Assembly: GCA_030681615.1 (NCBI GenBank)
Contig: JAUXSA010000096.1
Span: 1-55,862 of the forward strand
Source: Bacteroidota bacterium
GTDB taxonomy: Bacteria; Bacteroidota; Bacteroidia; B-17B0; Aurantibacillaceae
DNA: 55,862 nucleotides
Reading direction: 5' to 3'
Position numbers and translations under genes: made by a program. Within the stretch, counting starts at the first letter, position 1. The number at the start of each line of letters is the position of its first letter. Shown in pieces: positions 1-55,862 of the stretch. The notes beneath the pieces were generated by a model. It saw only the letters and a program-made list of their open reading frames with translations, was not told where the DNA came from and ran no database searches.

Positions 1-495
1 ATGTTAAAGATCGAAAGCATGGCCATTGGAGGCGTTGGGGCCTGGATGGTATTTGAGAAGAAATATTTCCAAAAACTATTAAATAATTATTTTTTATTGT
101 TGGCCATTGCAGGTGTTTTTTTTCTGATCTATTTTACACCAGATATGTTGCAGGATGCCGCTTTTTTAGTGTATTCTGTTCTGTTTTTGATCATCATTTT
201 AAATGTTTCATTGCACCATTCTTCTATTATCAAAATAGAGAATAAGATCTTTGTTTTTTTAGGGACCATTTCATATGGCCTTTATATGTATCATTTAATG
301 ATAGTGGCGGCTTTTATAGGTATTTTAAAACATTTTGGTTTTACGGTAGATAACTCTATAGGGTCCCAGTTATTAGTTTATACGGGGGTAACGGGTCTAA
401 CGATCTTAGTTGCATGGCTATCGTATAGGTATTTTGAGGCCTGGTTCCTAAAGCTAAAACACAGGTTTACCATTGTAAGAAGCGGGAGTATTTAA
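1..495 (+). CDS. Acyltransferase family 3 membrane protein, C-terminal part
   Basis: Hydrophobic protein of 164 visible residues with about four membrane segments (roughly 28-46, 52-68, 94-112 and 124-142). The segment SYGLYMYHLMIV near residue 91 fits the last conserved block of acyltransferase 3 (OafA/YrhL-like) proteins, which move acyl groups onto surface sugars across the inner membrane. Family members have about 350-400 residues, so this is only the C-terminal 40 percent or so. The reading frame is open at the window edge, and the ATG at base 1 is probably an internal methionine. Family assignment rests on the SYGLY-H block and hydrophobicity; the substrate cannot be told. The catalytic His of the N-terminal half lies outside the window. 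Confidence 0.75.
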   Translation: MLKIESMAIGGVGAWMVFEKKYFQKLLNNYFLLLAIAGVFFLIYFTPDMLQDAAFLVYSVLFLIIILNVSLHHSSIIKIENKIFVFLGTISYGLYMYHLMIVAAFIGILKHFGFTVDNSIGSQLLVYTGVTGLTILVAWLSYRYFEAWFLKLKHRFTIVRSGSI

Positions 496-583
496 TTCCA
501 TTATTTTGCCGGTTATTTACCGTTCTTACCTATTAACACGCTTTAACTTATGAGCTTTTATTTGTTTCGTATGTTTGCTAATA

Positions 584-967
584 ATGAAAAAGACAATTAC
601 AAGAACATGTGAATTTTATGTTGATGAGCATGATATTTTACATGCAATAATGCTTCCTGATGTTGTGGTTGATTATGAGGATGCTCTTGATAATTTTCTG
701 GTAATAAAAAACTTAACTAACAGCAAGCCAATGCTTAGGTTAATTGACCTAACTGGTAATCCAAAGTTTTTAACTAAAGCAAAAAAACTCCTCGATAATA
801 AAGAGGTTAATAAAATTGCACTCGCACGCGCAATCGTTACAAGTAATGCGGTTAAAAAAGTTTCATTTAATTTTTTTATTAAATTAAATGCCAGTAAAAT
901 TCCTACTAAATTTTTTACAAATTATAGTGAAGCCATAGTTTGGTTAAGAACTTTTAAAGATAAATAA
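584..967 (+). CDS. Small STAS/SpoIIAA-like protein (DUF7793 type)
   Basis: A 127-residue soluble protein with no signal peptide. I chose the ATG at 584 over an in-frame TTG nine bases upstream because MKK is a usual start here. The alternating pattern ends in a block reading FNFFIKLN, then KIPTKFFTNYSEAIVWL. That ending matches what I recall of small Bacteroidota proteins related to STAS/SpoIIAA domains, where a flavodoxin-like core is followed by a helix with an AxxWL motif. Such proteins may act as phospho-switch partners, but no function is shown for this one. It converges on the MEDS gene, with 7 bases between the two ends. No serine phosphosite can be assigned with confidence. Confidence 0.65.
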   Translation: MKKTITRTCEFYVDEHDILHAIMLPDVVVDYEDALDNFLVIKNLTNSKPMLRLIDLTGNPKFLTKAKKLLDNKEVNKIALARAIVTSNAVKKVSFNFFIKLNASKIPTKFFTNYSEAIVWLRTFKDK

Positions 968-974
968 GATTTCA

Positions 975-1595
975 TTAAGAACACTTGTATATTATCTCTG
1001 TAGACGCGCCGGTTTCTCCTGAGATAATTTTTGAATGTGCCGAACAAATATGTTGTAAACTATCAGTTGCACTTTGTGTAAAGCCTGTTTTTGGGTAAGC
1101 ACAAAAAAGACAAAAACCTTCCTTCGCGCAAAACTCATTCCATAAATACTCTAACCGAACGGTTGCGCCATTATTACCTTTTGCCCAAAGCAATGCTACC
1201 ATTTCACCAAATGCACGCACCTTTCTGTTGTTTTGCTTTGCAGTTTTCATTAAACCCCTTACAAAGTCTACAAACAAGACTTCATCCGGCCAATTATTTA
1301 TCATGAATTTGGATAATGTCTTTTCAGCGTCAAGAGGTATATATTTTTTTTCATTAATTAATTTATTAAGATCAAATCCCTGGTGTATTAAACGTTCATT
1401 TAAGGCATTTATATGCGCGGTAGTAGCAATAATTATTACACTGTCCCCGGCAAGAAACCCGCTGCCAGTAAAACCTTCAAGAGAACTTAAAAAAACAAGA
1501 TCGTTGTCATATATCTGAAGCAAATGGTCGCATGGTGCTATCTCTCCCCAAAAATCCTGTATATTACTCTTCAACCAATTATTTTCTTTGATCAT
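975..1595 (-). CDS. MEDS domain-containing protein
   Basis: This 206-residue protein fits the MEDS (methanogen/methylotroph, DcmR sensory) domain over nearly its whole length: CDHLLQIYDND near 22-32, a GFLAGDSVIIIATTAHINAL block near 46-65, a central DAEKTLSKFM and a GEMVALLWAKGN block near 130-141. The family is thought to sense a small molecule and is often found with kinases or anti-sigma partners. This copy has no attached output domain. It is Cys-rich towards the C-terminus (FCAKEGFCLFC). It reads towards the STAS-like gene, and the SpoIIE phosphatase lies 600 bases away on the other strand, so a shared signalling role is possible but unproven. Confidence 0.85.
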   Translation of the reverse strand: MIKENNWLKSNIQDFWGEIAPCDHLLQIYDNDLVFLSSLEGFTGSGFLAGDSVIIIATTAHINALNERLIHQGFDLNKLINEKKYIPLDAEKTLSKFMINNWPDEVLFVDFVRGLMKTAKQNNRKVRAFGEMVALLWAKGNNGATVRLEYLWNEFCAKEGFCLFCAYPKTGFTQSATDSLQHICSAHSKIISGETGASTEIIYKCS

Positions 1596-1987
1596 TTTAT
1601 TACTCTTTTGTTTCCTCTATTATATCCAAGTTTGTGCCAGTTATCATTATCAGAATAACAGTCTTATACTGATACCTTATTAATATGGAGAAAAAAGCAA
1701 GGATATTTTTTAATCCCCAAAAAATGCATAAAAGAATCGCAATCTAATAATCAAAACGTTTAAATAGGGGATTTAGAAGGGGAAAATTATACCCTTCTTT
1801 AGTATAAAAAAAACATTTTTTTACATTTTTGGTCGTGTAATTATTACATTACGATAATAAAACAATAGGTTTACTAAAAAGAGTAAATGAACTAAAAATA
1901 TCTTATTCGACAGTTAAAAGTTGGGTTCAGAGGGCAAGAAAGCTTTTAAAGAAAAAAAATCCATTTATTTTTTTAAAATTTATAATC
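1596..1987. other. Intergenic region upstream of MEDS gene and small peptide
   Basis: About 390 very AT-rich bases without a convincing gene. It must hold the divergent promoters of the MEDS gene (minus) and the Cys-rich peptide (plus), but I find no clean -33/-7 pair. One structure stands out: a stem-loop at 1775-1798, with arms AGAAGGG and CCCTTCT separated by ten bases and followed by a few T residues. It could be a weak terminator or a leader structure for the peptide transcript. Confidence 0.5.
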
Positions 1988-2146
1988 ATGAAAAAGATAA
2001 TTTTAATTGGCGCAACCATTTTAATTGCCTCAACAGCCATATTTATGGCAGCAAACAGTAATTGTACTGCGGGATGTGACGAATGTCCAATAGGTATTTG
2101 TAAGCCTGGCGGGGATTGTGGCAGTACCAACTGCTGCAAAAAATAA
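1988..2146 (+). CDS. Small exported cysteine-rich peptide
   Basis: An ORF of 52 residues starting MKKIILIGATILIASTAIF. Residues 1-22 form a typical short signal peptide (KK, hydrophobic core, FMAAN cleavage region). The mature part of about 30 residues has seven cysteines at 26, 30, 33, 38, 44, 49 and 50, plus several Gly and Pro, and ends CCKK. A perfect-looking terminator follows 6 bases after the stop, so this is a monocistronic unit, which argues for a real gene. Seven Cys suggests disulfides or metal binding in the envelope. I recognise no named family. The start follows an A-rich stretch (aaaatttataatc) as is usual in this window. Confidence 0.75.
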   Translation: MKKIILIGATILIASTAIFMAANSNCTAGCDECPIGICKPGGDCGSTNCCKK

Positions 2147-2152
2147 ATAACA

Positions 2153-2180
2153 AAAAAGCTCACGGAAACGGGAGCTTTTT
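2153..2180 (+). terminator. Intrinsic terminator of the Cys-rich peptide gene
   Basis: The arms AAAAAGCTC and GAGCTTTTT enclose one mismatch, two further C-G pairs and a GAAA tetraloop, followed by T-rich sequence. It lies between the peptide stop and the phosphatase start, so the phosphatase at 2214 must have its own promoter or depend on read-through. Confidence 0.85.
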
Positions 2181-2213
2181 GTATTTTTAGGCTACTGAAT
2201 AAAAAACACACAA

Positions 2214-4541
2214 ATGAAGATAGGGATCAAGCTGGCAATAACATTTTTTTTAATTGCGTTTTTGTCAATGTCGGTTATTGGTATAATTAGTTATTTAAGA
2301 GCCAAACATTCTCTCGAAAAACAATCGTTCGACAGGCTTACCGCTTTTAGAGAATTAAAAGCCGGTCAGATTGAGGATTATTTTCAATTAATAAATGATC
2401 AAATAGTTACACTGGCTGAAAATCCTACAGTAATAGAAGCCATGAAGAATTTTGAGAATGGGTTTAATAAAGTTAGTGCGGAAATTAAATTATCAGATAA
2501 AGAATTTGAAGCCATTAAAAAGCGTGGTGACGAATACCTCCAAAAAGAATTTTTACCCAGGTTAAATAAGAACCTGCAAATAAAGGCTAATTTAAATGAT
2601 GAAGTGACCTATGATAAGAACGGCGTTATTTTAACCGACCTGTATTATGTTAGCAACCCAAATCCTATTGGGGAAAAGCATACACTCATGAGTGCGCATG
2701 ATGAAAGTTCTTATACCAGGTCTCATGAAAAATATCACAAGATCTTAAAAAGTTTCGCAGAGAAATTTGGGTATTATGATATTTTTTTAATTGACGACGA
2801 GACCGGGAATATTGTATATACGGTTTATAAGGAGGTTGATTTTGCCACTTCTTTAATTGATGGTCCGTATAAGAACACGAACCTTGCCATAGCTTTTGAA
2901 GCGGTTGCAGAAAGCGAGAACGAACATTTTGTTAACCAGGTTGATTTTATGCCTTATCATCCCTCTTATAATGCACCATCGGCATTTATAGCCTGTCCTA
3001 TTTATGATGATGAAGAAAAGATAGGTGTGTTGGCTTTTCAAATGCCAATAGATAAGATCAATGATATTATGACCAACAAGCAGAACTGGAATAACGTTGG
3101 TCTTGGAAATACCGGTGAGACCTATATTGTTGGCGATGATTTTAAGATCAGGAATCAATCACGTTTTTTAATAGAGGATAGTGTAAATTATTTTAAAATG
3201 TTAAGTGATATTGGCGAGGATAAAAAAGTGATCGAACAAATTAAAAACTATAATAGTTCTATCGGGTTACAAACAGTAAAAACAACAGGTACACAAGAAG
3301 CGCTTAAAGGAGTGAATGATACTAAGATCTTTCCCGATTACAGAGGGGTTTCAGTTCTCTCAGCATACAAGCCTTTAAACATCCCAGATATGCATTGGGT
3401 GTTGATGAGTGAGATTGATGAAGAGGAAGCGTTTGAGCAGGTAACTGCTTTACGAAATAATATCATCATAGGTTTCTTATGTTTATTGTTAATGGTATTT
3501 GCCGTTTCTTATTTTGTGTCAAAACAAATTACAAAACCTCTTAACGAACTAACTTACGAAGCGCTGGAGTTGGCAAATGGAAATCTTGAAGTAGAGGTGA
3601 AAACAGCAGGTAAAGATGAAATTGGCATGCTTGCCAGTAGCTTTAAGAAAATGCAGGCCTCCATCAGTAAATTAATTCTGGATCTTAAAGATGTTAACCA
3701 CAGCCTTGAAGATAAAGTAATAGAGCGTACTGCGGAGGTAATGAAACAAAAGGATGTGATCGAAGAAAAACAAAGGGAAATTGTAGATTCAATTCATTAT
3801 GCACGTCGTATACAAGCAACAATTTTACCGGGCGATGGTTATCTGGCTAAAAATTTACCCGATTTTTTTGTTTTGTTTAAACCGCAATCTATTGTTTCGG
3901 GCGATTTTTATTGGGCTACACGTACATTGAAAAAAGATGGTGATAAGGTGTTGAGCGAAAAGTTCTACCTGGCAGTTTGTGATAGTACCGGCCATGGTGT
4001 GCCCGGCGCCTTTATGAGTATTTTAAATATTTCGTTCTTAAACGAAGCCATTAACGAAAAACAAATAGAAGAACCACACGAGATATTAAATCACGTAAGA
4101 AAACGATTAATAAAAAATTTATCACACGAAGGCGGACAGGATGGAATGGATGGCGCCGTTATCTGTTTTGATAAAACAAAAAATACGATCACTTACGCCT
4201 CAGCACACAATGCGCCAATTATGGTGCGCGATAAAAATATAATTGAATTTAAAGCAGATAAAATGCCAATTGGTAAAGGTATTAAAACCGAACCTTTTAC
4301 TTTACATGAAATAGATTTTAAAAAAGGCGATACCTTGTATTTTTATACGGATGGTTATGCTGATCAGTTTGGCGGCCCTAAAGGTAAAAAATTCAAATAC
4401 AAAACATTAAACGCTTTGTTGCAAGAGAATAGCGATCTGCCTTTAAATAAACAGTCAGAGATATTACTAAATACCTTTAATGAGTGGAAAGGTGAATTGG
4501 AACAAATTGATGATGTGTGCGTATTTGCTATAAAAGTATAA
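2214..4541 (+). CDS. Cache-HAMP-SpoIIE phosphatase receptor
   Basis: A 775-residue membrane receptor. Order: membrane helix at 8-27; large periplasmic region of about 385 residues resembling a double Cache sensor; second helix near 417-436; HAMP linker to about 487; coiled coil around 490-530 ending EEKQREIVDSIHYARRIQ; then a SpoIIE-type PP2C domain to the end. Phosphatase signatures are visible: SGDFYW near 561, CDSTGHGVPGAFMS near 592-605, and GDTLYFYTDGYADQ near 708-721. Such enzymes dephosphorylate serine/threonine on anti-anti-sigma or other STAS proteins in response to a periplasmic signal. The STAS-like protein at 584-967 is the nearest candidate substrate, but that is inference. Length and architecture look complete. 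Confidence 0.9.
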   Translation: MKIGIKLAITFFLIAFLSMSVIGIISYLRAKHSLEKQSFDRLTAFRELKAGQIEDYFQLINDQIVTLAENPTVIEAMKNFENGFNKVSAEIKLSDKEFEAIKKRGDEYLQKEFLPRLNKNLQIKANLNDEVTYDKNGVILTDLYYVSNPNPIGEKHTLMSAHDESSYTRSHEKYHKILKSFAEKFGYYDIFLIDDETGNIVYTVYKEVDFATSLIDGPYKNTNLAIAFEAVAESENEHFVNQVDFMPYHPSYNAPSAFIACPIYDDEEKIGVLAFQMPIDKINDIMTNKQNWNNVGLGNTGETYIVGDDFKIRNQSRFLIEDSVNYFKMLSDIGEDKKVIEQIKNYNSSIGLQTVKTTGTQEALKGVNDTKIFPDYRGVSVLSAYKPLNIPDMHWVLMSEIDEEEAFEQVTALRNNIIIGFLCLLLMVFAVSYFVSKQITKPLNELTYEALELANGNLEVEVKTAGKDEIGMLASSFKKMQASISKLILDLKDVNHSLEDKVIERTAEVMKQKDVIEEKQREIVDSIHYARRIQATILPGDGYLAKNLPDFFVLFKPQSIVSGDFYWATRTLKKDGDKVLSEKFYLAVCDSTGHGVPGAFMSILNISFLNEAINEKQIEEPHEILNHVRKRLIKNLSHEGGQDGMDGAVICFDKTKNTITYASAHNAPIMVRDKNIIEFKADKMPIGKGIKTEPFTLHEIDFKKGDTLYFYTDGYADQFGGPKGKKFKYKTLNALLQENSDLPLNKQSEILLNTFNEWKGELEQIDDVCVFAIKV

Positions 4542-4596
4542 TAGCAAAACTTCTTACTCCTTATTATTATTTTTTTTATCGCTCCGGAATTCTTTC

Positions 4597-4761
4597 GTAA
4601 CTTTCGGGCTGGTTCCGGAAAATGAAAATGCGAAATTAAAATTTAAACATGCCGGGTTAGAGAGTTTTGTGGCAAGTAAAAATCCTGACCCGGACACGAA
4701 AAATTTTGTTGAAGGTTGGAACCATATTATTGGTAATGCCCTGAAAGAATCTATAGAATAA
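4597..4761 (+). pseudogene. Remnant of an SRPBCC (AHSA1-like) gene, C-terminal end only
   Basis: The frame ending in TAA at 4759-4761 reads about 54 residues that look like the end of an SRPBCC domain: VTFGLVPENENAKLKFKHAG, then LESF, then NFVEGWNHIIGNALKE. The (k)FxHxGL and NFxxGWxxIxxxLKExxE blocks are typical of the family's last strand and long helix. The frame stays open upstream to about 4530, but that part no longer resembles the family and there is no start codon, so only the 3' part of the gene survives. It is not a copy of the two SRPBCC genes at 21-22.7 kb, whose ends read differently. The neighbouring MATE gene starts 9 bases after the stop. Confidence 0.7.
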
Positions 4762-4770
4762 AAATAATTT

Positions 4771-6168
4771 ATGACCACTTTAAACCAAAGTAAACAAGGC
4801 AATAAATTTTTTAATGCAATTAAATTATCGCTAAACGGCGAGCAACAGGATTATACACAGGGAAGTATTCGAAAGGCAGTATTTTTACTTGCCATACCCA
4901 TGATACTTGAATTAAGTTTAGAAAGTGTATTTGCTGTTGTAGATATGTTCTTTGTTGGTAAACTTGGCCAGAATGCAATTGCCACAGTTGGATTAACAGA
5001 ATCAGTCATCACTATCATTTATTCTATTGCTATTGGTTTAAGTACCGGCGCAACTGCGATCATTGCAAGGAGAATTGGTGAGAAAGATCCCGAAGCCGCA
5101 GCGCACGCAGGCGCACAATCTCTTATTGTTGCCCTTCTTGTAACCCTGGTGTTAAGTATAATAGGTATTGTGTTTGCCGGTGAGATACTGGGTCTTATGG
5201 GGGCAAGTGCAGAGGTAGTAAGAGATGGTGCTGTATTTACGCGCATTATGTTAGGTGGAAGCGTTGCTATTATACTTTTATTTCTAATTAATGGAATTTT
5301 TCGTGGTGCAGGCGATGCGGCCATGGCCATGAAAAGTTTATGGATAGCCAGTCTGATAAATATTATCTTATGCCCCCTCTTTATACATTTTTTTGGATTA
5401 AAAGGTGCGGCAATTGCCACGGTTATTGGTAGAAGTTCGGGCGTATTATATCAATGTTATCATTTATTTAAAGGAAGTGGTATTGTAAAGATCCACACCA
5501 GTAGTTTTAAATTCGATCCGGTTATTATTAGATCAATTATAAAAATTGCATGGCCTGCTACATTGCAATTTATAATTGGCAGCGGTAGTTGGATAGTATT
5601 AGCAAGCATTGTGGCCGATACAGGAGGAACAACTGCTTCTGCAGGATACCAGGTAGCTATTAGAAATGTAGTGTTTTTTATTTTGCCTGCATGGGGTTTA
5701 AGTAACGCAGCTGCAACTTTGGTTGGTCAAAATCTTGGTGCTAAACAAATTGAAAGAGCCGAACAAAGTGTAATACTTACCATGAAATACAATATTATTT
5801 TTATGAGTTTTGTAACAGTGCTGTTTGTTTTCTTTGCCAATCCAATCATACGTATTTTTACACAGGACGAAGCAATTATTGCCTACGGCGCGCAGGCATT
5901 ACAAATTATTGGTACCGGTTATATTTTTTATGGTGTTGCCATGGTTATGACACAGGCCTTAAATGGCGCTGGTGATACAAGGACGCCCACCATAATTAAT
6001 GTTATATGTTTCTGGGCCTTTCAAATTCCATTAGCCTACTTTTTATCAAAGGGTTTAGACATGAAAGCAACAGGCGCTTTTATTGCCATACCTGTTGCAG
6101 AAGCTTTAATTGCATTAATGGCCTTGTACTATTTTAAAAAAGGAAAATGGAAAGAAGTTAAGGTATAA
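4771..6168 (+). CDS. MATE family efflux transporter
   Basis: A 465-residue inner-membrane protein with about 12 hydrophobic helices in two related halves. The opening of the first half (PMILELSLESVFAVVDMFFV near 42-61) and the GAGDA/GAGDTRTPT motifs near 186 and 413 are typical of MATE exporters, which extrude cationic drugs or metabolites in exchange for Na+ or H+. Length fits the family (440-480). The ATG at 4771 follows an A/T-rich stretch, and a short hydrophilic tail of about 35 residues precedes the first helix. The gene is preceded by the SRPBCC remnant, which may mark where an older operon partner was lost. Substrate is unknown. Confidence 0.92.
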   Translation: MTTLNQSKQGNKFFNAIKLSLNGEQQDYTQGSIRKAVFLLAIPMILELSLESVFAVVDMFFVGKLGQNAIATVGLTESVITIIYSIAIGLSTGATAIIARRIGEKDPEAAAHAGAQSLIVALLVTLVLSIIGIVFAGEILGLMGASAEVVRDGAVFTRIMLGGSVAIILLFLINGIFRGAGDAAMAMKSLWIASLINIILCPLFIHFFGLKGAAIATVIGRSSGVLYQCYHLFKGSGIVKIHTSSFKFDPVIIRSIIKIAWPATLQFIIGSGSWIVLASIVADTGGTTASAGYQVAIRNVVFFILPAWGLSNAAATLVGQNLGAKQIERAEQSVILTMKYNIIFMSFVTVLFVFFANPIIRIFTQDEAIIAYGAQALQIIGTGYIFYGVAMVMTQALNGAGDTRTPTIINVICFWAFQIPLAYFLSKGLDMKATGAFIAIPVAEALIALMALYYFKKGKWKEVKV

Positions 6169-6231
6169 GGCTCAACTCCTTATTAGTATTTCGTAATTGT
6201 AAATTAAATTAATTTTGCTTATAATTACTTA

Positions 6232-7566
6232 ATGATATTCCGTAATTACAAAATATTTTTTCTTGTAGTATTTTCTTTTATTTCAAATGTAATTACCGCA
6301 CAAAATCCCTCCAATATTGATAGTCTGATCAATTTACTGCGTCACGCTAACGATACAAATTATATTAAATTATGTATAAAGATCTCGGGAGAGTATAGCA
6401 ATTTAAAGCAAATAAATTTATGCTTTAATTATGCTGACTCGGCTTTGCTAAGAGCAAAGGCAATAAAAATGCCAACAATGGAAGCAAAAGCATACAGTCA
6501 TTTTGGAGGCTTGTATAATTATATAAACGATGCAAATAAAGCTCTTGATAATTTTGATGCAGCCCTTGCTATTTATAAAAAGATGGGCTTCATATGGGGC
6601 GAGGTAAGTGTTTACATCAATAAGGGTAATGCCTATTATTTTTGTAACGAACTTTCTAAGGCCGAAAAGCTTTACAGAAAGGCTTTACAATTGTATAAAA
6701 CTATGCCGCCTGATAAAGCAACAGAAGCAGATATTTATAATAATCTAGGAAGCGCATGCAGTGCCCAGGATAAACACGAAGAGGCACTAAAATGGTTCTT
6801 TAAATCTCTCGAACTCTGCAAGGAGAATAAAGACTCTATAAGTATGGCTTATGCTTACAACAATATTGGGAGTACGTATAGTGCGCAAAAAAAATATAAC
6901 GATGGATTGCCTTATTTGGAAAAAGCATTGGAATTAAAATTAAAATACGGCGACAACTCAGAAAAAGCCGACGGGTATGTTAACCTTTCAACAATTTATT
7001 ATTCAACTAACAACTTTAATAAATCTGTTTCTTATCTCGATCTGGCTTTAAAATGTATTGATACTACTGTTTATAATCTTGATCTTAAAAAATTATATGA
7101 GAGTTATGCTGACAACTATGAGAGTTTAAATAACCCAAAAGAAGCCAATAAGTATTACAAATTATTAAGGCACATGAATTCTTCCTTGTTTGATAAGGAG
7201 ATGGCCGCAAAGATCGAGCAAAAAGAGCTGATGAGTGATTTTTCTAACGCGCATTTAAAAGACAGCTTAATGCAGGCAACACGTATCGAAAAACAAAAAG
7301 TTGAAATAAGCAGAAGCAACACCTTCCGTTCTTTTTTACTGGTAATTGTTGCAAGCATTGTTGTGTTTTTACTTATTCTCTATAAACGTTACAGGATCTC
7401 TCAGGCTCAAAAAGAAGAGATCTATAGGCAAAAACTTTTGGTGGATGAAAAACAAAAAGAGATAATGGATAGTATTAAATACGCGCGTCGTATTCAGAAT
7501 TCTTTAATGCCTACCGAAAAATATATTAGCAGGATCTTTAATAAGGTTAAAGGGCCTAATGATTGA
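6232..7566 (+). CDS. TPR membrane protein ending in the YARRIQ linker
   Basis: A 444-residue protein: signal peptide 1-23 (ends NVITAQ), TPR repeats from about 40 to 320 (several YNNLGSAxxxQ/YNNIGSTYSAQ units), a membrane helix near 366-384, then a charged coiled coil. Its last 40 residues contain DSIKYARRIQNSLMPTEKYI, the same linker that precedes the SpoIIE domain in the receptor at 2214-4541. Here the protein stops about a dozen residues later, and no phosphatase-coding sequence follows in any frame I read. It is either a naturally output-less sensor or an old truncation; the TPR protein at 38069-39523 ends the same way, which favours the former. A TAATTTTG at 6210-6217 could be the -7 promoter element. 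Confidence 0.8.
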   Translation: MIFRNYKIFFLVVFSFISNVITAQNPSNIDSLINLLRHANDTNYIKLCIKISGEYSNLKQINLCFNYADSALLRAKAIKMPTMEAKAYSHFGGLYNYINDANKALDNFDAALAIYKKMGFIWGEVSVYINKGNAYYFCNELSKAEKLYRKALQLYKTMPPDKATEADIYNNLGSACSAQDKHEEALKWFFKSLELCKENKDSISMAYAYNNIGSTYSAQKKYNDGLPYLEKALELKLKYGDNSEKADGYVNLSTIYYSTNNFNKSVSYLDLALKCIDTTVYNLDLKKLYESYADNYESLNNPKEANKYYKLLRHMNSSLFDKEMAAKIEQKELMSDFSNAHLKDSLMQATRIEKQKVEISRSNTFRSFLLVIVASIVVFLLILYKRYRISQAQKEEIYRQKLLVDEKQKEIMDSIKYARRIQNSLMPTEKYISRIFNKVKGPND

Positions 7567-7718
7567 TGACTCAAATAGGGAACCAATTTTCTCGGTCATT
7601 TAAATAAATTGTGGAAATTTTTTCCGTAACTGAAGGCTAACAAACCGCTAACTAACACTTTACGTTTTTTTAATTTAAGGTACTGGTTTTGCAACAAAAA
7701 AATTACTATATTGACCTT

Positions 7719-8120
7719 ATGAAAAAGAATATTTATTGTTTTCTTATTGATGATGATGATGATGACAGAAAGATCTTCGGCCTCGCGCTGGAAAAAATAG
7801 ACATGAATATAGAATACGGTTATACCTCTAATGGTATTGATGCGATAGAGCAACTGAAGTCTGCTAAAAATATCCCTGATTATATTTTCTTAGATCTTAA
7901 TATGCCCAAAATGACCGGTGTTGAATGTTTAAAAGAATTAAAAAAACTTTCCAATATAGCCGAAGTGCCAATTATTATTTACTCTACTACTATCAATGAA
8001 AGCATAATTTACGATACCCTTCGGGATGGCGCATTCGACCATATTGAAAAGCCTGCTAAAATAGAGACCCTTGTTAAATACTTAAAAAGGGTTTTACAGG
8101 TCAAAAACCAGGAAATATAG
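7719..8120 (+). CDS. Single-domain response regulator
   Basis: A 133-residue receiver domain with no output domain. Visible: an unusually acidic first loop (six consecutive Asp at 11-16), phosphoacceptor D59 in FLDLNMP, the conserved Thr/Ser in YSTT and Lys in the EKP motif near 109. I used the ATG at 7719; an in-frame TTG 30 bases upstream would add MQQKNYYIDL, which is not part of the fold. Single receivers like this pass phosphate or act as allosteric partners for kinases. No kinase is adjacent; the closest is the hybrid kinase at 10489-12999. The TPR gene ends 150 bases before it. Confidence 0.9.
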   Translation: MKKNIYCFLIDDDDDDRKIFGLALEKIDMNIEYGYTSNGIDAIEQLKSAKNIPDYIFLDLNMPKMTGVECLKELKKLSNIAEVPIIIYSTTINESIIYDTLRDGAFDHIEKPAKIETLVKYLKRVLQVKNQEI

Positions 8121-8128
8121 AATAATCT

Positions 8129-8136
8129 TATATTTG
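8129..8136 (+). promoter_or_regulatory. Putative -7 element (TATATTTG) before the TerB-DnaJ gene
   Basis: TATATTTG matches the Bacteroidota -7 consensus TAnnTTTG. It lies 28 bases before the TTG start at 8164 and 9 bases after the stop of the response regulator. I see no good -33 TTTG at the expected distance, so the call is tentative. Confidence 0.4.
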
Positions 8137-8163
8137 CAATCAATTAATTAAAACGTAAGGATT

Positions 8164-8919
8164 TTGTTTAAGTTCATAGGAGCTGCATTAGGATTTTTCT
8201 TTTTTGGAAGACATTTTTTTGGCGCAATTGTTGGCTTCATTATTGGCTCTGCAATTGATAATTTTATAACAATTAAAGCAAGTGGCGGTAAAGGCCAAAA
8301 TGTTTTCGATTATTACCGCCAGCAGGCGTCTCAACCTAACGAGGATTTTGCAACCATGCTCATGGCCCTTTCTGCAGCAGTAATGAAAGCCGATGGTAAA
8401 ACCTTAAAAGCAGAGCTGGATTACATAAAAGCCTTTTTTGCACAACAATTTGGTCCGCAATTTACCGGCCCGCACTTACAAACTTTAAAACAATTTTTAG
8501 ACGCTCCAAATATTCCGTTAGACCAGATCTGCCAGGACATTAACCAACGTACTAATGTGGAGGTGCGCATACAGCTGATACATTATTTATTTGGCATTGC
8601 TAAAGCAGATGGACACGTAGCAGAGGCAGAGGTGAGTGTAATAAAACATATTGCCGTTCTATTACAAATATCTACTACCGATTTTGAGAGCGTTAAAAAC
8701 ATGTTCTACCGCGATGTTAATTCCGATTATCATGTTTTAGGTATTGAACCAACTGCTAGCGAAGAAGAAATTAAAAAAGCATACCGTCAAATGGCCGTGC
8801 GTTATCACCCCGATAAAGTCATCCACATGGGCGAAGAATATCAAAAAGGGGCCAAAGAAAAATTCCAAAAGATCCAGGAAGCATACGAGAACATCAAAAA
8901 GAACAGAGGTATCTCATAA
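8164..8919 (+). CDS. TerB-DnaJ (DjlA-like) co-chaperone
   Basis: A 251-residue protein. A glycine-rich hydrophobic N-terminus (residues 3-30) should anchor it in the inner membrane. A TerB-like helical domain follows at about 50-165 ([26 protein letters not shown], two acidic helix pairs). A C-terminal J domain (about 190-248) has the HPD motif at 215-217, which stimulates the ATPase of DnaK. This order matches DjlA-type membrane co-chaperones. The start is TTG at 8164 with AAGG just upstream; no ATG is available that would keep the membrane segment. It appears to be transcribed alone. Confidence 0.88.
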
Positions 8920-9068
8920 ACACTCAAAGCCCTTGTTAACAAGGCAATTGCTTCACTTTTTTCTCTTATTTTAAAGCTATATATATTTAATCTGCGGTTA
9001 CATATGTAAGAAATTCTCACTTTTTGCGCCTTTTTTCTTTTCCATGCCATCTACCTTTATTCCTGTTA

Positions 9069-9083
9069 ATGGAATAATTCCAT
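9069..9083. promoter_or_regulatory. Perfect 15-bp inverted repeat before the NtrC-type gene
   Basis: ATGGAATAATTCCAT is a perfect palindrome around a central A, 32 bases before the start codon of the sigma-54 regulator. It is a plausible operator for autoregulation or for another factor. It is the only copy I noticed in the window. Confidence 0.3.
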
Positions 9084-9115
9084 AAAGCGGAAAAAAAAAG
9101 ATAAACAATAAAAAT

Positions 9116-10468
9116 ATGAGCGCATTAAAAATATTTATAGTTGAAGATGATGCTTGGTTTGGCGAATTATTAAAACATCATTTATCGTTGAATCCTGATT
9201 ATCAATTGCATTTATTTAAAACAGCGAAAGACTGTTTGATGAATTTACATTTAAGGCCTGATATTATTTGTGTTGATTTTGGTCTGCCAGATATGAATGG
9301 TGATCTGCTTTTAGAAAGGATCAGGGAATATTCAAAAAATATCCCGGTAATTGTTATCAGCGGCCAGGAAGATATTTCGATCGCAGTTAATTTTCTGAAG
9401 TCGGGTGCCCGCGATTATATTATTAAAGATGAGAATACAAAAGATATGCTATGGAATTCTATTTTAAAAATTTCCGAGAATATCGAATTAAAAAAAGAAG
9501 TTGAAGAATTAAAAGAGCAGTTGGAGCAAAAATTCAGCTTCGAAAAAACTATTATTGGGCAAAGTGACGCACTTAAAAAAACCTTTATACTTATTGAGAA
9601 GGCAATTAAGTCGAACATTAATATTTCTGTTACCGGCGAAACCGGCACAGGCAAAGAAGTTATTGCAAAGGCCATTCATTATAACGGTGATAGAAAGAAA
9701 AAACCTTTTGTAGCGGTTAACATGGCTGCAATTCCTACAGAGCTTATTGAAAGTGAATTATTTGGTTACGAAAAGGGTGCCTTTACAGGAGCTCAAAATA
9801 AAAGGATCGGAAAATTTGAAGAAGCCAATGGCGGAACGATATTTTTAGATGAGATCGCCGAGTTGGACCTTAACTTACAAAGTAAAATATTACGGGTATT
9901 GCAGGAGAGGGAAATTGTAAGGCTTGGAGGGAACGAGCATGTTAAAATCGATGCTAGAATTATAACGGCAACACATAAAAATTTATTGGAAGAAGTTAAA
10001 AAAGGAAAATTTAGAGAAGATCTTTTTTACAGGATCATAGGTTTACCAATTGAATTACCGCCGTTAAGGAGTAGGGGAAATGATGTTTTAATACTGGCAA
10101 AATATTTTGTGGATGAATTTTGTAAAGAAAATAAACTTAAACCTAACAGCCTTTCGGATTCTGCAAAAGATAAATTGCTAAAACACAGTTACCCTGGTAA
10201 TGTTAGGGAATTAAAATCAATGATCGATCTTGCTTGTGTTATGAGTGATGGTAAAGAAATAACGGATAGCGATATTAGTTTTAATGATCTTAAAGGCGAT
10301 GAATTATTTACAGCTGAAGAAAAAAGTTTGAAGGAATATAATAATGATATAATTCGTTTTTATTTAAAAAAATATAGTCACGATGTGTTGGAAGTGGCAA
10401 AAAGATTGGAGATCGGAAAATCAACAATTTATAACCTCCTTCAAAGAAGAGAGATCGCAATTGATTAA
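9116..10468 (+). CDS. NtrC-family sigma-54-dependent response regulator
   Basis: A 450-residue regulator with three domains. Receiver 1-118: acidic pair D11/D12, phosphoacceptor D54 in VDFGLPDMNG, Lys near 103 (YIIKDE). AAA+ domain about 140-370: Walker A GETGTGKE near 173, the sigma-54 contact loop GAFTGA near 221, and Walker B IFLDE near 241. C-terminal Fis-type helix-turn-helix about 415-450 (VAKRLEIGKSTIYNLLQRRE). When phosphorylated, such proteins hydrolyse ATP to open sigma-54 promoters. The hybrid kinase starts 20 bases downstream, which makes it the likely partner, and a sigma-54 promoter lies at 14072-14088. All key residues are present. Confidence 0.95.
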   Translation: MSALKIFIVEDDAWFGELLKHHLSLNPDYQLHLFKTAKDCLMNLHLRPDIICVDFGLPDMNGDLLLERIREYSKNIPVIVISGQEDISIAVNFLKSGARDYIIKDENTKDMLWNSILKISENIELKKEVEELKEQLEQKFSFEKTIIGQSDALKKTFILIEKAIKSNINISVTGETGTGKEVIAKAIHYNGDRKKKPFVAVNMAAIPTELIESELFGYEKGAFTGAQNKRIGKFEEANGGTIFLDEIAELDLNLQSKILRVLQEREIVRLGGNEHVKIDARIITATHKNLLEEVKKGKFREDLFYRIIGLPIELPPLRSRGNDVLILAKYFVDEFCKENKLKPNSLSDSAKDKLLKHSYPGNVRELKSMIDLACVMSDGKEITDSDISFNDLKGDELFTAEEKSLKEYNNDIIRFYLKKYSHDVLEVAKRLEIGKSTIYNLLQRREIAID

Positions 10469-10488
10469 TAGTATAAAAAATTAACACA

Positions 10489-12999
10489 ATGGAATTAAAT
10501 GCAATACTTCAAAAGCAGGTCACAGCACATTTAACTGCCCATCAGTTGAATGATCCTTCATTTAAACAATTTATAAATGAAATTAACAGATCGTATGTTT
10601 CGTTCCAAGAAAATAAAGAACACACAGAAATAGCTTTTAAGTTAAGCGAAAAAGTATTGGTGAAAAGAAAAGAAACAGAAAAAGACCTTGCTACTACGTT
10701 ACAATTATTAACAACACTTTTTTCTAATTTGAATTCCGGGATCATAGCGGAGGATGAAAACAGAAAGATCCTTTTTACCAATCAAATGTATTGCGATATG
10801 TTTTCCATTCCGTTAGCTCCGGCGTCAATGGTAGGTATGGATTATTCTGATTCGGCAGAGCAAACCAAAGAACTATTTAAAAAGCCCATTTCTTATATTG
10901 CCGAAATAAATAAATTATTACATTTTAGAGCACCTGTTTTAGATCATGTGTTAGAAATGGTTGATGGAAGATTTTTTGAAAGAAGTTATATGCCTATATA
11001 TAATGACGATGTATTTAAAGGCACTTTGTGGAAATATACGGATGTTACCGAAAAAATTAAGACAGAAAACGAATTAAGAAGATCAGAAGAAAATTACCGG
11101 AACATGATCGAACATGCATCGGATATTATTTATAAGACGGATCATAATGGTTTATTCAGATTCGCCAATCCTGTTGCTGAACGAATTACCGGTTACAAAA
11201 TGGAAGAGTTGCATAAAATGCATTTTTCTGATCTTATAAATCCTGAGTACAAACTCAGAGCAGTAAAATTTTATTTGCAACAGGTTCGTAAAAAAATCTC
11301 ATCTACTTATTTTGAGTTTCCTATTATTACCAAAAAAGGTAAAGAAGTTTGGATAGGACAAAGTGTTCAGTATTCTTTGTTAGATGTAAATTCAGATGAT
11401 TTTGAACTGGTAGCGCTTGCTATTGATATTACTGCAAAAAAAACTCTGGAAAGACAACTTGAAGCATCCTTCGTTAAAGCAGAAGAAGCGTCTAAAGCAA
11501 AGGAGTCTTTTTTGGCCAATATGAGTCACGAGATTCGCACACCTTTAAATGCAATTATTGGTATGATAAGGGAATTAAGAAAAGATGATCTTACTGCTAC
11601 ACAAAAAGCATATGTTGAAAATAGTTCTGTGGCTTCAAAACATTTACTTTCCATAATTAATAATGTTTTGGATATTTCGAAAATAGAAGCTGGTGAACTC
11701 ACACTTGATAACGAACATTTTACTTTGGACCAGTCTGTTAATAATATTTTATCAATCATGTCTGCCCGTGCAGAAGAGAAAGGCATCTATATTAGATCTG
11801 AGGTCTCTCCTCAAATTCACAAAGCTTTATTAGGCGATCAATTACGTGTTGAGCAGATCTTGTTAAACCTTGTTGGTAATGCGGTTAAATTCACAAATAA
11901 CGGAGGCGTAACAATTAAATGTGAATTGTTAAAAGAGACTGAGTTAGAACAAACAATTCAAATAGCTGTTTCTGATACCGGTGTTGGTATGGATGAACAT
12001 TATTTAAAGAACATATTTAAGAAATTTTCGCAGGAAGATAAATCGGTTTCAAGAAAGTATGGTGGCACAGGCCTTGGCCTTGCTATTACTTTTGAGCTAA
12101 TGCAATTGATGCATGGTAATATTGATGTAAAAAGCGAAAAAAATGTTGGCACCACATTCAGTGTATACATTACATTTAAAAAAGGCGATGCTACTCATAT
12201 AAAAGGTCTATTCAAATCTACCGAAGAAATAGATATTGAAAATGTTAGGATATTGCTTGTAGAAGATAATGAGATTAACCGCCTGGTTGCTCAGAATACA
12301 TTTAAATATTATAACTGCATTGTAGATGAGGCAGTAAATGGTTTAGATGCGTTAGAAAAAGTAAAACAAAATGCATATGACATAATTTTAATGGACATTC
12401 AAATGCCGGAAATGGATGGACTACAGGCAACTCAGAAAATAAGACATGAATTAAAAAACGCTACACCTATTGTGGCCTTAACAGCAAATGCTTTTAAGAG
12501 TGAAATTGAAAAATGTAAAATGGCAGGCATGAACGATTATATTACCAAACCTTTTGAAGAAACTGCACTTATAAAACTTATTTCAAGATACACTAAAAAG
12601 AAAGTTCCCGGTGAGCCTGTAAATAAAGTAATTAATATAAGCGAAAACTCTTTAAAGCTATATGATCTGAAACCATTAAAAGAGATGAGTAGAGGTGATA
12701 ATACATTTATCAATAAGATGATCACTTTGTTTATTGAACAAACTAAACTGTCTTTAAATGAGATCAATTCTGCGCACGTAGGCAAAGATTATGAAACTAT
12801 TTGTAAAGTTGCACACCGTTTAAAATCAAGTATAGATAATTTGGGTATATCTTCTATAAAAAAAGAGATCAGAGAATTAGAAAAACTATCTAAAGAACCT
12901 GTTCTTTTACCTGAGATAGCAGCGCTAATACTGCTTATTAATTCTACACTGTCAAAAGTACTCGAACATTTACCCTCCGAAATTTTAAAGGCCCATTAG
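10489..12999 (+). CDS. Hybrid PAS histidine kinase with receiver and HPt domains
   Basis: An 836-residue protein without obvious membrane helices, so probably cytoplasmic. Order: helical N-terminus; PAS about 70-190; PAS about 205-325; HisKA with the phospho-His in MSHEIRTPLNAI (near 347); HATPase with the N, G1 and G2 boxes about 455-570 (NAVKFTN, DTGVGM, GGTGLGL); receiver about 585-705 with D near 636 (LMDIQMPEMDG); HPt about 735-830 with His near 776 (AHRLKSS). This is a full phosphorelay in one chain. Its terminal HPt could pass phosphate to the NtrC-type regulator encoded 20 bases upstream or to the single receivers nearby. A clear terminator closes the unit. Confidence 0.95.
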   Translation: MELNAILQKQVTAHLTAHQLNDPSFKQFINEINRSYVSFQENKEHTEIAFKLSEKVLVKRKETEKDLATTLQLLTTLFSNLNSGIIAEDENRKILFTNQMYCDMFSIPLAPASMVGMDYSDSAEQTKELFKKPISYIAEINKLLHFRAPVLDHVLEMVDGRFFERSYMPIYNDDVFKGTLWKYTDVTEKIKTENELRRSEENYRNMIEHASDIIYKTDHNGLFRFANPVAERITGYKMEELHKMHFSDLINPEYKLRAVKFYLQQVRKKISSTYFEFPIITKKGKEVWIGQSVQYSLLDVNSDDFELVALAIDITAKKTLERQLEASFVKAEEASKAKESFLANMSHEIRTPLNAIIGMIRELRKDDLTATQKAYVENSSVASKHLLSIINNVLDISKIEAGELTLDNEHFTLDQSVNNILSIMSARAEEKGIYIRSEVSPQIHKALLGDQLRVEQILLNLVGNAVKFTNNGGVTIKCELLKETELEQTIQIAVSDTGVGMDEHYLKNIFKKFSQEDKSVSRKYGGTGLGLAITFELMQLMHGNIDVKSEKNVGTTFSVYITFKKGDATHIKGLFKSTEEIDIENVRILLVEDNEINRLVAQNTFKYYNCIVDEAVNGLDALEKVKQNAYDIILMDIQMPEMDGLQATQKIRHELKNATPIVALTANAFKSEIEKCKMAGMNDYITKPFEETALIKLISRYTKKKVPGEPVNKVINISENSLKLYDLKPLKEMSRGDNTFINKMITLFIEQTKLSLNEINSAHVGKDYETICKVAHRLKSSIDNLGISSIKKEIRELEKLSKEPVLLPEIAALILLINSTLSKVLEHLPSEILKAH

Positions 13000-13011
13000 G
13001 GCTTTTTTTTG
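12984..13011 (+). terminator. Intrinsic terminator of the kinase gene
   Basis: AAAGGCCC and GGGC flank an ATTA loop, followed by a run of eight T residues. The stem begins inside the last codons of the kinase gene (the stop codon TAG lies in the hairpin). It separates the regulator-kinase pair from the genes at 13147 onward. Confidence 0.85.
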
Positions 13012-13146
13012 TCCAAACATGTACAGGTTTTGGATAGTTTTCCATTTTTTGGAAAAAGAATAATGATCAGTTTTTTTAAAATTATGATCTTCAGTTAATT
13101 AAGATCAGGCATGGTTGTGGGAATACGCTTCGTAAACTTATAAATC

Positions 13147-13563
13147 ATGAAAACAAGTATTGACATTAAGATCTTTTTGGTAAACTCTAATTTGTTTTAC
13201 CTTAATATCTATGAACAAAGTTTTAAAAAACTTGGTTATAAAGATGTAACTATTTTTTTAAACGGAGCCGATTGCATTAATGAATTAACCCAAAAGCCCG
13301 ACATTATATTTATGGATAATATTATTAACGATATGAACGGCTCTGAACTTCTTAAAGAAATAAAGTCACTCAATCCAAATATTTATGTGGTATTGGGCAT
13401 TGACCCGGAAGAGATCAAAACGGCTATTAATACTTTAAACTATGGGGTTTTTGATTACATCATCAAAGGTGAAGATGAATTATTCAAAGCAGAAAGTATT
13501 CTTGTAAAAATTAGTAAGCTTCGCTCTATTATTCAACGAAAGTCGTTAAATATTTGCTTTTAA
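13147..13563 (+). CDS. Atypical stand-alone receiver domain
   Basis: 138 residues with the fold and spacing of a receiver, including D57 in IIFMDNI, an MNG turn and Lys near 108 (YIIKGED). The usual acidic pair after strand one is missing: LVNSN replaces LVDDD. Mg2+ binding and ordinary phosphorylation are therefore doubtful. It resembles the receiver of the NtrC-type protein at 9116-10468 in overall pattern, so it may be a diverged partner or decoy for the same kinase. The small exported protein at 13594 starts 30 bases downstream and probably shares its transcript. Confidence 0.8.
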   Translation: MKTSIDIKIFLVNSNLFYLNIYEQSFKKLGYKDVTIFLNGADCINELTQKPDIIFMDNIINDMNGSELLKEIKSLNPNIYVVLGIDPEEIKTAINTLNYGVFDYIIKGEDELFKAESILVKISKLRSIIQRKSLNICF

Positions 13564-13593
13564 ATTTAAGGTCAACAATTCAAAATTATAATT

Positions 13594-14022
13594 ATGAAAA
13601 AAATTATTGCATTATTACTAGTATCTATTAAGATTTGTGCTCAACCTAACCTAACTTTGGCAAAAAAAGACGGAGGAGTGTTGCACGTTTATTCTGGCAT
13701 GGCAATTAGTGCGGGTGTTGGTGCGAAAATTTATTCAATTACAAAAAGACCTATGCTGGCAGCAACTATAGGTTTTTTATCCGGTAGTTTAATAGGTGTT
13801 GGAAAAGAAGCTATCTATGATAAGTTATTGAAAAAAGGGGTTAGTGATAAGTCCGATGCTTTTAAAACAATCTGGGGTTCTGCAATTGGAGGTTTGTGTT
13901 TGAGAATTGGTATTGATGTAAAACAAAAAAATGATATTGAAAAGCAGAATTACCAGGATCTAAATAACGTGACACCTGAAAGTGTTCTAAAAAATGGAAA
14001 TTCCTTCCAGAATATGGAATAA
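13594..14022 (+). CDS. Small exported protein, YfiM-like
   Basis: 142 residues with a signal peptide (1-17, ends KICAQ). The mature part has Gly/Ala-rich segments (SGMAISAGVGAKIY; IGFLSGSLIGVGKEAIYDK) and the pattern GKExxDK followed by a second GSAIGG stretch. This recalls YfiM-type envelope proteins, whose function is unknown; I hold that lightly. The last 35 residues are polar. It follows the atypical receiver by 30 bases and is probably co-transcribed with it. No membrane anchor other than the signal peptide is certain. Confidence 0.6.
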   Translation: MKKIIALLLVSIKICAQPNLTLAKKDGGVLHVYSGMAISAGVGAKIYSITKRPMLAATIGFLSGSLIGVGKEAIYDKLLKKGVSDKSDAFKTIWGSAIGGLCLRIGIDVKQKNDIEKQNYQDLNNVTPESVLKNGNSFQNME

Positions 14023-14071
14023 TGGCACAACACTAATTTTAGAAATGCTTGATTCTATTGGGTTTCAGGAT

Positions 14072-14088
14072 TTGGCACACATTATGCA
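14072..14088 (+). promoter_or_regulatory. Sigma-54 promoter
   Basis: TTGGCACACATTATGCA fits the sigma-54 consensus TGGCAC-N5-TTGCW with one mismatch, and the invariant GG and GC dinucleotides have the correct spacing (12 bases between their first bases). It lies 62 bases upstream of the small exported protein at 14150, in a non-coding gap, and only 3.6 kb from a sigma-54 activator gene. I found no comparable match in the other intergenic regions I read. Confidence 0.65.
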
Positions 14089-14149
14089 ATACTATATACA
14101 ACAGCATAATTGTAAAAATTAAAAAATCATCCCATAAAAATCAGAAGCC

Positions 14150-14485
14150 ATGAAAACTACAATCTTATTACTAATCGTAACAGTAAAAATTTATTCACAA
14201 TCAGGTTTAAATTTTAAAAGTGAGTTCAATACGCCGAATCTTTTTTCTGGAATGTCAACAGGTCCTGGAAAAATAAATAAAGAAAATAATTACGACAGAA
14301 TGATGAATGTTATTTTTTATGGTAGCGAAACAGTTTCTGGTGTTAATTCAGACTCATATATCACTCGTACTTCTACCGATTCATACAAAAGAAATATCCT
14401 GGTAAAACAATATTTTCAAAAAAATAATACTACTGTGGAGCTAGAAAAAACAGAAACTTTAGTAAGTATCAACGAAAAATTCTAA
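14150..14485 (+). CDS. Small exported protein of unknown function
   Basis: 111 residues: signal peptide 1-17 (ends VKIYSQ), then a polar, Ser/Thr/Asn-rich mature part with no cysteine and no recognisable domain. The start of the protein resembles that of the 13594 product (MKxxI-LLL-V-xKI-xxQ), but the rest does not. Its own promoter is the sigma-54 site 62 bases upstream, and a strong terminator follows 28 bases after the stop, so it is a monocistronic unit. I infer it is an output of the sigma-54 block. Confidence 0.65.
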   Translation: MKTTILLLIVTVKIYSQSGLNFKSEFNTPNLFSGMSTGPGKINKENNYDRMMNVIFYGSETVSGVNSDSYITRTSTDSYKRNILVKQYFQKNNTTVELEKTETLVSINEKF

Positions 14486-14513
14486 TTCACTAGTATTACA
14501 ATTAATAAACGAG

Positions 14514-14552
14514 CCCGCCTTTTTTGTTTCATGGCAAAAAAGCGGGATTTTT
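14514..14552 (+). terminator. Intrinsic terminator before hrpB
   Basis: The arms CCCGC-(C)-TTTTTTG and CAAAAAAGCGGG form a 12-pair stem with one bulged C and an eight-base loop, followed by ATTTTTATTT. It lies over the upstream end of the open frame of hrpB, which argues that hrpB starts downstream of it. Confidence 0.85.
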
Positions 14553-14580
14553 ATTTATAAAATTCATTAAACAGATTTAT

Positions 14581-14588
14581 TATCTTTG
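14581..14588 (+). promoter_or_regulatory. Putative -7 element (TATCTTTG) of hrpB
   Basis: TATCTTTG matches TAnnTTTG, lies between the terminator at 14514-14552 and the TTG at 14608, and would give a leader of about 15 bases. No clear -33 box. The element supports the TTG start. Confidence 0.4.
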
Positions 14589-14607
14589 TTTCAAACAAAG
14601 TAAAATA

Positions 14608-17091
14608 TTGTCTTTCGACCCATTTAAAATAAAATTACCGGTAACAGAAATTATTTCTTTTGTGCGCGAACAACTTGCGCAACAAAATACGTTAATTGTA
14701 AATGCCCCACCGGGTGCAGGTAAAAGTACGTTATTGCCACTTGCGCTGATGGAGGAGGAGTGGCTTAACGGAAAAAAAATAATTATGTTGGAGCCACGCC
14801 GTTTAGCTGCAAGAACTATTGCAATACGAATGGCTTCTTTATTGGATGATGAGATTGGAAAAAAAGTTGGGTACCGTGTTCGCTTTGATAACCGTGTAAG
14901 TGCGCATACAAAGATAGAAGTAGTTACCGAAGGAATTCTCACACGCATGTTACAAAGCGATAATGCTTTAGAAGACGTTGGTTTAGTTATTTTTGATGAA
15001 TTTCATGAGCGGAGTTTGAATGCCGATATTGCTATGGCTTTGTGCCGTGAGTCGCAACAGGTGTTACGCCCTGATCTTAGGATCATGATCATGAGTGCAA
15101 CATTGAATATGCCACAACTTACGCAGTTATTAAAAGCGCCTGTTGCCATAAGCGAAGGCAAACAGTATCCCGTTGAAATAAAATATACAAACGATGCTGA
15201 CGAAAAGTTGTTACCAGAACTAACAGCGAGAACCGTTATGACGGCTGTTAAAGAGCATGATGGTGATGTTTTGGTTTTCCTTCCAGGCGAAGGGGAAATA
15301 AAAAAGTGTGAAGAGCTTTTAAGAGGACAACTTCCGGATGTTTCAATTCATCCTTTGTATGGGCAGCTGCCACAAGCGGAGCAACAATTTGCTATCATGC
15401 CAAATAAATTCGGTAAACGTAAAGTTGTTTTAGCTACTTCCATTGCAGAAACGAGTTTAACTATAGAAGGAGTTCGTATAGTTGTTGATTCTGGTTTTGG
15501 AAAAAGCTCGCGTTTTGATACACGTTCGGGCCTTTCTCGTTTAGAAACCTTAAGGATCTCGAAAGATTCTGCCGATCAGCGTGCGGGTAGGGCAGGGCGT
15601 TTAAGCTCAGGTGTTTGTTACCGCATGTGGACAAAAGCCACACACGAACGTTTGGCTGAGCACCGTGTGCCTGAAATTATGGAAGCAGACCTTGCTTCAT
15701 TAGTGTTAGATATGGCAACCTGGGGCGTTAGTAATATTTTATCATTAACCTGGTTAACAAATCCACCCAAAGCAGCTTTAGCACAAGCAACAGAATTATT
15801 ACACCAGTTAAATGCTTTAGAGAATAATAAAATAACAGAACACGGAAAAAGGATCCATCAATTGGCTTGTCACCCGCGTATTGCGCACATGTTATTAATG
15901 TCTAAAGAAGCAAACGAAATAAAATTGGCCACAGATATTGCAGCTGTTTTAGAAGAGCGCGATCCTTTACCAAGAGAAAGTGGTATTGATATTAATTTGC
16001 GAATTGAAGCATTGCGACGTGCGAGAACTAATAATAGTATTGGTCGTTTTGCAAGGATAGAAAAAGTTGCTGCCTCATACAGAAAGATGTTGAACGTAGA
16101 AGTGGATAATGGAGTAGTTGATGTTTTTGAAACCGGTTTATTATTGGCTTTTGCATATCCGGAACGTATAGCTTTTGCAAGACCGGGCAATAACGCGCAA
16201 TTTCAACTGGCAAACGGTAAGTATGCCATGATCGGACATAAAGATGATCTTGCGCACGAGCCCTGGCTGGCTGTTGCGCATATGGATCTGCGTGATGGTT
16301 TGGGAAAAATATTTATGGCAGCGCCGCTAAATCCAAAAGATCTTTTGCCGATGGTAAAAGAGCAGGAAATAATTTTATGGGATACACGCAAAGGTGGAAT
16401 TATTGCGACCAAAGAATTAAAGATCGGTGCTTTGGTATTACAAAGCAAAGCCTTGCCAAATCCAAACGAAGAGCAAATTACAGTAGCTGTTTCTAATGCT
16501 ATTAAAACAGAAGGTGAGAATCTTTTAAATTTTGATGAGGGCATGATCCAGTTGCAGAATAGAATTTTAAGTTTGCACATTTGGAACCCCAATGAGAATT
16601 GGCCCGATGTAAGTACAGAAGTTTTATTAGAGACCAATAAAATTTGGCTGGTACCTTATTTAAAGAATATAAAAAAACCGGAAGATCTAAAAAAGGTAAA
16701 TTTGGTGGAGGCTTTATTTCATTCGTTAGATTGGGAAAAACAGCAAAGTTTAAATAAGTTGGCGCCGCAAAAGCTTGAAGTTCCAAGCGGTTCACATATT
16801 CCTATTCAGTATTTTGCAAATGGTGCTGTGCCCGTTCTTTCGGTGCGACTGCAGGAAGTATTTGGTTTGGCAGATACACCGGTAATTAATAATGGAAAAA
16901 CAAAAGTTGTGATGCATTTACTTTCGCCGGGTTATAAACCTGTGCAGGTAACCGGCGACTTAAAAAGCTTTTGGAATAATTTATATTTTGAAGTTAAAAA
17001 AGAATTGCAACGTCGTTACCCAAAACACGCCTGGCCCGAAGATCCATGGACTGCTCCTGCTGTGGCAAAGGGAAAGAGCTGGAAGAAGTGA
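14608..17091 (+). CDS. hrpB: ATP-dependent RNA helicase HrpB
   Basis: 827 residues from a TTG start (MSFDPFKIKLPVTEI). The frame is open back to 14524, but that part overlaps a terminator and encodes no conserved sequence. DExH-box helicase motifs: Walker A APPGAGKST at 33-41, motif Ia EPRRLAART, motif II DEFH at 130-133, motif III SAT, motif V ATSIAETSLTIEGV and motif VI QRAGRAGR. A helicase-associated helical region and the HrpB-specific C-terminal domain follow (HAWPEDPWTAPA near the end). HrpB acts on RNA; its cellular role is not settled. Length matches the family (about 820). It stands alone, with a TATCTTTG promoter element just upstream. Confidence 0.95.
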   Translation: MSFDPFKIKLPVTEIISFVREQLAQQNTLIVNAPPGAGKSTLLPLALMEEEWLNGKKIIMLEPRRLAARTIAIRMASLLDDEIGKKVGYRVRFDNRVSAHTKIEVVTEGILTRMLQSDNALEDVGLVIFDEFHERSLNADIAMALCRESQQVLRPDLRIMIMSATLNMPQLTQLLKAPVAISEGKQYPVEIKYTNDADEKLLPELTARTVMTAVKEHDGDVLVFLPGEGEIKKCEELLRGQLPDVSIHPLYGQLPQAEQQFAIMPNKFGKRKVVLATSIAETSLTIEGVRIVVDSGFGKSSRFDTRSGLSRLETLRISKDSADQRAGRAGRLSSGVCYRMWTKATHERLAEHRVPEIMEADLASLVLDMATWGVSNILSLTWLTNPPKAALAQATELLHQLNALENNKITEHGKRIHQLACHPRIAHMLLMSKEANEIKLATDIAAVLEERDPLPRESGIDINLRIEALRRARTNNSIGRFARIEKVAASYRKMLNVEVDNGVVDVFETGLLLAFAYPERIAFARPGNNAQFQLANGKYAMIGHKDDLAHEPWLAVAHMDLRDGLGKIFMAAPLNPKDLLPMVKEQEIILWDTRKGGIIATKELKIGALVLQSKALPNPNEEQITVAVSNAIKTEGENLLNFDEGMIQLQNRILSLHIWNPNENWPDVSTEVLLETNKIWLVPYLKNIKKPEDLKKVNLVEALFHSLDWEKQQSLNKLAPQKLEVPSGSHIPIQYFANGAVPVLSVRLQEVFGLADTPVINNGKTKVVMHLLSPGYKPVQVTGDLKSFWNNLYFEVKKELQRRYPKHAWPEDPWTAPAVAKGKSWKK

Positions 17092-17180
17092 TTAATATAT
17101 ATACATAGCTATTCGGACTGAGATAACTTTTTTATTCTATACTCCCCTCTAAATTCAACTTTATAAGTTAATTATTTATT

Positions 17181-17501
17181 TTACTGCACCAACTGCTTTA
17201 CTTTTTCTATTTCTGCTTTTAGTTCTTCAATAATTTTTAGTTGTTCTATTGCCAGTTGGTTATTAGTAATGCCCTTTAATTTTGTTTCTTCCATTAACAG
17301 CTGCGCCTGAAGGTCTATGAGTTGTTGTTTGTATAAAAATTGCTGGTCTTCTTCTTTTTGTCGTTGTGTTTCGGCCTGAGGTTGTAATAATATTTCGTTA
17401 TCGCTGTATTGCTTATTATTATTTTCTGTATGTTGTGCAGAGGGGTTACAGGCAAAAAATATTGCGCAAAAGATAATAGAGGTTAATAGAATCTTTTTCA
17501 T
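17181..17501 (-). CDS. Small lipoprotein with coiled coil
   Basis: 106 residues: a lipoprotein signal peptide with lipobox FFAC at 15-18, a Gln/Asn-rich stretch, then a heptad-like coiled coil from about 55 to 105 (LIDLQAQLLMEETKLKG; QLKIIEELKAEIEKVKQLV). This suggests a membrane-tethered, rod-like or oligomeric envelope protein. It begins 39 bases after the outer membrane protein gene at 17541-18902 and is probably its operon partner. No named family recognised. Between it and hrpB (converging) the 89 bases show no clear terminator. Confidence 0.7.
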   Translation of the reverse strand: MKKILLTSIIFCAIFFACNPSAQHTENNNKQYSDNEILLQPQAETQRQKEEDQQFLYKQQLIDLQAQLLMEETKLKGITNNQLAIEQLKIIEELKAEIEKVKQLVQ

Positions 17502-17540
17502 TATTTTTTTAATTAAAGTTGTGAAACTATCTCAATTTAA

Positions 17541-18902
17541 TTACTTTATTTTTGAAGACAATAGCATTGAATATCCAAACTGTACCTGTACAAAATTTTC
17601 TTTTATTTCAGAAGCGTTCCTTATAAATGTTGCACGCGCAAAAATGCGACTAGTTTTGTTTTTGGCAGGAAACCAATAGATCATTGCCTGAGGCCTTATG
17701 TAATATACATCTAAAGGGCCGTAACCAAGATCGTTTGTTTGTGGGTTAAAATGCGCAATTCCTTTTACCGATAAGTTAAATCCTGCATTATTAGAAATAT
17801 CAAATTGTGCACCAATTTGGCTTGTAATAAAAGTTGATAGTGTTGTCGATGTATCCTTTGAGGATGCTATCTCTGAAAGATCAACCCCACAACCCAAATT
17901 TAAATACCAGTAGTCCGAAGAAGTTCTGGCCAACCAGCCAGATATTGGGGTGAAAAAAGTTTCAGCAGAAAACCAATTTTTTTGAAACATTTCGGTTCTG
18001 GTAAAATTACTATCTAGTGGCGCATAGGCAAGTTTACTGTCAAATTTAGTAGCGTTAATATTAAACCCTACGAATTTAAAGAATCTAATTCCTGTATTGG
18101 CGAGACCTTTACGACCCACTGCAAATTTGCCTATTATTTCTGTCTGTGCAATTCCATTTGCTTTACCTCCGAATACCCCCAAAGCATCAGTATATAATTT
18201 TATATCAAGCATTGAATTTATACCAGACGATTTTTTAAATGTATAAGAATGCGATTTTCCTAATGAGAATTTTGCATCATCCGGAAAGAAAGATTCGTAC
18301 GCTGTATACATAACTATTTCATTTAACACAACAAATCGATTTTGTTGTACGTCTCCTCTTAACCTGTCTTTCTTGCCGAAGCGTTCAGAGGTTAAAAGAA
18401 TTGGTGAGTTTTGATTACTGAATTTTAGTTTAGAACCAGAACCTTTCATTTTACCAATAACCTGAACCTCTAAAATATCTCCATCTTTTATTCTAAAATA
18501 CATTGAGTCGATGTGGAGAGAATCTACAAGCTCTATTGGAAGGGTTTTGCATACACATTTTTTTCTCCACCAGTGTTTTACGGCGTAGTATGTATCCGGA
18601 CAATTGCAGTTCCCGGTTGTTTTATCAAATGCATGTGTAGTCTTAAATTTTTTATTATCTTCATATACAGCGATATGTGTTCCTTTTCTAAATTCAATTT
18701 TTCCAACATGATCTTCTGTATCTTCTAAATTATTTAAAATAAACTCTTTTAAGCTGTCAATTTGAAGTTTTAATGTTTTCTTAACAGAGTCCTGCATTTT
18801 TATTGCTTCTTCGTTAAAAATAGTTTTAATTTCTTCTTTGGTTGCTTGACCATAGCAGATACTCGATAGTATCAATGAATAAATAAATATAATTTTTTTC
18901 AT
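17541..18902 (-). CDS. Predicted outer membrane protein
   Basis: 453 residues with a signal peptide (1-19, ends SSICYGQ), a helical stretch of about 40 residues (VKKTLKLQIDSLKEFI), a Cys-containing block near 98-119 with two C-x-C pairs (CNCP and CVCK), and a C-terminal half rich in alternating aromatic strands typical of a beta-barrel, ending VQFGYSMLLSSKIK. I infer an outer membrane barrel with a periplasmic N-terminal part. I recognise no named family. The two CxC pairs around a WW motif are unusual and might bind metal or form disulfides. The lipoprotein at 17181 follows in the same direction. Confidence 0.6.
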   Translation of the reverse strand: MKKIIFIYSLILSSICYGQATKEEIKTIFNEEAIKMQDSVKKTLKLQIDSLKEFILNNLEDTEDHVGKIEFRKGTHIAVYEDNKKFKTTHAFDKTTGNCNCPDTYYAVKHWWRKKCVCKTLPIELVDSLHIDSMYFRIKDGDILEVQVIGKMKGSGSKLKFSNQNSPILLTSERFGKKDRLRGDVQQNRFVVLNEIVMYTAYESFFPDDAKFSLGKSHSYTFKKSSGINSMLDIKLYTDALGVFGGKANGIAQTEIIGKFAVGRKGLANTGIRFFKFVGFNINATKFDSKLAYAPLDSNFTRTEMFQKNWFSAETFFTPISGWLARTSSDYWYLNLGCGVDLSEIASSKDTSTTLSTFITSQIGAQFDISNNAGFNLSVKGIAHFNPQTNDLGYGPLDVYYIRPQAMIYWFPAKNKTSRIFARATFIRNASEIKENFVQVQFGYSMLLSSKIK

Positions 18903-19057
18903 AAGTGAAATTAATAATGATATTTCCCTACTCTTTAAAGGATTTTCGGCACACTCCTTTGGTATAAATAAATCTTTCTTCTTATGCAGAAAAAGTAATT
19001 AAACCAGAAATATTATAAAACACGCTCTAAATATATCACATCCCAAACCCAAAAACA

Positions 19058-19075
19058 CCTACTGCTGGCAGTAGG
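19058..19075. repeat. Short hairpin CCTACTGC-TG-GCAGTAGG
   Basis: Perfect 8-bp arms around TG, in the gap between the outer membrane protein (minus) and the LuxR-type regulator (plus). No T tract follows on the plus strand; on the minus strand it precedes the outer membrane gene. It could be a REP-like element or a regulatory hairpin. Seen once. Confidence 0.4.
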
Positions 19076-19170
19076 TAAATTTTGAGCCCAAATTTTGCTG
19101 TATCCATTATAAATGCTAAGTTTATATAGTGTTTTAACCCATTTTATTGCTTTACGAATTTTAACCCTTT

Positions 19171-19833
19171 TTGGAAGATAAAGGACAAATATCTATTATG
19201 ATCGCCGACGACCACAATCTTGGTCGCGAAGCTTTTGCTTCTTTTCTTGAAAATAATTGCGAGGAAATTAAAGTTGTTGGCCAGGCAGCTAATGGCCAGG
19301 AGTTACTGGGATTGGTAAAGCGCAAAAAACCCGATATAGTGATACTTGACCTTGAAATGCCGGTTTTAAACGGACACCAAACTTTATCAGTATTAACAAA
19401 GCGGTACCCAAAAATTAAAACAATTATTTTTAGCACACATTTTAACGAGTACTTTATTTCTGAATTAATGATCGCCGGGGCTTGTGGCTATTTATCTAAA
19501 AGCTGCATGGCCGAAGAAATGTTTGAAACCATAAAAAAAGTACATCAAGAAGGATTTTATTTTAATAACTCGGTTTCACGGCAGGTGGTTACTACTTTGA
19601 TCGATGACAAAAAACTACAATACCTTGTTTCTGAAAAAATATTATCCGAGCGAGAAATTGAAGTGCTGCAACAGATCTGCAACGAAAAGCAAGGGAAAGA
19701 AATTGCCGATGCTTTACAGATAAGTGAAAATACGGTTCAATACCACAAAAAAAATATTTACAACAAAACCCAGGCCGACTCGCTGGTAGGACTAGTTAAG
19801 TACGCCATTCGCACTGGTATAGTAATGCCATAA
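19171..19833 (+). CDS. LuxR/NarL-type response regulator
   Basis: 220 residues. Receiver 1-125 with acidic pair D13/D14, phosphoacceptor D60 in ILDLEMPVLNG and Lys in LSKSC near 111. C-terminal GerE/LuxR helix-turn-helix about 155-215 (LSEREIEVLQQ; ALQISENTVQYHKKNIY). The start is TTG at 19171; the next ATG (19198) would cut off the first receiver strand, so TTG is preferred. No kinase gene is adjacent: an orphan regulator. The target may be nearby genes, but no site is visible. The Lys/Glu-rich protein gene follows 115 bases downstream. Confidence 0.9.
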   Translation: MEDKGQISIMIADDHNLGREAFASFLENNCEEIKVVGQAANGQELLGLVKRKKPDIVILDLEMPVLNGHQTLSVLTKRYPKIKTIIFSTHFNEYFISELMIAGACGYLSKSCMAEEMFETIKKVHQEGFYFNNSVSRQVVTTLIDDKKLQYLVSEKILSEREIEVLQQICNEKQGKEIADALQISENTVQYHKKNIYNKTQADSLVGLVKYAIRTGIVMP

Positions 19834-19947
19834 AAACAGGTTTTTTTAGGCGTCAATAATTAAAAAAGACTTGTTAATTTGTTTTTAAACTGTCTTAAAT
19901 TTTCAAAAATATTTTTTCTATATTACAACATCAAAAAATCAAGAATA

Positions 19948-21075
19948 ATGAGATCACTTCTGTTTATAACCCTGTTTGCATTTTGTATGCCAATATTTGG
20001 CCAAACACCAACACCTACTTATGACGATCTGGTATTTGACGAAGAAGAAGGGAAGGCATATAAACCTACAAGTAAGAGGTACGTTTTTATGCGTTCAAAA
20101 AAAGGAACAGGTGGAATGGCAACCACCAGTAGCGCCGATTCGATAAAAAAAATGGAGATCTCTGATATTGTACTTGTATTTACCGAAACAAACGAAGCGG
20201 CTGCCGAAACCCGTGAAGAGGATAATAAAGAACGTTGGGAAAATCTATTGGCAACTTACCCGCAATTCTTTCAATTTAATACAAATTATAAAAATATTTG
20301 CCAATGTGTAATGGGTGGCGACGCCGAAGTTTTAAAACCAACACAAGGATTTTATATTTATGTTAAAAAAGAAGAACCAAAGGCGGTAGAAATGAAAGTG
20401 GAGCCTACTGTTGCGAAGACCGAAGAGAAAAAGGAAACTAAAAAAGAAGAGAGTAAGAAAGAAGAGAAAAAAGAAAGCAAGAAAGAGGAGAAAAAAGAAG
20501 AAGTAGCTGTTGCGAAACCCGAAAAGAAAGTAAAAGAAAAAAAGGAAGAAAAAAAGGAGGAGGAGAAAAAAGAAGAGGAAGAAACATCTACCGCAGTTGA
20601 AGGCCCTGAAGAAACTGTAACTGTTGAAGTTAAGCCAAAGAAAACTGGATATAAAAAACCAAAAGTTTCGAAGGATAAAAAAGCTTGTCGCCCACCATGC
20701 TATGGTTATGGCGACGATGACTTGAATACATTTTTTAAAGAGCAAATAACATTAAGTAAAAAACAAAGGCGCGCTATTAAAGGCTCATTGTCTATTGTTA
20801 AACTTTCATTGAACTTTGATGGTTCTGTTAAAAAGGCCATGGTAAATGGTACTAATGCACAGTTAAATGAGTTGGTAACTGTTGCGCTTAAGGGTATGGA
20901 TCTTTGGAACCCTGCAGTAAAAGCAGGAGTTACAGTAAAATCAGAAGTGAAGATCACTTTAAAATATGACAAAAGCACCAAGGCTATTAAACCTTTCGAA
21001 ATAATGATCACACCAAGACCGAATCCAAAATGTACAGAGTGTAAAACTGACCAGGAAATTTTCGGGAAAGAGTAA
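19948..21075 (+). CDS. Exported Lys/Glu-rich protein with TonB-like C-terminus
   Basis: 375 residues from the ATG at 19948 (MRSLLFITLFAFCMPIFGQ signal peptide). The open frame runs upstream to 19879, but without a plausible signal sequence. Residues about 20-130 form an N-terminal domain of unknown type. About 145-225 is almost pure Lys/Glu with Ala and Val (repeats of the KKEEKKE kind), likely an extended charged spacer. The last 120 residues (LSIVKLSLNFDGSVKKAMVNG and on) resemble a TonB/TolA C-terminal fold. TonB proteins use a similar Pro/Lys spacer to cross the periplasm, but here the anchor would be cleaved, so the role is open. A terminator follows. Confidence 0.65.
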   Translation: MRSLLFITLFAFCMPIFGQTPTPTYDDLVFDEEEGKAYKPTSKRYVFMRSKKGTGGMATTSSADSIKKMEISDIVLVFTETNEAAAETREEDNKERWENLLATYPQFFQFNTNYKNICQCVMGGDAEVLKPTQGFYIYVKKEEPKAVEMKVEPTVAKTEEKKETKKEESKKEEKKESKKEEKKEEVAVAKPEKKVKEKKEEKKEEEKKEEEETSTAVEGPEETVTVEVKPKKTGYKKPKVSKDKKACRPPCYGYGDDDLNTFFKEQITLSKKQRRAIKGSLSIVKLSLNFDGSVKKAMVNGTNAQLNELVTVALKGMDLWNPAVKAGVTVKSEVKITLKYDKSTKAIKPFEIMITPRPNPKCTECKTDQEIFGKE

Positions 21076-21082
21076 ATGAATT

Positions 21083-21114
21083 AAAAAAGCAGAGAGTTTT
21101 CTCTGCTTTTTTTT
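21083..21114. terminator. Bidirectional intrinsic terminator
   Basis: AAAAAAGCAGAGA and TCTCTGCTTTTTT form a long perfect stem around GTTT, with A residues on the left and T residues on the right. It lies between the convergent genes 19948-21075 and 21129-21632 and can end both transcripts. Confidence 0.9.
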
Positions 21115-21128
21115 GATAAATGCTTTTC

Positions 21129-21632
21129 TTATTTTTTTAATGAAGGCAATAACTCGTCCAATCCTTCCATTGCCATTAATAAACCCTCTTTAAAGCCCAT
21201 TTCAATGGTCGCTTCCAGTTGAGCAAGATCTGGGTAGGTAATATGAAATTCTACTAGTGTATTTTTACCTTTACTTGAAAATGTTACTTCCCATTTGGAT
21301 TGTGGCATCTCTTTATTGATGTTGCCATTTGCATCTGCAAAAGCATCTAACCCCGTAAATTTTTTTCGATCTACAATGTTCTTGTAAATTGCAACCGCCC
21401 AGTGTTCTTCGCCCTCAGGACCAACCATAGCATAATGCCAAACGCCGCCTTCTTTAAACTCCAGAGTTTTTGTTCTCGCTTTCCATGGTTTTGGCGCCCA
21501 CCATTTATCAAGGATCTCTCTTTTTGTATATGCATCCCAAACTAAAGAAAGTTCTGCGGCGAATTCTCTTTTTACTGTAATTGTTTTGTTTTCCTTGTCT
21601 ACAGAAAAATCAACTGCTAAGTTTTTGTTCAT
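21129..21632 (-). CDS. SRPBCC (AHSA1-like) domain protein
   Basis: 167 residues forming one SRPBCC domain: an N-terminal strand ([20 protein letters not shown]), the WWAPKP motif near 44-49, EGGVWHYAMVGPEG near 61-74, and a long C-terminal helix (EMGFKEGLLMAMEGLDEL). The fold binds hydrophobic ligands in a deep pocket; the ligand here is unknown. It closely resembles the protein at 22161-22652 in the LVWDA-T-xEILD-WWAPKP block, so the two are duplicates. Last gene of the ArsR-led operon. Such operons, in which an ArsR repressor precedes SRPBCC genes, are common in bacteria. Confidence 0.88.
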   Translation of the reverse strand: MNKNLAVDFSVDKENKTITVKREFAAELSLVWDAYTKREILDKWWAPKPWKARTKTLEFKEGGVWHYAMVGPEGEEHWAVAIYKNIVDRKKFTGLDAFADANGNINKEMPQSKWEVTFSSKGKNTLVEFHITYPDLAQLEATIEMGFKEGLLMAMEGLDELLPSLKK

Positions 21633-21674
21633 TTTTTATTTTTTTAAAAGGTTAATAATATATTTTTGTTTCGA

Positions 21675-22100
21675 TTACGTCTGAGTCTTAACTCCATAGC
21701 GTATGGCCTCTTGAAGTATGTCAAGGTTTATGTCTTTTATAGTTTTAAACTTAATGCAATATCCGCTCACGCTTGCCTTGCCTAGTTTTTTTCCATATGT
21801 TTTGGCTAGGTATGTTTTATCTTTGATGCCAAGTATGTAGACAGATATTCCGGTTGTGTTCGCACTTAAACCAATTTTATAAAACTCTTTGGTTGTGCCA
21901 TTAGCGTATTTGATGTTTTGAAGTCCGTACCCTATATTAGGATTAGAAATAGTTTTACCTTTGCTGTCTTTGCCATCTAAGAACCATAATTTACATTTCG
22001 GTAACACTTTTAGTGTTAGCTCATGCAACAATTGCAGGTCAGAGCGTTTTGGTTCAGGCTGACTGCTAATGTAGTCTTTGATCTGTTCTTTTACGTTCAT
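21675..22100 (-). CDS. DUF1801 domain protein
   Basis: 141 residues with the DUF1801 (YdhG-like) pattern: helical N-terminus, CKLWFLDG, GYG near 58, FYKIGLSANTTGISVYILG near 73-91, LGKASVSGYCIKFKTIKDIN near 106-125, then a final helix. The family is small and cytoplasmic and of unknown function; it is often found next to SRPBCC/ArsR genes, as here. It lies between the two SRPBCC genes on the same strand, with gaps of 42 and 60 bases. Confidence 0.8.
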   Translation of the reverse strand: MNVKEQIKDYISSQPEPKRSDLQLLHELTLKVLPKCKLWFLDGKDSKGKTISNPNIGYGLQNIKYANGTTKEFYKIGLSANTTGISVYILGIKDKTYLAKTYGKKLGKASVSGYCIKFKTIKDINLDILQEAIRYGVKTQT

Positions 22101-22160
22101 ACTTATTCTAATTTTTTGAAGTTAAAACTATAGCTATTCAGCAATTCTATTGTTTCAAAA

Positions 22161-22652
22161 TTATACTTTTCTTAATACCTCTTCCAGGTAGTTTAATGTC
22201 ATCTTAAATCCTTCTGTAAAGCCCATTTCTATCATCTTTTCCATACGTTCAAGCGAATCATTTTTAATAGTGATACTCACTTTTGTGGTTCCGTTTTGTT
22301 CACTAAATGTGAAATCCCAATCAGAACCAGGCAATGATGGATTCTCATCTTTATCGGCAAAGGCACTAAAGTATTTGAAATTGGTTTTTGGTGTAATGGA
22401 AGTGTATTTCTGAATCTGATAATGTTCTTGTCCTTCTGGGCTAACCATGGCATAAAATCTTCTTCCCCCAACTTCAAAATTCATAATTTTTGTTTTTGAT
22501 GCAAAAGGCTTGGGAGCCCACCATTGGTCTAAAATTTCTTGTTTTGTAAAAGCATCCCACACTAGTGAAAGCTCAGCCTCAAATTCTTTTGTCACAAATA
22601 CCGTTTTCAACGCTTTGTCAACGGTAAAATCAAATAGTAAACTGTTTTTCAT
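22161..22652 (-). CDS. SRPBCC (AHSA1-like) domain protein, paralogue
   Basis: 163 residues, one SRPBCC domain. The same blocks as in the 21129-21632 product are present ([57 protein letters not shown]), so this is a tandem paralogue with the DUF1801 gene in between. The two differ most in the central strands, which line the ligand pocket, so they may bind different ligands. The start ATG lies 29 bases after the DUF998 gene stop. Confidence 0.88.
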
Positions 22653-22681
22653 TTTTTTGGTTTTTTGTGTTGATATAATAT

Positions 22682-23344
22682 TTAGTTTTTAAGTGTGATA
22701 ATAGTTAATAATACTCTTGCTGTTAAAACAGGGTATAGGATATAACATAAAACCAAAAATCTGTTTGCCCATCCATTAATTCCAATTACACCCTTAGGCA
22801 ATTCTGTCAGGGGTGGTGAATCTGGTCCATAAACTATTCCGGCCGATTTGAGGCTAGAAAACAATAAAAACATAGAAGCCGCCATAAATACTAAACTTAT
22901 CCAAACCAAATGAGATGAAAGTAGTAGTGATGTACTATGATTTTGCCAGTCTGCTTTTTTTATTAAGTGATAAGAAATAAGTAATGCACCAATTGGCAAA
23001 AAAGGAACCCCTATACCAAATGAAAGTCCGTGCAATTTGTGCTGTACATCAAATAAGCCACCCATAATCGCTCCAATTCCCGTAACAAATAATAATATAA
23101 CACCAAATTTTGCCCAGCCTGAAGAAACTATATTCCATAACATAAGTCCCGACAATATAGAGCAGAGGCCCCAACAAAGGAAGAACATAGTTAGCAACCA
23201 TTTGTGTTTTCCCAATGCATATTCACTAACCATTCTAAAATTAGGTTTGAATTCGGCGCTTACAAAATGTAAAATTAAGAGACACAGGATGGATATAAAT
23301 CCAAATGAAATTGTACCATTTGCTAATAAAGTTATATTTTTCAT
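22682..23344 (-). CDS. DUF998 family membrane protein
   Basis: 220 residues with about six membrane segments and the DUF998 features: [14 protein letters not shown] near 37-50, a GGLFD motif near 96-100 and [15 protein letters not shown] near 104-118. The family is widespread and its function unknown. It is the second gene of the ArsR-led operon, 33 bases after the repressor gene. A role in exporting or sensing a lipophilic compound handled by the SRPBCC proteins is only a guess. Confidence 0.82.
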
Positions 23345-23377
23345 GGGTTTACTTTTTTAAGATTAATAATAACTCGT

Positions 23378-23698
23378 TCATTTTTTATTTTTTTTCATGG
23401 TTAATAATACTTCGTCAAGTTGGTTAAAGCGGGTTTCCCAGATCTTTTTAAATTGTTCAAGCCACTTATCAATGTCTGCCATTTTTGCGCCATTAAGTTG
23501 GTAATAAATTTCTCTGCCTGAATGTTCTTGTTTTACGAGTTTACATTCTGTTAATATTTGCAGGTGTTTGGAAACGGCTTGTCTGCTGGTTTTAAAATGT
23601 TCGGCAATAGCATTTGGTGTCATGGCCTGCATAGCAATTAGTAATATTATAGCTCGTCTGGTAGGGTCGGCTATGCCTTGAAAAACATCTCTTCTCAT
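23378..23698 (-). CDS. ArsR-family transcriptional repressor
   Basis: 106 residues, one winged helix-turn-helix of the ArsR type: FQGIADPTRRAIILLI at the N-terminus, recognition helix in HFKTSRQAVSKHLQIL near 33-48, and the wing SGREIYYQL near 61-69. No metal-binding CxC motif, so this is the metal-independent subgroup that typically controls SRPBCC genes. First gene of the operon. Two GCAA-N8-TTGC operators in its own promoter (23718-23759) indicate autorepression. The inducer is unknown, perhaps a ligand of the SRPBCC proteins. Confidence 0.92.
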   Translation of the reverse strand: MRRDVFQGIADPTRRAIILLIAMQAMTPNAIAEHFKTSRQAVSKHLQILTECKLVKQEHSGREIYYQLNGAKMADIDKWLEQFKKIWETRFNQLDEVLLTMKKNKK

Positions 23699-23717
23699 TT
23701 TTTTTAAATTTATATGC

Positions 23718-23733
23718 GCAACTGTTCGATTGC
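23718..23733. promoter_or_regulatory. ArsR operator 1
   Basis: GCAACTGTTCGATTGC: GCAA-N8-TTGC palindrome, just downstream of the -7 box for the minus-strand operon. The same half-sites and near-identical core occur in operator 2, with centres 26 bases apart. Confidence 0.7.
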
Positions 23734-23764
23734 AAATATATATGCAATTATTCGGTTGCGCAAA
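23733..23764 (-). promoter_or_regulatory. Promoter of the ArsR operon (TTTG-N20-TATATTTG)
   Basis: On the minus strand TTTG (plus-strand CAAA at 23761-23764) is followed after exactly 20 bases by TATATTTG (plus-strand 23733-23740). Both boxes fit the Bacteroidota housekeeping consensus. One operator fills the spacer and one follows the -7 box, so bound ArsR would block polymerase. Confidence 0.75.
23744..23759. promoter_or_regulatory. ArsR operator 2
   Basis: GCAATTATTCGGTTGC: GCAA-N8-TTGC, located wholly within the 20-base spacer between the -33 and -7 boxes. It shares the TTCGrTTGC half with operator 1. Confidence 0.7.
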
Positions 23765-23818
23765 TTTATTTTGAATTATTTTAATTTATTCAACAATGAT
23801 GGGCGTTAAGAGGGGGTA

Positions 23819-25816
23819 TTATTTTATAACAACGATTTTTTGCTTAACGAACTTATTTCCTACAAAATAAATGCCGTTGTTAAGGTTGTCTATTTTATAT
23901 GTAAAATTATTCTCTGAATTTAAATTTGCAGTGGCAATCAATTGCCCTAATTCATTTGTTATAAAAATAGTTTCTTGGTTAACACCTTTTATTTCAAACT
24001 CACCGTTATTGGGATTTGGGAAAGTTTTTAAATATGACCCTTCATTGCTTATTTCTTTTATACCCACGCAATAAACAAGAGATAAATAAGGAACATAATC
24101 TTCTACATAACAACTGGTATTAATTGTTGAATAATAATCACGGATAAAATAAGTAACTGATGCGGTAGGTGTTATTATTATATATGATAGGGTTGTGGAA
24201 GGTACTACCGGTAGATAATTGCCATCTAACAACTGGTATATTCCTGTTCCTCCATTTATAAATAGTGTAATACTATCACCAGGGCAGATCTGTGGTTTTG
24301 ACCAGGTAAGTGTTAGTGTTGGCGGAACCAGAACTGTTTGTGTAAAGTATGCCGTATCGCTGCAACCTCCGGGATGATATCCAATTACACTATAGGTTGT
24401 TGTAACAGTTGGATTAATACTGATTGAAAAAGTTGTAAGATTATTACTCCAAAGATAGCTGGTAGCACCATTAGCACTTATGTTTGTAACCGTTTGCCCC
24501 GGGCATGAAGTAAGAGATGGAGCGACGATTGTTATGGTTGGGTTACCAATGGGTTGAAATAAATTAGCTGTAGCTGATGGACAATTACCTGTTGCAAATT
24601 CTCCAGTAACGGAATAGTTAGTACTGGTTGTTGGACTAACAACAATACTTTGATTGGTAGAACCGTTACTCCATGTAAAATTTGTAGCGCCTAAAGCCGT
24701 AAGCGTTAAAGGTGTACCAGGGCATGACAAAGTATACGACGAAGTTAGTGTGAGGCTAGGAACTGTAACCACATTGATATTTAAATTTGTTGTGTTAGAA
24801 CATCCAAATGAGTTGGTATATGAATATGTTGCAGGTGTAAAACCAAGGCCGGTGACTGAGGAGTTAAATGTATTTCCTGAAATACCCGGGCCGCTAAATA
24901 TTCCTCCAGCAGGCATGGCTGTTAAAGTAAGAGATTCGCCGTTACAAACCGAAGCAAGCGAATTTGTAAATGCTGGTGTTGGCGTAGGATCAACTATAAT
25001 GGTATACATTGAAACGGCACAACTTTTGGAATAATACAGAGTTTGAATTCCTGGTCCGGTTATTGCAGAATTAAATACATTTCCTGAAACTCCACTGCCA
25101 TAAAAAATTCCACCGGGAGGGCTTGCTGATAACGATAAAAAATTGCCAGCACAGATATTTGTAGTAGTGTTTGTAAAAACAGAAGTGAGTGTATTTGACG
25201 AAGTATGCTTTAAAGCATAAGAAACAATTTCATCGTTAACAATCTGGGTAATTGGCGCGGATACATGGGTTTTTAAACGAAGCCAGCCATAGATGGTGTC
25301 ATTGATCAAGATTTTTCTGAAACCTATAAAGACGTCTGTAATTGAAATTGATGAATAATGACCACATTGATAACCTGCAAAATATTGTGGCAGATGAAAA
25401 TCATAAATATAAGAGTTTGGGACATTCGTATTCCAGTTTAAATTTTGATTAAAGCTCGTAAATAGTGGTAAATTGGATGGTAACACCACTGGTGGATTAA
25501 GACAATTAGTTGGCGTTTGCTGATAAACAAATTCATAATTTGAAGGAGAGGTACAGGTTAATCTGCATGCAGAATAAGCACTAGATCCTACACTGGAGCC
25601 ATTACTGACCCAATTAAACACTATATCATTGGTCAGGTCGCCGTCAACGTCAAGAGAATAACCGGTTGCGCTTGGAATTTGACCTGTTAGCGGATAAATA
25701 GTGTGATGAAGAACAGTATAATTACATGTTGTATCACCAACAGAAAAAGGTTGAGCCTCACTTTTATCAACCAGTAGTATGCAGATTATAATGGCAAGTA
25801 GTTTTACTATTTTCAT
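23819..25816 (-). CDS. T9SS-exported protein with Ig-like repeats
   Basis: 665 residues: signal peptide 1-21 (ends KSEAQ); N-terminal region of about 190 residues with paired Cys; then repeated Ig/PKD-like units of two kinds. The first kind reads LTAMPAGGIFSGPGISGNTF (two copies near 228 and 292); the second reads TALGATNFTWSNGSTNQSIV (two or three copies up to about 490). The last 75 residues form a type A T9SS sorting domain (FPNPNNGEFEIKG, ending KQKIVVIK). The protein should be secreted through the outer membrane and anchored or released. Its role is unknown; such repeats are typical of adhesins or matrix proteins. It is transcribed separately from the operon in front of it. Confidence 0.88.
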   Translation of the reverse strand: MKIVKLLAIIICILLVDKSEAQPFSVGDTTCNYTVLHHTIYPLTGQIPSATGYSLDVDGDLTNDIVFNWVSNGSSVGSSAYSACRLTCTSPSNYEFVYQQTPTNCLNPPVVLPSNLPLFTSFNQNLNWNTNVPNSYIYDFHLPQYFAGYQCGHYSSISITDVFIGFRKILINDTIYGWLRLKTHVSAPITQIVNDEIVSYALKHTSSNTLTSVFTNTTTNICAGNFLSLSASPPGGIFYGSGVSGNVFNSAITGPGIQTLYYSKSCAVSMYTIIVDPTPTPAFTNSLASVCNGESLTLTAMPAGGIFSGPGISGNTFNSSVTGLGFTPATYSYTNSFGCSNTTNLNINVVTVPSLTLTSSYTLSCPGTPLTLTALGATNFTWSNGSTNQSIVVSPTTSTNYSVTGEFATGNCPSATANLFQPIGNPTITIVAPSLTSCPGQTVTNISANGATSYLWSNNLTTFSISINPTVTTTYSVIGYHPGGCSDTAYFTQTVLVPPTLTLTWSKPQICPGDSITLFINGGTGIYQLLDGNYLPVVPSTTLSYIIITPTASVTYFIRDYYSTINTSCYVEDYVPYLSLVYCVGIKEISNEGSYLKTFPNPNNGEFEIKGVNQETIFITNELGQLIATANLNSENNFTYKIDNLNNGIYFVGNKFVKQKIVVIK

Positions 25817-25866
25817 ACTATAAATTTAGTGAAAAAAATGTAGAAAGGATTTTTACTGGGAAAAAT

Positions 25867-25910
25867 AAAACCCCTTCTCCCGATAGCTATCGGGGCTGAA
25901 GAGGTTTTGA
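25867..25910 (-). terminator. Large hairpin terminator containing an 18-bp-class palindrome
   Basis: Outer arms AAAACCCCTTC (plus strand from 25868) and GAAGAGGTTTT pair with one mismatch. The tip of the hairpin is the perfect palindrome CCCGATAGCTATCGGG at 25879-25894. Read on the minus strand, the stem ends in GGTTTTATTTTTCCC, as expected for the terminator of the M56 gene at 26023-28338. The palindrome extends an ordinary stem, as if inserted at its apex. Confidence 0.7.
25879..25894. repeat. Palindromic repeat, copy 1
   Basis: CCCGATAGCTATCGGG, a perfect 16-bp palindrome that recurs at 29104-29119 inside a damaged tRNA-Leu copy. Flanking T is present on the left (TCCCG), but the right-hand A of the full 18-bp form is G here. 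Confidence 0.8.
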
Positions 25911-26022
25911 GCATTATCTGTAAAGCATCTAATTATCGACTATTTTTTCTTTGTAAGTTTATGAGCACCATCTGGCTTTCTTACAATACAACAGGTCACT
26001 TCTTTTTCTCGTCAAAACTAAA

Positions 26023-28338
26023 CTATTTCTTCCTTTTATATGTAAACACTCCATCTATACTTGAGATAGTTAAACTTAATACTTCACCATCTTTGTTCGT
26101 AGCAAATTCCATACTTCTGCCACTATAATCATCATAAATAAATTTATTAATAGAAATCGGAATTAAACGGGCATCTCCAAAACCATTATTCATGTGCCTA
26201 TATAAACTCTCGCCATTGAGATTTATTGATAATGCATTCATTCGCTCATCTATGTATTCGCCGCTGTACTTCAATAAGATCTCCTTTGCCACCTTTATAC
26301 TATCTTTTTTACTATTTATATTTAATTCTGTCAATGTTTTAACCCTTTTTAAATTGACTGTTCCGAAAAGCAATAAGGTTATTGCATTTTTGTTTTTGGT
26401 ATTGAATACTAATGAAGCTCCATCATCAGGATTAATAAATTTCCCGTCTCCCATTGGAATAATCTTGTATGCGTATCCGGCATCCCAGCCGTGCAATACG
26501 CCTGATACCTCAGTAAAAAGGATCCTTCTTACCCTATTTGGTTCATTCGTTGAAGCGTACACACCTTCTAAAAGTTTTAACTCCTCAACAGAAGCTTTTA
26601 CCGATTTGACAAGATCATCCGGATTGACTCCTAATTCTTTCAATCTTTTTAATCCATTTTGGCTGCCAGGATTTAATTGTACAGACTTCTTAAAGTTCTC
26701 TTTAGCATTTGTTTTATCACCTGCTTTTAAAAGCGCCTCTGCATAAGTATCATAAGCATTAAAATTATCGGGAAATTTTTCAGTGTCTAACTTAAGAAGT
26801 GCAATTGCCTCTTTTGTTTTACCGTTCTCAATCAATTGACTCCCTGCGTAACTCATGTCAATTTCAGTTATAAAATAATTGCTTGAATCTTTAGCTTTTT
26901 TATAGTAGGCAAGTCCTGCCGGGATACCGTCTTTCAACATCACATTTGCTAACGTAAAAGCCATTGATCTATTCTTAACTTCTGTTTTTTCAACCTTGTT
27001 TAAATTTATTTTCGCTATGTAATTAACCTTATTTAAATTTACCCTGCCAAACATCACTAATTTTATTGCAGTCTTATCGTTGCTGTTAAAGTCTATTGTA
27101 GCTTTGTCATCCGGGTTGATAAATTTCTCACCACCAACTGGAATTATTTGGTAGGTGTAACCATCGTCGTAACCGAACAATGTTCCCAATAATTCCGAAA
27201 AAATAACTCTTCTCGTCCTGCCAGGCTCATTGGTTGAAACGTATTCACCCTGCAGTAGTTTTAAATATTCTGCAGGAACATTTACTTTTTTAATGGAGGT
27301 ATCTCCATATGCAATTCTTACAGGTTCAACTTCTTTAATAGAAGAGGCGGTGTTAAAAGCAAATGCGCTAAATAAAAATATTAGTATTGGTAAAGCAATG
27401 GTTAGCTTTAATACTGCTAGTTTGGCTGATCTTTTTTTCATCATCATTTCGATTCTTTTTTTAATGGAAAAGTTATAACTGTTTGTAATTTCAAAATTAT
27501 TTTCATTCAAGGCCTGGTTTAGCAATGAGTATTGGTAACCCGGCATGTCGATCCCGGAATTTAAAGTTCCCTCATCGGCTAAATACTCGTGGTTAATTTT
27601 TACTACACGCTTATAAGACCATACAAAAGGATTGAACCATTGCACAACTAAAAGCAATTCAAATAAGATAAGATCTATTGAATGTTTTTGTTTTATGTGT
27701 ACTTTTTCGTGAGAGATTATTTTGGTAAGCTCTGCTTCAGGATAATCTTTATTGCTAATGAACATAAAATTTAAAAAAGAAAAAGGAGAGATGTTCTTTT
27801 CAATTTTAATGACGTTCATGCCAAAGATCTGTTGTGGTTTGTTCTTTAAAACATAACCAAAGATCCAGATAAAATTTGCCACAAAACGTGTTAGAAAAAG
27901 AGCAGCACCAATAAAGTAAATAGCCAATACGATGGTTAACCAATTTATGTTTTTATTAGAACTACTTGCCTCAGATGAATTTGATGAAACATTTTTTTCC
28001 TGAGCTGAGCCGATAATATTTGCATCATCAGCAATTCCTGCTTTGTTGCCAATAATATTCGGGTAGTTTTTTCCATGCTTCATTACATTTTCTAAGGGCG
28101 TATTTCCCATTATACTTTGTTCATATTGGTCAATTGGTAGTATTAAGTTCTTAATAAATGAATCTTGTCCAATTGAAATATTAAGTAATGGCGTTAGTAG
28201 TGATATGATCACTGAAGCAATTAAATAAATTCTGTTTAATTTAAAGAATGTTTCATTCTTTAAGAAAACCCAGTATGCTGTATAAAACAAAGCAAGACTG
28301 ATCGCTATCTCTATTGAGTAAATAATAAAATTATTCAT
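26023..28338 (-). CDS. BlaR1-like M56 metallopeptidase with TPR and repeated C-terminal domains
   Basis: 771 residues. N-terminus: helices near 8-27, 36-55 and 135-160, then a zinc peptidase site HEKVH near 209-213 with NHEYLADE near 247-254 as the downstream Glu region, and a fourth helix near 318-335: an M56/BlaR1 sensor-protease. The periplasmic part has two copies of a module of about 85 residues: LLQGEYVSTNEPGRTRR near 360 and LLEGVYASTNEPNRVRR near 588. TPR repeats lie between them, and a third, more distant module is at the end (SGEYIDERMNAL). In known systems the protease cleaves the BlaI repressor on ligand binding. The repressor gene overlaps it by 8 bases. The usual penicillin-binding sensor domain is absent. 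Confidence 0.88.
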   Translation of the reverse strand: MNNFIIYSIEIAISLALFYTAYWVFLKNETFFKLNRIYLIASVIISLLTPLLNISIGQDSFIKNLILPIDQYEQSIMGNTPLENVMKHGKNYPNIIGNKAGIADDANIIGSAQEKNVSSNSSEASSSNKNINWLTIVLAIYFIGAALFLTRFVANFIWIFGYVLKNKPQQIFGMNVIKIEKNISPFSFLNFMFISNKDYPEAELTKIISHEKVHIKQKHSIDLILFELLLVVQWFNPFVWSYKRVVKINHEYLADEGTLNSGIDMPGYQYSLLNQALNENNFEITNSYNFSIKKRIEMMMKKRSAKLAVLKLTIALPILIFLFSAFAFNTASSIKEVEPVRIAYGDTSIKKVNVPAEYLKLLQGEYVSTNEPGRTRRVIFSELLGTLFGYDDGYTYQIIPVGGEKFINPDDKATIDFNSNDKTAIKLVMFGRVNLNKVNYIAKINLNKVEKTEVKNRSMAFTLANVMLKDGIPAGLAYYKKAKDSSNYFITEIDMSYAGSQLIENGKTKEAIALLKLDTEKFPDNFNAYDTYAEALLKAGDKTNAKENFKKSVQLNPGSQNGLKRLKELGVNPDDLVKSVKASVEELKLLEGVYASTNEPNRVRRILFTEVSGVLHGWDAGYAYKIIPMGDGKFINPDDGASLVFNTKNKNAITLLLFGTVNLKRVKTLTELNINSKKDSIKVAKEILLKYSGEYIDERMNALSINLNGESLYRHMNNGFGDARLIPISINKFIYDDYSGRSMEFATNKDGEVLSLTISSIDGVFTYKRKK

Positions 28339-28708
28339 GTTTTTTTTGTTTTTTAATTTCCTGCATTAATTTAATGGCTTCATCCAGTTCATTAATATTC
28401 ATATCGTTCTCTTTCGAGAAAAAAGATACCATTTGCTGAAGCGAATTATCAAAGTAATTATTGATAACACGTTTCATGAATAATTTTGTGTATTCGCTTT
28501 TTTCAACGGTTGGATAATATTGATGCGAGCCACCATAACTTTTATGGTTAACGAATTTTTTTCGTTCTAATGTTCTTATGATAGTTGAAACAGTATTGTA
28601 GGCAGGTTTTGGTTTTGGGATCTCGTCAATAATATCTTTGACAAAAGCTTTTTCCTTTTCCCACAGAATTTGCATGATCTGTTCTTCTGCTTTGGTTAAT
28701 TCGTTCAT
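28331..28708 (-). CDS. BlaI/MecI/CopY-family repressor
   Basis: 125 residues, winged helix-turn-helix followed by a dimerisation helix: LTKAEEQIMQILWEKEKAFV at 4-23, KPAYNTVSTIIRTLERK near 34-50 (recognition helix) and a wing with H-YYPTV near 62-68. It overlaps the M56 gene by 8 bases, the classic BlaI-BlaR1 arrangement. Cleavage by the partner would release two operators upstream. No Cys-rich CopY metal site at the C-terminus. The regulated genes are at least its own pair. Confidence 0.92.
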   Translation of the reverse strand: MNELTKAEEQIMQILWEKEKAFVKDIIDEIPKPKPAYNTVSTIIRTLERKKFVNHKSYGGSHQYYPTVEKSEYTKLFMKRVINNYFDNSLQQMVSFFSKENDMNINELDEAIKLMQEIKKQKKHE

Positions 28709-28729
28709 GATGTTAGATTTATTTTAAAT

Positions 28730-28761
28730 CAAAGGTAAACGATTAAATTAGTCGATACAAC
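28730..28761 (-). promoter_or_regulatory. Promoter of the BlaI-M56 operon
   Basis: On the minus strand TTG (plus-strand CAA at 28758-28760) lies 20 bases before TACCTTTG (plus-strand 28730-28737), matching the Bacteroidota -33/-7 pattern. The first BlaI operator covers the -33 box. Confidence 0.6.
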
Positions 28762-28774
28762 TATATTTGTAGTT
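28759..28774. promoter_or_regulatory. BlaI operator 1
   Basis: AACTATATTTGTAGTT, an AACTA-N6-TAGTT palindrome overlapping the -33 box. It resembles the TACA-type operators of BlaI/MecI proteins in its CTA...TAG core. Confidence 0.65.
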
Positions 28775-28778
28775 TAAT

Positions 28779-28794
28779 AACTATAAATATAGTT
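28779..28794. promoter_or_regulatory. BlaI operator 2
   Basis: AACTATAAATATAGTT, the same AACTA-N6-TAGTT pattern, with its centre 20 bases from that of operator 1 and thus about two helix turns away. Confidence 0.65.
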
Positions 28795-28800
28795 TTATTG

Positions 28801-29089
28801 ATTTAAAGTCTTGATAATCAATTTGATTAGTTTTTACATTTAACCACCTTTGGTTTTTATTGGAGGCGATAATTTAGAAGCATTGTTTTATTAAATTCGA
28901 AATACATTTGGCAAATTAATCTTACTAATTCCAATTGCAAATTTTTTTCAATGCAAAAGTCTTTAAATGTTATTTTTATTTTTTAGGGGACCCTCCATCC
29001 AATGGTTCAATGATATTCGTATTAGTTTTTTATTCTCGTTTTAATTTTGTAGAATTTAAACAAAAACGTAGCTTTGTGCCACATTAAAT
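28801..29089. other. AT-rich intergenic sequence
   Basis: Between the BlaI operators and the broken tRNA copy. Together with its flanks it is a gene-free stretch of more than 300 bases. I read both strands and find no ORF with coding character, no RNA fold and no obvious repeat; it presumably contains the promoter of the tRNA. Confidence 0.4.
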
Positions 29090-29148
29090 GCCTTTGTGGC
29101 GGTCCCGATAGCTATCGGGATGGTAGACAAGCTGGTCTCAAACACCAG
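29090..29148 (+). pseudogene. tRNA-Leu 5' half-copy interrupted by a palindrome
   Basis: GCCTTTGTGGCGG, then the 18-bp palindrome TCCCGATAGCTATCGGGA, then TGGTAGAC-aa-GCTGG and the intact anticodon arm up to AACACCAG. Compared with the real tRNA 75 bases downstream, the palindrome replaces three D-loop bases (AAT), two bases of the D-stem partner are changed (GC to AA), and similarity ends after the anticodon arm: there is no variable arm, T-arm or 3' acceptor. It cannot form a tRNA. Confidence 0.85.
29103..29120. repeat. Palindromic repeat, copy 2
   Basis: TCCCGATAGCTATCGGGA, a perfect 18-bp palindrome lying exactly in the D-loop of the tRNA-Leu half-copy. The same 16-bp core occurs at 25879-25894. 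Confidence 0.85.
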
Positions 29149-29164
29149 AAGAAGTTTGAAAAAT

Positions 29165-29248
29165 GCCTTTGTGGCGGAATTGGTAGACGCGCTGGTCTCA
29201 AACACCAGTAACTTCACGGTTGTGTCGGTTCGAGTCCGACCGGAGGTA
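29165..29248 (+). tRNA. tRNA-Leu (anticodon CAA)
   Basis: Full cloverleaf: acceptor GCCTTTG pairs with CGGAGGT through one U-A, three G-C and three G-U pairs; D arm GCG/CGC; anticodon stem CTGGT/ACCAG with loop CTCAAAC (anticodon CAA, reading UUG); long variable arm AAC/GTT as in class II leucine tRNAs; T arm GTCGG-TTCGAGT-CCGAC; discriminator A. CCA is not encoded. The three wobble pairs in the acceptor are unusual but acceptable. A terminator follows. Confidence 0.92.
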
Positions 29249-29260
29249 CAATTAAAGTTC

Positions 29261-29297
29261 AAAGGATCAAAGCAGCGCTTTGGTCCTTTTTTGTTTT
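29261..29297 (+). terminator. Intrinsic terminator after tRNA-Leu
   Basis: AAAGGA-t-CAAAGC and GCTTTG-g-TCCTTT form a 13-pair stem (one T-G) with an AGC loop, followed by TTTTGTTTTT. It ends the tRNA transcript 12 bases after the tRNA. Confidence 0.88.
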
Positions 29298-29382
29298 TGA
29301 AGACGAGCCAAGCTCTGTTTGAGCGAAGGCGAAAAAAAAGAAAATGCTCTGTTGCAGTTTTACTTTTGTATTTTCGTAACAT

Positions 29383-29407
29383 CCCCGGAACGGCTGGCTT
29401 CGAAGCA
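29383..29407. repeat. Dispersed repeat CCCCGGAACGGC..., copy 1
   Basis: CCCCGGAACGGC followed by TGGCTTCGAAGCA, which folds into a small GCTTCGAAGC hairpin. A related unit starts at 39547. It lies 135 bases after tRNA-Leu, in non-coding sequence before the copper operon. Confidence 0.6.
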
Positions 29408-29457
29408 AATTAATCCACAGAATATTTTTTTACTAGACAAACTGCATTTAATTTCCT

Positions 29458-29465
29458 TAATTTTG
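29458..29465 (+). promoter_or_regulatory. Putative -7 element (TAATTTTG) of the HMA-AraC gene
   Basis: Matches TAnnTTTG and lies 11 bases before the GTG start, giving an almost leaderless transcript. No convincing -33 box. Confidence 0.35.
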
Positions 29466-29476
29466 ATCTTATAAAA

Positions 29477-30043
29477 GTGAACGTTAATAAAATTTATATT
29501 AAAAACATGGTTTGCCCACGCTGTATTAGTGCAGTGGAAAAAATATTCATTGATATAAACATTAAGCCTTTGCAAATTCAATTAGGAGAAATAACGCTTT
29601 CAAAGGAAATGAGCGTTAAACAATCCGCCGAACTAAAAAACAAACTAGAGTTTTTGGGCTTTGAACTTTTAGATGATAACAGAAAACAACAGATCGAGAA
29701 AATAAAAGCAATCATCATTGATCACATTCATCATCATGAGGACGGGAAATTTATCTTTTCTGAACTATTATCTAATGAATTAAATAAAGAATACTCGCAA
29801 CTGAGTAAGCTGTTTTCGGTTACAGAAGGAATTACTATTGAACAATTTGTTATACTTCAAAAAACGGAGAAAGTAAAAGAGCTTTTAATTTATAATCAAA
29901 TGAACTTAAGTGAAATTGCAGACAAAATGGGATATAGCAGTGTTGCTCATTTATCATCGCAATTTAAGAAGACAATTGGCCTCACACCCTCTCAATTTAA
30001 GGCACAGGGCATTCATTTAAGAAAAAACCTGGATAAGCTCTAG
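29477..30043 (+). CDS. AraC-family regulator with HMA-like metal-sensing N-terminus
   Basis: 188 residues from a GTG. Residues 1-70 have the pattern of a heavy-metal-associated domain: IYIKNMVCPRCISAVEKIF with the CxxC at C13/C16, then strand-helix pattern LGFELLDD at the end. Residues 75-188 are an AraC-type double helix-turn-helix (MNLSEIADKMGYSSVAHLSS, then QFKKTIGLTPSQFK). A histidine-rich turn (IDHIHHHEDGKF) lies in between. The design suggests a direct copper(I) or similar metal sensor that activates the operon downstream, starting 81 bases after its stop. Similar proteins precede copper ATPases in other Bacteroidota as far as I know; the mechanism is inferred. Confidence 0.85.
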   Translation: MNVNKIYIKNMVCPRCISAVEKIFIDINIKPLQIQLGEITLSKEMSVKQSAELKNKLEFLGFELLDDNRKQQIEKIKAIIIDHIHHHEDGKFIFSELLSNELNKEYSQLSKLFSVTEGITIEQFVILQKTEKVKELLIYNQMNLSEIADKMGYSSVAHLSSQFKKTIGLTPSQFKAQGIHLRKNLDKL

Positions 30044-30124
30044 CAATACGATATAAATCGTTTCCACAATTATATAACGCAAACTGGTTAATACTTCTGA
30101 CCTTTGTATTGTAAATTAAACAAT

Positions 30125-32557
30125 ATGAAAACATCAGACGATACTACAGTTTATCTACCATTAGAAAATGTGGAAAGCGAACATTGCGCTTTAATTGTAG
30201 ATAAAGGATTAGAAAGAGTAAAAGGTATATCATTTCATAAGGTCGAGCTAAATAACAACCGTGCTATTATTAAAGGTAAAGATATAGCAAGCCTAATTCC
30301 ACAGGCTGTTAAAGAAATACGGGATCTGGGATATAATGTAACCACCGTAAAAAAAACATTTCCTGTATTAAATATGACCTGTGCATCCTGTGCCAATAGT
30401 TCGCAGGAAATATTGGGCATGCAGAGCGGAGTTGTTACGGCTTCGGTTAATTATGCTAATTCAATGGCTACAGTTGAATATATTCCTACTATTACCGATG
30501 CTCACAAATTAAAAGCCGCCTTACAATCTGTTGGGTATGATCTAATGATCGACGAAAGTGATGATGCCAAGAATTCATTAGAAGAAATACATACTCAAAA
30601 TTTTAAAGCATTAAAAAGAAGAACATTTGGAGCTATTATTTTTTCAATACCCCTTGTTGTAATAGCTATGGTGCCCTTTTTTATGCATATGCCCTATGCA
30701 AATTACATTATGTGGTTATTAGCAACACCCGTAGTAGGATGGTTTGGAAAACAGTTTTTTATTGGGGCTTATAAACAAACCAAGCATCTTTCTGCTAATA
30801 TGGATACGTTGGTGGCTTTGAGCACGGGAGTAGCTTATTTGTTTAGTGTATTTAACACGTTGTTTCCTGAATACTGGCATAGTAAAGGTCTGCATGCACA
30901 TGTTTATTTTGAAACAAGTGCCGTGGTAATAGCATTTATTTTATTAGGAAAGTTATTAGAGGAAAAAGCAAAAGGAAATACATCATCAGCTATAAAAAAG
31001 TTAATTGGATTACAACCCAAAACCGTTACGGTTATACATGAAGGTGGTCATCAAATGGAAATGCCAATTGTTTCTGTAAAAGTAGGCGATACGTTATTGG
31101 TGAAGCCGGGAGAAAAAATAGCTGTTGATGGGGTAGTTACAAGTGGTAATTCATATGTTGATGAAAGTATGATCAGTGGCGAACCAATTCCTGTTGAAAA
31201 AAGAAATGATAGTAAAGTATTTGCAGGAACTATAAACCAAAAAGGTAGTTTTCAATTTAAAGCAGAAAAGGTAGGTGGAGATACACTTTTATCGCAGATC
31301 ATAAAAATGGTGCAGGATGCGCAAGGCAGTAAAGCGCCTGTACAAAAGTTAGTAGATAAAATTGCGGGAATATTTGTGCCGGTTGTTATTGGGCTGGCAA
31401 TATTAAGTTTAATTACTTGGTTAATACTTGGTGGCGAAAATGGATTTACGCAAGGCCTTTTAGCAATGGTTACCGTATTAGTAATTGCCTGCCCTTGTGC
31501 TTTAGGATTAGCAACGCCTACCGCTATAATGGTTGGTGTTGGTAAAGGCGCCGAACACGGTATACTCATAAAAGATGCTGAAAGCCTTGAGTTATCTAAA
31601 AATATTAATGCAATTGTTTTAGACAAAACCGGCACCATAACAGAAGGAAAACCAACGGTAACAGACCTAAAATGGTTTGTAGCAGAAACAAATGAATTAC
31701 AAAATATATTGTATAGCATTGAAAAATCATCCGAACATCCTTTAGCAGATGCTATTGTGCAACAACTAAAAAGCACCTCTACTTTCTATAATGATATTAA
31801 TATAGAAAATATTACCGGAAGAGGCATACAAGGAACACATCAGGGTAAAAAATATTTTATTGGAAATGAATTATTGATAAAAGAAAAAAATATAAATATT
31901 AATGATGCTGTACAGCGCTGGATCAGTGAAAAACTAAAGAATGCTCACACGCTTGTTTTATTTAGTAGTGAGGCCAGTATATTAGCAGGCATCTCTATTT
32001 CAGATAAAATTAAAAGTAGTTCAAAAGGGGCTATAGAACAACTGAAAAATAGTGGTATCGAAGTTTATATGTTGACCGGTGATAATGAACAAACCGCAAA
32101 AGCTGTTTCAACACAAGTTGGTATTGAACATTTTAAAGCGAATGTTTTACCCGCACAAAAATCTGAATTTATTAAAGAGTTACAAAAACAAGGAAAAGTT
32201 GTTGCCATGGTTGGTGATGGCATAAACGACAGCAACGCTTTAGCCCAGGCGGATGTAAGTATTGCTATGGGAAAAGGAAGTGATATAGCAATGGATGTGG
32301 CTAAAATGACCATTATCTCAAGCGATTTAACCAAAATTTATCAGGCAATTCAATTATCAATACATACTGTGGCAACTATAAGACAAAACCTGTTTTGGGC
32401 ATTTATCTATAACATCATTGGTATTCCAATTGCGGCAGGTATCTTATATCCTATTAACGGTTTTTTACTTGACCCTATGATTGCAGGAGCAGCTATGGCG
32501 CTTAGCAGTATAAGTGTAGTTAGCAACAGTTTAATTCTAAAAATTAAAAACCTTTAA
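30125..32557 (+). CDS. copA: Copper-translocating P-type ATPase (P1B)
   Basis: 810 residues from the ATG at 30125 (the frame is open a further 21 bases to a TTG). N-terminus: a first HMA-like fold of about 70 residues with no CxxC (EHCA at that place), then a proper HMA domain with MTCASC (C86/C89). Eight membrane segments follow, with the metal-site motif CPC near 456-458 ([11 protein letters not shown]). Phosphorylation site D500 in DKTGT; TGE-like ISGEP actuator motif; SEHPLA, typical of P1B enzymes, near 538; TGDN; GDGINDS. It exports Cu(I) from the cytoplasm using ATP. Second gene of the copper operon; the next gene starts 15 bases after it. Confidence 0.95.
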
Positions 32558-32572
32558 AAATTAAAAAAAATC

Positions 32573-34000
32573 ATGAAAACAACAACATTATCTCAAACAA
32601 ATTTACAATCAAAAAAATGGCTAGCTCTTGCGGTTTTGTGCACGGCTCAGTTTATGGTGATTATGGATACATCAATTATAGGAGTGGCTTTGCCGGCCAT
32701 TCAAAAATCACTTAATTATACGCCCTCAGAGCTGCAATGGATATTTAACGCTTACGTAATTGTTTTTGGCGGTATCCTTTTACTTGGTGGAAAACTTTCT
32801 GACTTATTCGGCCCAAAAAAAATATTTATGTGGGGATTTAGTATTCTTACACTTGCTTCATTATTAACTGGTCTTTCCTGGAGTGAAACCTCAATGAACT
32901 TAGGAAGAGCTGCACAGGGTTTAGGCGCCGCTTTAATTGCCCCGTCAGCACTAACACTATTAATGACAATTTTTACTGACCCAAAAGAATTGGGGAAAGC
33001 TTTTGGTTTTTGGGGTGCCGCAGCCGCGGCCGGGGGATCTGCTGGTGTTTTTTTAGGAGGATTGCTTACAGATTATTTGTCGTGGCGTTGGACTTTTTTC
33101 ATAAACCTTCCTTTAGGAATAATTGTAATGTTTGCAGGTTCATCGCTTTTAATAAAAGGGAATAGATTAAAACATAAGATCGATTACGTAGGTTCTATTC
33201 TTATTACATTAGCAATAACCCTTTTGGTTTACACATTAATTATGGTGGAAAAAAACGGATGGACATCTACAGTAACACTTTTACGTTTTGGATTAACTTT
33301 TCTACTATTCTTAGTTTTTGTTCTTGTACAAAAAAAATCTGAAACCCCAATTTTGCCACTTTCTATTTTTAAAGTCCCAAATCTCACTGCCGGCAATATT
33401 ATTATGTTGTTAATGGCAGGTTCATGGATACCCTTATGGTTTTATTTAAATCTATATTTACAGCAAACTCTTGAATACTCTGCATTTAATTCTGGTCTTG
33501 CACTTTTACCTATGACAATTGCAATAATGATTTTAATGGTTGGAGTGACAGGAAAACTTATTTCTAAATTCGGATTTAAAACAACATTAGTAACGGGGCT
33601 ACTTGCACTTACGGGCTCTTTAATTTGGTTTTCTTTTGTACCAGTAACTGGTAATTTTTTAAGTCATGTGCTGGGCGCATCGCTATTAGGTGCAGTAGGC
33701 ATGTCATTAGCATATATACCTGGAACAATGGCATCTATGTCAGGCGCAAAACCAGAAGAAACCGGATTAGCATCTGGTTTGGCAAATACCACTTATCAAG
33801 TTGGTTCTGCTATTGGTTTAGCAATTGTTGTTGTTCTTGCTGTTTCAACTACAAATCAAGAAATAACTAACGGGCTGGCAAACAAAGAAGCGCTTAATAT
33901 TGGTTTTCAAACTGCATTTAAGGCGGCGGCAGTAATAAGTGGCATTAGTGTTTTGGTTGCAATTATTGGAATAAAAAAAATAAAAGAATCATTAAAATAA
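32573..34000 (+). CDS. MFS transporter, DHA2 (14-helix drug:H+ antiporter) family
   Basis: 475 residues with about 14 membrane helices. DHA2 signatures: QFMVIMDTSIIGVALPAI near 24-41 (motif D1), GKLSDLFGPKK near 75-85 (motif A), GRAAQGLGAALIAPSAL near 108-124, and LSWRWTFFINLPLG near 164-177. Such exporters pump organic drugs. Its place inside the copper operon (15 and 7 bases to its neighbours) makes co-induction by metal certain if the operon is one transcript. It is not a known copper transporter type; it may export a toxic metal chelate or an antibiotic. The last 30 residues are basic. Confidence 0.9.
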   Translation: MKTTTLSQTNLQSKKWLALAVLCTAQFMVIMDTSIIGVALPAIQKSLNYTPSELQWIFNAYVIVFGGILLLGGKLSDLFGPKKIFMWGFSILTLASLLTGLSWSETSMNLGRAAQGLGAALIAPSALTLLMTIFTDPKELGKAFGFWGAAAAAGGSAGVFLGGLLTDYLSWRWTFFINLPLGIIVMFAGSSLLIKGNRLKHKIDYVGSILITLAITLLVYTLIMVEKNGWTSTVTLLRFGLTFLLFLVFVLVQKKSETPILPLSIFKVPNLTAGNIIMLLMAGSWIPLWFYLNLYLQQTLEYSAFNSGLALLPMTIAIMILMVGVTGKLISKFGFKTTLVTGLLALTGSLIWFSFVPVTGNFLSHVLGASLLGAVGMSLAYIPGTMASMSGAKPEETGLASGLANTTYQVGSAIGLAIVVVLAVSTTNQEITNGLANKEALNIGFQTAFKAAAVISGISVLVAIIGIKKIKESLK

Positions 34001-34007
34001 AATAATC

Positions 34008-34223
34008 ATGAAAACTATTAAATTTAAAACAACAATTAAATGCAGTGGCTGTTTAGCTAAAGTAACACCATTCTTAAACGATGAGCCAAGCATCGAAAAA
34101 TGGGATGTAAACATTTATACACCAGAAAAAACATTAACTGTAGAATCTAATAACGGTGATACGGAAAAAGTAATTAAAGCTGTTGAAAAAGCAGGTTTTC
34201 AAATTGAATCTATTAATGACTAA
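34008..34223 (+). CDS. Small HMA-domain protein (copper chaperone-like)
   Basis: 71 residues, one HMA fold: strand MKTIKFKTTI, metal motif KCSGC (C12/C15), helix KVTPFLNDEPSI, then strands and the helix KVIKAVEKAGF. The absence of a signal peptide places it in the cytoplasm. The motif lacks the usual Met two places before the first Cys (IKCSGC instead of MTCxxC). It should bind Cu(I) and hand it to the ATPase encoded two genes upstream. It starts 7 bases after the MFS gene. Confidence 0.85.
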   Translation: MKTIKFKTTIKCSGCLAKVTPFLNDEPSIEKWDVNIYTPEKTLTVESNNGDTEKVIKAVEKAGFQIESIND

Positions 34224-34240
34224 TTTAAATAAATAAAACC

Positions 34241-35098
34241 ATGAAATCCATACTAAATTTATTGATCGCGATCCCAACACTATTACTGAGTACTAGCTGT
34301 GATGGACAAATTAAAAATGCAAAAATAGTAACTGTTAAAATAGACGGTAATTGCGAAATGTGCGAGAAGACAATTGAAAGTGCTGCTAACCAAAAAAAAG
34401 CTGCAAGTGTAGATTGGAATAAAGACACCAAGCAAGCTACAATAACCTATGATGATAGTAAAACAACTCCTGATGAGATTTTAAAGCGTGTTGCTTTGGC
34501 AGGTTATGATAATGAGAAATTTCTTGCACCTGATGATGCGTATGCTGGTTTGCCAGGCTGTTGTAAATATGAGCGAAATAGAAAAAAATCTGAACTTAAA
34601 GGCTCTGTAACAGGAAAATCTGAAGACACGACAACTGAATCAACATCAGTTAATCAAAGTACTGTTACAAATCAATTCAAAACCATTTTTGATTCTTATT
34701 TTGAATTAAAAAATGCATTGGTGAAAACTGACGCTAAGATGGCTGGTCTTAAAGCTACTCATTTAACAAGTCAACTTAATAAAGTAGATATGAGTAAACT
34801 TGAAAACTCTCAGCATGAGGCGTGGATGAAAGTTTATAAGGATTTAATTGCCAGATCTGAGCTTATAGCAACAGCAAAGAATATCGAGGATCAAAGAACT
34901 CAATTTATGGTTGTATCAAAAAATATGCATGAACTGGCGAAAGTGGCAAAACTAGACACAGCTGTTTATTATCAGCATTGCCCCATGTATAATGATGGCA
35001 AAGGTGCTAATTGGCTTAGCATGGAAAATGCAGTAAAAAATCCTTACTACGGTTCGCAAATGCTAAACTGTGGTAAAACAATAGAAACAATTAAATAA
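34241..35098 (+). CDS. HMA plus DUF3347 copper-binding lipoprotein
   Basis: 285 residues. The signal peptide ends in a lipobox-like LSTSC (C20), so it is probably lipidated; Asp at +2. HMA domain about 28-98 with GNCEMC (C38/C41). A short Thr/Ser linker follows from about 115 to 140, with LPGCCKYE before it. The DUF3347 domain, about 145-285, has YYQHCPMYNDGKGANWLS near 245-262 and ends NPYYGSQMLNCG. DUF3347 is the copper-binding segment found at the C-terminus of CusB-like adaptors in Bacteroidota. Envelope copper sequestration or delivery to the oxidase encoded 19 bases downstream is likely. Confidence 0.88.
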   Translation: MKSILNLLIAIPTLLLSTSCDGQIKNAKIVTVKIDGNCEMCEKTIESAANQKKAASVDWNKDTKQATITYDDSKTTPDEILKRVALAGYDNEKFLAPDDAYAGLPGCCKYERNRKKSELKGSVTGKSEDTTTESTSVNQSTVTNQFKTIFDSYFELKNALVKTDAKMAGLKATHLTSQLNKVDMSKLENSQHEAWMKVYKDLIARSELIATAKNIEDQRTQFMVVSKNMHELAKVAKLDTAVYYQHCPMYNDGKGANWLSMENAVKNPYYGSQMLNCGKTIETIK

Positions 35099-35117
35099 AC
35101 CCAACTGAATTAAAACA

Positions 35118-37340
35118 ATGAATTATTTTAAACATATGATCTTTGGAATAGCTGCTATTCTGTGTAATTATTCGTTCGCTCAAAAAAAAGTAAGGTATGA
35201 TCTATATGTTAGAGATACAGTAGTAAACTTTGCCGGGAAAGAAAAGAAAGCATATTCGGTTAACGGACAAATACCAATGCCCGAACTGCATTTTACCGAA
35301 GGCGATACTGCTGAAATATATATACATAATGAGTTGCAAACAGAAACTTCTATTCACTGGCATGGTTTAATTTTGCCCAATGAGCAGGATGGGGTTCCTT
35401 ATTTAACCACAGCTCCCATTAAAGCTGGCACAACCCATATTTATAAATTTCCCCTGGTGCAAAACGGAACCTATTGGTATCACTCACATACTAAATTACA
35501 GGAACAGGTGGGCATGTATGGCGCATTTATTATTCATAAAAAGAAAAAACAAGAGTTACCTGAATACACTATGGTGTTGAGTGATTGGACAAATATGAAG
35601 CCTTTTGAAGTGCACAGGCGATTGCATAATGCCAATGATTGGTCTGCCATAAAAAAAGCCAAAATACAAAAAGGGGCTGCCCAAAGTTATGCAGATGCTA
35701 TTGCGGATAAAAGTTTAGGTATAAAGCTGATGAATGAATGGAAACGCATGTTAGCGATGGACGTTAGTGATGTGTATTATGATAAATTTTTAACCAATGG
35801 AAAAACAGAAGATGAAGCTTCTCAATTTAAAGCTGGAGATAAGATCAGACTCAGAATTATTAACGGCAGCTCATCTACTTACTTTTGGTTAAAATATGCA
35901 GGTGGTAAAATAAATGTTGTTGCAAGTGATGGAATGGATGTTGAACCTGTTGAAGTGGACAGATTAATAATTGCAGTAGCAGAAATTTATGATGTTGTAG
36001 TTACTATCCCATCAGATAGCACCGCTTTTGAATTTTTGGCTACATCTGAAGACAGAATTAGAAATACTTCTTTATGGTTAGGTTCAGGAGTAAAGCAACT
36101 GGCTTCTCCTTTAGAACCCTTAAAGTATTTTGAAGGAATGAAGATGATGAATGGAATGATTAACATGGATGGTAATTTGGATGATATGGGAATGAATATG
36201 AGTCTTCAACAGATGGATATGAATGTAGTAATGTATCCGGAAATTACTGGTAGAAAAAACGATAGAAATACAAAAGAGCATGATCATTCTCAAATGGAAA
36301 ATCAATATAACAGCAATGCTTTATCTGATATTGTTACACTGAATTATTCGATGTTGAGATCTCCAACAAAAACTAAATTGCCCGATGCGCCAACCAAGAT
36401 CCTAAATTTTACATTTACAGGAAATATGAACCGATATGTTTGGAGCATCAATAATAAAACAGTTTCCGAAACAGATAAAATTATGATCAAAAAAGGCGAA
36501 AACGTTCGGATCATTCTTTATAATAATTCGATGATGCGCCATCCGATGCATTTGCATGGTCATTTTTTTAGAATTGTAAATAAACATGGTGATTATTCAC
36601 CTTTAAAAAATGTTCTGGATATTATGCCAATGGAAACTGATACTATTGAGTTTGCTGCAACTGAGAGCGGTGATTGGTTCTTTCATTGCCATATTCTTTA
36701 CCACATGATGAGTGGAATGGGCAGGATATTCAGCTATGAAAACTCTCCACCAAATCCTCAGCTTCCAGACCCCAAAAAAGCGTTGAGAAAACTTTACCGG
36801 GATGACAGGGAATTTCATTTTATGTTTGAAAATGATTTTGCAAGCAATGGTAATGATGGCGAAATGATGTATATGAATACACGATGGAAGTTTCAGACCG
36901 AATGGAGACTAGGATATATGAACGAACATGGTTATGAAGCAGAAGCGCATTTTGGAAGATATTTTGGAAAAATGCAATGGCTCTTTCCATATGTAGGTTT
37001 TGATTGGAGATATCGTAAAATGCACAGTGATGAAATTGAAAAGAATATTTTTGGACAGTATAATACAAAAGACTTAAGAAGTGCGCTTTGTTTTGGTGTG
37101 CAATATACCTTGCCGTTTATGGTTGTTGCAGATGGTAGGATCGATAGTGACGGTAAATTTAGATTACAATTAATGCGTGAAGATATTCCACTATCAAAAA
37201 GGCTAAGAATGTCGTTAATGTATAATTCGGATCTTGAATACATGGGCGGATTAAAATACATTCTTTCGAAAACATTTGCTTTGTCAGCTCATTATGATAG
37301 TGATATGGGTTTTGGCGGAGGCTTTACATTTACATATTAA
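35118..37340 (+). CDS. Multicopper oxidase fused to a CopB-like beta-barrel domain
   Basis: 740 residues: signal peptide 1-21; three cupredoxin domains to about 560; then a C-terminal extension of about 180 residues. Copper ligands: HWHG near 80-83, YWYHSH near 118-123, HPMHLHGHFF near 475-484, HCHILYHMMSGM near 523-534 (type 1 centre with Met). A Met-rich stretch (MKMMNGMINMDG; MGMNMSLQQMDMN) near 341-375 resembles the Cu(I) site of CueO/CopA oxidases. The extension (WRLGYMNEHGYEAEAHFGR; FPYVGFDWRYRK; ends GFGGGFTFTY with a terminal Tyr) resembles the CopB outer membrane barrel. It oxidises toxic Cu(I) in the envelope. Last gene of the operon. Confidence 0.9.
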   Translation: MNYFKHMIFGIAAILCNYSFAQKKVRYDLYVRDTVVNFAGKEKKAYSVNGQIPMPELHFTEGDTAEIYIHNELQTETSIHWHGLILPNEQDGVPYLTTAPIKAGTTHIYKFPLVQNGTYWYHSHTKLQEQVGMYGAFIIHKKKKQELPEYTMVLSDWTNMKPFEVHRRLHNANDWSAIKKAKIQKGAAQSYADAIADKSLGIKLMNEWKRMLAMDVSDVYYDKFLTNGKTEDEASQFKAGDKIRLRIINGSSSTYFWLKYAGGKINVVASDGMDVEPVEVDRLIIAVAEIYDVVVTIPSDSTAFEFLATSEDRIRNTSLWLGSGVKQLASPLEPLKYFEGMKMMNGMINMDGNLDDMGMNMSLQQMDMNVVMYPEITGRKNDRNTKEHDHSQMENQYNSNALSDIVTLNYSMLRSPTKTKLPDAPTKILNFTFTGNMNRYVWSINNKTVSETDKIMIKKGENVRIILYNNSMMRHPMHLHGHFFRIVNKHGDYSPLKNVLDIMPMETDTIEFAATESGDWFFHCHILYHMMSGMGRIFSYENSPPNPQLPDPKKALRKLYRDDREFHFMFENDFASNGNDGEMMYMNTRWKFQTEWRLGYMNEHGYEAEAHFGRYFGKMQWLFPYVGFDWRYRKMHSDEIEKNIFGQYNTKDLRSALCFGVQYTLPFMVVADGRIDSDGKFRLQLMREDIPLSKRLRMSLMYNSDLEYMGGLKYILSKTFALSAHYDSDMGFGGGFTFTY

Positions 37341-37423
37341 ATCATATCATTTTTAGGTTCGGGGTGCAATGTTGGTTTCATTTTAATTAATACCTTTGAT
37401 ACAACCCGTAGGCTAAATAACAA

Positions 37424-37449
37424 AAAGGGAGCAAATTTTTGCTCCCTTT
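37424..37449 (+). terminator. Intrinsic terminator of the copper operon
   Basis: AAAGGGAGCAAA and TTTGCTCCCTTT form a perfect 12-pair stem around two T, followed by CGCTTTTTAT. It lies 84 bases after the oxidase stop codon. Confidence 0.88.
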
Positions 37450-37489
37450 CGCTTTTTATCCACAACATAAGAATATTAAAATAGTTATT

Positions 37490-38020
37490 ATGCAGGAACA
37501 GAAAACATGGAACATGCTTATAAAACATTTAAGCCAAGAAGATTCAAATGCAGAGAAAGAACTATTCTCAAAATGGATAGAAAAGGATGAAAAGAATAAA
37601 GTGCTTTTTGATAAAGTGAAAGCTTTGTGGAATGACGAAACTAATAGTGGTGGATCCTTAAATCCCACAGCAGCACCAACTTTTTTTGGGCGTTTCACCA
37701 AACAGAAAATGAAAGGCTTTCTATTTAATCAGACCATTGGTAATCTTGTAGGTTTTGTAATTGGAATGTGGGTAACGACTATGTTTTCCCATCATGTTTT
37801 AGAAAAAAGAGGACTGAAGAATCTTTTTGGATTGACCGGGCGAAAAAAAGTGGCTGTTAATGAAATTCCGGAATGGCTACAAAGTGGAATAGCTATATTG
37901 GTTGGGTTTATTACGCTTGAATTAATTAACCATTTTTTTCAAACAAAAAAGCACTTGATAGTTTGGGAGTATATTAAAAGATCATTCACAAGAATGAAGG
38001 GTGGTAATAAAAATAGTTAG
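37490..38020 (+). CDS. FecR-N-like membrane protein
   Basis: 176 residues from the ATG at 37490; an upstream TTG at 37439 would lie in the terminator. Residues 5-45 (LIKHLSQEDSNAEKELFSKW and KVLFDKVKALWND) resemble the short N-terminal domain of FecR anti-sigma factors, which binds the sigma factor. No FecR periplasmic domain follows. Instead two membrane segments near 81-99 and 130-146 enclose a basic loop, and the tail is basic. A role as a small membrane anti-sigma-like protein is inference. The last third is duplicated at 39604-39765 on the far side of the TPR gene. No ECF sigma factor gene is near. Confidence 0.6.
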   Translation: MQEQKTWNMLIKHLSQEDSNAEKELFSKWIEKDEKNKVLFDKVKALWNDETNSGGSLNPTAAPTFFGRFTKQKMKGFLFNQTIGNLVGFVIGMWVTTMFSHHVLEKRGLKNLFGLTGRKKVAVNEIPEWLQSGIAILVGFITLELINHFFQTKKHLIVWEYIKRSFTRMKGGNKNS

Positions 38021-38068
38021 AATTGGACCTTGCATTTGTCCTTTTAAATAAAAACTGTATTTTAGAGC

Positions 38069-39523
38069 ATGAGATACTTTTATATATGCTCGATCACACT
38101 GATATCATTCGTGCAATTAAGTCTTGCTCAAAATGCAAAGATCGACTCTCTCAGAATACTTGCTGCCAATCAGAAACCCGACACCAACAGAGTAAAAACA
38201 TGGAATAGTTTAAGTGCTAAGTTCAAATCTGCATCCCTTTTCGATAGCGCAATATGTTATTCTGAGAAAGCCATTTTGCTCGGGCATCAACTAGGTTTTA
38301 AAACAGGCGAAGCAGAAGCTCTTACCCTTAAAGGACAAGCTATTGCTTTTGCAGGCGATTTTAAAAAAGCATTGAGTATTCATTTCGAATCTCTTAAAAT
38401 TCGTGAAGTGATAGGCGATAGCGCTGGACTGGCACAGGGTTACAACGGTATAGGTGGTTGTTATTACGACCAGGGAAACCTGAGTGAGGGCATGAATTAT
38501 TATTTAAAAGCCATGCGGATTTATGAAGGACTCAAAGATGAAGCGAGAGTGGCTATTATTCTCAATAACATGGGACGGATCTATGAGGATATGAAACAAT
38601 ATGACAAATCTCTTGAATATCATTTTAAAGCTTTGGAAAAGCGAAAAAAAATCGGAGATAAGTATAGAATAGGAGCGAGCTTAACAAATATAGGGAACGT
38701 GTATTTTTATAAAGAAGATTATAAAACAAGTCTCGAATATCATTTAAGTGCGTTAAAAATTCGCGAAGAATCGCAAGACAAACGTGGGTTGGCAATTAGT
38801 AACCTTAACGTCGGGAATATTTTATCACAACTAAAAGATTACCCAAAAGCAATTAATCACCTTGAAAAAGCTTTGAAAATAAGTGAAGAAATTAAAGCAA
38901 AAGATCAAATTGCCGGTGCTACAAATGGGCTTGGCCAAATTTACCGTAAACTTAAAAATTATCCCAAGGCAATAAAATACAGTGAACTCAGTTTTAAATT
39001 TGCAGAAGAATCGGGTTCTAAAAAAGATATGAAATGGGCTCTTTTAAATCTTTCTGATACGTATAATGAAGCTGGGGAGACTGTGAAAGCCTTTCGTTAC
39101 TATAAACAAGCTACGGTGCTGAACGACAGTATTCTTAATGAAGAAAGCACTAAGCAAATGAATGAATTACAAACATTGTATGAAACCGAAAAAAAGGAAT
39201 CGCAAATTAAACTTCTGTCGAAGGATAAAGCGATAAACGAAAAAGAACTTCAACGGCAAAAAGTGTTTAGAAATGCTATTCTTGCCGGCGCTATCCTTTT
39301 TCTTTTGCTTTTAATTGTGATATTTAAAAGGTATCGCGAGAAACAAAAGGCCAATTTACTACTTGATGAAAAAAATAAAACCATTGAGATGCAAAAGAGG
39401 GCAGTTGAGGAAAAGCAGAAAGAAATATTAGACAGCATCAAATACGCTAAACGAATACAAACAGCTTTACTTCCAACTGAAAAATATATTGCCCGAAAAC
39501 TAGGACGGGGTAAGGAAGATTAA
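38069..39523 (+). CDS. TPR membrane protein ending in the YAKRIQ linker
   Basis: 484 residues: signal peptide 1-21 (ends QLSLAQ), at least seven TPR units from about 40 to 330 (NNMGRIYEDMKQYDKSLEYH, NIGNVYFYKEDYKTSLEYH), membrane helix near 400-420, coiled coil, and a tail with DSIKYAKRIQTALLPTEKYI. It ends 10 residues later, without the SpoIIE or kinase domain this linker usually precedes. Layout and tail match the protein at 6232-7566. It lies between a full gene and a truncated copy of that gene, so it may have entered or survived a rearrangement. No promoter was identified; the gap from the upstream gene is 48 bases. Confidence 0.8.
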   Translation: MRYFYICSITLISFVQLSLAQNAKIDSLRILAANQKPDTNRVKTWNSLSAKFKSASLFDSAICYSEKAILLGHQLGFKTGEAEALTLKGQAIAFAGDFKKALSIHFESLKIREVIGDSAGLAQGYNGIGGCYYDQGNLSEGMNYYLKAMRIYEGLKDEARVAIILNNMGRIYEDMKQYDKSLEYHFKALEKRKKIGDKYRIGASLTNIGNVYFYKEDYKTSLEYHLSALKIREESQDKRGLAISNLNVGNILSQLKDYPKAINHLEKALKISEEIKAKDQIAGATNGLGQIYRKLKNYPKAIKYSELSFKFAEESGSKKDMKWALLNLSDTYNEAGETVKAFRYYKQATVLNDSILNEESTKQMNELQTLYETEKKESQIKLLSKDKAINEKELQRQKVFRNAILAGAILFLLLLIVIFKRYREKQKANLLLDEKNKTIEMQKRAVEEKQKEILDSIKYAKRIQTALLPTEKYIARKLGRGKED

Positions 39524-39546
39524 TTGAATGAAGGCAGAGAATCTAA

Positions 39547-39590
39547 CCCCGGAACGGCCAGCTGAGTAGCAGCAATCCGACCGAAGGTAC
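39547..39590. repeat. Dispersed repeat CCCCGGAACGGC..., copy 2, with tRNA-like end
   Basis: Starts with the same 12 bases as the copy at 29383 and continues to a GCT/AGC mini-hairpin and AGCA. It then ends in TCCGACCGAAGGTAC (39576-39590), which matches the 3' part of tRNA-Leu (TCCGACCGGAGGTAC, 29235-29249) at 14 of 15 bases. It lies between the TPR gene and the truncated gene copy. Confidence 0.65.
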
Positions 39591-39603
39591 GCTTTTATCC
39601 AAG

Positions 39604-39765
39604 ATACAAGAATGGCTGCAAAGTGGAATAGCCATATTGGTTGGATTTATTACGCTTGAATTAATTAACCATTTTTTTCAAACTAAAAAGCACTTAATAG
39701 CATGGGAGTATATTAAACGATCATACCCCGGAATAAAGGTGGCTGAAAAAAATAGTAAGAATTAG
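39604..39765 (+). pseudogene. Truncated second copy of the FecR-N-like membrane gene (3' end)
   Basis: Bases 39610-39723 match 37871-37984 at about 93 percent (I count 8 differences in 114 positions), and nearly all differences are synonymous. The translation EWLQSGIAILVGFITLELIN continues to YIKRS and a diverged basic tail before TAG at 39763-39765. The first two thirds of the gene are absent; the similarity begins abruptly just after the repeat. The pattern of silent changes shows that this copy was part of a working gene before it was cut. Confidence 0.85.
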
Positions 39766-39794
39766 GTATTTAGTCCTTAAAAGCACGAAGCAGT

Positions 39795-40430
39795 CTAAAC
39801 TAGTTTATTTCTAAATGCCAACGCAACAGCTTCTGTTTTACTATTGACATGCATTTTTTCATATATTTTTTTTATATGACTTCTTACCGTATCAATAGAA
39901 ATAAAAAGCTCGTCTGCTATCATTTTATATGAAAAGCCCTTTACAAGGTACTTTAAAACATCACGTTCTCTTTCTGAAAGGTTATAATCGTCTTTTTTTT
40001 GTGAATAAACATCAGTGAACATTTTTAGTACTTGTGAGGCAACGCTTGATGTCATGGGTGCCCCACCAGTAAAAGCTTCTTTAATGTTGCTTATCAATTG
40101 GTCGGGTGGGGTTTTCTTTAATAAATATCCGTTGGCGCCATTTTTTACGGCCTCAAACACATTGTTATTATCATCAAAAACAGTTAGTATTAATACTTTC
40201 ACTTCGGTAAATCCCGCAGATCGCAATTCAATTAAACCGCCTATTCCACTACGATGTGGCATATCTATATCCATTAAAATAACATCGGGTCTATATTTTT
40301 TATAGTCTTCAATAATATTCATGCAATTGCTAAAAGATTGTTCCAACTTTAAACCCTCCTCATTGCTTATTAACAAGCAAAGGCTATCGTTCATTAATTT
40401 ATTATCTTCGTAGATGCAGATCTTGATCAT
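39795..40430 (-). CDS. LuxR/NarL-type response regulator
   Basis: 211 residues: receiver 1-120 with E8/D9, phosphoacceptor D54 in ILMDIDMPHRSG and Lys in LLKKTPP near 105; LuxR helix-turn-helix about 145-205 (LSERERDVLKYLVKG; LFISIDTVRSHIKKIYEKMH). It overlaps the propeller kinase gene by four bases (stop/start overlap), so the two are translationally coupled and form a two-component pair. Its targets are not evident; the exported proteins at 43.6-45.6 kb lie just upstream on the same strand. Confidence 0.93.
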   Translation of the reverse strand: MIKICIYEDNKLMNDSLCLLISNEEGLKLEQSFSNCMNIIEDYKKYRPDVILMDIDMPHRSGIGGLIELRSAGFTEVKVLILTVFDDNNNVFEAVKNGANGYLLKKTPPDQLISNIKEAFTGGAPMTSSVASQVLKMFTDVYSQKKDDYNLSERERDVLKYLVKGFSYKMIADELFISIDTVRSHIKKIYEKMHVNSKTEAVALAFRNKLV

Positions 40431-43400
40431 AATTTCTTTAGGTTGATTGTTAAGCTAACTGTAGTTCCGGTATCTTTTTCCGACTGTATACTCAAATGCC
40501 CTTTTAGTAGTTCGGCTCGTTTTCTCATATTAGTTAAACCATTTCCGTCATTAAATGTTTTTGTGTCAAAACCAGTTCCGTTGTCTGATATAGTTAAAAT
40601 AAGGTTATTTGCTATAACTTCGATTTCCACTGTTACATTTGAACATTGAGCATATTTGGCCGCGTTATTCAAAGCCTCCTTAAAAACCAAGAAAAAGTCA
40701 CGCCGAATAGCCATATGAAGAACATAATTGTTAACTTTTTCGTCAATAGAAAAAACAAATTTAATGTTTCTTGGTTCAAGTAATGTTGAGGCAAACTCCC
40801 TCATACGATAGATTATTTTTTGCATTTTATCATTGGCTGGGTTTAAACTCCAAACAATATCATCCATAGAATCCATCATTTTTAAGCAGTACTTTGAGGT
40901 TTTTTGTAAATAATCTTTAGTTGCAATAGTGTCTTGATCTATTTTACGTAATGCCATTGTGCTTAGAATATTAATAGTGCTGAGTGTAGAACCCATGTCA
41001 TCATGAAGGTCTCTTGACAATTCCAGTCTAACGCGTTCTATTGAAAGTAACTGATTTAATCGTACCCGATAGAATATATAAAAAACTGAAAGAACAAAAA
41101 TTACGATGAAAAGATAGAACCAAACCGTTTGATGAAATTTTTTACTAAGATGGATATTCAATTTTTTTTCCGAAAAAACCGCTCGATTGCCTTTATAGAC
41201 TACTTTTAATTTAAATTCATAATCGCCACCGGTTAGATTACTAAAAGATATTTCTTGAGTTGCAATAGGCTCCCAACCTTCATTGTTAAAATTATAGAAA
41301 TATTCCAGATCATCTTTGAATTTATAAGTTGATGATCCAAAGTTGATACGAAATGAACTACTGTTTTTGTCCAAAGAAATCTCATCTCTATTTATAATTG
41401 GATAAGATTTACCATAAGTCTCTAATGAATATATTACAGGTATTATTTTTGGTTTAGTTACTTCGTTATTTAAAGTTACCTCATAAATAGATTCTTCAGA
41501 CAAAACATAAAGCTTGTTTAATTTAATACTGAAATAAACATTCGTGCAACTCGTTCTGAAAATATTAGATTTTTCGCCAAGGTCTATTATTTCTTTGGTC
41601 TTCCAATTCATCATGTATAACTCATTGCCCCCAATAAAAATGATATTTCCTTTTTGGTCTTTTGTTATGTCATATACAAAACCCAAATTAAAATCTTCAT
41701 TATAACTAAAGATCTCTAACTCGTTAGTTTTTATGTTCAAAGCTGAAATACCACTGGTTGTTCCGGCAAATATATATTCGTCGTCAAATGTTTTTAGTAT
41801 ATTGATGATGTTGCTTCGTAAAGCTCCTGGGTCTTTTTGTACGGCAGTTATTTTTATATACGATCTTGTTTTGTGATCTATTTTAATTAAGCCATCACCT
41901 GAAGTGCCTATAACGAAGGTATTAGCATCAACGAATACAATATCATTAACCTCAATATTGCGGTTTATTCCTTTTAAAGTATTAATTGATAATATTGTTT
42001 CAAAATTGTCAATAATTGGATTGTATTTAATTAGTTTTCCTTTTTCTGTAACGAAAAATACATTCCCGTTTTTATCCTCAGCAATTGAAATTTGCTGATT
42101 GTCAAAAATGGTATCATTATAATGATAGAATTTATCTTCAGTAAAATTATACCTGCTCAGTCTTCCTTTCGTATGAATGATCCAGATGTTTATACTTTTT
42201 TTATCTTTATACAACTGCCAAATATCATTGTATTCCGGAGAGCCTGTTTCTTTAAGAAAATTATAGTTTTTAAATCTCTTTGTTTTATAATTGTATTCGT
42301 AAATACCATTATACGCAGATCCAAACCAAAGTACGTCGTTATTGATCTGTTCTATTTCGCCAAAAATAGAAGAAGGAAGGTCTTTGCTAATTACTTCAAA
42401 ATCGTTTTGGTATAAATTAAAAGTTAATAAACCGGCATTTGTACATAACCAAATATTATTCTCGTGATCTTCAAATACTTTATAACAAAGAGTATATTCA
42501 GATCTATTAACAGAACCGGTAGCTTTTAATTTTATTAGTTTGTCTGTTTTCGGATCATATAGCTCTGCAATATCACCAAAACCATATAACCACAATCTAT
42601 CAAAGGAATCCTTAAAAAGTAAACGACCTTTGTTCGACCGAACAGATAAAAGTGTACTTGTTTTATTTAAGGAATTGTATTTAAGAATAACATTTTGTTG
42701 TTTTTCTTTAATAAAAGTTGATACAAAATGGTCATTACCAATGCGAACATAATCATTTACCCCGGCTTTAAATTCTCTATTAAGTATCCATTGGTAATTA
42801 TTTGGTACCTCAAGGGGATTTAAAAAGCGTTTCTTGATCTTATCGTATATATAAAAACCCTTGCGTGTATGAAGAAGGTAATTATTACTTTCAATTTCTG
42901 TTATTTTAAAAACAAAACCTAAACTATCGTGATTAAAACGATCATATGTTTTAATACTATTAGAGATCTTATCATAAAATAATACTTTTAACTCGTTTGA
43001 AATGAAGAATAAATTGCCTTCAGAGTCTTTGAAATTATAAATAAAATTAAGATAGGCTGTTGGCGAAGCTTGCGGAATTTTAATTAGTTCAAATTTTTTT
43101 GTGTTAATATTAAATTTCGATACCCCACTTATGTGATTTAACCATAATGTACTATCATTTTCAAATAAAATCCTATCTATGTAATCTGATCCAAAAACCC
43201 CCTTTTGGTAAGAAGGAATGTGATGTGTTTTAAGTTTGTTTCCATCATATTCGATCAAGCCGTTCAAAGATGCGATCCAATATTTATAATTATTGTCAAT
43301 TAAAATATCCATTGGGTATTTAACCCCTGAATTTCTGCTCGCACTAAATGGCGTCAACTGAAGGTTATTTATCTGCGATCTGCTAATGAATGAGAAAGAA

Positions 43401-43462
43401 AGCACCGCAATACAAAGAAACGATTTGAGGCTGATGCGATATTTTAAACTTTTAATTTGCAC
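40427..43462 (-). CDS. Two-component propeller sensor histidine kinase
   Basis: 1011 residues. A signal or anchor segment at 12-30; a large periplasmic region to about 690 with repeated beta-propeller blades (WIASLNGLIEYDG, LWFGSAYNGIYEYN and FAGTTSGISALN are typical); a Y_Y_Y domain about 695-765; membrane helix near 775-795; HisKA_3 dimerisation domain with phospho-His H820 in RDLHDDMGSTLSTI; HATPase about 905-1008 (NNAAKYA, DNGTGFD, GNGLTNMRKRA). This is the non-hybrid version of the propeller kinases with which Bacteroidota often sense polysaccharides or other external cues. Partner: the LuxR regulator overlapping it. No SusCD or enzyme genes lie nearby to reveal the signal. Confidence 0.93.
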   Translation of the reverse strand: MQIKSLKYRISLKSFLCIAVLSFSFISRSQINNLQLTPFSASRNSGVKYPMDILIDNNYKYWIASLNGLIEYDGNKLKTHHIPSYQKGVFGSDYIDRILFENDSTLWLNHISGVSKFNINTKKFELIKIPQASPTAYLNFIYNFKDSEGNLFFISNELKVLFYDKISNSIKTYDRFNHDSLGFVFKITEIESNNYLLHTRKGFYIYDKIKKRFLNPLEVPNNYQWILNREFKAGVNDYVRIGNDHFVSTFIKEKQQNVILKYNSLNKTSTLLSVRSNKGRLLFKDSFDRLWLYGFGDIAELYDPKTDKLIKLKATGSVNRSEYTLCYKVFEDHENNIWLCTNAGLLTFNLYQNDFEVISKDLPSSIFGEIEQINNDVLWFGSAYNGIYEYNYKTKRFKNYNFLKETGSPEYNDIWQLYKDKKSINIWIIHTKGRLSRYNFTEDKFYHYNDTIFDNQQISIAEDKNGNVFFVTEKGKLIKYNPIIDNFETILSINTLKGINRNIEVNDIVFVDANTFVIGTSGDGLIKIDHKTRSYIKITAVQKDPGALRSNIINILKTFDDEYIFAGTTSGISALNIKTNELEIFSYNEDFNLGFVYDITKDQKGNIIFIGGNELYMMNWKTKEIIDLGEKSNIFRTSCTNVYFSIKLNKLYVLSEESIYEVTLNNEVTKPKIIPVIYSLETYGKSYPIINRDEISLDKNSSSFRINFGSSTYKFKDDLEYFYNFNNEGWEPIATQEISFSNLTGGDYEFKLKVVYKGNRAVFSEKKLNIHLSKKFHQTVWFYLFIVIFVLSVFYIFYRVRLNQLLSIERVRLELSRDLHDDMGSTLSTINILSTMALRKIDQDTIATKDYLQKTSKYCLKMMDSMDDIVWSLNPANDKMQKIIYRMREFASTLLEPRNIKFVFSIDEKVNNYVLHMAIRRDFFLVFKEALNNAAKYAQCSNVTVEIEVIANNLILTISDNGTGFDTKTFNDGNGLTNMRKRAELLKGHLSIQSEKDTGTTVSLTINLKKL

Positions 43463-43589
43463 CGATTTTTAATTGGTTAAATTTAAATAAATAAATAAAT
43501 ATAAAAATTATAATGAAAATGCGTTCATGTATTAATTACAAAATCATTTTTACTTTTCATTAGCTTATATACTTTCAAAAAAATACTAT

Positions 43590-43976
43590 TTAAATTATGA
43601 ATTTATTTACTGAAACAAATTCTTCACCAATTATTTTAAAGGCGTAAGATCCCTTAGGAAAATCTTTGAGGGCAATTTTCGTAATATTTTTTGTTATTAC
43701 ACCACCACCCAAAACGCTTCCCTTTGAATCTAGAATTAAGTAATCAAGTTTATCTATTAGGTTATGTGCGTTAACCGATACCAGTTGTATATTATCAATC
43801 AAAATATATTCAATCTCGCATTTTGGTGTTTCGTGTATCATCCTGCTTCCTGAGTTAAAATTAGTATAAGCAAATTCACTTTTTGAAGAACTAAGAGATA
43901 AGCCTTTAAGGCAAAACATACTTGCCATTAATATAAGGCAGTATTTTTTTAATAATTCGTTATTAATTGTTTTCAT
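43590..43976 (-). CDS. Small exported protein with T9SS-like C-terminus
   Basis: 128 residues. Hydrophobic segment 10-27 (KYCLILMASMFCLKGLSL) acts as signal peptide. The last 75 residues have the beta-strand pattern of a T9SS type A sorting domain (LDYLILDSKGSVLGGGVITK, then KDFPKGSYAFKI, ending VSVNKFII), but lack the usual PNP motif at its start. Little mature sequence remains besides this domain, so it is either a very small cargo or a stand-alone sorting-domain-like protein. It lies upstream of the propeller kinase on the same strand, 127 bases away. Confidence 0.55.
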   Translation of the reverse strand: MKTINNELLKKYCLILMASMFCLKGLSLSSSKSEFAYTNFNSGSRMIHETPKCEIEYILIDNIQLVSVNAHNLIDKLDYLILDSKGSVLGGGVITKNITKIALKDFPKGSYAFKIIGEEFVSVNKFII

Positions 43977-44108
43977 TTTTCTTTTTTTTATACAAAGTTA
44001 GTTGGTTTAATCACTAGTAATAATCACATGTTAATGTGAATTTTTTTTTGGAAGATATTTACAGGAATCCCTCGTAATGGTTTTAAAATATAATATGGTT
44101 TTTTTAAT

Positions 44109-44146
44109 ACAAAAGCAGTGCCGTTATTTTAACAGCACTGCTTTGA
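44109..44146 (-). terminator. Intrinsic terminator of the T9SS cargo gene
   Basis: AAAGCAGTGC and GCACTGCTTT form a 10-pair stem extended by GTTA/TAAC after a mismatch. On the minus strand it is followed by TGTATTAAAAAAACC; it lies 22 bases after the stop of the gene at 44168. Confidence 0.75.
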
Positions 44147-44167
44147 TCGTTTAGCAGGCAATTCCAA

Positions 44168-45559
44168 CTAATTTTTTATCACTTTTTTTGTAACACTGTT
44201 TTCTCCATTTACTATCTTAATTAAATAGATCCCAGGTTTTAAATTGGAAGCATCTATTCTAACTGATCTTATTCCTGATACTTCGCCATTTGCAATAATA
44301 GAACCAATCGAAGTTAAAATGTAGTACTCACATGTTTCTCCGTAATTATTATCTAATATTAACTCCGTATTGAACGGATTAGGATATGCATTTACTGATA
44401 TCTGTTCCAGCGCTTTTTGCTTTATATCTGTGCAGATTGAAACACCTTGTTGAATATTAACAGAACTGGTGTTTACGCAATTAGCGTTTGCGCCAATTAC
44501 GCTATATACAGTTGATGTGGACGGTGCCACAACAATGCTGTTTGAATTCGCGCCGTTTGACCATGTATAAGATGTTGCACCACTAACGGTTAATGTAACA
44601 TTTTGTCCTGCGCAAATGAGCGAATTAGTTTGTGTTGTGCTTAGGGTTGGTTGGGCGCATACGCTTGGAGACCATTGATAAGTTAAGCCAAGAACAGGAA
44701 TGATGGATGGACTAAATTCGCAATTGTCAGTTATTAATGTTGAAGAAATCGAAGTTGCCCACGAGAGATTAGAGTCCACGAAGCGTGAGTTGAAATCGCT
44801 GGCATTAGACCCTTTCAGTCCAACTTCAGAAGTTGTAGTTGCTAAGCCAGGAAGCATACTACCGTAAACAAACTCAATATTGTTGGATGATTCATATAAC
44901 CTGATCTTGAAATTAATGCTTTCATCGTAAATGGTAAATCTTGAAATATTGCGATATTCGAATTCACAAACTCGGTTCGGGCTTAACCCAAAAATATTTT
45001 GTTTAATAGATCCATTTGTAATAAAAATATCACTACCTGTATTTGTATTTATTGCATTTATACTAACAACAAGGTCGTTACCATTTATAGATTGAATCAC
45101 TGGATTTTGGCCCCCAAAATCATTCATAAAATCGAAGATAGAGTCACCAATCTGAATATTTGATGTTGAGGAAACGTTGGTTATAGTATTACTCCCCGTT
45201 GAGATATTTCCTGTTATAACCTTCCCTGTCCAAAGATCTTGAGCAAATGGGGCTATGATATCTTGTGGCAATGTGGATATTGGATTGTATGAATTTACTT
45301 GTTGGCTACCAAAACTAATAAATCCGTTTGACGATACATTTACCGTATTATAACTACTTCCGTTGAAAGTGAACATAAAAGGTATAGCAACTTGATTAAT
45401 ATCATCATCCTGAATGTTGCTTCCTATTAATGTTCCTGTGTTGATGGGGCCATAAGAGCCTAAAGTTTGAGTAAAGCTGTAATTGCTTACTTGTGCGTTG
45501 TTTTTATTAGCGAGCAAGCTCAATGCTAATGTAAATAGAGTGATTAATTTTGTTTTCAT
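44168..45559 (-). CDS. T9SS-exported protein
   Basis: 463 residues from the ATG at 45559 (MKTKLITLFTLALSLLANKN, signal peptide ending NNAQ); a TTG 18 bases upstream is less likely. Residues 25-290 are a Ser/Thr/Asn-rich beta domain (NVSSNGFISFGSQQ; GLKGSNASDFNSRFV) seen in several surface proteins of the phylum. Then one Ig-like unit (VSGATSYTWSNGANSNSIVV) closely similar to those in the 23819-25816 protein. The last 80 residues are a type A sorting domain (NAYPNPFNTELIL, LKPGIYLIKI, ending VTKKVIKN). Secreted through the outer membrane by T9SS. Function unknown. Confidence 0.88.
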   Translation of the reverse strand: MKTKLITLFTLALSLLANKNNAQVSNYSFTQTLGSYGPINTGTLIGSNIQDDDINQVAIPFMFTFNGSSYNTVNVSSNGFISFGSQQVNSYNPISTLPQDIIAPFAQDLWTGKVITGNISTGSNTITNVSSTSNIQIGDSIFDFMNDFGGQNPVIQSINGNDLVVSINAINTNTGSDIFITNGSIKQNIFGLSPNRVCEFEYRNISRFTIYDESINFKIRLYESSNNIEFVYGSMLPGLATTTSEVGLKGSNASDFNSRFVDSNLSWATSISSTLITDNCEFSPSIIPVLGLTYQWSPSVCAQPTLSTTQTNSLICAGQNVTLTVSGATSYTWSNGANSNSIVVAPSTSTVYSVIGANANCVNTSSVNIQQGVSICTDIKQKALEQISVNAYPNPFNTELILDNNYGETCEYYILTSIGSIIANGEVSGIRSVRIDASNLKPGIYLIKIVNGENSVTKKVIKN

Positions 45560-45806
45560 AATTATTTTTTTTGTCAAAAGTATAACACATAAAAACTACT
45601 CTGTATCGCATAAAGATGTGAAAGTGCTCGTCATAAAAATTAGAATAGACGAAGTGTTGTTTATTTGAGGTACTGCCAAAAAGCTTATTGATTAAATCAT
45701 GGTCATGAAAAAGATGGGCGTCACACTTTGATTTTATCATTTTATGCTTAAATTTTCTTAATCGAAAGACTTTAGGTGGCTAGTAGCTGTCTTTTTTAGG
45801 CTATTT

Positions 45807-45838
45807 ATTGCCCAAATCCATAAAATTACCTATATTTG
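45807..45838 (+). promoter_or_regulatory. Promoter of prs (ATTG-N20-TATATTTG)
   Basis: TATATTTG at 45831-45838 is a full -7 match, with ATTG 20 bases upstream in the -33 position. It ends 14 bases before the prs ATG, so the leader is very short. This supports the ATG at 45853. Confidence 0.7.
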
Positions 45839-45852
45839 CAGTCCTTAAAAAA

Positions 45853-46785
45853 ATGGAATCACAGGTAAAAATATTCTCAGGTATTGCAACAGAGGTCTTG
45901 GCCGGAAAAATAGCTAATTCTTATGGGCAAGCCCTTGGTAAAGTAGAGCACTACCGCTTTAGCGATGGCGAATTACAGGCTTCTTACGAAGAAAGTATTC
46001 GCGGGCAAAGCGTTTTCGTTATACAAAGTACCATGCCACCTGCCGATAATTTAATGGAGATGTTATTGCTTATTGACGCTGCAAAACGCGCCAGTGCAAG
46101 ACACATTGTGGCTGTGATCCCTTATTTTGGATACGCCCGCCAGGATCGTAAAGATAAGCCCCGTGTGGCTATTGGCGCTAAATTGGTGGCCGATATGCTT
46201 GCAGTTGCTGGCGCTACAAGGGTTATGACAATGGACCTTCATGCCGACCAGATCCAGGGCTTTTTTAACGTACCAGTAGATCACCTTTACGCATCAACTA
46301 TTTTCCTTCCTTATATAAAATCTTTAAACCTTGAAAACCTTACCGTTGCTGCCCCTGATATGGGCGGTAGCAAACGTGCCAATGGTTACGCCAAGTTTTT
46401 AAAAGCCGAAATGGTGATTTGCTACAAACAACGTTCTAAAGCGAATGTGGTTGATAGTATGACTGCCATTGGAGATATAGAAGGCAGGAATATTGTGTTG
46501 GTAGATGACTTGGTTGATACAGGCGGAACTCTTTGTAAAGCGGCCGATATGATGATGGAGCGCGGTGCATTAAGCGTAAGAGCTATTTGTACTCATCCTG
46601 TACTTTCGGGTAAAGCTTACGAGAATATTGCCAACTCAAAATTAACAGAATTAATTGTAACAGATACCATTCCTTTAAAACAGGAAAGCGCAAAAATTAA
46701 AGTAATAAGTGTTGCCGATCTTTTTGCAAAAGTGATCAGTAGTGTTCACAATTACGAATCGATAAGCGGAAATTTTATAATGTAA
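45853..46785 (+). CDS. prs: Ribose-phosphate pyrophosphokinase
   Basis: 310 residues, the usual length, from the ATG at 45853 (the open frame extends 45 bases upstream over the promoter). It makes PRPP from ribose 5-phosphate and ATP for nucleotide, His and Trp synthesis. Motifs: FSDGELQ near 35-41, RQDRKDKPR near 98-106 (flexible ATP loop), MDLHADQIQGFF near 130-141 (cation/ATP site) and the PRPP loop VLVDDLVDTGGT near 216-227. Cytoplasmic. The ribosomal protein gene follows 78 bases downstream, an arrangement seen widely (prs-ctc). Confidence 0.97.
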   Translation: MESQVKIFSGIATEVLAGKIANSYGQALGKVEHYRFSDGELQASYEESIRGQSVFVIQSTMPPADNLMEMLLLIDAAKRASARHIVAVIPYFGYARQDRKDKPRVAIGAKLVADMLAVAGATRVMTMDLHADQIQGFFNVPVDHLYASTIFLPYIKSLNLENLTVAAPDMGGSKRANGYAKFLKAEMVICYKQRSKANVVDSMTAIGDIEGRNIVLVDDLVDTGGTLCKAADMMMERGALSVRAICTHPVLSGKAYENIANSKLTELIVTDTIPLKQESAKIKVISVADLFAKVISSVHNYESISGNFIM

Positions 46786-46863
46786 TAACCCGTAAATAAA
46801 TAAACAAGAGCTAAAGATTTTGAAACGGGCAGGATCTTAACTCTAACAAAAAAAAACAAAAAA

Positions 46864-47511
46864 ATGAAAACAGTATCTTTGAGCGGTTCGCTACGTGCGA
46901 ACGTAGGGAAGGTGGATGCTACGGCTGTAAGAGCTAAGGGCCATGTTCCATGTGTAATTTATGGTGGTGGTGAGCAAATTCACTTTAGCGCCGATATTCG
47001 CGATTTTAAAAATATTATCTTCACACCTGAAACAAATTTGGTAGAAGTTAATGTTGACGGTAAAAAATACAATACCATATTACAAGAAGCACAATACCAC
47101 AAAATTAACGACAGGTTAATTCACGCCGATTTTTTATTGGTTACAAATGATAAACCGGTTTCGGTTCATTTACCTGTAAAAGCTATTGGTCAGGCCGAAG
47201 GTGTTAAAGCCGGTGGAAAAATGATCTTAAAATTACGTAAGTTAAAAGTAAGAGGTTTAATTTCTAAATTACCTGAAAGCATTAACCTTAACGTTGATAA
47301 ATTAGTTATTGGTAAATCAATTTCAGTAGGTGATATTAATATTGATGGTATAACTGTGTTACACCCAAAAAATATTTCTGTTATCAGTGTTGAAACTACA
47401 CGTGCTGTGGTTGCTGAAGAGCCTGCAAAAGTTGCTACAACTGCTGCAGCAACTGCAACGCCTGCAGCCGCTGCAAAAACAGCTGCTCCTGCTAAAAAAG
47501 ATAAAAAATAA
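46864..47511 (+). CDS. rplY: 50S ribosomal protein L25 (CTC form)
   Basis: 215 residues: the N-terminal bL25 domain (GSLRANVGK; KGHVPCVIYGGGE; LQEAQYHKINDRLIHADFL) binds 5S rRNA, and the C-terminal CTC domain (HLPVKAIGQAEGVKAGGKMI; ISVGDIN) is present. The last 35 residues are a low-complexity Ala/Thr/Lys tail (VATTAAATATPAAAAKTAAP), common in this phylum. Follows prs by 78 bases and probably shares its promoter. A terminator follows. Confidence 0.96.
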   Translation: MKTVSLSGSLRANVGKVDATAVRAKGHVPCVIYGGGEQIHFSADIRDFKNIIFTPETNLVEVNVDGKKYNTILQEAQYHKINDRLIHADFLLVTNDKPVSVHLPVKAIGQAEGVKAGGKMILKLRKLKVRGLISKLPESINLNVDKLVIGKSISVGDINIDGITVLHPKNISVISVETTRAVVAEEPAKVATTAAATATPAAAAKTAAPAKKDKK

Positions 47512-47528
47512 TCAAAACTTATAATTTT

Positions 47529-47566
47529 AAAAGCCTCATTGTTAATTCAATGGGGCTTTTTCTTTT
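47529..47566 (+). terminator. Intrinsic terminator of the prs-rplY unit
   Basis: AAAAGCC-t-CATTG and CAATG-g-GGCTTTT pair around TTAATT, followed by TTCTTTTTACG. Confidence 0.88.
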
Positions 47567-47675
47567 TACGTTATCCTTAAAGATATTTAATAACCCGGTT
47601 AAAAACATTTTTTTCATCCCAGGTAACTTTTAGCTTTATACCCGTTATTTGTAAGAAGTAATTAAACCCGCCAAA

Positions 47676-47948
47676 ATGAAAAGAACTGTCTTTAGTATTT
47701 TACTTTTTTTATTTGTTTTTTCTTTTAACGAAGTACTGTCGCAAGACATGTTCAAAGAAAAAAGGGAACGCAAACGTGTATGGCGAAAACACCGCACTTC
47801 TAAAGACGCCTATAATCCATATTTAAAGAAAAAAGGCAAAGATAAGCCAAGCGCAAAAGTAAACAGCGGAAACAAAAGGGAAGAAAGGCGGCAAAAAAGA
47901 GAATTTAAAAAACAATTAAAACGAAATAAAAAAAGACTGAATAATTAA
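47676..47948 (+). CDS. Small, highly basic exported protein
   Basis: 90 residues: signal peptide 1-22 (FSILLFLFVFSFNEVLSQ), then a mature part dominated by Lys and Arg (KREERRQKREFKKQLKRNKK) with only one hydrophobic patch (DAYNPYLKKKG). Likely unstructured and able to bind polyanions such as LPS or nucleic acid outside the cytoplasm. I recognise no family. It ends two bases before the convergent gene at 47951, with no room for a terminator in between. Confidence 0.6.
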   Translation: MKRTVFSILLFLFVFSFNEVLSQDMFKEKRERKRVWRKHRTSKDAYNPYLKKKGKDKPSAKVNSGNKREERRQKREFKKQLKRNKKRLNN

Positions 47949-47950
47949 TT

Positions 47951-48610
47951 CTATTTCTTTTTCTTATTACTGAATTTTCCCTTACGCCAGGCATCAATGA
48001 ATTGAGCCCATGCAACAGGATTAAGTAAGGTCATGCTCGGGGCCTGGCCGGTAGTGTATACTTTTGTATAATAAGCCTGCATTACGTATTTATAATTTTC
48101 AGCACCATTTGCGGTTTGATTTCTTTCTAAGTACGTTAAGGCCTCTTTCTGTAGATTTTTATCGGCCCTGTCCATATCCGTATCGCTTAGATCCAATGCT
48201 AAAAATGCTCTTTTAAAATCTTCTTTACTTGGCCAGGGATAAACATCTATTTCTGCTAATTGAAATGTGTCTTTGGTTAAGATCTGAATAGCATAATAAT
48301 ATTTCTGGGTAAGCGTATCTGCAATTTTATAACTTCTTAATTTATGGCTTACCGAGTGAAACTCTAATTCATCGCCGGCATTTACAATAAGGCTAAAAAA
48401 CCCTTGAAAATTACAAATGGTACCGCGGTTGGTGCCTTTTATTAAAATAGAAACAAAGGGAATAGGCGTAAGGCTGTCCTGGTCTAACACCACACCAGAG
48501 AACTGGATCAAAGCAGGATTTTGAGGTTTTGCGGTAACCGTTTGCGCTTTTAAACCACTAAAAGTTACCAAAATTGTTAAAATAAAACCTATAATAATTT
48601 TCATTGCCAT
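47951..48610 (-). CDS. Exported protein with carboxypeptidase-regulatory-like domain
   Basis: 219 residues: signal peptide 1-22 (or from the second ATG at 48604), then a CarboxypepD_reg-like beta-sandwich at about 37-120 (FSGVVLDQDSLTPIPFVSIL, GTNRGTICNFQGFFSLIV, DELEFHSVSHKLRSY). The second half is helical (FKRAFLALDLSDTDMDRADK) and ends in a basic tail. The N-terminal fold is the one found in front of TonB-dependent receptors; here it stands alone. Function unknown; envelope location likely. It diverges from the outer membrane protein gene at 48706. Confidence 0.75.
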   Translation of the reverse strand: MAMKIIIGFILTILVTFSGLKAQTVTAKPQNPALIQFSGVVLDQDSLTPIPFVSILIKGTNRGTICNFQGFFSLIVNAGDELEFHSVSHKLRSYKIADTLTQKYYYAIQILTKDTFQLAEIDVYPWPSKEDFKRAFLALDLSDTDMDRADKNLQKEALTYLERNQTANGAENYKYVMQAYYTKVYTTGQAPSMTLLNPVAWAQFIDAWRKGKFSNKKKK

Positions 48611-48705
48611 AAAATTACCCTTTCTTTTTGATTTTATGTAAGTGGTTTAACAAATTTTACATTTGGCTCGGTTTAAATTATTTTTTGGCTTAACTTTGTA
48701 ATAGT

Positions 48706-49398
48706 ATGCTCAGGCTAATTCTACATATAAGTTTTGCCCTTCTTTTAACACAAGGTGCTTTTTGCCAGGTTAGAACAATTAAACCTGTTAAAACGCATTC
48801 GCGCCAAACAAATCTTGGAATTGGTGGTGGTCTTACAAAAAGCTTTTTATTCTTATCAAGAAATGTTAAGGATAATAATGATGCTTTAGGTTTTCATGGC
48901 TCGCTTATTTATGGCGGCGAAAAAATATTCAGAGGTAATTTAGAGTATACCTACTACAGAAAGATAAATATTGAGCCTACCTGGTACGATATTAAAGCAT
49001 ATACTTTAGAAATGAATATGCAGGCCATTGCAAGGTTCCAAAGAACAAAAACCTATTTTTATCCTTTATTTGGTTTAAGCTATAATTCATTTAAGGGCTT
49101 TTTTACCGGAAAGGATGATTTTTTAAACTTAAGCGACAAATACCAAAAAAACCAAATTGCTAATACCAAATGGGTAGGTTTAAATATTGGTTCAGGCTTT
49201 GAGCAGTATTTTAAACAAGTAAGCATTTATGGCGAATACAAAATGCGCATCGGCAATTCAGGAGAAAGAAAATTAAACATTATGGATGTTTGTTTTACTT
49301 TTGGCGCAAGGTATTACATCAGGGTTCCATCTATTTATAAAATTTTTAGCGGAACAAAGAGTAGATACTTATTAGAATCCAAAGAGCCGGAGGATTAA
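48706..49398 (+). CDS. Predicted outer membrane beta-barrel protein
   Basis: 230 residues: signal peptide 1-20 (LLTQGAFCQ), then alternating strands with aromatic girdles (LGIGGGLTKSFLFLS, FRGNLEYTYYRKI, YFYPLFGLSYNSF, VSIYGEYKMRIG, DVCFTFGARYYIRV) consistent with an 8- to 10-strand barrel. No named family. A TAACTTTG at 48691-48698 fits the -7 consensus but would place transcription almost at the ATG. The antiporter gene starts 9 bases after its stop, so the two are co-transcribed. Confidence 0.65.
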   Translation: MLRLILHISFALLLTQGAFCQVRTIKPVKTHSRQTNLGIGGGLTKSFLFLSRNVKDNNDALGFHGSLIYGGEKIFRGNLEYTYYRKINIEPTWYDIKAYTLEMNMQAIARFQRTKTYFYPLFGLSYNSFKGFFTGKDDFLNLSDKYQKNQIANTKWVGLNIGSGFEQYFKQVSIYGEYKMRIGNSGERKLNIMDVCFTFGARYYIRVPSIYKIFSGTKSRYLLESKEPED

Positions 49399-49407
49399 AA
49401 TACACAT

Positions 49408-51564
49408 ATGAGTACTATTCAAAATTATCTTTTAAACCTTAACCAGTTTTTTAGCCATTACCTGCCTTTAAAAAATTCTGTATTAATTCTTGCCATTACA
49501 TTATTAATAATTTTATTTTCGCCGCTTTTATTTCGCCGCTTTAAGATCCCGGGTATTATTGGTTTAATTTTAGCTGGTGTTGTTATAGGGCCTAATTCAT
49601 TTCACATCATCGAATCTACCAATAGTTTTGAATTGCTTTCAAAAACGGGTCTGCTATATATCATGTTCCTTGCCGGGCTTGAAATTGATATGCAGGAGTT
49701 TAGACAAAACAGGAGTAAAAGTATTGTTTTTGGAGCCTTAACATTTATAATACCTATTACCATCGGTTATTTTGTATGCATTTATGTTTTTCATTTTTCG
49801 TTATGGTCATCAGTGCTTTTAGCAAGTATGTTTAGTACCCACACATTATTAAGCTACCCAATTGTAAGCAATATGGGTATTGTAAAGAACCGCGCTGTAC
49901 AAATTACTTTTGGTGGTACTATCATTACCGATTCAGCGGTGCTTATCCTCTTAGGTATAATAACCAATGTAGTTACCGGCGAAATGAATTCTACTTTTTG
50001 GATCAAAATTATTGTTTCGTTAGGCCTTTTATTTTTCTCAACGCTTTACCTTTTACCAAAGATCAGTCGTTGGTTTTTTAGAAACATTGAAGCCCAGGCA
50101 AGTTCACATTATATTTATGTGCTGGCCGTTGTTTTTATTTCAGGCTTTTTAAGCGAACTAGCAGGTGTTGAACCTATTATTGGTGCCTTTTTAGCGGGCT
50201 TAGGACTAAATAAGGTTATTCCACACAACAGTATTTTAATGAACAGGATCGTATTTATTGGTAATACATTATTTATTCCGTTCTTTTTAATTAGCGCGGG
50301 GATGCTGGTTGATCTTAAATTATTTTTTAAAGGCAGCGAAGCATTGATATTTGCAGGTGTGCTATGTACTGTAGGACTATTTACCAAATATTTAGCTGCA
50401 TGGTTAACCGGCTTTATATATAAATTCAGCAAGCCTGAACGTAATATTATTTTTGGGTTAAGCGTTTCGCACGCTGCAGCAACTTTAGCGATAATAAAAG
50501 TTGGTTTTGATATTGGTTTGTTCGATCAAAATATAATTAACGCCACCATTATTTTAATTTTAATTTCCTGTCTTGTAAGCTCTTTTGTAAGTGAGAAAGC
50601 CGCCAGGAAAATTGCTGTTTTAGAAAAAGATGTAACAAAACGCGCAGGAGATAAGGTAGAGCGGATCTTAATTCCGGTAAGTAATCCCGAGAACATACAA
50701 CGTTTGATCGATTTCGCACTTCTAATTAAAGACCAAAAATCTACAGAGGCCATCTATCCTTTATCGATCGTAGAAGATGATGCTGATGCCGATGAAAAAT
50801 TAAATATTGTAAGAAAAGTAATTGAAGGTGCTGTTGAACAGATCTCAAGCAGTGATAAAAAAGTTGAGGTATTAAAAAAAGTAGACCTAAGTATAGTAGA
50901 TGGGATTATAAGAACATCAAAAGCATATAACATTACTGATATTTTAATTAGTTACAAGGCTCAGCAAGGAGCCTCCAATTTAATTTTTGGTAATATTTCA
51001 GAGAATCTGTTAAGTAAATCAAAACAAGCCGTTATTATTTCAAAAATATTACAGCCATTAAATACGTTTAAACGCATAGTTGTTGTTTTAACTCCCAATG
51101 CTGAATTGGAGAATGGCTTTCTAAGACTGGCAGGAAAATTGAATAGTTTGTTGAAGCAGATCGGTAACGAATCGCAGGTGTATGGTTTTGAAAATACATT
51201 AGATTATTTTTCTGCCGAGATCGGCGATAAGAAAAAAGTGTTCTTTAAATATAATATTATCAGTAATTTTGAAGATTTTGATCACCACAGCAACCCAAAA
51301 GAAGATGATCTTTTTCTTTTAGTAAGCGCAAGAAAACAAACTGTAAGTTATGATTTTCATGTGGACGACATGGCTAAAAATCTGAATAAGAACCATGAGT
51401 TTACCAGCTTTGCCGTCTTCTATCCGGAGATATCAAAAACCTTGCAGGATGGGCGAATAAGTGATATTACCAGCTCTTCGCTTGAGCATAGAATTGAAAA
51501 AGTAAAACACTTTACAGAAAAAATTACAGGTATCTTTAAAAAAGACGAAGACAGCGAAACATAA
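49408..51564 (+). CDS. Kef-type cation:proton antiporter (CPA2) with C-terminal USP-like region
   Basis: 718 residues. Residues 20-395 form 12-13 membrane helices of the Na+/H+ exchanger fold: PGIIGLILAGVVIGPN near 45-60, LLYIMFLAGLEIDM near 82-95, STHTLLSYPIV near 142-152, GTIITDSA near 168-175, and EPIIGAFLAGLGLNK near 254-268. Residues 415-718 are cytoplasmic, with two regions resembling universal stress protein domains (ERILIPVSNPENIQRLIDFA; FKRIVVVLTPNAE). Such antiporters exchange K+ or Na+ for H+. There is no NAD-binding KTN domain, so regulation probably goes through the USP-like part. Operon with the barrel protein upstream and the membrane protein downstream. Confidence 0.92.
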   Translation: MSTIQNYLLNLNQFFSHYLPLKNSVLILAITLLIILFSPLLFRRFKIPGIIGLILAGVVIGPNSFHIIESTNSFELLSKTGLLYIMFLAGLEIDMQEFRQNRSKSIVFGALTFIIPITIGYFVCIYVFHFSLWSSVLLASMFSTHTLLSYPIVSNMGIVKNRAVQITFGGTIITDSAVLILLGIITNVVTGEMNSTFWIKIIVSLGLLFFSTLYLLPKISRWFFRNIEAQASSHYIYVLAVVFISGFLSELAGVEPIIGAFLAGLGLNKVIPHNSILMNRIVFIGNTLFIPFFLISAGMLVDLKLFFKGSEALIFAGVLCTVGLFTKYLAAWLTGFIYKFSKPERNIIFGLSVSHAAATLAIIKVGFDIGLFDQNIINATIILILISCLVSSFVSEKAARKIAVLEKDVTKRAGDKVERILIPVSNPENIQRLIDFALLIKDQKSTEAIYPLSIVEDDADADEKLNIVRKVIEGAVEQISSSDKKVEVLKKVDLSIVDGIIRTSKAYNITDILISYKAQQGASNLIFGNISENLLSKSKQAVIISKILQPLNTFKRIVVVLTPNAELENGFLRLAGKLNSLLKQIGNESQVYGFENTLDYFSAEIGDKKKVFFKYNIISNFEDFDHHSNPKEDDLFLLVSARKQTVSYDFHVDDMAKNLNKNHEFTSFAVFYPEISKTLQDGRISDITSSSLEHRIEKVKHFTEKITGIFKKDEDSET

Positions 51565-51603
51565 TCGGAATTTTGTTGTTTAATTATTAAATTTACATCC
51601 GGC

Positions 51604-52284
51604 TTGAACTTTGATTACACATATATAACGTTATTCGGTTTTATTATTTTCGAACCAATGACGATCGTTACTAACTTACTGATCTTTATTTTCAGTATTA
51701 TATGTTTTAAAAATTTAAATAAATACACTCACCTATATCCGCGATCATGGGGTTGGTTTGTACTATTAGTTGGTATAAGCAGCTGTTTTGGTTCTACTGC
51801 ACATGCGATACATTACCAGGCAGGAAAATTATTTTTTGATGTGGTTTTTTATATTATGAATGCTTTTAGCCTGGTATCTATTTATTTTTGTTTCAGGGGA
51901 CCGTACCTTTTATATACACTTGAGAAGAAAGCTCCTCATAAAAAAATAACCTATTTTATTATGACCTGGATAGCTGCATTGCTTATTTATACATTATTTC
52001 AAAATAATTTCCTGATCATTAAAATACATGCCGGTATTGTATTAGTATATTCTTTTATTGTTCACCTAATAGTTTTTAAGCGCACAAAAGAAGAGGGGAG
52101 TAAACTTGTGGCAATTGGTATAAGTATCACTTTTATTCCAATCATTATACATTCGCTTAAATTTTCAATTCACGAATGGTTCAATTATAAAGATATTTCA
52201 CATGTTATTATTTTTATTGCTTTGTTAGTGATCTACAAAGGTGTAAAAATAACTTCTGAAAAATTGAGTACAAGACCCCATTAG
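51604..52284 (+). CDS. Multispanning membrane protein of unknown function
   Basis: 226 residues with seven predicted membrane segments and few loops. The start is TTG at 51604 (MNFDYTYITLFGFIIFEPMT); the first ATG (51658) would remove the first half-helix. The FEPMTIVTN start and the conserved HAIHY near 61 recall a small Bacteroidota membrane family (DUF6962-like), which I suggest without certainty. It lies 39 bases after the antiporter. It converges on tamB with 9 bases between them and no terminator. Confidence 0.65.
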   Translation: MNFDYTYITLFGFIIFEPMTIVTNLLIFIFSIICFKNLNKYTHLYPRSWGWFVLLVGISSCFGSTAHAIHYQAGKLFFDVVFYIMNAFSLVSIYFCFRGPYLLYTLEKKAPHKKITYFIMTWIAALLIYTLFQNNFLIIKIHAGIVLVYSFIVHLIVFKRTKEEGSKLVAIGISITFIPIIIHSLKFSIHEWFNYKDISHVIIFIALLVIYKGVKITSEKLSTRPH

Positions 52285-52293
52285 GTAATTTAA

Positions 52294-55200
52294 TTATTGT
52301 GCCGCAGTTTCTTTGGCCGCTTCTTTAGCTTTTTCTTTTCTCTTTATCTTTTCGAGATAACGTTTAAAGAGTTGATTAAAGGTCTCAAACTCTTCCCTGT
52401 AAAAGAAGCCTACACCTTGTGTATATGGCCCGCCCGATGTTGCGATCTGTGTATTATCATTGCTCCTGTTAAAACCTTTTACCCTATAGCGGCCGTCTTC
52501 CGAAAGTTTATATTCCACATTCACGTCTCCAATTAATCCATTTCCCTGTGCCCGCGCTTGATTGTTAACACCAAAATTACCGTCGACAGTAACTTTATTA
52601 TTTAAAAATTGTTTGCTTAATGCAAGATCAACCTCCTGACTATTTTGGTTACCAGCGCGGTAATTTACACCAACCTCAAGATCTTTAATACCTGTTAAAT
52701 TTCCAAAATAGGTATTTAAAAATTCGCTCATACGGTTACTTAACAATTCGCTGCCCGTTGATGCGGCTGCACCACCTGCTGTTACACCCCCGCCATTGCT
52801 ATTGTATATTTGTGGTGTAACAAAACTTCTGAATAATAAAAATGAAAAAACCTGTCTGTTCAATTCGGCCTCATCACTTAATACATTGTTGATCCTTGAT
52901 CTTGAGGTTGCGTCAAGACTCGGGAAATCAATAGCAAAATTTATATTTGGGGTGAACAGTTTATTTGTGATCAATAATTTACAATTCACCGGAAACCTGC
53001 CTTTATATTTTCCAGTTGTATCATTAAGTAATGGCGCAACAGAAGCTCTCTGCTTGTAACTCGTTGTTATATCAATATCAGCATTCAAAGGATCACCACT
53101 CCAGGAAATAGTGCTTCCGGCATCGATCTCAAATTTTTTGCTGATCACGTTCTCCAATGTAAATAAATAATCTCCATTAGTAATAAGATAATCGCCAACC
53201 ATTTCAAATTTACCAAGTGTACTTATATTTAAGTTTAAGTCGCCCTCACCCTGCACGTTTAAAGCGTCTCCATTTGCATTATCGAGTATTATATTTACAG
53301 TTAGTTCTGGAGTGGCTTTAATTTTCATGTCAAGACTAAATCCTGTAAAAGAGTTCTCAACTTTTTTAGCAAGAGTATCTTTTTTTACAAAATGTATAAA
53401 ATCCGATTCTGAAACATCGGCAGGGCCATCTAACGGTAGAATGAACTTAGAATTTTTATTTGTTGCTGCAGTTACTTCCATGTGCAGGTTGTTTAAAAAG
53501 CCATAAATACCCATGTTTCCGGTCGCATACACTTTTCCGTAAAATGTATTGTTTTGTGTGATCCCTGTATTTAATACAAGCATGTTATTGTAAGAAACGT
53601 CATAATCTAATTGTATCTTAGTAAAATTAGAATGGAATATGTTTCCATTTATAGTTCCTTGGGGTACTGCTTTTATTCGTTTGTCCTTTAGCAAAGCATC
53701 TGCCATTGTTTTTTCGCTCATTAGCAACTCGCTAAAACGTATCTGGTCAGGCATTATCTCAAGATCGCCAGACATGTAATAAGTAACATTTGTATAATCT
53801 ACTTTTATCTCTGCATTAAACAGTTTAAAGTTTCCGTCAATTTTTATATTATCGGGCGTACCATGAATTTTTCCTTTTCCGGATATGGGTCCGTTGTTTA
53901 TAGTTAATATCCCTTCCAATAATGGATTAAGTAATTTTAAATTGGCCGGGGCTGCAGTTACATCCAGGTCAATACTTTCTTCTTTTTTATCTATGTAATA
54001 ATAACCCCTGAAGGAGATGTTCTTCATCTTACCTCCATCAAATGTTGGTAGCCCTAGCGATGTATAGCCATCTGTAAATATGGTCTTTGTTTTTGCATCG
54101 TAGTTTGTTTTTACAACCATTTCACCAAGCGTATTGTTATTTATCTTTAAAGAGGTAAAATCAAGATCGCTGCTAAAGGCAAAGTTCTTGGGATCAAGAA
54201 CAGTAACTCTGCCGTTCACCATTCCATTCAATTTTAATTTTATACTCCGTAAAAGGGGATTAAATTGTTCAAGCATCACACTTGCTGTATTTACTACAAG
54301 GCTGTCTCCAGGCTTATTTGAGAGCGAACCGGCGATGCCAATACTTTGCTCTTTATTGGTAAATAATAAAGGATTTATAAGGATATTTCCCCCGGTATCA
54401 ATAACAGTTGGGTTAGAGGTAACCATATTCCACGTACTGCTATCGGTTGGCGTAATAAAAAATTTATCAAATGTAAGCGTAGCAACCTGCCCACTAAAAT
54501 TTACTTTACCGGCAAGCCTTCCAGCGTTTTTAGGGCTGGTTTTATTATCCCATTCTAAATTATATTTTGTATCGAGGTCTTTTGAAACGAAGTACATAAA
54601 ATAATTTCTTAATACTAAACTATCAGTTAGCTTAATATCGCTGGCTTTAAATACAAGATTTACTTTATTGTTCTTCGAGTATGATTCGATAACATTGTTG
54701 TTGAATTTAATTTTTCCGTAGCTTATAGAGTCTGATTTTAAATTAATATTCAAAAGATTTTTCGACGCGTCAAAATCACCATTAATAATAGTATTTGGGC
54801 TAACAGCTAAATTTTTCAAAAATAATTCTCTAACTATTCTGAATTGTTTAACCGTGAGCTCAAATTTAAAGGCATCGGTGTAAACCGTTCGCGTTTTGAT
54901 CTTGGGTACAAAAGTTGGGTAATACGAATTAAGCACCTGGTTAAATGCCATACCAAGATTATTAGCATCAAAACGGCCATCAACTTTTAAGTTGAAGTAG
55001 TTTGAGTTAATGACCATATGTTTATCTGCAGTTGCCTGGTCTAATTTAAGATCGAAGGTGCTGATCTTAAATTTCTTTATTTCGTTCGTGTATTCAGTAT
55101 CATCAAAATTTATAGTACCAGTAAGGTTATTGAGATTATCACCTTTTAAATTAATTAGGATCTGGGTTGAAATTTTAGCTTCCTGTTTTGTGAAATTTAA

Positions 55201-55862
55201 TTTTTTTAGATCTATATTGTTTACTGTAGAAATAAAATCCATTTCAGGCACTTTATTTTTAAAATCAATATTGCCATTAAAATCAAAATCAGCATTAGGA
55301 TCTTTGCTCACCAACAATCCGTTAAACACTTTTTCTTTAATATTACCATTCAGCTTTATGTTCTTATACGAGTAGTTATTATAATTTACATTTAAAACGG
55401 TGCCTTCAACGTCGGCATCAAGCGATTTTAATGACACACCTTTACCTCTTATCTCACTATTTAGAGAGAGAGAATTAAAATTCGAAATTCCGAAAAGGGT
55501 TCCAATATCAAAATTACTGGTTTGCAATTTTCCATGATAGGCAACATCATCTGCTTTCTTACCGATCTTAATGCTTAATTGTGTGGCAAGGTTTCCTAAC
55601 CCTGTCTTAAACTTACCATAGGTCGTAAAGTCCGTAACAAAACCATCAAATTTTCCTTTATACGAAATAGTGCCCAGGCGCTTTAATTCAATAGGTAATT
55701 CTAGTTTTTTATTTTCCGAGAAAGGATAATTTGGGATCCTGATCAGGTCGGTGTAATTAGTTGCGAGTTCCTCTACATCAAAATGTAAAAAACTTGTGTT
55801 AAAATCCGGAAGGCCTGTTATGGTTAAATTACCGTCAAAACGTGTGTGCCTGCCATACTTTA
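52294..55862 (-). CDS. tamB: TamB-like translocation and assembly protein, 5' end outside window
   Basis: About 1189 residues visible. The frame is open to the right edge: the first possible start at 55527 is only an internal TTG, and sensible TamB/AsmA-like sequence (GRHTRFDGNLTITGLPDF) continues past it. Long repetitive beta-structure (FDGNIDFKN, LNGMVNGRVTV, ISGKGKIHGTPDNIKIDGNF) forms the lipid-carrying groove. The C-terminal TamB domain is visible: DFIHFVK, FEIDAGSTISWSGDPLNADI, INNVLSDEAELNRQVFSFLL, and an amphipathic end. TamB-type proteins span the periplasm and move phospholipid to, or help build, the outer membrane. The last 25 residues are Lys/Ala-rich. Confidence 0.92.
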   Translation of the reverse strand, partial: KYGRHTRFDGNLTITGLPDFNTSFLHFDVEELATNYTDLIRIPNYPFSENKKLELPIELKRLGTISYKGKFDGFVTDFTTYGKFKTGLGNLATQLSIKIGKKADDVAYHGKLQTSNFDIGTLFGISNFNSLSLNSEIRGKGVSLKSLDADVEGTVLNVNYNNYSYKNIKLNGNIKEKVFNGLLVSKDPNADFDFNGNIDFKNKVPEMDFISTVNNIDLKKLNFTKQEAKISTQILINLKGDNLNNLTGTINFDDTEYTNEIKKFKISTFDLKLDQATADKHMVINSNYFNLKVDGRFDANNLGMAFNQVLNSYYPTFVPKIKTRTVYTDAFKFELTVKQFRIVRELFLKNLAVSPNTIINGDFDASKNLLNINLKSDSISYGKIKFNNNVIESYSKNNKVNLVFKASDIKLTDSLVLRNYFMYFVSKDLDTKYNLEWDNKTSPKNAGRLAGKVNFSGQVATLTFDKFFITPTDSSTWNMVTSNPTVIDTGGNILINPLLFTNKEQSIGIAGSLSNKPGDSLVVNTASVMLEQFNPLLRSIKLKLNGMVNGRVTVLDPKNFAFSSDLDFTSLKINNNTLGEMVVKTNYDAKTKTIFTDGYTSLGLPTFDGGKMKNISFRGYYYIDKKEESIDLDVTAAPANLKLLNPLLEGILTINNGPISGKGKIHGTPDNIKIDGNFKLFNAEIKVDYTNVTYYMSGDLEIMPDQIRFSELLMSEKTMADALLKDKRIKAVPQGTINGNIFHSNFTKIQLDYDVSYNNMLVLNTGITQNNTFYGKVYATGNMGIYGFLNNLHMEVTAATNKNSKFILPLDGPADVSESDFIHFVKKDTLAKKVENSFTGFSLDMKIKATPELTVNIILDNANGDALNVQGEGDLNLNISTLGKFEMVGDYLITNGDYLFTLENVISKKFEIDAGSTISWSGDPLNADIDITTSYKQRASVAPLLNDTTGKYKGRFPVNCKLLITNKLFTPNINFAIDFPSLDATSRSRINNVLSDEAELNRQVFSFLLFRSFVTPQIYNSNGGGVTAGGAAASTGSELLSNRMSEFLNTYFGNLTGIKDLEVGVNYRAGNQNSQEVDLALSKQFLNNKVTVDGNFGVNNQARAQGNGLIGDVNVEYKLSEDGRYRVKGFNRSNDNTQIATSGGPYTQGVGFFYREEFETFNQLFKRYLEKIKRKEKAKEAAKETAAQ

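Follow-up and report, generated by a model that had tools for sequence, protein, structure and literature searches.

A hairpin-marked half-copy of tRNA-Leu(CAA) in a Bacteroidota genome, possibly derived from a tRNA-gene-targeting GIY-YIG mini-element

Why does half of a tRNA gene, with a palindrome in the place of its D-loop, stand just upstream of an intact tRNA-Leu(CAA) gene? The arrangement is found in the window (the whole stretch of 55,862 nucleotides analysed here), and the following features bear on it:

29047..29076, + strand: Bacteroidota-type promoter TTG-N19-TAGCTTTG of the tRNA-Leu unit, predicted from the sequence
29090..29148, + strand: displaced 5' half of tRNA-Leu(CAA), from the acceptor strand through the whole anticodon arm (sequence and tRNA comparison)
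29103..29120, + strand: 18-bp palindrome TCCCGATAGCTATCGGGA in place of the D-loop AAT (sequence)
29149..29164, + strand: spacer of 16 bases from the half-copy to the intact gene (sequence)
29165..29249, + strand: intact tRNA-Leu(CAA) (tRNA search)
25878..25895, + strand: second copy of the palindrome, differing at one position, within the loop of a terminator-like stem (sequence; ATTT in the relative G019)

The first-pass annotation had described a 5' half of tRNA-Leu(CAA) 75 bases upstream of the intact gene, and this start-to-start distance is confirmed. It is likewise correct that TCCCGATAGCTATCGGGA, a perfect palindrome, lies between GCGG and TGGTAGAC where the intact gene has AAT, and that the remainder is kept through the whole anticodon arm, with 26 of the 28 positions 3' of the palindrome identical to the intact gene (92.9%). 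The half-copy is placed between the intact gene and a promoter-like sequence, TTG-N19-TAGCTTTG, which we take to be the Bacteroidota promoter motif and which is predicted only; thus, the half-copy is probably within the tRNA transcript. Spacers like that of the window (AGTTTGAA) are found in G019, G011 and G013. No GIY-YIG nuclease gene was found on the contig of the window (C133) with profile and Pfam-model searches. The reading preferred here, to which we give a probability of about 0.6, takes the half-copy as the displaced tRNA copy of a GIY-YIG mini-element that targets tRNA genes, nuclease-free in this case, with the hairpin replacing the target loop.

An assembly fault is not a credible source of the arrangement, since G019 has the same half-copy at the same locus, with a slightly diverged palindrome, and in G006 and G007 a matching promoter directly precedes the tRNA with the half-copy absent, an empty site for the whole 75-base unit. 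Among 30 tRNA-Leu(CAA) loci found by DNA similarity, six carry a hairpin half-copy; one other (L032) has an odd copy without the hairpin, and another (L028) possibly a decayed half-copy. The earlier suggestion that half-tRNA and palindrome together form a repeat unit is borne out by tandem arrangements, two units in G011 and three in G007. In G013 and G046, which are of the same genus (L351 and L352), the D-loop half-copy and tRNA-Leu(CAA) are followed by a GIY-YIG gene immediately after the tRNA. At one locus of G013 (L057, at about 620-662 and 1157-1198), both displaced tRNA-Leu copies carry a second GC-rich inverted sequence in the interval between the D-arm and the anticodon arm. At a locus of G020 (L059, about 557-620), a tRNA-Leu-like copy with pairing ends, lacking the hairpin and the T-arm, stands shortly before the intact tRNA-Leu(CAA) gene.

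In the window's own genome, seven of the ten partial tRNA copies noted carry a hairpin, in a census that is incomplete because the tRNA search (27 hits) missed at least Leu-GAG; weak Ser matches and matches between different intact tRNAs were dropped before the ten were counted. The Leu-CAA and Met copies are 5' halves with the hairpin in the D-loop, and those of Thr-GGT and Arg-TCT are downstream 3' halves with one-base variants of the palindrome in the T-loop. At Leu-GAG, the order is a 5' half with a D-loop hairpin, a GIY-YIG gene, a repeat of the upstream region and, last, the intact tRNA. Val-TAC has two copies, each with TCCCGACTAAA(A)GTCGGGA instead of the anticodon arm; the intact tRNA and a GIY-YIG gene lie between them. 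The hairpin-free partial copies are short 3' pieces of Asp and Asn, and a 3' part of Val at a remote place. A Pfam-model search of this genome gave six GIY-YIG hits, four of them small proteins. Three of the four small genes lie between direct repeats, one repeat being hairpin-marked (Leu-GAG on C109, a non-tRNA repeat on C132, Val on C178), and the fourth is a truncated fragment. At C178:31666 (L347), a truncated GIY-YIG frame stands by a terminator and a tRNA-Val 3' end that resemble those of the Val element about 36 kb away, and, judging from the letters, is a remote partial copy of that element.

The same design, a partial tRNA copy with a hairpin replacing one loop or arm and an intact tRNA nearby, is seen in Bacteroidota with twelve tRNA types plus Val and Pro. 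In a hairpin-blind test, an interrupted tRNA copy was found in 34 of 51 tRNA-bearing loci, and 17 gave none at the settings used. Inserts were self-complementary (stem of at least 5) in 41 of 49 cases, against 2.1% of shuffled ones. By reading, the eight that did not pass, all retained in the 49, are five hairpins with extra end bases, one imperfect hairpin, one reversed comparison and one 1-base insert. The parts replaced are the D-loop, the anticodon loop or arm, the variable region and the T-loop. Hairpin sequence varies by lineage with palindromy kept: two copies at L379 differ in their centre (CCGCGG vs CCATGG), with the change on both sides, and at like positions other palindromes are found (TCACGC..GCGTGA, TCCCGCAGGTGCGGGA, TCCCGCTAAGAGCGGGA and TCCCGTTCGAACGGGA). 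Thus, the rule is the position of a hairpin, not one sequence. Reliance is placed on the hairpin-blind test because the null of an earlier count is loose, with 210 of 1617 cross-isotype pairs passing; in that count 44 of 58 hairpins near tRNAs had tRNA-like flanks, and some hairpins entered for two tRNAs.

The nuclease of the full elements is a GIY-YIG protein of about 100 codons; PF01541 scored above its cut-off for all three proteins given, and Y, YxG, R and E are invariant in 13 aligned proteins. A profile of these 13 (A1) found members in 74 of 119 genomes of the class and, at a stricter cut, in 50 of 87 genomes of the order. An intact tRNA is held by 26 of the 30 class-wide loci returned, the other four being shortened by contig ends, and lies within 600 bp in 25 of 29 further loci from the order, the remaining four having 130 bases or fewer on one flank of the gene; since A1 was seeded from tRNA or palindrome loci and found seeds again (one of the 30 and three of the 29), these figures do not represent GIY-YIG genes neutrally. 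In all tRNA-bearing loci among the 29, tRNA and nuclease gene are on the same strand, and the 54 distinct proteins, seeds included, comprise 45 with an intact tRNA within 600 bp, 45/45 on the same strand. By genome, palindrome and nuclease co-occur (29/33 vs 45/86, Fisher 2e-4), in a comparison that ignores phylogeny and the profile's origin. In protein trees, which were quick ones with few columns and many weak forks, isotype changes numbered 12 against a shuffled mean of 28.6 (54 proteins, 10 labels) and 14 against 44.9 (79 proteins, 11 labels). In the larger tree, Val and Met are each set apart by a starred branch, and Asn and Phe are scattered. Each nuclease lineage seems to be dedicated to the genes of one tRNA isotype.

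Full elements have the order hairpin-marked tRNA copy, nuclease gene, intact tRNA, or else they start with the intact tRNA and end with the marked copy. Direct observation covers this anatomy and its recurrence, the position of tRNA and nuclease gene next to each other on one strand, and the clustering of nucleases by tRNA isotype. For cleavage, homing and immunity, which we infer, the logic of a cut in a tRNA loop and duplication on repair is taken over from the phage enzyme SegB. The nuclease would cut the tRNA gene at a loop, and recombinational repair would then duplicate part of the tRNA while keeping one intact, functional copy. A hairpin at the cut site would make the displaced copy immune, and repeated rounds would yield tandem arrays. 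The unit in the window would be a nuclease-free derivative, its nuclease gene either lost or never present. The arrays of G145 fit such rounds: one set of tandem nuclease units has five frames spaced 373-379 bases apart, the last truncated, and another (L330, C9:904500-912000) has ten tandem GIY-YIG frames at 457-base spacing downstream of an intact tRNA-Met gene, each unit carrying a tRNA-Met 3' part.

Several known systems share parts of this anatomy. Group I introns with homing enzymes occur in tRNA anticodon loops, and so also use a tRNA loop as the place of insertion; in the elements described here, however, the intact tRNA is kept as a separate copy. SegB of phages T4 and T6, a free-standing homing endonuclease of the tRNA region, is likewise a GIY-YIG enzyme beside tRNA genes, with no intron or intein. 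It is reported to cut within tRNA genes and to give nuclease-dependent segmental amplification around a tRNA gene (PMC13096335); the motif RAWTSGAAC, given for it there, resembles a T-loop when its letters are taken on the other strand. Tandem amplification is common to both, reported for SegB and here suggested by the tandem arrays. Unlike SegB, the present elements are in bacterial chromosomes, encode about 100 codons, have protein lineages sorted by isotype, carry a loop hairpin in the displaced tRNA copy and have nuclease-free derivatives.

More broadly, we tentatively propose, as a possibility that goes beyond this locus and is held with less confidence than the reading of it, that such minimal selfish elements are widespread in Bacteroidota, with one isotype per nuclease lineage, a duplicated essential target, a palindromic hairpin as self-immunity, and nuclease-free arrays of hairpins and half-tRNAs as well as solo palindromes as offspring. 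No description of such elements in Bacteroidota, nor of the 18-mer palindrome, was found in the open-access literature searched. If the proposal is true, they would be a bacterial-chromosome counterpart of phage SegB, acting on essential genes and specialised by tRNA isotype; they would account for a group of puzzling partial tRNA sequences, and how a homing nuclease lives on an essential gene without destroying it would be directly testable.

The palindrome itself has a wider distribution. In the window, with up to three mismatches allowed, the 18-mer is expected 0 times, and one exact copy and one with a single mismatch are observed; the genome has 11 exact copies against 0 for a reversed-pattern control, and 13 copies of the 16-base core. 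Chance occurrence is excluded by this expectation and this control. The 18-mer is present in 33 of 119 genomes drawn from the class, with a maximum of 30 copies each. The idea of a mobile or spreading small element is upheld in so far as copies are dispersed with varied flanks and empty sites exist, both for the 75-base unit and in the terminator-like stem at 25878-25895, where G019 has ATTT; by the same data the 18-mer is not unique to its places in the window. The further idea that it inserted into a duplicated tRNA has to be modified, because the placement is not an accidental hit: hairpin-bearing partial tRNAs recur across Bacteroidota, many beside GIY-YIG genes.

When named genomes were scanned with a pattern biased to the D-arm, at least 117 loci came up, with 80 titles among the matches, all of them names that we take to be Bacteroidota, of several orders. 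Of the 140 exact copies there, 60, spread over 50 loci, are flanked by sequence that matches an intact tRNA no more than 1.5 kb away. Among the matches listed, these 60 represent twelve tRNA types; 38 replace exactly three bases and 11 replace four, 47 are at tRNA position 13-14 and 53 are upstream of the intact gene, shares which are uninformative on other loops since the pattern favours the D-arm. T-loop cases also exist, and other settings are terminator-like stems, other repeats and stop-free frames. In an unbiased set of 90 distinct exact 18-mers, eight have a tRNA and three a GIY-YIG gene within 600 bp, and 81 have neither; thus, the palindrome spreads without them too. Those 81 are either scars, or the palindrome moves independently and the elements share that process. 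Loop targeting as a general habit of the 18-mer was rejected: flanking stems score at least 6 in five of 94 distinct copies (5.3% vs 0.4% of control positions), and for the whole distribution p = 0.065, a signal too weak for loop insertion to be the general rule.

These lone copies give the best-surviving alternative, an unlikely one: the 18-mer would be an independent mobile palindrome that inserts widely, replacing about three bases, and its association with the nuclease would arise only because both are common near tRNAs. Insertions in intact tRNAs would be lethal, so they would be seen only in spare partial copies. Fifteen of the 90 copies are in stop-free frames of at least 150 codons, some near the frame start; these and the empty terminator site of G019 agree with this. 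However, other elements have palindromes of other sequence in equivalent positions, and seven of the ten own-genome partial tRNA copies bear a hairpin.

It is less probable still, a view we regard as doubtful, that the half-copies are functional RNAs, either leader hairpins steering processing or decoys for tRNA-cutting enzymes, their element origin being now irrelevant. The position between promoter-like sequence and tRNA is compatible with such a role, as are the predicted fold (z = -3.07 for the window, -2.46 for G019) and an anticodon-arm pair changed on both sides in G019 (T-A to C-G). However, 24 of the 30 tRNA-Leu(CAA) loci have no hairpin half-copy, and the part of the tRNA retained varies by genome, with some copies stopping after the D-arm. 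The RNA decoy of the first-pass annotation thus gains little beyond the stable predicted fold and that one paired change.

Very improbable is an origin as displaced fragments of ordinary integrase-driven islands, since deleted, because to our knowledge inserted hairpins are not part of the island signature, only 16 bases separate the copies in the window, and the full elements read hold a GIY-YIG frame of about 100 codons and little else between copies. The restored target gene and displaced fragment, seen in the window as intact tRNA-Leu and half-copy, are the known signature of islands integrated in tRNA genes (Islander, PMC4383910). Unlike such islands, the GIY-YIG mini-elements preferred here span no more than a few hundred bases, carry a hairpin in the fragment and use the D-loop as well as the anticodon loop and T-loop, and no integrase gene was seen between copies on reading.

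As short dispersed palindromes, some in open frames, the 18-mers are like REP elements with their RAYT transposases and like the Rickettsia palindromic elements. However, the 18-mer has no GTAG or CGTC end tag, unlike REP, and neither contig with a Y1_Tnp gene of this genome (C27 and C63) has an exact 16-base core. RAYT mobilisation was rejected, no link to it being seen: no Y1 transposase gene shares a contig with an exact copy. In the long stop-free frames of L011, L212, L221, L239 and others, the palindrome reads PDSYRD or PIAIG, like palindromic peptide insertions.
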